DNA from: a virus
IMG/VR virus record: IMGVR_UViG_3300031951_000788
Coordinates: 1-31,561 of that record
Direction: 5' to 3' (one strand)
DNA: 31,561 nt
Shown here in pieces: positions 1 through 31,561 of the stretch; positions within the stretch are counted from its first letter, which is position 1, and the number at the start of each line of letters is the position of its first letter. The notes under the pieces were generated by a model that had not been told where the DNA came from, did not search any database, and saw only the letters and a program-made list of their open reading frames with translations. The translations under genes were made by a program, and so were the position numbers.

Positions 1-149
1 TCAGTCTCTATGTATAAGTTGTTGGTCTTGAACCACTTGCGGTCACGCTTGACTTCAACAGTAAGGTTACCAGTAAGCAACTCATCTACAAGTTGTTCGC
101 CTTTGCGACCATAGCCAAAGTCTAAGTCAAATGATGACTTAGATGCCAT
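1..149 (-). CDS. Partial protein, possible PD-(D/E)XK-type nuclease (N-terminus only)
   Basis: Only the first 49 codons are inside the window; the gene runs off the left edge. It starts at ATG 149 and shares one base with the stop of the upstream gene (TAATG arrangement), so it is translationally coupled to it. The visible N-terminus contains the segment TVEVKRDRKW, where the E-V-K triad followed by a basic stretch resembles the catalytic E-x-K half-motif of PD-(D/E)XK nucleases found in phage replication blocks. The location at the end of a replication and recombination operon agrees. With so little of the protein visible, the nuclease assignment is an inference and the fold cannot be confirmed. 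Confidence 0.5.
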   Translation of the reverse strand, partial: MASKSSFDLDFGYGRKGEQLVDELLTGNLTVEVKRDRKWFKTNNLYIET

Positions 150-514
150 TACTTATCCCACTTTCCTCGTAGAACTAACAGTGCAATTATACCATAGTTT
201 GCTAGGTCTTTGAAGGAGTCCTCCAGTGGTTCGTGTTGTGCGTCAGTGCCATTGTCAATCAAGTTGTTGATGCGTGCTGTCTTATCGTGCATTCGTACAC
301 GTAATCCATTGAGCGCACCGCCTGGTGAGTCAGAGATATTCTTTGGGCCATAGTCACGATGCTTGCTTATCAGCAGGTCACCGAGTTCCTTCATCGTATC
401 TCTTACGTCTTGCTCAAAAGTGGAACTGATAGTGTTACCTTGAGGAACTGGCCCTCCACGCTGTATGACTGTACGTTCAATCCTTGTTCTGCCAGATGGG
501 TTATAATCTGCCAT
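149..514 (-). CDS. DUF1599 / nucleotide-modification-associated domain protein (MazG-like all-alpha fold)
   Basis: A 121-residue protein. The C-terminal two thirds carry the signature spacing of the DUF1599 (Nmad1) family: KHRDYGPKN at residues 51-59, RVRMHDKTAR at 72-81 and EDSFKDLANY at 98-107. These acidic and basic positions are typical of all-alpha MazG-like NTP pyrophosphohydrolase relatives, which are linked to phage nucleotide metabolism or modified-base handling. The first 35 residues are polar and probably disordered. It lies in the replication operon, six bases after the preceding gene and overlapping the next by one base. Family membership is recognised from motifs. The actual substrate, or whether it is catalytic at all, cannot be read from the sequence. 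Confidence 0.7.
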   Translation of the reverse strand: MADYNPSGRTRIERTVIQRGGPVPQGNTISSTFEQDVRDTMKELGDLLISKHRDYGPKNISDSPGGALNGLRVRMHDKTARINNLIDNGTDAQHEPLEDSFKDLANYGIIALLVLRGKWDK

Positions 515-520
515 ATCTCT

Positions 521-892
521 TCACGCTCCGCCTTCTCCATCGTCATCCTTTGTCAATAGTTTCTTTAGTTCTTCATCAAAGTTCTGCAACTCTGTCTTCA
601 CTACCATATCCTCAACCAATTCGTCAACCATATCGTAACCCATCTCTGATGCAAATAGAGTTACGTATGTTGACTGAGTAATCAACGCAATCTTCTCTGG
701 TTCATCCTTGTGGTAGTACATAAACCTTAGCAATGAACCAAGTAACAACTTGAATCCATTGGGTAGTACGTAGTACGGGTTGAACTCTTCATCATCTTCC
801 AACGTATGGTCTATCAACTCAAATGAATTCTCAAACTGTGTCTTGCATTCGTGGCAGTAAGACTCAGGTGGTTCGAGTTCGTCAAAGTCCAT
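521..892 (-). CDS. Hypothetical acidic protein with N-terminal zinc-finger-like motif
   Basis: A 123-residue acidic protein of unknown function. Near the N-terminus it has C13-x2-C16 followed by H29, spaced like half of a C2H2 finger, but no clear second histidine, so metal binding is only possible. The middle (about residues 40-75) is hydrophobic and helical in character and the C-terminus is a run of Asp, Glu and Lys. The start at ATG 892 overlaps the end of the primase TOPRIM gene by 11 bases, so it is translated as part of the same operon. I do not recognise a named family. Its position suggests an accessory role in replication or DNA metabolism. Confidence 0.6.
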   Translation of the reverse strand: MDFDELEPPESYCHECKTQFENSFELIDHTLEDDEEFNPYYVLPNGFKLLLGSLLRFMYYHKDEPEKIALITQSTYVTLFASEMGYDMVDELVEDMVVKTELQNFDEELKKLLTKDDDGEGGA

Positions 893-1511
893 TCTTCATA
901 TCCATCTTCTGATGGAAGTAGTCAGCACCTTCTTGCACGAACATAGAGTTGACATCGTACCCATCAGGTAACTGAATGATAGTAACTGGCAGTTCACGGG
1001 CTAGGCTACGTGCGAACTCTGTGCCTGGTTGGTCACCATCTGCAAAGACAAAGACTCTTTCAAAGTCTGCAAGCAAACGTGTGTAATGTTTCTTCCAACT
1101 GTTAGCACCAGGTACACCAACACAAGGGATGCCAATGACAGATGAAAGGGTAAGCGTATCTATCTCTCCCTCACATACACCAATGTAATCACCTGCACGT
1201 TCAACATCTAGTACGTTGTACATCTTTGTCTCTGCTCCAGTTAACCCCATATACTTAGGCTCAACGGCAGGGTTAAGTGCACGAAATCGCAAGTCAACAA
1301 CACCAGTCTTAGTGATGTAAGGGATTGATAACCTGCCAACCATTGCTTCGTGTCCAACTTCAGGCTCCGCGACTACGCCGAATGATGCCAGACGTGCTAC
1401 CTCCAGAGGTATTCCCCTGCTTGCTAGGTAGTCTTGAGCCAGAGAGATGCTTCCCGCGTACTTGTTCGCTGCTTTGCCCAGTAATTCCTTCTGCAATGCG
1501 CTTTGCTTCAC
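882..1511 (-). CDS. DnaG-type primase, TOPRIM (catalytic) part
   Basis: A 209-residue protein carrying the RNA-polymerase core of a bacterial-type primase but no zinc domain. The TOPRIM glutamate is in GVCEGEID (E114) and the metal-binding aspartates are in FADGDQPG (D158, D160); GYDVN at 184-188 is also typical. SLAQDYLASRGI (about 22-34) matches the segment that normally follows the zinc-binding region. The zinc part is the upstream gene at 1360-1749, in a frame offset by +1. This piece starts at GTG 1511, with AGAAGGAG about nine bases upstream, and an in-frame TAA at 1518-1520 excludes a longer N-terminus. It is probably either made separately from that site or joined to the zinc part by frameshifting. 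It would synthesise RNA primers at the fork together with the helicase at 2270-3052. Confidence 0.85.
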   Translation of the reverse strand: MKQSALQKELLGKAANKYAGSISLAQDYLASRGIPLEVARLASFGVVAEPEVGHEAMVGRLSIPYITKTGVVDLRFRALNPAVEPKYMGLTGAETKMYNVLDVERAGDYIGVCEGEIDTLTLSSVIGIPCVGVPGANSWKKHYTRLLADFERVFVFADGDQPGTEFARSLARELPVTIIQLPDGYDVNSMFVQEGADYFHQKMDMKNGL

Positions 1512-1749
1512 GTATGTTTACTCCTTCTCTTGACGAAATAATTTGGAGCGAGTTACCTTGAACCCCACAGGCAAAGCATATAAAGATATTCTTGTCGAGG
1601 TTGGCTGAACCAGACTGGTGCGTATCTGAATGGAACGGACACTTAAGGTTGACTTGCCCGTGTCTTTGTCGTATGTTTGCACCATAGTGTGTGAGGACAT
1701 CTGCGATGTTTGGCAAGTCACTGTCAATTTTTATCACCATATCCTGCAT
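1360..1749 (-). CDS. DnaG-type primase, zinc-binding (CHC2) part
   Basis: A 129-residue protein whose first 95 residues form a DnaG-type zinc-binding domain: CPFH (C37, H40) and CFAC (C58, C61), followed by GVQGNSLQII and REAKRIAEGITG, the usual end of that domain. From about residue 98 the sequence becomes Ser/Gly/Lys-rich and unlike primase, because the catalytic part continues in the +1 frame (882-1511), overlapping by 152 bases. The zinc domain recognises the template and stimulates primer synthesis in the family. The start is uncertain: ATG 1749, or ATG 1740 with AAGGG nine bases upstream. It overlaps the preceding gene by 17-26 bases. The tail may be a genuine extension or an unread overlap if a +1 shift fuses the two halves. 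Confidence 0.75.
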   Translation of the reverse strand: MQDMVIKIDSDLPNIADVLTHYGANIRQRHGQVNLKCPFHSDTHQSGSANLDKNIFICFACGVQGNSLQIISSREGVNIREAKRIAEGITGQSSEQVRGKHLSGSRLPSKQGNTSGGSTSGIIRRSRGA

Positions 1750-2068
1750 CCCTTAATAGTTTCACTGCATCCTCCAGTCTAAGTAAGCAAACCCAATCGT
1801 CTACTGACTTCTCACCTTGACCATTAAGTCTTAAGACTACTAGGCCAAGCAATCCTTTATCTCTTTCCTTCAACTGTGCGATAGCAGCAGCGGGATTAAA
1901 TCCTGTTCTTGCCTTTACTTCCCAGTCGATACCGATAGTGCCAGTAATGTCAGTACCACTACGACCAGCACCTGTGCTCTCAGCAAACGGAAACCCGTTC
2001 TCTGCGAGATAGTTCGCCAATACTTTTTGACTGCGGTATCCTCTATGTTTACGCGATTGTGATGCCAC
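1724..2068 (-). CDS. Holliday-junction-resolvase-like PD-(D/E)XK nuclease
   Basis: A 114-residue protein with the arrangement of small archaeal-type/phage resolvase-like nucleases: basic N-terminus with HRGYRSQKVLANYL (8-21), then AGRSGTDITG containing D40, then IDWEVKAR with E50 and K52 forming the D...E-x-K active site, then a helical segment with QLKERD. This family typically cuts branched DNA, which is useful for resolving recombination intermediates before packaging. The start is GTG at 2068; its first base directly follows the TGA of the preceding gene (2069-2071), and no ATG is available nearby. The last 26 bases overlap the primase zinc-domain gene. The nuclease fold is well supported; specificity for Holliday junctions is inferred. 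Confidence 0.7.
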   Translation of the reverse strand: MASQSRKHRGYRSQKVLANYLAENGFPFAESTGAGRSGTDITGTIGIDWEVKARTGFNPAAAIAQLKERDKGLLGLVVLRLNGQGEKSVDDWVCLLRLEDAVKLLRDAGYGDKN

Positions 2069-2266
2069 TCAGTATGCACTCTTATCCTTACGCAAGATGC
2101 GGATAGCCCAGTTCATACCAACACCAACGCCTTCCGTCCACTCATCAGTGACAGGTGGCTTGGCTTCTTCAATCTTTATAATGAATGAGGCAATCTCTTC
2201 TGCTACCTTAGCCATTACTAATTGACGCATCTCTTGTGTGATGTCGTCTTCTTCTTCTCTTAGCAT
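2069..2266 (-). CDS. Small hypothetical protein in the replication operon
   Basis: A 65-residue protein, acidic at the N-terminus (LREEEDDITQEM) and otherwise helical and amphipathic, ending in IRILRKDKSAY. The sequence GVGVGMNWAIRIL near the C-terminus is moderately hydrophobic but too short and broken for a confident membrane segment. It lies three bases after the helicase-like ATPase gene and abuts the resolvase-like gene, so it is cotranscribed with both. No family is recognised. The compact spacing and the absence of any competing gene on either strand support it as real. A role as a small partner of the helicase or nuclease is possible but not shown. Confidence 0.55.
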   Translation of the reverse strand: MLREEEDDITQEMRQLVMAKVAEEIASFIIKIEEAKPPVTDEWTEGVGVGMNWAIRILRKDKSAY

Positions 2267-2269
2267 CTC

Positions 2270-3052
2270 TTATCCATTCTCTGGTATGTCTTCGATGTAC
2301 ATATACTCAGGGTTAAATGATAGCCAACAAGTGAGGTTAGCGTTGGCATCGGCACGCCCATATCTATTCTTTACAGGAGCGACAGCCATAGAAGTACCGA
2401 CAACACCAAGAGTGCAGATAAGTGCAGGAAGTTGTGCCACCTTACCTTGGAGGGCAGAACGAGGTTGGCAAGGGTTACCCATAACAGCCTCAGAAGTGTG
2501 GTGTAAAATAATAATAGCAGTGTTAGTTGCACGAGCAAGGTATTTCAACTCCTTCATAATCGCACGCATTGAAGCAAACTCTTCGCCACCATCAGTGGCT
2601 ATGTCCATCAAGTTATCTACAAAGATGGCAACAGGTGGGCAACCCCAGAGTTCTTCAAATGCTTGGACTTCTTCATCTATATCTTGCAAGGTGGGTGAGG
2701 ATTCAAATGACCAGACAATGTGGTTGCTCTTTTGTAGCACAGCCTTTGTCCAACCAGGGTCAGCATTCATTAGGTTCTCAACATCTGTCTGGTTCTTACC
2801 AGATATCATTGAGGCAAGGCGCATAGCCATAGTGTGTGCATTGGTATCTGCTGAGATGTACAGGCAAGGCACCTTCATCTTCAGCGCTAGTGCGATAGCA
2901 AGTGTTGACTTACCTACACCAGGTGTACCTGCGAGCATAGATACTTCTGACCTACGAAATATAATCTTATTGTTATCAAATGTTTTGAAGCAACTTGGTA
3001 GCGGTTCACCGCCAATGTCCTGTCGTCCTACGCTTCTTACTAAAGTTCTCAT
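2270..3052 (-). CDS. RecA/DnaB-type replicative helicase-like ATPase
   Basis: A 260-residue single-domain P-loop ATPase. Walker A is GTPGVGKST at 42-50, Walker B is AIFVDN at 142-147, a sensor-like AIIILHHT lies at 179-186, and KNRYGRAD at 228-235 matches the C-terminal basic motif of DnaB-like helicases. The N-terminal primase-interaction domain of full DnaB is missing, so the protein is shorter than classical DnaB (about 450 residues) and resembles the compact RecA-like or RepA/KaiC-like ATPases of actinophages. It probably unwinds or loads at the fork and works with the split primase downstream. The start at ATG 3052 has AGGAG about five bases upstream. An 88-base gap with a hairpin separates it from the preceding gene. 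Confidence 0.75.
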   Translation of the reverse strand: MRTLVRSVGRQDIGGEPLPSCFKTFDNNKIIFRRSEVSMLAGTPGVGKSTLAIALALKMKVPCLYISADTNAHTMAMRLASMISGKNQTDVENLMNADPGWTKAVLQKSNHIVWSFESSPTLQDIDEEVQAFEELWGCPPVAIFVDNLMDIATDGGEEFASMRAIMKELKYLARATNTAIIILHHTSEAVMGNPCQPRSALQGKVAQLPALICTLGVVGTSMAVAPVKNRYGRADANANLTCWLSFNPEYMYIEDIPENG

Positions 3053-3076
3053 TGCGTCTCCTGTCTTAAGTTGGAA

Positions 3077-3111
3077 GAGGGGTAATCATCTTCCCCGTCT
3101 GACTACCCCTC
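3077..3111 (-). promoter_or_regulatory. Intergenic hairpin before the helicase gene
   Basis: An eight-base inverted repeat, GAGGGGTA (3077-3084) and TACCCCTC (3104-3111), encloses a 19-base loop that can itself pair in competing ways (GGAAGA at 3073-3078 with TCTTCC at 3089-3094). On the minus-strand transcript it lies between the zinc-ribbon gene and the helicase start and is followed by TTCCAACTT, not by a U-run. It is therefore more likely an attenuator, processing site or mRNA stabiliser than a standard terminator. Confidence 0.4.
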
Positions 3112-3140
3112 CACCAATTCTTATAGCATCTCGTCCTGTA

Positions 3141-3542
3141 TTAGTTGACGGGCTTGCACTGGTCTGGTGTTCCCTGCGGTGTTGGACAAGCCCAGAATGC
3201 GTAAGGCTTCCCATTCGTCTTGCTGACTCCTTGACGGAAGATGCGTGCTCCGTGTACGCAAGTCGGTGTAGACATCCCGCCCACCCCAACGGACTGAGTT
3301 GGAGCCTGGGTTGGCACGAAGGATGGCTGCTGCGCGGTGTCTTGAGTTGAACCGCCAGTCGCTAAAGGGAGCACTGTGTATGCAGCAGCAACCGCCTTAG
3401 ATGTAGCAGCAATCTGATGTGAGTAGTCTGCAATGCCTTCAAGCATTACGCTAAGTTCATCTGCTGTGTTGGCACGAATGTTAATCAAGTCTCCATTGGG
3501 TGACTTAACTGATACCTGTAACTTCCAGTTTTCTGTTGTCAT
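3141..3542 (-). CDS. Replication accessory protein with C-terminal zinc ribbon
   Basis: A 133-residue protein, taking ATG 3542 as start. The reading frame continues upstream, but ATG 3542 overlaps the stop of the upstream nuclease gene (ATGA), the usual coupling here. The N-terminal 60 residues are a mixed alpha/beta segment, then a Gln/Thr/Pro linker (about 65-93), then a C-terminal ribbon with C95-x-H97, C119 and C129 around the motif SKTNGKPYAFWAC. Such a Gly-Lys-Pro-Tyr ribbon between Cys pairs resembles topoisomerase-type nucleic-acid-binding zinc ribbons and occurs in phage proteins next to Cas4-like nucleases and helicases. It may bind single-stranded DNA or tether the nuclease, but there is no recognisable OB fold, so this is inference. 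Confidence 0.6.
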   Translation of the reverse strand: MTTENWKLQVSVKSPNGDLINIRANTADELSVMLEGIADYSHQIAATSKAVAAAYTVLPLATGGSTQDTAQQPSFVPTQAPTQSVGVGGMSTPTCVHGARIFRQGVSKTNGKPYAFWACPTPQGTPDQCKPVN

Positions 3543-4144
3543 TTCTTTTCCTTTGTGAATTGGCAATGTGCTGTGAGTCCACAGAAATTGCACGATTGTA
3601 GGTTCGGTAGAAATATACCAGCCTTGCGTGCTTTATCAAAACCATCAACAAAGTACTCAAGCGTGTCCAGCGTATATCTACTCAGGTCAATCATCTCTCC
3701 TGTCCCCGACTCACGAGACATCCAGTAGTTTCCTAGATTGACTTCTGCTCCTATCATCTGTTCGACTCCTACTTTGTAGAAGCCTAACTGAAGGTCAGAG
3801 GTTGGGCGTGTACGTGATGTCTTCAAGTCAACGATAACTAACTTACCATCTACCTCAAAGATTCTGTCAATGAACATCTTGACTGGCACACCTGCGATTA
3901 CTGGGTTCAACTCCAGTTCGATGGCACGAGCACCTTGTGGAGTTGTCCAGATTTTCCAGTTAGGATTGTTCTTGCGCCACTTGATGTAGTTGTCTACCCA
4001 AATGGAACCATTAGCATCCCACCAGAAACCATCTTCTTTGTTGGGATTATCTTTAGTTGCTCGTCCTGCACGTCGTGCAGTGTTGAGGTCTAAGCCTTCG
4101 GTTTCTTTCTTCCAAGCCTTAGCCCATAGGTCATTCGTTGTCAT
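3539..4144 (-). CDS. Cas4/RecB-like PD-(D/E)XK exonuclease, C-terminal (catalytic) part
   Basis: A 201-residue protein, starting at ATG 4144. It holds the catalytic core of a Cas4/RecB-type nuclease: FIDRI with D93, VDLKTSR with D106 and K108, and LQLGFYKVG with Q119 and Y123 (motif QxxxY). The C-terminus has C185-x2-C188-x5-C194, three of the four cysteines that hold the iron-sulfur cluster in this family. The fourth cysteine and the conserved histidine of the N-terminal motif are in the separate upstream gene at 4131-4319, whose frame is offset by one base. The 14-base overlap and GGAG ten bases before ATG 4144 suggest coupled translation. Such nucleases produce 3' single strands for phage recombination. 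The frame is open further upstream, but a start there would only lengthen the overlap. Confidence 0.75.
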   Translation of the reverse strand: MTTNDLWAKAWKKETEGLDLNTARRAGRATKDNPNKEDGFWWDANGSIWVDNYIKWRKNNPNWKIWTTPQGARAIELELNPVIAGVPVKMFIDRIFEVDGKLVIVDLKTSRTRPTSDLQLGFYKVGVEQMIGAEVNLGNYWMSRESGTGEMIDLSRYTLDTLEYFVDGFDKARKAGIFLPNLQSCNFCGLTAHCQFTKEKK

Positions 4145-4319
4145 AGTCGTACAACTCCGTTGCGTAGTGGAATGCACGGCCACCTGCTGACCAGATGCTT
4201 GGCTCCTCAGGTACCTGCAGTAGTCTGCCTAGGTAGTACTGGTAACCGCAAGTCAGATAGGTTGTGAATGCCGAGTAACTGATGTGCTCAGGTAGCGTGT
4301 AATCATCTAACTTAATCAA
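4131..4319 (-). CDS. Cas4/RecB-like nuclease, N-terminal part (split gene)
   Basis: A 62-residue protein that matches the beginning of Cas4-like nucleases: ISYSAFTTYLTCGYQYYL (13-30) with C24, the first iron-sulfur cysteine, and GGRAFHYATE (46-55) with H51, the first active-site motif. It then ends at TGA 4131, exactly where the family normally continues into the helical region that opens the next gene (NDLWAKAWKKE). The start is TTG 4319, overlapping the previous stop by eight bases, with GGAAG six bases upstream; no ATG is available in frame. Without the downstream gene it cannot be an active nuclease, so the two products probably assemble or are fused by a +1 frameshift. Confidence 0.65.
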   Translation of the reverse strand: MIKLDDYTLPEHISYSAFTTYLTCGYQYYLGRLLQVPEEPSIWSAGGRAFHYATELYDYDNE

Positions 4320-4467
4320 GGCGTTCTTCCACGAAGTCAGTTAAGTCTTCTAGGTCTTTGCGAAGTTCTTCAATCAACTCTGATATCTCATCAATCTCCG
4401 ATAGGAGAATGTTAATCAAAGAGTCAAGTGTTTCTGTCTTGATGCGTTTCTTAAATGGGTTGAACAT
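4312..4467 (-). CDS. Small coiled-coil protein, first gene of the replication operon
   Basis: A 51-residue protein starting at ATG 4467 with a near-perfect ribosome-binding site (GGAGG, five bases upstream). The N-terminus is basic (FNPFKKRIKTE) and the rest is a continuous acidic amphipathic helix with heptad-like Leu/Ile spacing (LDSLINILLSEI, ELIEELRKDLEDL), so a coiled coil is likely. Its stop overlaps the TTG start of the nuclease N-terminal gene by eight bases. It is the first gene downstream of the divergent control region, a common place for small regulators in phages, but there is no helix-turn-helix motif. Function unknown. Confidence 0.6.
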   Translation of the reverse strand: MFNPFKKRIKTETLDSLINILLSEIDEISELIEELRKDLEDLTDFVEERLD

Positions 4468-4488
4468 TTCATCCTCCGTCTAGTAGTT

Positions 4489-4546
4489 TTTAGATAGTAC
4501 CCCTGTCAAGGACAGGAGGGTACTTAAGACAAGAGTACTATCTAAA
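4489..4546. repeat. Nested inverted repeats, probable operator
   Basis: The outer arms are TTTAGATAGTAC (4489-4500) and GTACTATCTAAA (4535-4546), a perfect 12-base inverted repeat. Inside, AGTACCCCTGTC (4496-4507) pairs with GACAG (4511-4515) and GGGTACT (4518-4524) across a three-base loop with a two-base bulge. The word AGTAC thus occurs in several orientations. Mutually exclusive hairpins or a dyad-symmetric repressor site are both compatible with this layout. Confidence 0.6.
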
Positions 4547-4584
4547 TCTATTGTAGTATATAATATAATATATATATTATATAA

Positions 4585-4597
4585 GGCGCTCCGCGCC
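4585..4597. repeat. GC-rich hairpin in AT-rich flank
   Basis: GGCGC (4585-4589) and GCGCC (4593-4597) form a five-base stem with a TCC loop. The flanking AT tracts (about 4565-4584 and 4598-4620) can extend the stem imperfectly with a bulge and mismatches, giving a long cruciform-capable element. It is not followed by a T-run on either strand. Possible roles are a duplex-unwinding or origin-like element, or a divergent transcription barrier. Confidence 0.45.
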
Positions 4598-4650
4598 TAT
4601 ATATTATTATATGTTATTATATAACTAATTATACACAGCGAGGATACCTA

Positions 4651-5208
4651 ATGCAAAACGACACGCCGAACTGGTTTGAACCAGTAGCACGTCAGAACTT
4701 CGAGAACTATCTCAGCCATCTGGCTGGTCAACCTAATCTGAGATTTGTTCAGGTGGGTGTATTTGCAGGTCACGCATCAGAGTGGCTACTCAACAACATC
4801 CTTACTGACCAGTCATCTAAGTTGTTGGACATTGATACTTGGGAAGGTAGCGATGAGCATACCGACATTGACTTCGTTGCTATCCACAAGGAGTACCTTG
4901 AAAGGGTTTGGAAGTACCCCAATGTCTACTCAGTGCTGGCTGACTCCACGATGTACCTGCCACATTTGAAGAAGGATTACTCTGACTTCATCTACATAGA
5001 CGGTGACCATAGGGCACTGGCTGTCCAAGAGGATGCAGAGAATGCGTGGCCACTGCTCAAGTCTGGTGGCATCCTAGCCTTTGATGACTACCTATGGACT
5101 GACCAGTCAGACACACCCAAGGAAGCAGTGGATAGATTCATAGCCGTACACAACGAGGAACTAATTGTGCTACATCACGGCTACCAAGTTTGGGTCCAGA
5201 AGAAATGA
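4651..5208 (+). CDS. Class I SAM-dependent methyltransferase (Methyltransf_24-like)
   Basis: A 185-residue protein and the only plus-strand gene in the window. FVQVGVFAGHASEWLL (32-47) is the glycine-containing SAM-binding loop after strand 1, LDIDTWEG (59-66) holds the acidic residue after strand 2, DFIYIDGDHR (112-121) is the family's typical D-G-D/H strand-4 motif, and GGILAFDDY (139-147) follows. This subgroup often methylates sugars or small molecules, less often DNA; no DNA-methyltransferase DPPY-type motif is present. The start at ATG 4651 has GAGG seven bases upstream. It is transcribed from the divergent region and ends at a strong hairpin. Its isolation and orientation suggest an independently acquired accessory gene. 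The substrate is unknown. Confidence 0.8.
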   Translation: MQNDTPNWFEPVARQNFENYLSHLAGQPNLRFVQVGVFAGHASEWLLNNILTDQSSKLLDIDTWEGSDEHTDIDFVAIHKEYLERVWKYPNVYSVLADSTMYLPHLKKDYSDFIYIDGDHRALAVQEDAENAWPLLKSGGILAFDDYLWTDQSDTPKEAVDRFIAVHNEELIVLHHGYQVWVQKK

Positions 5209-5209
5209 G

Positions 5210-5254
5210 AAAAAGACCCCCACTCCTAGGTAAGTACCTAGAGGTGAGGGTCTT
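5210..5254 (-). terminator. Rho-independent terminator of the late operon
   Basis: On the minus strand a long hairpin is followed by TTTTT (5214-5210). The stem pairs AAGACCC (5213-5219) with GGGTCTT (5248-5254) and CTAGGTA (5226-5232) with TACCTAG (5235-5241), with a short mismatched middle. It follows the last lysis gene and would end late transcription. Because the stem works in both directions it may also slow plus-strand transcripts from the methyltransferase gene, although no T-run follows on that side. Confidence 0.8.
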
Positions 5255-5265
5255 CGTGTCTCTAT

Positions 5266-5281
5266 GGGGCTGCTAGGCCCC
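5266..5281. terminator. Second small GC hairpin next to the terminator
   Basis: GGGGC (5266-5270) pairs with GCCCC (5277-5281) around a six-base loop. It sits between the holin-like gene stop and the main terminator, so on the minus-strand transcript it comes first. It lacks a U-run and probably assists the main terminator or protects the 3' end. Confidence 0.4.
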
Positions 5282-5294
5282 TATTTGAGGGTGT

Positions 5295-5489
5295 TTACTT
5301 CTTGCTTCCAACGCCAAATTCCTTGGCCTTAGGGTCTAGTGCCTTCCAGAGTGGGGCAATGAACGCTGATGCGAAAGCATATGCCAGTGTCTTTGGGTCT
5401 GTCACTCCTGCTGCGTATAGGGCCACCACTGATGGGACCGCTGCACGTGCGTAAGTAGTTGCCATAGCAACGAGTTTGGTTGTATTCAT
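5295..5489 (-). CDS. Probable holin (small membrane protein)
   Basis: A 64-residue protein with a hydrophobic stretch AAVPSVVALYAAGV (about 16-29), a short DPKT turn and a second hydrophobic segment LAYAFASAFIAPLW (35-48), then a charged tail ending GVGSKK. Two short membrane helices and a basic C-terminus fit small holins of actinophages, which permeabilise the membrane so that the endolysin can reach the wall. It lies directly after the endolysin gene and is the last gene before the terminator. The start at ATG 5489 has AAGGAG five bases upstream. The assignment relies on size, hydropathy and neighbours, since holins share little sequence. Confidence 0.65.
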   Translation of the reverse strand: MNTTKLVAMATTYARAAVPSVVALYAAGVTDPKTLAYAFASAFIAPLWKALDPKAKEFGVGSKK

Positions 5490-5498
5490 TTTCTCTCC

Positions 5499-6008
5499 TT
5501 ATGACTTGAAGACTGGCTTACCGAATCCCACAACTGTCACGGCTTGTGACCTGCGGAGTTTGGAACCATTCTTCTTCTTGTAGGCACGCACCTTGAGGCA
5601 GACTTGGCCTCCGTTGCGCTGGTCACCCTTCTTATCTGGGGCAGTGTTGCCTTCGATACAGGTGACTGTCCCGTCTCCGTTGTCCTTGACCACAATCCCT
5701 ACGTGAGAGATACGGTCAACGCCATCGTTCGGGAAATCAAAGAACACTACGTCTCCTGGTAGAGGGATTGCTTCCTCTGCCTTCTCCCATTGGTTCTTCT
5801 TCATAAAGGCTGTTGCTCCTGCCACTGTAGATACACAGTTAGGAATCTTCAAGCCCACTTCATTAGCACACCAGTTAACAAAAGAACCGCACCAAGGTAG
5901 GAAGTTTGCTTTTGTAAATGCGCCGTACTTTGTTTCGTTGTCCTTCGGACCTTCAATTACACCTAGTTCGCCTTCGGCTACCTTGATGAAGTCTAGTCTT
6001 TGTCCCAT
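5499..6008 (-). CDS. CHAP-domain endolysin
   Basis: A 169-residue cysteine peptidase/amidase of the CHAP (NlpC/P60-like) type. The catalytic cysteine is in LPWCGSFVNW (C40), the histidine in ISHVGIV (H102), and the third polar residue is in CIEGNT (E119/N121); PLPGDVVFF (82-90) is the typical strand before the histidine. The domain fills nearly the whole protein. There is no separate cell-wall-binding domain and no signal peptide, so export depends on a holin. It would cut peptidoglycan stem peptides or cross-bridges at the end of infection. The basic C-terminal stretch YKKKNGSKLRR (143-153) may help wall binding. It lies between two holin-like genes. Confidence 0.85.
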   Translation of the reverse strand: MGQRLDFIKVAEGELGVIEGPKDNETKYGAFTKANFLPWCGSFVNWCANEVGLKIPNCVSTVAGATAFMKKNQWEKAEEAIPLPGDVVFFDFPNDGVDRISHVGIVVKDNGDGTVTCIEGNTAPDKKGDQRNGGQVCLKVRAYKKKNGSKLRRSQAVTVVGFGKPVFKS

Positions 6009-6251
6009 TTACTCACTCGCTTTCTTGTCAACCTTAGCAAAGGCTGCGTTGATTTCTTCTGCGGTTAGGCTTCCATCGTTAAGGAAGAAGCGTGCAAGTG
6101 CTTCAAGTACACGGGCTGCACCTAGTGCGCCAGCCAGTACTGCTGCTTGCCATACTTCGATACCTACGAGGGAACCAGCACCGATAACTCCTAGTGCTTC
6201 TGCTGCAATGACTGCGAAAATACGCATCATTACGTTCTTAAATGTGGCCAT
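6009..6251 (-). CDS. Holin-like membrane protein
   Basis: An 80-residue protein with two hydrophobic segments, MRIFAVIAAEALGVIGAGSL (9-28) and WQAAVLAGALGAARVLEAL (34-52), separated by a short turn, and a polar C-terminus with the repeated-helix segment DGSLTAEEINAAFAKVDKK. Gly-rich first helix, GIE turn and a C-terminal T-x-E-E-I motif are common in holins of actinophages. It starts one base inside the stop of the preceding gene (TAATG) and ends directly before the endolysin. With the protein at 5295-5489 there are two holin candidates flanking the endolysin; either could be holin and the other an antiholin or accessory pore. Confidence 0.65.
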   Translation of the reverse strand: MATFKNVMMRIFAVIAAEALGVIGAGSLVGIEVWQAAVLAGALGAARVLEALARFFLNDGSLTAEEINAAFAKVDKKASE

Positions 6252-6421
6252 TATTCGTCCTTTAGGTTGCGGATGTTAAGAGTGATAGACCAGACAACAA
6301 GGGTGGCAATGATTGCGTAACCCACGATTGTCTTGGCTGAACCCTCTAGTACTACCCAAGCCACAAACATTCCTAAGAGTGTCCATAGTTGGTTAGCAAT
6401 ATCTGATATGAACTTCTTCAT
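6251..6421 (-). CDS. Small membrane protein of the lysis region
   Basis: A 56-residue protein. Its start ATG 6421 overlaps the stop of the secreted proline-rich protein (ATGA) and its stop overlaps the next start (TAATG), so it is tightly coupled on both sides. Two hydrophobic segments, LWTLLGMFVAWVVL (12-25) and IVGYAIIATLVVWSITL (32-48), are joined by a short EGSAK loop, and the C-terminus is charged. It probably sits in the cytoplasmic membrane. The context suggests a holin subunit, antiholin or lysis timing factor. No named family is recognised. Confidence 0.6.
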   Translation of the reverse strand: MKKFISDIANQLWTLLGMFVAWVVLEGSAKTIVGYAIIATLVVWSITLNIRNLKDE

Positions 6422-7716
6422 ATATTTCTCCTGTACGCGGCTAGTGCAGCAGATGCTGCTGCTTGAGTGGCTATGTTTCCTGCAATAACTGCAGCGATGA
6501 TTACCTTCTCTGATTGCTCGCGTACCTCAGGGGACATATCTGCACCGATATTTCCCAAGGCCATCAAGACTTGTCCAGGGTCGGTGAATAACTCTGCTAA
6601 TAATTCTGCTGGGTTCTCCAGCAAAGTAAGTGCTATAACTACCTCTGCCGTAAGAACCACACCGTTCTCCAGTTCCACTGGAGTATCAGGTGGCAACACG
6701 CTAAGGTCTGTATCTTCAGTGAGTTGTACCACTTCTGGTACAATAGGCTCAGGTGTAGAGATGGGAGTTTCAGGTTGAATAAGTTCTGGCGTTGGCTCAG
6801 GTTCAGTTGGTATGACCTCAGGCTCAAGTGGCTCTGGTTCCTCAATGACCTCAGGCTCCGTAGGAGTTTCAGTGACGGGTTCTTCATCTTCCGCGACAGG
6901 TTCTTCGACCACTGGTTCTTCTACAACTGGCTCACTTACTTCAGGAATCTGAAGACCAGGTTCATCAATGTTGTCTACCGTAGGTTCTGGCTCAGGCTCT
7001 GGTATAGGGTCTGGGATAGGTTCAGGTAATGGTTCAGGCTCTGGCGCTGGTGGCGGTACCACTACTGGCTCTGGTTGTACTACTGGTACTGGGTCGGGGA
7101 GAGGAGTAACTACAGGTGTTGGAATTGATTCTGCTGTTTGGGTATCTACCGTTGATGTTTCTACTGGTAGCACAGGTGTTAGAGATTCGGTACTTGAAGT
7201 CGGAGTATCAACAGTCGCAGAAGGTGTCTCAAGTGTGGAAGTCTGAGTATCAGAAGTTGTTGTTTCGGTCTCAGAAACAGTTGAGGTCTCAGAAGTTGGA
7301 GCAGTTGTCGTCTCCGAAGGAGCAGTCACCGTCTCAGAAGCAGTCACAGTTTCGGACTGAACGGTCTGCGTCTCAGGATTGGGACTTGCAACAAGGGTAG
7401 GAACTACGCCATTGTAGTAACCAGTAGAACTATCAGGAAGATTATCACTAACGTAAACATTGAATCCTGGTGGTGCATATCCGCCCTCGCAAAATAGTCT
7501 AGGGATGTAACCCTTGTCTGCAAAGAATTGGTTACTGTTATCCCATCCAATTTGATATGTCTGCTCTGTGTTCTCTTGATTAGCACACGTTACATCAGCG
7601 TAAGCAGTTGCTGCATATGCTTGAGGGTAGAGCAGAAATGTAGTTCCAATTAAAATAAAAAGTACTGATAACTTACTTGCTTTCCTTCTCGCAGAGGAGG
7701 AGATAGATTTGGTCAA
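6418..7716 (-). CDS. Secreted proline/glutamate/threonine-rich protein of the lysis region
   Basis: A 432-residue protein with an N-terminal signal peptide: basic SSARRKASKLS, hydrophobic core VLFILIGTTFLLYP, and a likely cleavage after AYA (about residue 35). The mature N-terminus (40-105) has two cysteines (C44, C76) that could form a disulfide. Residues 112-200 are Thr/Ser/Glu-rich with ETVTASETVT-like repeats, and 200-330 are a Pro-Glu/Pro-Val repeat like the rigid periplasmic spacer of TonB. The last 80 residues are helical and hydrophobic in two blocks (VVLTAEVVIALTLL, KVIIAAVIAGNIA). The start is TTG 7716 (no ATG is present), 44 bases inside the preceding gene. The layout suggests a protein that extends through the cell wall. 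It may assist lysis or be a surface or exclusion factor. No named family is recognised. Confidence 0.65.
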   Translation of the reverse strand: MTKSISSSARRKASKLSVLFILIGTTFLLYPQAYAATAYADVTCANQENTEQTYQIGWDNSNQFFADKGYIPRLFCEGGYAPPGFNVYVSDNLPDSSTGYYNGVVPTLVASPNPETQTVQSETVTASETVTAPSETTTAPTSETSTVSETETTTSDTQTSTLETPSATVDTPTSSTESLTPVLPVETSTVDTQTAESIPTPVVTPLPDPVPVVQPEPVVVPPPAPEPEPLPEPIPDPIPEPEPEPTVDNIDEPGLQIPEVSEPVVEEPVVEEPVAEDEEPVTETPTEPEVIEEPEPLEPEVIPTEPEPTPELIQPETPISTPEPIVPEVVQLTEDTDLSVLPPDTPVELENGVVLTAEVVIALTLLENPAELLAELFTDPGQVLMALGNIGADMSPEVREQSEKVIIAAVIAGNIATQAAASAALAAYRRNI

Positions 7717-7876
7717 CTCGTGTTTCCAATCGGTTCACTTGGTCTTTAACGGAACCGCCCCCATTTGGTTTTAACTCTGATAGATAGTGCTTAACAAGCC
7801 ACTTCACAAAGCCAGCAAACCCTACTGTTATTGTCATTATGGCAACGCCAAAGGCTGCCCATTCTGATGCAGCCAT
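7673..7876 (-). CDS. Small membrane protein with C-terminal coiled coil (DUF2746-like)
   Basis: A 67-residue protein with one N-terminal membrane helix (FGVAIMTITVGFAGFVKWLV, 9-28), a basic KHYLSELKPNGGGSVKD linker and an amphipathic helix VNRLETRVDQIYLLL. A TM helix followed by a glycine-containing linker and a heptad helix resembles the DUF2746-type proteins found near tail and lysis genes of actinophages; this is from memory and moderate in strength. It overlaps the tail gene stop by one base (TAATG) and its end overlaps the secreted protein by 44 bases. A role in lysis or as a membrane anchor is possible. Confidence 0.55.
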   Translation of the reverse strand: MAASEWAAFGVAIMTITVGFAGFVKWLVKHYLSELKPNGGGSVKDQVNRLETRVDQIYLLLCEKESK

Positions 7877-9864
7877 TACACAGTCCTAATCGTTATCTGA
7901 ATAATTCCTCCGAAGCCAGAGAAGCCTTTATCTGGTGGAGTACCGCGAGTGAAAGATATTTGTTCGATAACAGCCTGGCGTGACTCGCCAGTGCTGAGGT
8001 CTTGCCAAGTTACTACGTCTCCAGATTCCTCAATGTCTTCAAGGAGTTGGATTCTATCCATTGCTCTACCTTCGTAGCCAGTGACAACGTTGTATCTATC
8101 TGTCTCTAAGTCAAAGCAATAGACTGGGAACTGAATGACACGCTGGCGTGGGGTAGCAATGGTTGCCTTAGCCTGATAGCCCTTGAATACTGGGCCACGA
8201 CTATTGGTTGTACCATCTCTGTATAGAATAAACTTAAAGGCTACATACTCTTGAGCAGTAGCAGGGTTAGATGTACCAACTTCAATAGGGCTGATGCTTG
8301 CATCGTATGAGATGTGGTCATACTCAACGCCGTTCTTATCCACTGTCTCCAGTGTCATAGAACCGTAGGTAAAGTCACCACGTCCAAGAAGACGCTTGAA
8401 GTTCTTAGGCTCAAGTGTTCCGTAGCGGATGTTACCTGTAGTCAGGTATCCAGATGTGCGAAGAGTTGAGGCGTCTTCAATGTAGATTGTTCCATCTGTC
8501 GTGCCATTGTTTGCTGTGCAGAATACAAGCCTGTCAGTTACTGTTGGGTCATCGTTGCCGACGAATGCACAAGCGGTTGTCTTGTACCCAGTAACGCCAT
8601 CCATATACAAGTCATTAGCATAGGCAAAGCGTAGAGTTTCTAGTTCATTGGATAGGTCAATACGGATAACACCTGGCTCACCAGCCACGCCTGTAGCGCA
8701 CCACACATAGTGGTCGCGTGTTGCAAAGTCAAAGCAAGGCTGTGATGTTTCTACAATAAGTGGACCATAGTTGAGTGAACCATCTTGGTCAGATACTGCT
8801 GCCACTCGGATACCTCTGTTGGTACCAATCATCATATAGCCAAGGTAGTAATGAATCTTGTGGACAATCTCACCTGCTGGAAGTTCTGCTGCTACCACCG
8901 CTGAGGTGAGTGTAGGCATTACACCTGCTGTAGATAGTGTGAACTTCTGAATGGTTGATTGGATGCCGTTGTAGCCAGCAATGTAAATGGCTGGACCAGA
9001 TGCTGCCACAGATGTGTAAACGTGTGTAGAGGTTGGGTGAGAATAGATTGTAGTAGGCATAGCAGTTGCAGATGTAGAAAACTCATACACCTTGTTGTCT
9101 GCACAGAGAACGATACGGTCTTTGACGTACTCCATTGTTGCATTTGTAATGGCGCCAATCTCGTCAAACATCTTGACAACATCTGATGTATCCGCTGAAC
9201 TACCAGTAAGAGGTTTTTTGTAGACAGTCTTCTTGGTCGCTGTATTGGTAATCCAGTAGGCAAATGTTCCATCGTCACAGAGTGCGTAGACTGGGGAGTC
9301 TGTTCCTGAGGTATAATCTACAAAGTGAGTTACTGTTCCATTTGCTGCAATCTTATCAACATCATACTCATCTAGTAGAAGTACACCTTTATTTGTGCTC
9401 CACTTGATTGGACGTAGGTGTTGTTGTGTTACACCATTAGATGCAATAGCACCAGTAATTGTGTGAGTAGATGTGCAAGACTTTAGTAGTGTTGCCTGTC
9501 CCTTGGTCCAGACGTTGATGCCCTTGCTATCAGAGAAGCGATAGTGTCCATTCTCGTCTGTAGTAGCAGGGTCATAGAAGTTGATACCTGACCCAGAGTG
9601 GAATGACATCTGGCTACGAATCCACCAACCAGTAAGAGACTGCTCGCCTGGCTCAGTGCCATTGTCGAACTGGTCTTTACGAAATGGTGCAGTCTGACGC
9701 ACATAAGGGCGTGAGTCATTGATTGCGTAGATGAATGGAAGTCCACCAAGTGCTACGTCATAAGACATATCGGTGTTCTGCCAGATAGCAGTAGATGAAA
9801 CTACACCTACGTCAACTGCGATGGACCGTTCAGCACGGCCCTCGGTAATATCTCTGCCAGCCAA
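7876..9864 (-). CDS. Large tail protein, beta-propeller-like
   Basis: A 662-residue protein made almost entirely of short beta-strand segments, with repeated hydrophobic-then-aspartate patterns (VYALCDDGTFAYWIT, RIVLCADNKVYEFST, HVYTSVAASGPAIYIAGYNG, YVWCATGVAGEPGVIRIDLS) spaced about 45-60 residues apart. This is typical of beta-propeller blades in tail nozzle or tail tubular proteins of podoviruses. No enzymatic motif is visible. The start is TTG 9864, chosen because GGAGG lies six bases upstream and the nearby ATG is out of frame. It is the last tail gene before the lysis region. A distal tail or nozzle role is inferred from size, fold pattern and position; a host-binding role is also possible. 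Confidence 0.6.
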   Translation of the reverse strand: MAGRDITEGRAERSIAVDVGVVSSTAIWQNTDMSYDVALGGLPFIYAINDSRPYVRQTAPFRKDQFDNGTEPGEQSLTGWWIRSQMSFHSGSGINFYDPATTDENGHYRFSDSKGINVWTKGQATLLKSCTSTHTITGAIASNGVTQQHLRPIKWSTNKGVLLLDEYDVDKIAANGTVTHFVDYTSGTDSPVYALCDDGTFAYWITNTATKKTVYKKPLTGSSADTSDVVKMFDEIGAITNATMEYVKDRIVLCADNKVYEFSTSATAMPTTIYSHPTSTHVYTSVAASGPAIYIAGYNGIQSTIQKFTLSTAGVMPTLTSAVVAAELPAGEIVHKIHYYLGYMMIGTNRGIRVAAVSDQDGSLNYGPLIVETSQPCFDFATRDHYVWCATGVAGEPGVIRIDLSNELETLRFAYANDLYMDGVTGYKTTACAFVGNDDPTVTDRLVFCTANNGTTDGTIYIEDASTLRTSGYLTTGNIRYGTLEPKNFKRLLGRGDFTYGSMTLETVDKNGVEYDHISYDASISPIEVGTSNPATAQEYVAFKFILYRDGTTNSRGPVFKGYQAKATIATPRQRVIQFPVYCFDLETDRYNVVTGYEGRAMDRIQLLEDIEESGDVVTWQDLSTGESRQAVIEQISFTRGTPPDKGFSGFGGIIQITIRTV

Positions 9865-9895
9865 GGCATACCTCCACTACTAGAAAGAAATTGAA

Positions 9896-10129
9896 TTAGA
9901 GAACGAGTGTTGCTGCTTCTTCTTCGGTAAGAGGTGTACCTGCTACCAGTTTTGCACGAGCAGATGTCTTGAGTGCAGCCAGTGCTTCTGCTGCTGCTTC
10001 TTCTGTTGCCTTCTGTGCTGCATATGCTGCTGCATCTGCCTCACGCTGGGCGATTTCTTCTGCTGTTAGTGGACGCTCTGTAACTTCGCCTGTAGCGCAG
10101 TTTACTTCGATTGCTGTTGGTGTTGTCAT
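9896..10129 (-). CDS. Small alanine/glutamate-rich helical protein of the tail region
   Basis: A 77-residue protein. The N-terminus (IEVNCATGEVTERPLT) looks like a short beta hairpin and is followed by a long Ala/Glu helix (TAEEIAQREADAAAYAAQ and onward) and a final LTEEEAATLVL segment. Proteins of this form are common next to tail fibre genes of environmental phages and may act as small fibre-assembly or virion accessory factors. It lies between the receptor-binding-like gene array and the large tail gene. No specific family is claimed. Confidence 0.55.
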   Translation of the reverse strand: MTTPTAIEVNCATGEVTERPLTAEEIAQREADAAAYAAQKATEEAAAEALAALKTSARAKLVAGTPLTEEEAATLVL

Positions 10130-10144
10130 TGTATTTCCTTTTCT

Positions 10145-10660
10145 TTATAGTATGCCGTAAAGGGTTGCTGTTGAGCCTATTGCAAAATTATTTGAATTGT
10201 GGTCAACAAATGTAATAGTTGTAATTGCCGCAGTTCCAGACCATAATCCTGCAAGTATATGAGCGTAAGCAAGTGTTTGATTTGCTTCTTGCGTTATGTC
10301 TACTGAAAAAGATTTTTGATTTCCATTTGTGTAATTAGGAATATGAGCCTCTTGTGAGGTAAATGTGTTAGCAGTTGATGTGCCACCATTAAATTCACCC
10401 ACATACCCACCAGCATATCCTACGCCATCGCCAGTTGTTACAGCCGAACCATTGCCACGCAACCATTTAATTGAATAATTGCCAGCAGTAGAATCTGAGT
10501 TAAATCTAATAAGCATTGCATCTGTGTCACGAGAGCCAGTTGCTCTTGAACTAATAACAACTTTCAAATCGGTGTAACCGCTAGGTATATTACTAAAGGT
10601 TACAGTAGAAGCAGAAGCGGTTAGTTCTGTGGAACTAATTTTATATAACTGTAATGGCAT
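10145..10660 (-). CDS. Receptor-binding-like tail protein, paralogue type A, copy 2
   Basis: A 171-residue beta-rich protein, last of six consecutive paralogues. Shared landmarks are TVTFSNIPSGYTDLKV near the N-terminus, IRFNSDSTAGNYS in the first third, GLWSGTAAITTITF, and the final IGSTATLYGIL. It is closest to the protein at 11762-12274: both have a Q-E-x-x-I-P-N-Y segment (SQEAHIPNY here) followed by K-S-[FL]-S-[VI]-D. The family looks like a jelly-roll domain used in tail fibres and receptor-binding proteins of environmental phages; the binding target is unknown. Its ATG overlaps the stop of the previous paralogue by one base, exactly as in the other module copy. Confidence 0.65.
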   Translation of the reverse strand: MPLQLYKISSTELTASASTVTFSNIPSGYTDLKVVISSRATGSRDTDAMLIRFNSDSTAGNYSIKWLRGNGSAVTTGDGVGYAGGYVGEFNGGTSTANTFTSQEAHIPNYTNGNQKSFSVDITQEANQTLAYAHILAGLWSGTAAITTITFVDHNSNNFAIGSTATLYGIL

Positions 10661-11181
10661 TAGGCGTTACCTGCTTCTATTCCATAGAGTTTGAAAGTTG
10701 AACCAATTGCAAAGTTAACTGAGCCGTTAATTGTAATAGAAGTAATTGCTTCTGGTGTTTTACGCCATAAACCAGCGCCAGCAAGTGCAACGCAAGTTGT
10801 TCCCATAGAAGAATTTCTTATTAAAACACTTTTATTTGTTGTTGTATTAGCGTAATCCATAATATCAAATATTGTTATTCCAAATAGTCCAGCAGTATCA
10901 TTTGAACGTGGAAGTTGCTCACCAGATATGTTGCTTTGGTTTGATGCTCTATATGATATTGAAGAAGCAGTATCCCCAAATATCGCCGTCCAACTATAAT
11001 TTGTAGTTGTATCTGAATTAAATTGCAGCGATGCTGCTTGATATGTTGTTGTCGCTCCTCTTGCATTAATAACTAAACGTAAATCAGTATATCTTCCAGG
11101 TATGCTTGTGAATGTTACGGTTCCTGTTGCAGAGGTAAGAGTTGTTCCATCAATCAAGGCATAGGTAGCAGTCTTAGACAT
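10660..11181 (-). CDS. Receptor-binding-like tail protein, paralogue type B, copy 2
   Basis: A 173-residue beta-rich protein with the family landmarks TVTFTSIPGRYTDLRLV, LQFNSDTTTNYSW and IGSTFKLYGI. It pairs best with the protein at 12274-12783: both have an S-[YF]-R-x-[ST]-N segment (ISYRASNQSNI here), an L-W-R-[KN]-T segment before AITSI, and end in LYGI[EK]AG. Six bases separate it from the preceding paralogue. The divergence in the middle of the protein, with conserved ends, is what would be expected if the central loops contact variable host surface structures; that role is inference. Confidence 0.65.
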   Translation of the reverse strand: MSKTATYALIDGTTLTSATGTVTFTSIPGRYTDLRLVINARGATTTYQAASLQFNSDTTTNYSWTAIFGDTASSISYRASNQSNISGEQLPRSNDTAGLFGITIFDIMDYANTTTNKSVLIRNSSMGTTCVALAGAGLWRKTPEAITSITINGSVNFAIGSTFKLYGIEAGNA

Positions 11182-11187
11182 TTATCA

Positions 11188-11760
11188 TCATCCTTTTATG
11201 CCGTATAGTGAGAAGCGGGAATACTGAACAAAACCAGAACCGTTATGTATTAATTCTATTGAAGTTATATTACCCGTATTATACCAACAGGTAGAAGCCA
11301 TTTCTATTAAACCACTACCGTTTAAGTCTTGACCTCCAAGACTGCGTAAGGTTTTATTTTTATAGGTTGATGAATAATCTAATATAGATATTACTCCAGC
11401 CGAAAATATATTAGCAGTAGTTGATATGCCGCCGTTGCGAATGATTAGAGGTGTTGATGTTGCAGATTGCGCTTGAGCGCCAGCCGTAGCACCATTTCCG
11501 TTAACATTGTGTGCTGAATAATTACTACCAGAATCTGATTGATACCTGATATAAATACCACCGCCACCAGCAGTTGGTGCTTTTGCTATAAATCTAATTT
11601 CAAGATGTTTATAGTTTTGCGGTATATTAGAAAAAGTAATTGTTCCAGTTGTACTAGAAAGTAGCGTAGTAGCAATAGGCTCCATATAGTAGTTGTCAGC
11701 AGATGCAATGTCATACTTTGTACCAGTAAGACCATTGGTAGTTAACCTAGTAACTGCCAT
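11188..11760 (-). CDS. Receptor-binding-like tail protein, paralogue type C, copy 2
   Basis: A 190-residue protein with a longer N-terminus than types A and B, opening AVTRLTTNGLTGT, then TITFSNIPQNYKHLEIRF, a Gly-rich segment, SDSGSNYSAHNVNGNG, and YKNKTLRSLGGQDLNGSG before the terminal YSRFSLYGIKG. It pairs with the protein at 12793-13392, which shares the MA[IV]TR opening, IP-x-x-YKHL, and KTLR-x-L-x-G-x-D-x-NG-[SA]-G. The extended N-terminus could be the part that docks on the tail. It begins one base after the preceding paralogue's stop. Confidence 0.65.
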   Translation of the reverse strand: MAVTRLTTNGLTGTKYDIASADNYYMEPIATTLLSSTTGTITFSNIPQNYKHLEIRFIAKAPTAGGGGIYIRYQSDSGSNYSAHNVNGNGATAGAQAQSATSTPLIIRNGGISTTANIFSAGVISILDYSSTYKNKTLRSLGGQDLNGSGLIEMASTCWYNTGNITSIELIHNGSGFVQYSRFSLYGIKG

Positions 11761-11761
11761 T

Positions 11762-12274
11762 TTATACCTCTGCTTTCACGCCATAGAGTGTGGCTGTTGA
11801 ATACTGGACAAAACTGTCACCGTTACCGCTAAAGATTGAAAGTGAACTGATTGTTGTAACTGATGACCATAGGTTAGCACTTAGATAAACATAGGCTGTA
11901 GTTGCATTGTTCTCTGCTACGGAATCAATTGATAGAGATTTATTTGTTGAGCCAGCATAGTTCGGAATGTAAATTTCTTGATTGCCAAAAGTGCTAGAAG
12001 TTGCAGTTGCAGCAGGTACATCTCCAATGTATAATACTGTTAAAGTTCCAGATGCAGCACTTGCTCCATTACCACTTATGTAACGATTGGTTATATTAGA
12101 GGTTGAACCATTTATCTTTAACTGTGAGTTATCCCAATTGGATGCACGATTAGAACGAACTGATATTTTAAGCATCAAGTCATTATAGTTCTGTGGGATA
12201 TTATTGAAGTCAATAGATGCTACCGCAGTCGCACCAACAGTTACCTCGGCTAGTTTGCTATATGTAAATGCCAT
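11762..12274 (-). CDS. Receptor-binding-like tail protein, paralogue type A, copy 1
   Basis: A 170-residue beta-rich protein: SIDFNNIPQNYNDLMLKI, then a variable centre, then GNQEIYIPNYAGSTNKSLSID, NLWSSVTTISSLSI and YSTATLYGVKAEV. The Q-E-x-x-IPNY and LYG endings link it to the type A protein at 10145-10660. Its ATG overlaps the stop of the type B gene by one base (TAATG). Like its neighbours it has no signal peptide or enzymatic motif, so a structural adsorption role is likely. Confidence 0.65.
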   Translation of the reverse strand: MAFTYSKLAEVTVGATAVASIDFNNIPQNYNDLMLKISVRSNRASNWDNSQLKINGSTSNITNRYISGNGASAASGTLTVLYIGDVPAATATSSTFGNQEIYIPNYAGSTNKSLSIDSVAENNATTAYVYLSANLWSSVTTISSLSIFSGNGDSFVQYSTATLYGVKAEV

Positions 12275-12783
12275 TATGAACCAGCCTTTATGCCGTATAA
12301 AGTGAAGGTAGAACCTGCTGCAATGTTGCCACCCGATATGGTAATTTTAATAGAGGTAATAGCATTTGTATTACGCCATAAATCTGCAAACATTTCAGTT
12401 GCAAAAGCAGCAGAGTTTGAACGCACAAGAGTTGTTTTGAAAACATTAGCATTTGCATAGTTAAGGAACTTTGCATTATACAATCCAAAACTACCGCTTG
12501 TTGGTGGTTCTGCGATATTAGATAAAAGAATGTTTGTATTGCTTGTTTGACGGAATGATACAGCAGTTGAGCCGTTTGCTCGAAGTCCCGTATTTGAATA
12601 CAAAGAACCAGTGCCGTTGTCATTATTAAATTGCATAGTTAAACCTTGACCAGAGGCTGATGCTTGAACGCTAGCAACAAGTTCTAAATCAGTATAATCA
12701 CCAGGTATAGTGCTAAAGGTTACTGTTGTTGATGCTGATGCAAGCACTTGTCTTGCTATAGGAGTATATGTCTGTGTTGGCAT
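12274..12783 (-). CDS. Receptor-binding-like tail protein, paralogue type B, copy 1
   Basis: A 169-residue beta-rich protein with TVTFSTIPGDYTDLELV, MQFNNDNGTGSLYS, VSFRQTSNTNIL, LWRNTNAITSIKI and GSTFTLYGIKAGS. The order and wording of these segments match the type B protein at 10660-11181. The start at ATG 12783 comes nine bases after the type C stop. The high Ser/Thr/Asn content and strand-length hydrophobic runs fit an exposed virion protein. Confidence 0.65.
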   Translation of the reverse strand: MPTQTYTPIARQVLASASTTVTFSTIPGDYTDLELVASVQASASGQGLTMQFNNDNGTGSLYSNTGLRANGSTAVSFRQTSNTNILLSNIAEPPTSGSFGLYNAKFLNYANANVFKTTLVRSNSAAFATEMFADLWRNTNAITSIKITISGGNIAAGSTFTLYGIKAGS

Positions 12784-12792
12784 TCTTCCTCC

Positions 12793-13392
12793 TTATTTAA
12801 TTCCGTATAGGGCAAATGATGAGTACTGAATAGCAGTGCCACCTGAAGGATTTATTGTTATTGTGCTAATTGCGGCAGTTGACATCCAAACTCCAGAGGT
12901 AATTCCAACCATTCCAGCACCGTTTGAATCTCCCCCTTGCAGCGCTCTGAGAGTTTTATATTTATTTGTATTTGCATAATCTAATACATCCACAATGGCA
13001 ACGCCAAAGATTCCAGCAGTCAAACTGTTAGATGCTGCACGCATAAAGTCGTTGAATGAAGTTTGAGTTGTTGCTGCAGTTGCTGATGCTGCTGAGCCAT
13101 CGCCTGATAAAGTGTGGAAAGCGTAATTGGAGCCAGTGTCAGAATTAAAACGTATTTGTTGATTATTCCAAGAACCAGTGTCATTTGTTCGAAGTATTCC
13201 TCGAATTTGTAAATGTTTATAGGTGCTAGGAATAGAACTAAAAGTAATAGAAGACACACCGCCTGCTCCTACATCCACCTTATCAATATAGTCATAACTT
13301 CCACCTAGGATGACATCATTGCCACCTAGTAACGTCTTCTTAGTAGAAGGCCCCTGTGCAACACTAGAGGTCTTTACTCTAGTGATTGCCAT
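12793..13392 (-). CDS. Receptor-binding-like tail protein, paralogue type C, copy 1
   Basis: A 199-residue protein, the first paralogue in transcription order. It has an extended N-terminus (AITRVKTSSVAQGPSTKK), then SITFSSIPSTYKHLQIRGI, IRFNSDTGSNYAFHTLSGDG, VDVLDYANTNKYKTLRAL and YSSFALYGIK. The motif FSSIPSTYKHLQIRG-like is familiar from structural proteins of aquatic phages. It is coupled by a one-base overlap to the 106-residue virion protein before it. It pairs with the type C protein at 11188-11760. Confidence 0.7.
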   Translation of the reverse strand: MAITRVKTSSVAQGPSTKKTLLGGNDVILGGSYDYIDKVDVGAGGVSSITFSSIPSTYKHLQIRGILRTNDTGSWNNQQIRFNSDTGSNYAFHTLSGDGSAASATAATTQTSFNDFMRAASNSLTAGIFGVAIVDVLDYANTNKYKTLRALQGGDSNGAGMVGITSGVWMSTAAISTITINPSGGTAIQYSSFALYGIK

Positions 13393-13712
13393 TAGGACTC
13401 GTCGCCGTAGGCGTGGAAAGAGATGTTTGCAGTTGAAGCATAGACAGTTACTACATCTGTTGTAGCAAGTGTGATGCCCAATGTAAGGCAGGTAGTATCA
13501 GCAGCACCGACTGCAACATCATAGGCTACATAATGAACAGCAGCCAAGGTAGCACCAGCAGGACGTACTGCCACACGGAAGGTAGCAGATGATGATGCTT
13601 GGTTGCATATTGTAAGAGATGAGATAACCGCACTCTTAGCAGATGGAACTGTATAGAGTGTTGTTGCTGTTGTTGCAGATGGGTTTACTTGCCCAAGTAC
13701 TTTCTTTGCCAT
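13392..13712 (-). CDS. Small beta-sandwich virion protein
   Basis: A 106-residue protein: KKVLGQVNPSATTATTLYTVP, then AVISSLTICNQ, TFRVAVRPAGATLAAVHYVAYD, TCLTLGITLATTDVVTVYAS and a final ISFHAYGDE. These even alternating strands predict one compact beta sandwich. Similar small proteins recur beside tail fibre genes in freshwater and marine phages and are annotated as structural. It sits between the long tail fibre and the six-gene paralogue array and is coupled to the latter by a one-base overlap. A decoration or fibre-tip role is possible; the exact place in the virion is unknown. Confidence 0.6.
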   Translation of the reverse strand: MAKKVLGQVNPSATTATTLYTVPSAKSAVISSLTICNQASSSATFRVAVRPAGATLAAVHYVAYDVAVGAADTTCLTLGITLATTDVVTVYASTANISFHAYGDES

Positions 13713-13732
13713 TTGTATTTCTCCTTAGTTTC

Positions 13733-15514
13733 TTAGGCGCCCATCATCATAAAGATGTCGGCTGTTGGGTCGGTTGTTACGGTTGCCCACGAAGCGGTTG
13801 TACCGTCTGTGGTTAAATACTTTCCTGAGTTGCTTGTCTGGCTTGGTAGTGCATCTACTGCTCCCCAAGAAGATACAGTTCCATTTGTAGTCAGATACTT
13901 ACCTGAGTTGCCTGTCTGGCTAGGTACTACATAGGCTGTAGAGTCTGTAGCCACAAGAGTCTTGCTAGATGGAATAGTTGTACCGTTGATAGATGTAGCA
14001 GTTGCTACGCCAAGGTCAGGGGTGACAAGGGTAGGGCTGGTATTCATTACGAAGGTAGAGCCTGTACCAGTCTGTGCTGCAACGCTAGTGGCTGAGCCAA
14101 CAGATGTAATAGGACCAGTCAAGTTGCTAGGTGCAACGGTTATTGTATCTACATAGCCCTTAGTTGCTGCATCAGTAGATGTGGTTGGTGTGCCTAGTCC
14201 AGTTACCTTGTTGGTTCCCATTGCTAGGTTGCCAGACATTGTGCTACCAGACTTGAGTACTACTGTGTCTGAGAAGTTTGCTGTATCAGCCAAGGCTGCT
14301 GCAATCTCATTAAGGGTATCAAGAGTAGATGGAGCACCATCAATAAGGTTGTTGATTGCTGTTCCAACATAGGCTGTAGTTGCTACCTGAGTAGTGTTAG
14401 TACCAGCAGTAGCAGTAGGGGCAGTAGGAACACCAGTAAGTGCTGGGCTAGCCAATGGAGCGTATGTGCTTGAGGCTGTTGCAGTTGCTAACTTAGAATC
14501 AATCTGAGTCTGGATAGCAGAAGTAACTCCGTCAAGGTATCCAAGTTCTGTAGTAGATACAGTAGATGAAGGAGCAATCTTGCTCCAGTCAATAGCAGCA
14601 GAAGCGTTGATATCTGCATTGACAATACCGTTGGTCAAAGCCAACTTGCCGTAGGCAATCTGAGCAGATGTATTAACGTCTGCGTTAACGATTGCTCCAG
14701 TGCCAATAACCGTGGTAAGGCTGACGTTGCCAGTTCCATCAAAGGTGACTCCGCTTGCTTCGACATCTCCAGTAAGTTGGAATGTACGAGCAGTAGCCAA
14801 GGCTGTAGCAGTAGCAGCATTACCTGTGGTTGAACCAGAGGTTCCTGATACGTTACCAGTAACGTTGCCCGTGAGGTTGCCTGTGAAAGTTCCAGCGATA
14901 GCACCAGTACCAGTAATGGTTGGGCTAGTCAGTGTCTTATTGGTAAGAGTCTGGGTTGTATCAGTTCCTACAAGAGTTGTTGTAGCGTCTGGAATTGTGA
15001 CTGTACGGTCTGCAGTAGGGTCTGTGACTGTAAGAGTTGTTTCAAACGCGTTAGCAGTAGCACCTTCAAATACAATGCTTGCATCTGTAAGGGTTAGCCC
15101 TGATACCTCAGGTGAGGTAAGAGTCTTGTTGGTAAGTGTCTGGGTGTTGGTTGTACCAACTACAGCACCAGTTGCACCGTGTCCCGTGGTTGCTTCGATG
15201 TGAGTGTTGGCTTCACGATAGTCACGACCAATTGCCATATGGCGAACAACAGCACCTGCTGAGTGAGCCTGGCCTGTTGAGCCATCAACACCACGAGTGA
15301 TGGTAAGAGTGTTAGTACTTACCGCCGTGACATCTACAATTTCTTCAAGGGCTGTATCTGGGTCAATGACTGCGGTGAATGTTTCACCAGCAGAGATTGT
15401 TGTTCCACCCAAGATGGCTGAACCTGATACTACCGTTGCCGATGTACCAGATGAGGTAAGTGCCCCAGTCAGAGTTGTCTGCTGTGAGCGAGATGAGTAT
15501 TTTCTAGTTGTCAT
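13733..15514 (-). CDS. Long tail fibre protein
   Basis: A 593-residue Thr/Ser/Ala/Gly-rich protein with the repeat types of phage tail fibres: TQTLTNKTLTSP twice (124-135, 187-198), TGNLTGNVTGNVSGT (211-225), ALTGVPTAPTA...TTQVATTAYV (358-383), STDAATKGYVD (446-456) and two copies of QT-x-NSGKYLTT[ND]GT (533-545, 559-572). The N-terminal 100 residues form a separate beta domain (ILGGTTISAGETFTAVIDPD, TRGVDGSTGQAHSAG) that probably attaches to the tail. The end IFMMMGA is short, so the receptor-binding tip may be supplied by the downstream small proteins. The start at ATG 15514 has AAGGA six bases upstream. The fibre would mediate first contact with the host. Confidence 0.8.
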   Translation of the reverse strand: MTTRKYSSRSQQTTLTGALTSSGTSATVVSGSAILGGTTISAGETFTAVIDPDTALEEIVDVTAVSTNTLTITRGVDGSTGQAHSAGAVVRHMAIGRDYREANTHIEATTGHGATGAVVGTTNTQTLTNKTLTSPEVSGLTLTDASIVFEGATANAFETTLTVTDPTADRTVTIPDATTTLVGTDTTQTLTNKTLTSPTITGTGAIAGTFTGNLTGNVTGNVSGTSGSTTGNAATATALATARTFQLTGDVEASGVTFDGTGNVSLTTVIGTGAIVNADVNTSAQIAYGKLALTNGIVNADINASAAIDWSKIAPSSTVSTTELGYLDGVTSAIQTQIDSKLATATASSTYAPLASPALTGVPTAPTATAGTNTTQVATTAYVGTAINNLIDGAPSTLDTLNEIAAALADTANFSDTVVLKSGSTMSGNLAMGTNKVTGLGTPTTSTDAATKGYVDTITVAPSNLTGPITSVGSATSVAAQTGTGSTFVMNTSPTLVTPDLGVATATSINGTTIPSSKTLVATDSTAYVVPSQTGNSGKYLTTNGTVSSWGAVDALPSQTSNSGKYLTTDGTTASWATVTTDPTADIFMMMGA

Positions 15515-15523
15515 TGACGGTCC

Positions 15524-16447
15524 TTATCGGCGGGAGAAGTGAACTCGTGGTGGATAATTCTGCTGTTGCGATTGTGTTTCTTCATTAAGACGCTGTGTGT
15601 AAAGTGCGTAGAGTTGCTTAGTTGCACTCTGTGATGCACCGTATGGGCGCTTAGAGTCTGTCTCATCAGCCTGTGGGCTAACCTGTGAGGCACGTGCTGG
15701 GTCAAGGAATGTGAGCAAGCGATAGGCTGCACCTAGGATTACTACATCTCTTGTTGACTCAGGAAGTCCTGTCTGTGTTGTATAGACCTGAGCATTAGTT
15801 GTGAATGCAGTTGGGTCTGCAGCGTAGACCACACGAACTGTGCGTCCTGAGATAGGAGCCTCACCTAGTGTGATTGTCTGGGCACCTGCACCCCAAGCGG
15901 TTGCATCTGCTGTTGAGTCAAAGTCCCAGCGACGTAATGGTCGCCATTCCTTTGATGGTCCGATGTCTTCCCAAGATACTGTCAAGATATTCTTGATGTC
16001 AAGGTTGTTGAAAGCATAGGTTGACTGTGCTGCATTGAATGTAAATGATGTGCTCTTGACTGCAAAGATGCTTGCTCCAAGAGAACGAATAGTGTCGTTG
16101 ATTGCTCGCTTAACGCTAAAGCGTGGGAAGGTAGGAGAGATAGTAACCTTCGCATCTGCAGTGTGTGTAGCAGCAGTTGTACCTAGGTAGCCACGACCAT
16201 AAGGAGATACGGTTGCTGTGTTAGCAACACGGTCAAATGAATCTACCCAGAGTAGTTCTTCGTCAATCTCAAGAATACCCTTACCTACAGAGTCGGTAGA
16301 CCCAAGGCTAAGGATAAGTGGCGAAGCACTTGTTGATGTCAAAGTAGTGACAGCAGTAGTTAAGTGTGTAGCCCTATCCTGTTGGAAGGTATAGCCAGAG
16401 AGGTTGATAAGAACCTCGTCAATCATATTGGCAAGAGTAGTTGTCAT
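15524..16447 (-). CDS. Virion structural protein, probable head-tail connector or tail adaptor
   Basis: A 307-residue protein. The first 20 residues form a helix (LANMIDEVLINLSGYTFQQDR), followed by a beta domain containing EIDEELLWVDSFD and the motif GRGYLGTTAATH (84-95), which recurs in adaptor-like proteins of environmental phages, then PTFPRFSVKRAINDTIRSLG, a helical segment typical of connectors. The C-terminus is Gln/Asn/Arg-rich. The gene is coupled by ATGA to the 88-residue gene upstream and precedes the tail fibre. Position between capsid and tail genes plus the mixed helix/beta layout favour a connector. The assignment is inferential. Confidence 0.55.
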   Translation of the reverse strand: MTTTLANMIDEVLINLSGYTFQQDRATHLTTAVTTLTSTSASPLILSLGSTDSVGKGILEIDEELLWVDSFDRVANTATVSPYGRGYLGTTAATHTADAKVTISPTFPRFSVKRAINDTIRSLGASIFAVKSTSFTFNAAQSTYAFNNLDIKNILTVSWEDIGPSKEWRPLRRWDFDSTADATAWGAGAQTITLGEAPISGRTVRVVYAADPTAFTTNAQVYTTQTGLPESTRDVVILGAAYRLLTFLDPARASQVSPQADETDSKRPYGASQSATKQLYALYTQRLNEETQSQQQNYPPRVHFSRR

Positions 16448-16710
16448 ACGCTGATGCTCCTTAGGGCTGTAACTGCTTCTAATCCTGTGGTTCCAGCAAT
16501 CTCATTGCAGACAGCGTTAAGGCCCTTGTAGGCGTTAGGCTGGCGTGATGAACTCGCCTTGTAATTAAGTGCACCAATGAGTGCTTTGCCAGATGTACCA
16601 GCCCAGACGTTTGCAGCACCTTGAGCATCTTGATACCTTGTAATATCTGTAATGCCAGCGAGTCTGTTCAACTCAGCAGTCAGTGTGCTACCTTCTTTGC
16701 CAGTTGGCAT
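16444..16710 (-). CDS. Small hypothetical protein next to the connector gene
   Basis: An 88-residue protein: PTGKEGSTLTAELNRLAGITD, then QDAQGAANVWAG, ALIGALNYKAS and LNAVCNEIAGTTGLEAVTAL. It is helical and alanine-rich with no membrane segment or metal site. Its stop overlaps the start of the 307-residue structural protein (ATGA) and it begins two bases after the glycosyltransferase gene stop. Coupling suggests a virion or assembly role. No family is recognised. Confidence 0.55.
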   Translation of the reverse strand: MPTGKEGSTLTAELNRLAGITDITRYQDAQGAANVWAGTSGKALIGALNYKASSSRQPNAYKGLNAVCNEIAGTTGLEAVTALRSISV

Positions 16711-16712
16711 AG

Positions 16713-17390
16713 TTATCTCCTTTTGGTCATTGCGTTGTAATAGTGTTCATCAAAAGAGAACCGCTTCATATGTGGAGCAGTTGCACTTGTGTCACACCAG
16801 AGTGGGATTCCTACCTTGTCGCATAATGCGAAGAAGTAGATGTCCTCACCAATAAACTTTGTTCCTCGTCCCATCTCCATAAACAACTGCGCTTCTGGCA
16901 GTTCCTTTAGGATTCTTTCAACTACGCTGCGGTGCATAAGGATGAACCCCATACCTGCAGCCCCTACCTGAATCAACTTGTCCTTAGGTAGTGGGTGCAC
17001 TCTGGTCAAACCAAAGCCACCGTCTTTATTATCTGCAAAGTTAAAGAGTGTAGGCATTGGAACCATCAAGGGTTCTTCTGGATTGTCTGTAGTAAAGTAG
17101 ACTCCAGTAACCATTGGCTTCTCGTCTTTATCCTTGGCATTCCATAACTTGAGGAATGTCTCTGGACTGATGACTACATCTGAGTCAACCCAAAGTAGCC
17201 AATCAGATTTGTTCTGCTCATACCAATATCTAATTACAGTCTCACGTTGTCTAGCAATCTGGTTGCCTTGGCTGCGGAGTGTGGAGTGGAAGTTTATGCC
17301 TGACTTGAGCATTACATCTGTCACGCCCTGCATAAACTTTCCATCTACCATACCGTTATCGCACCAGGCGATTGATACTGTCTCTTGCAT
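16713..17390 (-). CDS. GT-A fold glycosyltransferase
   Basis: A 225-residue protein with the features of a small GT-A glycosyltransferase: an N-terminal VSIAWCDNG strand, a helix ending RQRETVIRYWYEQ, then WLLWVDSDVVI with the metal-binding D-S-D at 69-71, VTGVYFT, GAAGMGFILMHRSV (143-156) as acceptor-side loop, and GEDIYFFALC (181-190) in the position of the catalytic E-D. It would transfer a sugar from a nucleotide-sugar donor. No membrane segment is present, so it acts in the cytoplasm. Being embedded among structural genes, it may glycosylate virion proteins or modify a host glycan, but no target can be read from the sequence. It lies 14 bases after a small basic-protein gene. Confidence 0.75.
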   Translation of the reverse strand: MQETVSIAWCDNGMVDGKFMQGVTDVMLKSGINFHSTLRSQGNQIARQRETVIRYWYEQNKSDWLLWVDSDVVISPETFLKLWNAKDKDEKPMVTGVYFTTDNPEEPLMVPMPTLFNFADNKDGGFGLTRVHPLPKDKLIQVGAAGMGFILMHRSVVERILKELPEAQLFMEMGRGTKFIGEDIYFFALCDKVGIPLWCDTSATAPHMKRFSFDEHYYNAMTKRR

Positions 17391-17404
17391 TGTCCCCTAC
17401 TTTC

Positions 17405-17563
17405 TTATTTCTTTTTTGCTACAGCAGCGTTATCTACCAGGTTAGGGTATCTACGCCCTGCTGCTTTGGCTCGCGCCTTGGCTGCAGCCTTCTGTGCTGG
17501 AGTCAATGGAGTTGACTTCTTCTTAGGATTCTTTTTATCCCAGAATGCTACTTTTTTTGCCAT
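17405..17563 (-). CDS. Very small basic protein
   Basis: A 52-residue Lys/Arg/Ala-rich protein starting at ATG 17563 (AKKVAFWDKKNPKKK, then TPAQKAAAKARAKAAGRR and a tail ending VAKKK). The start shares one base with the stop of the upstream gene (TAATG). The middle helix with Ala/Lys/Arg alternation resembles histone-tail or nucleic-acid-binding peptides. It is one of five consecutive basic proteins, so a role in condensing or accompanying DNA in the capsid is plausible. Confidence 0.6.
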   Translation of the reverse strand: MAKKVAFWDKKNPKKKSTPLTPAQKAAAKARAKAAGRRYPNLVDNAAVAKKK

Positions 17564-17820
17564 TACCATTTCACCTTATCTGCCCAATATGCTGCACTCA
17601 TTTTACCTTTAGCAATGTTCTTCGCGTGTCTGGCTTTGAAAGATGCTTGGCGTGCCGTAGGTTTCCTGTCGCCAGTAACACCCTGTTGACCAAAGCGAAT
17701 AGTTTTAACCTTATCGCCCTCCTTAGCCACAACAACGTGTGACTTCTTAGGATGATTAGGCGTACGCTTTGGTTTATTAAACCCAGATACTCCTGCTCGC
17801 TTTAGCCGTGGGTCCACCAT
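17563..17820 (-). CDS. Conserved basic protein of unknown function shared by phages and large DNA viruses
   Basis: An 85-residue basic protein. The segments HPKKSHVVVAKEGDKVKTI, RFGQQGVTGDRK, FKARHAKNIAKGKMSA and AYWADKVKW form a strongly conserved pattern that I recognise from cyanophages, pelagiphages and some giant viruses; I believe Pfam lists it as a DUF (possibly DUF6321), to be verified. The N-terminus (VDPRLKRAGVSGFNKPKRT) is also typical. No function has been established that I know of. It follows the 107-residue basic gene with no gap and is coupled to the next by TAATG. The basic charge suggests nucleic-acid contact. Confidence 0.75.
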   Translation of the reverse strand: MVDPRLKRAGVSGFNKPKRTPNHPKKSHVVVAKEGDKVKTIRFGQQGVTGDRKPTARQASFKARHAKNIAKGKMSAAYWADKVKW

Positions 17821-18144
17821 TTATCCTTTATACTTACCTTCAAGAACAGATTTCATTATTCTTGCTTTTTTAGCCTGCTTAGACACAATGTTCTTAGCAC
17901 GACCTAAAGTTTTGCTTGTACTGTTCATTCTATTAAGGTCTGCAGTTCTTTGTGTCGCAGTTTTTGATGCCCGATAATCTAAGTTATCTTTCTTACCTTT
18001 AGCCTTATTAATGTCAACTTGATGTGCAGCACCTCTGGCTTGACGCCCTGCATCTGCTAATCTGTCATTTACACTTCGCCAAGGTGTCATATTGCTTGAC
18101 TTTTTTGGTGCTGCTTTCTTTACTATTGACTTCTTCATTGCCAT
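17821..18144 (-). CDS. Basic hypothetical protein
   Basis: A 107-residue protein rich in Lys, Arg and Ala (KKSIVKKAAPKKSSN at the start, then DRLADAGRQARGAAHQVDIN, KDNLDYRASKTATQRTAD and SKQAKKARIMKSVLEGKYKG). Apart from the basic tail it looks like two or three helices. A second in-frame ATG two codons in (ATG-GCA-ATG-AAG) could also serve as start. No family is recognised. It belongs to the run of basic small genes between the capsid and tail genes. Confidence 0.6.
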   Translation of the reverse strand: MAMKKSIVKKAAPKKSSNMTPWRSVNDRLADAGRQARGAAHQVDINKAKGKKDNLDYRASKTATQRTADLNRMNSTSKTLGRAKNIVSKQAKKARIMKSVLEGKYKG

Positions 18145-18145
18145 T

Positions 18146-18367
18146 TTACTTGCCTCTCTTTAGTTTATATTTGTAAACATCGTATATTGCATCTACGTAT
18201 TCTTTGTAAGTCATTGAGTCTGTTTTGTATGCAGCAGATTGTTTATACTGTGCAAGTGTTGGTGGTGTAAACTTTGGCATTGGTGTAATCTTAGCCGTTA
18301 CTTTACGTGGAGGTTTAGCCAACCCAGCCTTAGGTCTAGGCGTTGGCTTTGGTTTTGGTGTAGCCAT
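18146..18367 (-). CDS. Basic proline-rich small protein
   Basis: A 73-residue protein with an N-terminal Pro/Lys tail (TPKPKPTPRPKAGLAKPPRK) and a C-terminal helical part (LAQYKQSAAYKTD, YKEYVDAIYDVYKYKLKRGK). The extended basic tail resembles nucleic-acid-binding arms, and the Tyr/Lys-rich helix may pack against another protein. Its start shares one base with the stop of the 54-residue gene upstream. Function unknown; probably a minor virion or DNA-associated protein. Confidence 0.6.
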   Translation of the reverse strand: MATPKPKPTPRPKAGLAKPPRKVTAKITPMPKFTPPTLAQYKQSAAYKTDSMTYKEYVDAIYDVYKYKLKRGK

Positions 18368-18531
18368 TACTTCTTCTTCGTCTTCTTCTTAGCAACCTTC
18401 TTGGCAACCTTCTTCTTGGCTGACTTCATCATCATTGCCTTCTCTTCCATACCCTCGGCCTTGGCATACATTGCTGCTGCCTTCTTGCCTTTTGGTGTGT
18501 ATGGGAACTTCTTCATTCCTACTTGTGGCAT
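18367..18531 (-). CDS. Very small lysine-rich protein
   Basis: A 54-residue protein starting at ATG 18531. The first half, PQVGMKKFPYTPKGKKAAAM, is a pattern seen in many small phage proteins; the second half ends in SAKKKVAKKVAKKKTKKK, an almost pure Lys/Ala/Val tail similar to histone H1 tails. Both ends overlap the neighbouring genes by one base (TAATG), which supports its being real despite the size. It probably binds DNA or RNA through the tail. Confidence 0.6.
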   Translation of the reverse strand: MPQVGMKKFPYTPKGKKAAAMYAKAEGMEEKAMMMKSAKKKVAKKVAKKKTKKK

Positions 18532-18959
18532 TAGATTGCTCCTATTTCTTTCATTACTGCTGCTGTGTTTTTGTTTATGTCTTTAGCCTTAGGCATTGTG
18601 TCTGCGTCATACGCTTTACCCAATGTCTCAGATGCTTGATAAGCCTGCTCTACGTGAGCGTGAGTGGTTCCTGCTGGCTGTATGCCAGACTCCCTAGCCT
18701 TGCGGTAGGAAGCCAGTTCAGAGTTCCACTTCTTATCAGGTACATCTCTTGTTGCATCACCTGCATTTAACTGCAAGCCTTTGGCCTTACACCCGAAGCA
18801 ATCTTCGTCACATTGTGTATGGTCAATATCTATATCTTCTTCTGCCAGAAACGGTTTATCCGATGTCTCGTCGCAGAGCACACAGCCCCACAGTGTCGCC
18901 ACAAAATCGTGAGATTCACTAAAACCCCACTCTAAAACTTTACTAATATGACTGTGCAT
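18531..18959 (-). CDS. Cysteine-cluster protein, probable zinc-binding
   Basis: A 142-residue protein. C26-x2-C29 (GCVLCDETSDKPF), then H47-x2-C50-x3-C54-x2-C57 (DHTQCDEDCFGCK) provide six potential metal ligands, and KAKGLQLNAGDATR follows. This Cys/His arrangement with the CFGCKAKGLQLN-like segment recurs in phage proteins of unknown function. The C-terminal half is helical and polar. It is in the capsid-proximal block, coupled to the following basic gene by one base. It may bind zinc and DNA, but neither is shown. Confidence 0.6.
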   Translation of the reverse strand: MHSHISKVLEWGFSESHDFVATLWGCVLCDETSDKPFLAEEDIDIDHTQCDEDCFGCKAKGLQLNAGDATRDVPDKKWNSELASYRKARESGIQPAGTTHAHVEQAYQASETLGKAYDADTMPKAKDINKNTAAVMKEIGAI

Positions 18960-18967
18960 TTTGTCCC

Positions 18968-19237
18968 CTACTGTACTGTGAAGTTATCCTCTGTTACACC
19001 TATGCTTGCAGCAATTAACTCTGCCTTTGTTGCTTCATCTACCGTATGATTGTAGCCACCACGATAGACAACATCATAGTCATTGAGGTCTTCATCTACT
19101 GAGTAACGCAAAGTTGACCAAGTACCACCGTCTTTGACAACTGTGATACCACGCTTTAACTTGTAGAAGTAGAACAGGCGATGTCCACCTGCAGGTCCCT
19201 CATCCACCGTTGGTGGTCTAAATGTGTACGTTGCCAT
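18968..19237 (-). CDS. Small protein following the capsid gene, possibly head completion
   Basis: An 89-residue protein with a beta-rich first half (TYTFRPPTVDEGP, HRLFYFYKLKRGITVVKDGG, STLRYSVDEDLNDYDVVYRGG) and a helical end (DEATKAELIAASIGVTEDNF). It lies 60 bases after the major capsid gene, beyond a hairpin. Small beta-rich proteins at this position often complete the head or link to the tail, which is the most likely role here. No specific family is recognised. Confidence 0.55.
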   Translation of the reverse strand: MATYTFRPPTVDEGPAGGHRLFYFYKLKRGITVVKDGGTWSTLRYSVDEDLNDYDVVYRGGYNHTVDEATKAELIAASIGVTEDNFTVQ

Positions 19238-19264
19238 AGTTCTCCTTAATGAACTTACTGATGA

Positions 19265-19282
19265 GGCTAGGTTTCCCTAGCC
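19265..19282. terminator. Hairpin after the major capsid gene
   Basis: A perfect seven-base stem GGCTAGG (19265-19271) and CCTAGCC (19276-19282) with a TTTC loop lies 15 bases beyond the capsid stop. On the minus strand it is followed by TCATCAGT, without a U-run. It may partly terminate or stabilise the highly expressed capsid message. Confidence 0.5.
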
Positions 19283-19297
19283 CCACCCGTCAATCAA

Positions 19298-20251
19298 CTA
19301 AGCGATTGATGAACCTGATTCGATTCGGTATAGTGCTTCTTCACGGTAGCGTGCAAAGCCAAGTACGCCGTACCAACCCATTGGGCGGTGACGCATCAAC
19401 TTGTCAACTACTGGTCCGATGACTACGTGTGGCTCTTCGGCAACTGCCTCGGCCATTGCTTGCTGTCCAGCGATGATTGTGCGGTACACCTTTGCAGATG
19501 AAGCACCGTCTGTTGCTGAGTAAAGACGTGGAGACTCTACGTAGTATGCACCTTCGTATGTTCCAATCTCTCCAGCCCAGATGCGGTCCTGTGCAGAACC
19601 GTACTGGTTAGGGAGAAGCCATCCTGCTGAACCTGTCTCTGCACGGAGGTCGTGTGAAACTTCTGGGTGGATACCAGCCCAGTAGAGTGAACCCTTGCGT
19701 GCTGTAGCCTTGTTTGCACGGAGTTTTGCAACTGCCTTGCGAAGGTTTGCAGATGAGATTGTTGCAGCAGCAGTAACTGTTGCTGTTGATGTTGCTGTTG
19801 AACCTGAGTAGATGACGTTTGAGCCACCACGTAGGGTTGTCATAGCAACTTCGTCAATTGAATCTGCGAGGTTGAATGCAATGATGTTAGCAATTGCTGG
19901 GTCAACATCTGCAAGTGAGAACAACTCAAGTGCACGAGTTACGAGAACTGAGTTACCGTACTCATTGAGAGTGATGGTAACTGATGTTGGTGTTGACATT
20001 GCTACTGCATCTGGGTCAGTATCTTCTGTGAGGGCTGTTGTAGCCTTTGAAAGGTCAACGTACTTCTGTAGTACAACTGTTGAGCCTGGGATTGATTGAC
20101 GTGCTGGGCGCTTGTCGGCTACTGAACGAATAAGTGGTTCGCTACGAAGTGCGAACTCAAGAAGTCGGTCATAAGCCTTCTGAACTAAACCAGCACCGCC
20201 GACGGTACCTCCGAGTGTAGCGGAGCCCGTTCCTGTGAATGCGTTTGCCAT
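19298..20251 (-). CDS. Major capsid protein (N4 gp56-like, HK97 fold)
   Basis: A 317-residue protein. GLVQKAYDRLLEFALRSEPL near the N-terminus, LTEDTDPDAVAMST, LNEYGNSVLVTRALELFSL, the helix LRKAVAKLRANKATARKG followed by YWAGIHPEVSHDLR, and the IWAGEIGTYEGAYYVESPRL segment are the hallmarks of the N4-gp56-type capsid proteins. It forms the icosahedral shell. No long delta domain is present at the N-terminus, so the separate scaffold-like gene just upstream probably guides assembly. The start at ATG 20251 is preceded by AAGGAA about ten bases away. A hairpin follows the gene. It is likely the most abundant virion protein. Confidence 0.85.
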   Translation of the reverse strand: MANAFTGTGSATLGGTVGGAGLVQKAYDRLLEFALRSEPLIRSVADKRPARQSIPGSTVVLQKYVDLSKATTALTEDTDPDAVAMSTPTSVTITLNEYGNSVLVTRALELFSLADVDPAIANIIAFNLADSIDEVAMTTLRGGSNVIYSGSTATSTATVTAAATISSANLRKAVAKLRANKATARKGSLYWAGIHPEVSHDLRAETGSAGWLLPNQYGSAQDRIWAGEIGTYEGAYYVESPRLYSATDGASSAKVYRTIIAGQQAMAEAVAEEPHVVIGPVVDKLMRHRPMGWYGVLGFARYREEALYRIESGSSIA

Positions 20252-20289
20252 TGGGTATATTTCCTTTTGTAGTTAGAAACTATGATTGA

Positions 20290-20769
20290 TTATTCTTGTG
20301 AGCGAAGTAAACTTAAAATCTCTTCTGCTGATTCAGCATTGTCGAGGCGGTAGTTTAGGTCTTCTGCTCGGTCAGGTGTGTATGCACCCTGTGTAACGAC
20401 GTCCTGCTGACGTAATGCAGCGCGGTCCATCTCGTCTACTCTAGGGGCTTCCTCTGACTTAGTTAATCCGAACAAGTCTCCGTTTTCGTCGAGCCAGTTA
20501 TTCACTGATTCTTCGTTAACATCATCTATGTCCTTAAGGATTAAACGTACAGCCTTAGGATTGACACCCTTCTTTTCTAGGACTTCCTTGACGGTTCTCT
20601 CACGCTGAACCTTGGATAATGATTCCAATTGGTCTGTGAGTTCCTTGATTCGTTTCTCATCATTACGCTTGGCTTTCCGCAACTTCTTTAAGAGGTCGCT
20701 TCCATCCATATTGCCAGTGACTTCTGTGTCCAAGTCATCGTCTTCGTCATCCCAGTAGTTGTTGCTCAT
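20290..20769 (-). CDS. Scaffold-like acidic protein
   Basis: A 159-residue protein, taking ATG 20769 as start (a TTG 36 bases upstream is possible). It begins with a run of acidic residues (YWDDEDDDLDTE), then a coiled coil of about 45 residues (LLKKLRKAKRNDEKRIKELTDQLESL and onward), a helical KEVLEKKGVNPKAVRLIL domain, NNWLDENGDLFGL, and a helical C-terminus with EEILSLLRSQE. An acidic, mostly helical protein immediately before the capsid gene is the typical layout of a phage scaffold, with the C-terminal helices contacting the capsid subunit. A 124-base gap before it probably carries its own promoter. Confidence 0.65.
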   Translation of the reverse strand: MSNNYWDDEDDDLDTEVTGNMDGSDLLKKLRKAKRNDEKRIKELTDQLESLSKVQRERTVKEVLEKKGVNPKAVRLILKDIDDVNEESVNNWLDENGDLFGLTKSEEAPRVDEMDRAALRQQDVVTQGAYTPDRAEDLNYRLDNAESAEEILSLLRSQE

Positions 20770-20893
20770 AGCAACTTTCCACCCTTCTATTTGTAGTAGT
20801 CGCAAGCCTCAGGTTCCAATCGGGGGAATGGTCTGGCTCTTGCTATCGGTCTAGTACGCTATACGGGGCCGATGGGTCCATATAGGATTCTGT
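20770..20893 (-). promoter_or_regulatory. Intergenic region before scaffold and capsid genes
   Basis: This 124-base gap is the longest in the late block and lies ahead of the two most highly needed head genes. On the minus strand TTGGAA (20814-20809) with TACAAA 18 bases later gives a weak promoter-like pair. An imperfect hairpin uses ATCGG (20845-20849) and CCGAT (20869-20873), extended by wobble pairs. It has no U-run. Either a head-gene promoter or a processing site would fit; neither is certain. Confidence 0.35.
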
Positions 20894-22231
20894 TTAGAAG
20901 GAACCTTGGCGTGATGCGCCTAGGCTTCCCTTACCTGTTCCAGCAGAGCCTTGGAATCTTGCTTGCTCTATTGCTGTAAGTGATTGACGTGCACGCTTTG
21001 CTGAGGCTGTACCCTTAAATACTTCTGCCTCTGCTTCAGTTTGCCCGTAATTTTCTCCTTGTGAAATCTGTGATAGGAAGTCTGCACGTGGTGTAAGTTC
21101 TGCAACAGTTGCATATCCCTTACGTGCTTCGTCCTTGGTTACTCCATAGTCTGCAAGGTCGGCTGCAGTTGTCTGCGCTACCTTTACACCCTGAACAAGT
21201 CCTGCTCCACCAATTTCAGCCATTGTTATCTTACGTTGTAGCGCAGGCAAGCCTTCCTTAGGGTCAAGGAAAGATGAAACAATATCTGTTTGATTAAGCA
21301 TTGGGTAATACTGAGCCAAGGCTTTCTTTGTCTCTGGGTCTGCATTCTGAATACGTGTTACAGCAAGACCCACTCTATCTGCTACCTCAGTAGGAGACAC
21401 ATCGTTGCTGATAAAACTACTTAATGTTTCTTGTTTTGCAAGTCCCGCTACACCAAAAGAACGCATTGTCTCCGTGTACTGTCTTTCCAAAGCAAGGTAT
21501 GCACCTGGGCTAAGTACTGACTTGCCTGCTGCTGCACGGGCCTTGTTTGCAGAAAATCTTGTTTGGAATGCAACCGCTAATGGGTCATTGCTATTAGGGT
21601 CTTGCATTATGAGGTCAATAGTATCTGCTGAATAACCCTTGATAACAGCGTTAGTTACTGCATCCCCAAGTTCACCAATTCCATATGATGAAAGAAGTGC
21701 TTTGATAGCAGCAATCGAATCAACCTGCGCCACTGTAGGACCAGTGTTAAGTGGATTAGAAGGCACAGCAGCAGCGACTGGCTTAGAGCCATCGGCTGCT
21801 AAACCGTTAGCATCAACATCAACAGGACCATTAGCAGTTTGAACTGTGCCAGCCTTTGTCCAAGTTGGTTTTACTGGTGCTGCTGGTTCTTCTTCTACGG
21901 GAAGAAATGGTCCAACGTTTCCAACGCCTCCTGGATTTCTTGGTCCTGCTGGGAACTTTGGAGATGGTACGAACCCTGGAATTGGTCCAGATGTAGGCGC
22001 TGCACTTGCCATCCTTGCATCATACTCTGCGTCTGGACGTACTGATGCTGCTGAATCTGTTGTAGATGCTGTTGGCTGAGCAACGGGTATATTAAGAATC
22101 TGCCCTGGTTTAATAAGATTTGGGTTAGTAATCTGTGGGTTAGCAGCAATGAATGCTTTGAGTGATACTCCTGCTTTTTTAGCAAGAGCACTCATAGTAT
22201 CGCCAGATTTTACCTTTACTGTCTGTGCCAT
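20894..22231 (-). CDS. Virion protein with N-terminal LysM domain
   Basis: A 445-residue protein. Residues 4-49 are a LysM domain (VKVKSGDTMSALAKKAGV, then NPQITNPNLIKPGQILNIP), which binds peptidoglycan N-acetylglucosamine. It is followed by a Pro/Gly-rich linker (about 50-165), a helical middle (AIKALLSSYGIGELGD, LALERQYTETMRSFG) and a helical C-terminus ending KGSLGASRQGSF. No lytic catalytic domain is seen. The gene overlaps the stop of the 404-residue internal virion gene by one base. It is probably ejected or attached at the vertex to help the DNA channel cross the host cell wall. That role is inferred from LysM plus context. Confidence 0.65.
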   Translation of the reverse strand: MAQTVKVKSGDTMSALAKKAGVSLKAFIAANPQITNPNLIKPGQILNIPVAQPTASTTDSAASVRPDAEYDARMASAAPTSGPIPGFVPSPKFPAGPRNPGGVGNVGPFLPVEEEPAAPVKPTWTKAGTVQTANGPVDVDANGLAADGSKPVAAAVPSNPLNTGPTVAQVDSIAAIKALLSSYGIGELGDAVTNAVIKGYSADTIDLIMQDPNSNDPLAVAFQTRFSANKARAAAGKSVLSPGAYLALERQYTETMRSFGVAGLAKQETLSSFISNDVSPTEVADRVGLAVTRIQNADPETKKALAQYYPMLNQTDIVSSFLDPKEGLPALQRKITMAEIGGAGLVQGVKVAQTTAADLADYGVTKDEARKGYATVAELTPRADFLSQISQGENYGQTEAEAEVFKGTASAKRARQSLTAIEQARFQGSAGTGKGSLGASRQGSF

Positions 22232-23445
22232 TATCCTACCAAACCGAATGTCTGGGCTAACCTAGTGGCTACATTAGCCAAAGTGTCCTGAGCATTCTTA
22301 GTAAAGCGCCACTTCGAATTTTGGCGCAGAGATACTTCATAGTCGTACAAGTTCATCAAACCCTTTGGGTCTTTTGCTACATCTTTAAGTTCTTTAATGT
22401 CAATAGTGTCTGCATCTTCTTCAAGGATATTAGCACGTGACTGAAGGTATGGGCTGAGCAATTGCTTTACTGTATATCCAGCATCAATCTTTTCGGTAAG
22501 GGCTGGGAATAGCGTCTTAGCCTGAAGGTTAATCAAGTTCATATTAGCCTTAAGGCGGTCATTATCTGATGCTGATTCTAGTACCTGCTTGTTGAAAGTT
22601 GCTTGAGAGATTGGAATACCATTCTCAAAGTAAGCATTCTTAAGTGTTGTGTAAGCAATACCAAATTGACCCTTACCCAAGTTTGCCTGGGCTACAGGGT
22701 CTCCTGCATTTGCTGCATTAATGCGAATGTTGGCGTACTGGTTAACATACTTGTTGAGTAGGTCAATACGCTCTTGTTCTGTGACACCCTTAGTGGTTAC
22801 ATCCACACCCTTAATGGTTTTTGCCTTACTAATGCGTGATAGTTCAAGGGCGTTAAGTTCCTTGTAGTAGGCATCTACTGCATCCTTAGGTGCTGCCTCA
22901 CCGAACATAGTCTTAAATGTGTCTTGAATCTCAGCCGCAGCCGATGGCCTTGCTGTAAGAGAACCGCTAGTACGGCTAGTTGCACCAGTGGCTCCTGTTG
23001 CTGCATCTGCTTTAATAGCCTGAGAAATAGCAGCGCTAAGTGGAAGTTTTGTACCAGTAATTTGTTGGTAGTTCAAAGCCCTTGCAACCAAAGAAATGAG
23101 TGGGTCAGATGTGCCCAACTTGCCGTTTACTGGGTAATCATATTGACCTGCAGATGCGTACTGCTGCTTGAGATTTTTGATAGTCTCTGCACCAAGTTTA
23201 TTAAGGTACTTAGCCAACTCTATTGTGTTGTCAGCATATGTAGGCTCGCCTTTATCGTTGTAGATAGCATAGCCAGATGTTGTTTCAAGACCAGTTTCGT
23301 CTGCATTTGTATTATTATTTTGGCTGGCGGCAATCTTGCTTCCAATGGTCTTATCGTTATCATTTTGGTCAAGGAGAACGTCAGGGATTACTTCCCCTGC
23401 TTTGGTCGGGACTACGAATCCATCGCCATCTTTGTCTTGTGACAT
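22231..23445 (-). CDS. Probable internal virion protein
   Basis: A 404-residue protein, taking ATG 23445 as start because GGAG lies about six bases upstream and the frame's earlier TTG has no such site. The stop of the giant protein is one base before it. Residues 1-60 are polar (DKDGDGFVVPTKAGEVIPD, ASQNNNTNAD), then a peptidoglycan-binding-like segment NGKLGTSDPLISLVARALNYQQITG, and then a long helical region rich in Ala/Asn/Lys with no enzymatic motif, ending LANVATRLAQTFGLVG. Such helical proteins between a giant virion protein and a wall-binding protein fit ejection proteins of podoviruses. The exact function is unknown. Confidence 0.55.
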   Translation of the reverse strand: MSQDKDGDGFVVPTKAGEVIPDVLLDQNDNDKTIGSKIAASQNNNTNADETGLETTSGYAIYNDKGEPTYADNTIELAKYLNKLGAETIKNLKQQYASAGQYDYPVNGKLGTSDPLISLVARALNYQQITGTKLPLSAAISQAIKADAATGATGATSRTSGSLTARPSAAAEIQDTFKTMFGEAAPKDAVDAYYKELNALELSRISKAKTIKGVDVTTKGVTEQERIDLLNKYVNQYANIRINAANAGDPVAQANLGKGQFGIAYTTLKNAYFENGIPISQATFNKQVLESASDNDRLKANMNLINLQAKTLFPALTEKIDAGYTVKQLLSPYLQSRANILEEDADTIDIKELKDVAKDPKGLMNLYDYEVSLRQNSKWRFTKNAQDTLANVATRLAQTFGLVG

Positions 23446-23446
23446 C

Positions 23447-26400
23447 TTATTCTCCAATCAAACCATCGAATATGTTCCAGTAAAGCGATACAGCATTAGG
23501 GTTAGTACCCGCTGTGGCCTTTAGGAACTCACGTATATCATCTTTCATCATTCTCTTGCGGTCAGCATCTGACTGAGAACTTCCTTGGATAGCATCTACG
23601 CTAGCCTGGAACTCGTCATACTTGTAAATCATTGTTGCAAATGTGTTAGCAAGGTCCTTATCTGGAGATAAGCCATTGTATACAACGCTGCGTAGGTCAT
23701 TAAGTGCTTCAATCTTCAGAGCCTTGTATGCCTTAACATCACCAAGTTCTGCGGCCAATAGAGGATATTGCTTCATAAAAGCATTCTTCTCTACATCCCA
23801 CTTTTGACGAAGTTCTTTTCTACCCTGAACACTGTCGGACTTTGTGATTGCATCATCGTAAAATTCTTTACGTACATTGTACTTCTGGCGGCCTTCTGCT
23901 GACGCAGCCTGGCGCAGGAAGTCCTCAAGGTCCTTATTCTTAATAAAGCCTTCAGACTTTAGGTATGAATATGCACCTATGTCATTCTGTCCAGTTACTG
24001 GAACAAAGAATGATGCTGCTTGCTTGTGATAAAGAATGAAATCCTTGTTATTCTTTACAAAGTCTGCTGCTTCCATAGTCTTCTGGAAGGAAGCCTCAGT
24101 GCCAGTCTCTGTCTTTGAGACTCCATATACAGCCTTGTTAGGATATAGGGTTACAAAGCGAACATAAGCCTTGCTGAAAGCATCTGGGTCACCAGCATAC
24201 TTCTCAACCAACTTAGCAAACTCTGTATCCCAACTAAATACTCCTGCATCAATCATTGCCTGAGGAACATCTTGGTTGGCAAATGTCTGAACTGATGCTG
24301 GGGCAAAGAGACCCATAGTAAAGCGAATTGCCATAATGTTAATGGCTTGCTTCATAACGAATGTCATAAATTCGTTGATGTCTGAGCCTTCTTTAGGACC
24401 ATTACCAGTAGAAATTCCAAGACGCATAGCCTGAACAACTGCTGATGCCTTCTGTTCTGTAAGAACTTCTTGACTTCCAATAATATCTATAAAACGTTGT
24501 ACGTTGATAGGAGTAACCTTGCGCCAGAATGGTTGGTCTCTCCTGCTTCCAGTAAGAATTGGTTCTACATCCTTAATCCACTCACCAACAATAGGTAAGT
24601 TAGATAGAATCTCCAGCGGAATAGCCGTAAGAGGTGTACCGATTCTAGGTGCTGCAGATTCTGGGTCAAGAGATGGGGTAAGCATCTTGACTTTACCACC
24701 AAAGTTAACTGGCAATGGTTGCATTCCTGGTAATCCTAGGAAGCGAAGTACTGTTCCACCCATAATGACGTTAAGAATGTCATCACCTGGGTAGGTAAAG
24801 TAGAGTTCACCGTTGGAATCCTTGTGTACAAACCCTGAATGCTGGAATGTTTGGTTAAGAATAGCAAGTCTTTGGATAGCCTCTGGCTCGTACTTTGCAA
24901 TACGACCAGCACGACGCCAAAAGTCCTCTGTTGCACGATAGTAGCGACCAAAGTTACGGATGCTAAATGCAAGATTTGTTCGGATGTCCGAGTTATCTAC
25001 ATATGCAAGCGTTCTGTTACGAGCAAGGTTTAATGCTGTCTCGTGAGTCTGATTTCTTGCAAGTAATTCTGCAGTCTCTCTTGTTATTCCAGCCTCAATA
25101 AATGAGTTGACTAGATTATTTTGCAACTTACCAAGTTGTTCGCGGTACATTACATAGTTACCATAGAGAATAGGCTCACGGTCTAGGAGTGCAATCTGGC
25201 GACCAATCCAAGCGTAGCCATTCTTTACAACTCGGTCAATAAACTGTGGCGCTTCGCCAGCCTGGTAAGGAATAAGTTCGCGTCCAAGAACCAACTTAGG
25301 CTTATCAAAGCCTTCCTCGTACTTGGCAAGTTGAGCAAAGTCAAAGTTTGTGATACCACCACTTACCTTGATTTCCTCAATAAGTTTTACGTTAAGACGG
25401 CCAGAGTAATCACGTAGGCCGTTTGTAGCATCTACATAGATACGCTTAGCAAAACCTTCTGCTCCTTCGGCCTTGTATATAGCAAATCGCTTAGCAAGCG
25501 TATTTCCCTTGCCTTCAATAAACTTAACAAGTTCGGCAATAACATCTTCTTCTTTACGAAGGATATTTGTAAATACAATTTGTCCAAAGATATTCTTTTT
25601 GCCAATTGTATTCTGCAAATCAAGGTACCAGTTGAGTAGGTATTCTGGTCTATCGTAACGAATCTGAGAAAACACTGACTGGAACTTTGCATCTTTTAAC
25701 ATTTGCAAAATTTGTGGGTTCTCTGTAAGAGATGGTCCATACTGACGTAGGCTACTCATAGTCTCTTCTGCTACGTCCAACTTAAATTCTGCACGAGTTG
25801 CTGCGCCATTGATGGTGTCAGTAACTACTTGTCCATTGTTGCGAACAAAGTCTTCGGCATATCCTGAGATACGTGCACCTTTAGCAGTACGCAAGAACTC
25901 TGGCTTAAATCTATCGTTAAGAATAGCCTTACCTACGGCAATTGCCATAGCCTCAGGGTCATCTGCAAACTTAACAAGTTCATCTCGTGTGTACATTGTC
26001 TTCATAATTCTGTACACTTGACGCGAGATGAGACCAAGTGGGCTAAACTCTACTTCTTTTTGCCCTATGATAGTTTTCTTGCCGCTTGGCAATGTAGCCT
26101 TACGAATCTCTTGAGAGATAAGGCGGCCAGAAATGTAATCTGCTACGCCCTTAAGACCATTGATGAGTCCGAAAGTTCCGACTTCTTCAATGCTGGTACG
26201 AATACCTAGACGTGGGTACAAGTTAAGGAATGACCAAACATCAACTGTTTTTTGCGACAGTACAGATTCGCCAACTTTGCCAGTAATTGTTGAAAAGATA
26301 TTTCCTCTAAGTTCAAACTGACGAAGTTCAACTAGGTTAGGAAGGTAGCGACGATTTGATAGTTGGTATGCACGAACAGCATACTGTGCTCCATCAAGTT

Positions 26401-28768
26401 CAGCGGCATTAAAAACTTCTAGTTCTGCTGGGCGAATGCCTTCAAGAATATCTTTAATCTCTTTTTTGGCCATCTTTGTTTTGTATAACATACCGCCAAG
26501 AATGGAGATTGATTTATCAAATTCTTTGATTACCGACTCGATTGTCGCTGCTTCTTCAGGGCTTACTCCAAGGTCTCTGCGAGCAATAAGTGCCTTTTTA
26601 GTTTCCTTGATTTCAGCAATGTCTGCAACAATCTCGCGCATTTCTGCGTTACTAGATGCAGCAAGACGTTGAGCAACACCTTCTGCACCTGCAGTTTCTG
26701 TTACTTCCTGAACAATTCTACGAATGCCTGCTGGAGCCTGGACCCCTCCTGCTTCTGTGGTACGCAAAATGCGAGTAAACTCACCTAGGTCAAGTGCTGA
26801 CTGGTTTACTGAGTAGAGTTCCTTGCTCATTACATCAATGTTGTCAAGGAACCGTCGTCCGCCTTCAGTAAGGTCAAAGCCCATACCTACGCCAAGAGTC
26901 TTAAGCAAGCCCTTGTACATAAGAAGACGTTCGCCCTCTGTAGCACCAATCCAAGCAATGCGAAATACTGATGCGTTGTGCTTATCAATAACTGTACGAG
27001 CAAGGCGATAAACCTGGTCAGCAGATGATGCGTCATCAAGGACAATCATTCTGTCAAGTTTTGGAGCAATAGAAACCTGACGAGAGATTGCTCTATCTAG
27101 GACTGCATCTAGGCTTCTGTCTTTTGCAACAAAACCTTTTCCATCTGCACGTCCTGCAAGAACACGAGTGTCTTCTCTAAATCCAAGCCTAGACGCCCAA
27201 GCGTTTGGACCCTCTTCAATGGTCTTTGCAATGTCTGCAATGGTTTCTGGAAGTTCGCCAACGCGGTAGCGTTCAATTCCGATGCCTTTACCAACTGCAT
27301 CTTTTGTCCAGTCTTTAATTGCACGAGCAATTGAGTAACGTGGAACTAAAGGGGTACGACGAATACCAGCGTTTCCACGCATCATATCGTCAACAATGTC
27401 TCCACTTACAAAGAACTTGAGAGCAGAGTCAGCGTCCTTGATGTTTGGAGCCATATACATAGCAACGTCTGTGCTAATTTCGGGGAAGCGTTCAGTAATG
27501 CGTGTAAGGGTATCTGCCTTTACAGCGATACTTCCGTTCTCATATGTCTGAAGTAACTTGCCTAGTCTGTCCCAATAGCGACGTACAGTTCTACTCTTCC
27601 AGGCTTTTTCAATGTTACGTGGGTCTTCGCCCATTTTAATAAGACCAAAGCGAGCAGTTTCACCAACACGCTTAAGTTTGCTTATACCAATAAGTGGGTC
27701 AAGTGCAAATGTAACAACAAAGTCAATTGTGCCAGAAATGCCAGTAAAGAACTTCTGTGATGCTCCATCGCCAGCAACAGCCTTCTCTGCATCAAATGGA
27801 AATAAACGGAAAAGGAATTCACGAGTGCTGTCACGACCAACAGAAATTTTTGCGTTTGAATACTGGGTTATGACCTTAGCAACTTCTTGTGCAAACTCTC
27901 TATCTTCTGGCTTGCCAGAAGTAAAGCGATTTACTACTTCAAGTTTCTTATCATCGGCTAGAATTTCTTCATAGTTGTCAAGTATGTTTTCTTTTCGAGC
28001 AAGAATTTTAGCAACGAATGCAATTTCAGGAGCAGTGTTTTTTTCTATGATTGCTACTTCATCTGAATTAAATACGTTTTCTTTATCTGCTGCTTGTTCC
28101 CAATACTTCTTCCAAGTTGTAGAAGCATCTGTTGGCAGTGCGTCGCGTCCGCCTGGGGCTAGTTCTTTCAAGCCCTCAAGAGTTGCTTGACCCCACACCT
28201 TAAGAGCATTCTCGCCAGCGTTGCTTGCTAATTCTGAAGCAGCATATGGTTGCTTTACAAGTTTTTCTTGTGGGCGGAGCAATTTTTCAAGTAGGTCACC
28301 TGCTGCCGTTGTTGTTCCAGCCCTTTGAAAACCAGCATAGGTAGACTTAAGTGGACCGATAACGCCTACAACATTCTGTAATTGCGTTGTTGCTTCTTTA
28401 AGTGTTACATCTTTTTTGCGGCCAGTTTCGATACCGACAATTTGCTTACCAAAGTCAAGCACGGTTCTATAAGAATAATTTGATGCACTTGTTGCACCTG
28501 CAAGAAAGTTTCCAAAGAAACCTTTATCTTGCTGTTGGTACTTTGGGTCGAAAGTCATAGCAAGTACTTCGCGGTACTCTTTTGGAAGAGCATTGAATGA
28601 GCGATAAGCGTCATTCTGGGGAAGTGTGCTTAAGTATTCGTGAGTCTTCTTTAACTCAGTAAATGCAGCAACCTGTGATTTTTCCTTTTCGGAAAGTCCT
28701 GCTTGGGCAGCAGCCACCGCAGTACCTGGCGAAACGTCAGCAATTTTATTTAATGGTTTTTTAATCAT
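23447..28768 (-). CDS. Giant internal virion (ejection) protein, 1773 residues
   Basis: The largest gene in the window. The product is mostly helical and basic with few hydrophobic runs: FFTGISGTIDFVVTFALDPLI (about 340-360) and NIMAIRFTMGLFAPASV (about 1480-1497) could insert in a membrane. Around 1255-1290 the protein has SDIRTNLAFSIRNFGRYYR and DFWRRAGRIAKYEPEA, and around 1335-1375 LRFLGLPGMQPLPVNFGGK; these blocks look conserved among large virion proteins of environmental podoviruses. No polymerase or transglycosylase signature is convincing. It shares one base with the gene upstream. In the absence of a tape measure gene, a role inside the capsid and ejection with the DNA is the best explanation. 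Strand bias and length leave no doubt that it is a real gene. Confidence 0.7.
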   Translation of the reverse strand: MIKKPLNKIADVSPGTAVAAAQAGLSEKEKSQVAAFTELKKTHEYLSTLPQNDAYRSFNALPKEYREVLAMTFDPKYQQQDKGFFGNFLAGATSASNYSYRTVLDFGKQIVGIETGRKKDVTLKEATTQLQNVVGVIGPLKSTYAGFQRAGTTTAAGDLLEKLLRPQEKLVKQPYAASELASNAGENALKVWGQATLEGLKELAPGGRDALPTDASTTWKKYWEQAADKENVFNSDEVAIIEKNTAPEIAFVAKILARKENILDNYEEILADDKKLEVVNRFTSGKPEDREFAQEVAKVITQYSNAKISVGRDSTREFLFRLFPFDAEKAVAGDGASQKFFTGISGTIDFVVTFALDPLIGISKLKRVGETARFGLIKMGEDPRNIEKAWKSRTVRRYWDRLGKLLQTYENGSIAVKADTLTRITERFPEISTDVAMYMAPNIKDADSALKFFVSGDIVDDMMRGNAGIRRTPLVPRYSIARAIKDWTKDAVGKGIGIERYRVGELPETIADIAKTIEEGPNAWASRLGFREDTRVLAGRADGKGFVAKDRSLDAVLDRAISRQVSIAPKLDRMIVLDDASSADQVYRLARTVIDKHNASVFRIAWIGATEGERLLMYKGLLKTLGVGMGFDLTEGGRRFLDNIDVMSKELYSVNQSALDLGEFTRILRTTEAGGVQAPAGIRRIVQEVTETAGAEGVAQRLAASSNAEMREIVADIAEIKETKKALIARRDLGVSPEEAATIESVIKEFDKSISILGGMLYKTKMAKKEIKDILEGIRPAELEVFNAAELDGAQYAVRAYQLSNRRYLPNLVELRQFELRGNIFSTITGKVGESVLSQKTVDVWSFLNLYPRLGIRTSIEEVGTFGLINGLKGVADYISGRLISQEIRKATLPSGKKTIIGQKEVEFSPLGLISRQVYRIMKTMYTRDELVKFADDPEAMAIAVGKAILNDRFKPEFLRTAKGARISGYAEDFVRNNGQVVTDTINGAATRAEFKLDVAEETMSSLRQYGPSLTENPQILQMLKDAKFQSVFSQIRYDRPEYLLNWYLDLQNTIGKKNIFGQIVFTNILRKEEDVIAELVKFIEGKGNTLAKRFAIYKAEGAEGFAKRIYVDATNGLRDYSGRLNVKLIEEIKVSGGITNFDFAQLAKYEEGFDKPKLVLGRELIPYQAGEAPQFIDRVVKNGYAWIGRQIALLDREPILYGNYVMYREQLGKLQNNLVNSFIEAGITRETAELLARNQTHETALNLARNRTLAYVDNSDIRTNLAFSIRNFGRYYRATEDFWRRAGRIAKYEPEAIQRLAILNQTFQHSGFVHKDSNGELYFTYPGDDILNVIMGGTVLRFLGLPGMQPLPVNFGGKVKMLTPSLDPESAAPRIGTPLTAIPLEILSNLPIVGEWIKDVEPILTGSRRDQPFWRKVTPINVQRFIDIIGSQEVLTEQKASAVVQAMRLGISTGNGPKEGSDINEFMTFVMKQAINIMAIRFTMGLFAPASVQTFANQDVPQAMIDAGVFSWDTEFAKLVEKYAGDPDAFSKAYVRFVTLYPNKAVYGVSKTETGTEASFQKTMEAADFVKNNKDFILYHKQAASFFVPVTGQNDIGAYSYLKSEGFIKNKDLEDFLRQAASAEGRQKYNVRKEFYDDAITKSDSVQGRKELRQKWDVEKNAFMKQYPLLAAELGDVKAYKALKIEALNDLRSVVYNGLSPDKDLANTFATMIYKYDEFQASVDAIQGSSQSDADRKRMMKDDIREFLKATAGTNPNAVSLYWNIFDGLIGE

Positions 28769-29202
28769 TAAAGACCTCGTGATGCAACGAAGTCGTATAG
28801 TTCCTGTACTTCTCCAGTAGGGTCCATATCAATCATTGATGCAAGAATCTCTGAAAGAGAACGCTCACGAGGTAGGTTAAGAGCCTCAGAACCTGCTCCT
28901 GGGCCGAAGTCAACGCCGCTTGTAATTGGTTCATCTGGACGCTCTGTAGGGGCTGTGAGAGGTGTAATTGGTGGCATACCAGGAACATTCATAGGTGCTT
29001 CTCTAACTGCTCCACGAGGTGTAGGGCCTGCCATAGGTGCACCCTGTTGCTGTTGCATTGTTGCCTGACCTTGGCCATAAGCCATTCCAGGGATGTAACG
29101 AGCAGCCTGAGTGCCAGCCTGACCATTGCCACCTGTTGCTGAGATATTAGCAGGGTTGTTCTGCGGTGCGGTAGGGCGCATTCCGCCTCTTTTTTCTGCC
29201 AT
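28768..29202 (-). CDS. Low-complexity Gly/Pro/Gln-rich protein
   Basis: A 144-residue protein. The first 110 residues are low complexity (ISATGGNGQAGTQAARYIPG, YGQGQATMQQQQGAPMAGP, PMNVPGMPPITPLTAP) and probably disordered; the last 35 (RERSLSEILASMIDMDP, VQELYDFVASRGL) form a short helical domain. It is coupled to the giant protein by a one-base overlap. A disordered protein with a helical end next to portal and protease-like genes may be a minor capsid or internal protein, or an assembly adaptor. No family is recognised. Confidence 0.55.
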   Translation of the reverse strand: MAEKRGGMRPTAPQNNPANISATGGNGQAGTQAARYIPGMAYGQGQATMQQQQGAPMAGPTPRGAVREAPMNVPGMPPITPLTAPTERPDEPITSGVDFGPGAGSEALNLPRERSLSEILASMIDMDPTGEVQELYDFVASRGL

Positions 29203-29212
29203 TTATTTCTCC

Positions 29213-29755
29213 CTACTTAGTATGCTTGAATTGTACTTTCGATATATAAGGTGGAGCAGTAAAGGCTGAAACCTTCGCTGCTATCTCCATCGCTTCGTAG
29301 GCATCTGCTCCAGCGTGTAGTGCTCCTATAGCATACGCTGCGCCAGACCCTGTTGCATAAACTCCATCTGCATTTCTGGTAACCGATAGGTCATCATCAA
29401 TGTCAAAAATTTCTCCGCATACTGCAATCAGAAACTGAAAGCGTTGCTCTGTCTTAGGCTCATCAAAGTTAAAACCATTTGATGATAAACATTTACGGAG
29501 AGAAGGCATAACCTTTACAATCATAAAGTGGTAAAGGTCTTCCTTGTCTTGCTTGGTAGGAACTGGAGGTTCCCAAATATGTTGTGCTACATCGCAAGGT
29601 AGAACCTCACCTGAACCAGCAACCAAAAATTGTCCTCGTTCAGAAATCTTCTTGACATCTGGATGTGTAAAAATCTTTCCACTGTCATCTGTAGTTTGGC
29701 TATCTGCAATCAGAACACAATCTTTTTCGTATTGTAATCCTATAATTGTTGTCAT
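29213..29755 (-). CDS. HslV/proteasome-like Ntn hydrolase
   Basis: A 180-residue protein with the landmarks of HslV and proteasome beta subunits. After removal of Met the N-terminus is TTIIGL, giving a threonine nucleophile (T2 here, Thr1 mature). VLIADSQTT places D18 at the position of Asp17 of HslV, PDVKKISE places K35/K36 near Lys33, and YATGSGAAYAIGAL (133-146) matches the GSG-x-x-YA segment of the family. There is no propeptide and no companion HslU-type unfoldase in the window. The family cleaves peptides after self-assembly into rings. The gene is 15 bases after the portal gene, where tailed phages often carry a head maturation protease, so a role in capsid or scaffold processing is a good hypothesis. 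Confidence 0.75.
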   Translation of the reverse strand: MTTIIGLQYEKDCVLIADSQTTDDSGKIFTHPDVKKISERGQFLVAGSGEVLPCDVAQHIWEPPVPTKQDKEDLYHFMIVKVMPSLRKCLSSNGFNFDEPKTEQRFQFLIAVCGEIFDIDDDLSVTRNADGVYATGSGAAYAIGALHAGADAYEAMEIAAKVSAFTAPPYISKVQFKHTK

Positions 29756-29770
29756 TGTCCCCAGCCTTTA

Positions 29771-31549
29771 CTACCCTCTTGTTACTGCTCTTGCGTTTGC
29801 AGCACCTGATGCTGAAAGGCTTGAGAGAATTGTTTGAATATCTGGTGCTGCCTGTGGTGCTTCTATTGGTGCTCCACCTTGTTCTGTAGGAGCGCCTCCT
29901 GCTGGAACGCCTTCGGGAGCAGGGGACGTTTGCTCAACCATTTGTGGTGCCCCAGCAGGAGGAACTTGTTGCTGCGGAGCGAATGTGGCTTCAATGGCAT
30001 CTTCTAATGCGACACCTTTTTGACGAGCCTTGATAACCGCAGCAATTTTACGGACCACCTCTGAAGCATCTTGTCCCTGAGTTGCCATTTGTGGAATAGC
30101 CTGTGAGAAGGCTGTAAGTGAACCAAGAAGCGAAGAACGCATCTGCTCAATTTCAATCTTCTCAAGTTCTTGTGTGACGTTGACTGTGAATGGAAGTTCA
30201 CGCATAGCCATATCCTTAGAGATAAGACCGCCACCCAAAGCCTGGAGCATAAAGATAAGACCCTGTGCAGGGTTAAGACCAGCGAGCATTCCGTAGCGGA
30301 CATCTGCTGAGTAGTCACCCTTGATGTCTCTGCCTGGTCGGTATGTGATTTCGTAAGGTGAACCAGAGTCAACACCACGAATGGTCTTCTCTTCTGGATA
30401 GATTACTTCATCTGCCTCAAAGCAGAGGCTAATAACATCGCGTAGGGCTGCAGCAAAGATTGCTTGAGCAGACTTAACTTGGGTATCGAATGCACCCATA
30501 AGTGCCTGTACGCCTTGTCCCGTGACGATAGAGGCATCAATGTTTCCAGTACGCGATTCTGGATAGCGTGAACCAACACGCAATTCTTGATTAAGTACTT
30601 CTTGTTCGGTGAATGCCCCCGCTGGAATGTTAAGTTCCACACGGCGAACACCTGCTGGGTTTGCTGTACGGATAACAGCGTCTCCACCAAGTTGTAGTTC
30701 CTGAACATCGTTAGGAAGAACAATTGGAGACTGAACAGATTTCTCTGCTGCTTCCATAGCAAGCAACGCAAAGCGGTTACGTAGTAACTGGATGCCAAGT
30801 ACGTCGTCAAATTGTCCACGAAGTTCACCGTCAATAGATGGCTTACGTGCGACAACAATCATCATCTTACCTAGTGGGTTCTTAGCATATGATAGAACTA
30901 AGTCGCCCTTTGTAGGAAGATAGATAATTGACTGGTCTTTGTCATAATAGCGAATCATCTCAATCTGAGTGTTGAGGTCTTGCTTGTAGCCGTAGCCACC
31001 AAGAAGTTCTCTTTCATACTCAGGAAATTGTGAAACCAATTCGCCTAGTGTCATTACATATCGCTTAGCAAATGCAACGCAACGTCCGTAGCGGTCAAAT
31101 TCTGGGTAAGCCCCAATAGGATTTTCTACGCGGATACGTGGCATTTTTGCTTCTTCGTCTAATTCAATAATGAAAGGGACGAAACCGTAGGTGAGATACC
31201 AGTCAGCACCTGAGTACATATGTACTGATAGGTCTGAGTGGTTGAAGTAGTTAGAGGCAATACGAGTACGCTTGTCAGCGAACTGGCGTGCCTTATCTGA
31301 AACTTGATTTGCTGCTGAGCAGTTTACTGCTGGCAGTGGAGCCATAACCTCAGAGAGGTCACGAGCAACGATGTCAATAAAGTTTGCTACTACGTTTGCA
31401 TCTACGCCGTCGGGGAAGAAGTCTGGGTAGACCTCAGCGATTTTGCCTTTGCGGACAGCAAGCACGTCAAGGTTGCGAGCATCACGCTCATTGTTGCGAT
31501 AGCGCATAGACAGGACTCGCGCTGCAACCTGTTCCATTGATAGTGCCAT
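29771..31549 (-). CDS. Portal protein
   Basis: A 592-residue protein. SMEQVAARVLSMRYRNNERD at the start, a middle domain with YLTYGFVPFIIELDEE and RVENPIGAYPEFDRYGRC, the FDDVLGIQLLRNRFALLAME helix and SRYPESRTGNIDASIVTGQGVQ (the crown/clip side of portals) are typical of phage portal proteins; the last 70 residues are Pro/Gln/Ala-rich and disordered. The portal forms the dodecameric channel at one capsid vertex and docks the terminase. ATG 31549 has AGGATAAC directly upstream. Its gene comes first among the visible late genes; the terminase is presumably to the right of the window. Confidence 0.8.
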   Translation of the reverse strand: MALSMEQVAARVLSMRYRNNERDARNLDVLAVRKGKIAEVYPDFFPDGVDANVVANFIDIVARDLSEVMAPLPAVNCSAANQVSDKARQFADKRTRIASNYFNHSDLSVHMYSGADWYLTYGFVPFIIELDEEAKMPRIRVENPIGAYPEFDRYGRCVAFAKRYVMTLGELVSQFPEYERELLGGYGYKQDLNTQIEMIRYYDKDQSIIYLPTKGDLVLSYAKNPLGKMMIVVARKPSIDGELRGQFDDVLGIQLLRNRFALLAMEAAEKSVQSPIVLPNDVQELQLGGDAVIRTANPAGVRRVELNIPAGAFTEQEVLNQELRVGSRYPESRTGNIDASIVTGQGVQALMGAFDTQVKSAQAIFAAALRDVISLCFEADEVIYPEEKTIRGVDSGSPYEITYRPGRDIKGDYSADVRYGMLAGLNPAQGLIFMLQALGGGLISKDMAMRELPFTVNVTQELEKIEIEQMRSSLLGSLTAFSQAIPQMATQGQDASEVVRKIAAVIKARQKGVALEDAIEATFAPQQQVPPAGAPQMVEQTSPAPEGVPAGGAPTEQGGAPIEAPQAAPDIQTILSSLSASGAANARAVTRG

Positions 31550-31561
31550 TGTTATCCTAAC

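Follow-up and report, generated by a model that had tools for sequence, protein, structure and literature searches.

Three paralogous genes in fixed order, a candidate heteromeric receptor-binding head in phages of freshwater actinobacteria

The stretch of DNA analyzed here (the window), a virus record of 31.6 kb that may be a fragment, carries tailed-phage genes for a portal, a major head protein, a LysM protein, a tail fibre and a CHAP endolysin. Since neither a tape measure nor a tail tube was noticed among the window ORFs, the phage likely has a short tail. On the minus strand, six genes lie between a fibre gene and g106 on one side and g77 and a gene for a 662-aa protein on the other (Table 1), and their coding order is C, B, A (module I) followed by C, B, A (module II), the letters denoting three types of protein. 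The original prediction gave the coordinates and lengths of all six ORFs correctly, as well as the one-base overlap between B and A and the short gap between C and B. Three further minus-strand genes of the window were noted in passing. A 180-aa protein (29213-29755) begins with MTTIIGLQYEKDCVLIADSQTT, which by eye resembles the start of proteasome-beta-like Ntn hydrolases, and has no Pfam match; a 432-aa protein near the lysis genes (6418-7716) opens with a signal-like sequence and contains long repeats rich in Thr/Ser and Pro/Glu; and a 1773-aa protein (23447-28768) has no PHROG match. Podoviruses often encode large ejected internal proteins where this last gene sits.

Table 1. Features of the cassette and its surroundings in the window, and endonuclease genes inserted in the cassettes of relatives
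Feature	Position	Strand	Basis
Module I C protein, 199 aa, leader plus beta-sandwich head	12793..13392	-	ORF; type C clade; AF2 confident over residues 33-199, with pLDDT of about 90 and above
Module I C leader, residues 1-32, MAITRVKTSSVAQGPSTKKTLLGGNDVILGGS, slot-1 class of two-socket phages	13297..13392	-	Low pLDDT; slot-specific leader
Module I B protein, 169 aa, without leader	12274..12783	-	ORF; type B clade; head-motif position
Module I A protein, 170 aa, without leader	11762..12274	-	ORF; type A clade; AF2 pLDDT 92.6, all-beta
Module II C protein, 190 aa, MEPIA subtype	11188..11760	-	ORF; type C clade; subtype signature
Module II C leader, residues 1-26, MAVTRLTTNGLTGTKYDIASADNYYM, slot-2 class of two-socket phages	11683..11760	-	Slot-specific leader
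Module II B protein, 173 aa, carries the subtype-marking D	10660..11181	-	ORF; type B clade; subtype signature
Module II A protein, 171 aa, MPLQLYKI start marking the MEPIA subtype	10145..10660	-	ORF; type A clade; subtype signature
g77, small companion protein, 77 aa	9896..10129	-	Family position after last A
g106, 106 aa, with a tail-fibre-like domain; separates the fibre gene from the cassette	13392..13712	-	PHROG tail fibre matches
Tail fibre, 593 aa, upstream of cassette	13733..15514	-	phrog_38058 tail fibre, E 2.6e-39
Conserved 662-aa gene (phrog_11667), downstream	7876..9864	-	Served as bait for relatives
HNH_3 insertions	L075 8036-8401; L092 5013-5483; L093 11031-11573; L106 10498-10914		
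HNH_3 insertions	L144 2468-2890; L147 1171-1554; L153 6474-7046; L212 811-1383		

All six window proteins are homologous, and they pair by type across the two halves of the cassette, as had been proposed. In an all-against-all comparison, the two A proteins matched each other with an E value of 6e-28, the two B proteins with 1e-27 and the two C proteins with 1e-36, compared with 1e-6 to 1e-21 between types. A maximum-likelihood tree of 72 proteins from 24 modules separated the three types into clades without exception (support 100/97 for A, 94/93 for B and 100/96 for C). Sequence searches of PHROGs, Pfam and the PDB returned no significant match for the three families, although single members had marginal ones, and a PDB fold search gave no match below E 1e-3, only weak likeness to galectins, laminin-G and lactococcal receptor-binding heads. 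The domain PF21722 was absent from the six window proteins, whose glycine content is 6-12%, and PF07484 was absent from these six and from 70 C proteins. The same fold, with up to 48% identity, occurs in a so far unnamed fibre-head domain of uncultured Caudovirales (BFVD matches, e.g., A0A6J5NFQ6), where it often belongs to longer proteins of the Stf-repeat, collagen, Fn3 or Gly-rich kind.

To see how the module is organized elsewhere, we retrieved 80 related contigs through the 662-aa neighbour, so that the family itself was not part of the query. Its members in these contigs mostly number 3, 6 or 9 genes, always in the order C-B-A. With type HMMs built from 24 triples, we next typed about 155 additional loci that had been retrieved with C or A alignments. 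Across all loci, every complete, non-edge, distinct C gene (173/173) is followed by B and then A, which backs the earlier description of the window cassette as one three-gene module occurring twice. The count was 75/75 in the C scan and 79/80 in the A scan for loci retrieved after the triples had been typed, and the sole miss is a frameshifted C fragment (L206). Counted by locus, islands were CBA in 129 cases, CBACBA in 12 and CBACBACBA in five, a few loci being one contig retrieved twice (L001/L081 and L115/L203). Apparent counter-examples (lone C, BA, CB and five-gene islands) were traced to truncation at contig edges, to insertion of HNH genes, to A-Fn3-C fusion or to one frameshifted ORF, or proved to be distant relatives with a single domain. 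In the five-gene cassettes of L158 and L190, for instance, the module-1 A is joined through an Fn3-like linker to the module-2 C, and all six domains are kept. Genes interrupting a set encoded an HNH_3 endonuclease in 8/8 cases tested. These insertions recur between different genes of the cassette, as would be expected if adhesin genes were targets of homing endonucleases.

The genes of a set are tightly packed, with a median C-B spacing of 2 bases and a 1-base overlap as the commonest B-A junction, an arrangement suited to coupled expression. A member of the g77 family follows the last A in 152/164 islands at a median gap of about 10 bases; that it serves as an assembly chaperone of the set is a guess. 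The other small neighbour, g106, was found in most loci with multi-socket cassettes.

The head motif common to all three types begins at residue 44 in C and at residues 21-22 in B and A (medians), and the additional N-terminal leader is restricted to C. In the AF2 model of the module I C protein, residues 1-21 have a pLDDT under 50 and are thus predicted to be disordered; pLDDT is near 50 up to residue 30, and the remainder from residue 33 is confidently all-beta. The modelled A protein, by contrast, is folded from residue 3.

The corresponding slots of relatives are occupied by single-gene glycine-rich adhesins (Gly_rich_2, PF21722), which are unrelated to the C-B-A heads and have an analogue in the T4-like gp38 tip adhesins. 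These adhesins nevertheless share leaders with C: their first 20-40 residues match C leaders in 133 pairs scoring above 50 (shuffled maximum 40), involving 42 C proteins and 32 adhesins. Examples include MAITSIKTGSSFTNLKKY, common to the module-2 C of L048 and a 305-aa adhesin of L078; MAIRSLKxGxFSRS, common to the module-2 C of L040/L195 and adhesins of L042/L057/L076; VISIKNKTKSGSLL, common to the C of L072/L075 and the third adhesins of L057/L076; and MAINRTSPKKGKVVDIP, common to the C of L173 and L007. When a leader precedes a C head, B and A come next, whereas a leader on a glycine-rich domain is followed by neither. In the C-B-A sets of relatives, glycine-rich parts are confined to C-terminal tails, which some of the B and A proteins have. 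In three-socket phages, leader identity within the three slots is 0.92, 0.79 and 0.78, compared with 0.34 across slots, while head identity is 0.42-0.51 within a slot and 0.43 across. Leaders are alike within a slot and heads differ about equally within and across slots, which argues that the leader marks position and that the head is exchangeable. By sequence, the proteins thus appear to combine a slot-specific N-terminal anchor with an exchangeable receptor-binding part. Together with the leaders common to C and the single-gene adhesins, this makes it probable that a head of three subunits is plugged into its socket by C, one C-B-A set standing in for one single-gene adhesin.

Two further observations concern the adhesin slots. 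The third-socket adhesins at 7585-8550 of L057 and 8238-9287 of L042 join a leader to another type of repeat fold, with WTxRxLP repeats that look propeller-like by eye, and so add a third head type for the same socket. In addition, a 112-128 aa protein beginning MAHFAxLDENNxVTQV (phrog_7759; 9789-10175 in L245, with like genes in relatives) often lies beside Gly-rich adhesins. It is present in 32/44 first-scan loci that have a Gly-rich protein, and where a locus encodes both types of head, the two small companions are often present together.

The two modules of the window had been explained by duplication of the whole cassette followed by divergence. Comparisons of nearest relatives and of identity do not support a recent duplication in place, and we rejected it. 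In multi-module loci, 0/42 modules were nearest to a module of their own locus, an outcome favoured by the many candidates elsewhere; more tellingly, module pairs from one locus were less alike than random pairs (identity 0.397 versus 0.454). Any duplication is therefore old, or the modules were brought together by exchange. Indeed, the window modules belong to two subtypes, each spread over many phages, and have their nearest relatives in other phages.

Subtype signatures are common to all three subunits; that of module II consists of the MEPIA start of C, a D at B108 and the LQL start of A. C194S and B108D agree in 17/17 versus 1/154 (p 1.6e-22), which indicates that subunits keep to their own subtype. 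Distances between subunits of the same module correlate at 0.40-0.49, compared with 0.08-0.16 when the partner is taken from another module of the same locus, although linkage alone can explain part of the same-module correlation. Between related modules, subunits are nevertheless swapped: fifteen module pairs differ by the swap of one or two subunits, always for one of their own type, and in two pairs (L046/L078 and L144/L147) the middle subunit B alone was swapped. Covariation between subunits exceeded that in shuffles, yet the top mutual-information signals largely reflect one module subtype and in part DNA neighbourhood, and we rejected them as proof of contact.

Taken together, our findings make it reasonably probable that C, B and A together build a single receptor-binding head, an obligate heteromer whose lectin-like beta-sandwich domains most likely assemble 1:1:1 into a heterotrimer. 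The sequences and models show the family membership, the three types, their fixed order and completeness, the leader on C only, its occurrence on single-gene adhesins, its slot specificity with variable heads and the subtype signatures common to the subunits, whereas the physical heteromer, its 1:1:1 stoichiometry, leader docking and receptor binding are inferred. A heteromeric fibre tip had been suggested at the outset, and gene content backs this meaning: C is always accompanied by B and A, only C has the leader, and one set replaces one adhesin. C would be the anchored subunit, its short, probably flexible leader docking the head in one specific tail or fibre socket, and B and A would reach the virion solely by joining C. 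Each set would do the job of one single-gene glycine-rich adhesin bearing the same leaders in relatives. In the window phage, two sockets would both be filled with C-B-A heads of different subtypes, and modules I and II may plausibly bind two receptors. Several points favour a 1:1:1 trimer: all types have one fold and size, domains of the same fold occur in Stf-repeat and collagen-repeat proteins, which are trimeric fibres, and a tripartite precedent exists in a virophage (see below). Since no PDB fold match passes the threshold, this favoured geometry rests on analogy.

The main rival is a serial stack of homotrimers, in which a C trimer docks, a B trimer sits on C and an A trimer on B, interdependent and unmixed. 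Gene order and completeness would also be expected of three such interdependent homo-oligomers, the fixed order C-B-A fits a linear arrangement, and the A-Fn3-C fusions chain one module to the next. Long Gly-rich C-terminal tails, which occur in relatives on A (21/178) and B (12/178) and on no true C, also suit a stack, but what they need is either an asymmetric or a stacked arrangement. We nevertheless consider a stack unlikely: the three heads are of one fold and equal size, B and A have no segment for end-to-end docking, and a lone exchange of the middle B would have to be tolerated on both faces. Much less probable still, C alone might be the virion adhesin, with B and A as its chaperones or soluble accessory proteins. 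It is true that the leader common to the single-gene adhesins is found solely on C, but the head domain of C recurs in B and A, which are as divergent as C, some phages have adhesin-type Gly-rich tails on B and A, and the set is already followed by a small companion gene of its own, g77. Finally, although all six proteins are paralogues, their being interchangeable spare adhesins from ordinary tandem duplication, a diversity reservoir, is already contradicted and least probable of all, since random duplication and loss predicts variable numbers and orders, whereas we found complete sets of three in one order, three clean clades and no module nearest to a module of its own locus.

The closest precedent for the proposed heteromeric head, though from a different family, is the tripartite tail of virophage DSLV2, in which three consecutive related tail genes encode proteins of about 200 aa that co-purify as a 1:1:1 heterotrimer and bind cells (PMC12724248). 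As in DSLV2, three consecutive related genes fall here into position-specific clades. The DSLV2 proteins, however, have the tail collar domain PF07484, which the C proteins lack, and resemble the T4 gp37 needle; DSLV2 has one set, its fibre being modelled on the virophage capsid, whereas we found one to three sets with leader-based sockets in tailed phages. A second likeness is to the branched tailspike complexes of Ackermannviridae (CBA120, S117), which also place multiple receptor-binding proteins on one virion; in each of these proteins, the N-terminal part for assembly is conserved and the part that binds the receptor can be exchanged (PMC8825819, PMC11414711). Those complexes use one gene per tailspike and whole-domain anchors, in contrast to leaders of about 20-45 aa and up to three genes per position here. 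In the literature on heterotrimeric phage tail fibres, the virophage study was the only close case found. The proposed logic of C-B-A joins slot-specific anchors to a tripartite heterotrimer; each idea is known, and their combination in this way was not found in the literature searched.

Among GenBank phages, C and A matched only OX376640 and OX376641, which are LanE43-AprE7 (E7) and LanE43-AprF5 (F5), cultured Planktophila phages that infect one and the same strain and are the first cultured phages of Nanopelagicales (PMC10202952). In E7, the first two sockets are taken by Gly-rich adhesins and the third by C-B-A, which lies at 7962-9558 of L245; F5 has the same cassette, with C split by the record ends. 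The kinship of the window with these phages points to Nanopelagicales as its host. Among cellular genomes, the module was found only in two contigs of one freshwater actinobacterial MAG (L243 and L244), where siphovirus-like loci carry C-B-A plus g77, which suggests that the module crosses tail types, presumably because the cassette has been transferred horizontally.

More broadly, phages of dominant freshwater actinobacteria may possess a plug-in system of one to three leader-coded sockets, each taking either a glycine-rich adhesin of one chain or a head that is an obligate heterotrimer of paralogues, and subtype codes would prevent subunit mixing between heads of one virion; we regard the chances of this wider scheme as even. 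Tailed phages mostly use homotrimers or single chains as their receptor-binding tips. If our reading is true, an obligatory three-paralogue head that can be swapped with single-gene adhesins would be a different solution for such tips, and an asymmetric three-chain tip could show three different binding surfaces per head. It would also account for the strict three-gene blocks in many uncultured freshwater phages and offer a rule for reading adhesin loci, namely that the leader gives the socket and that C requires B and A. Because the cultured E7 and F5 carry one module each, the idea is directly testable, and it points to host-recognition genes in phages of Nanopelagicales, which are among the most abundant freshwater bacteria.
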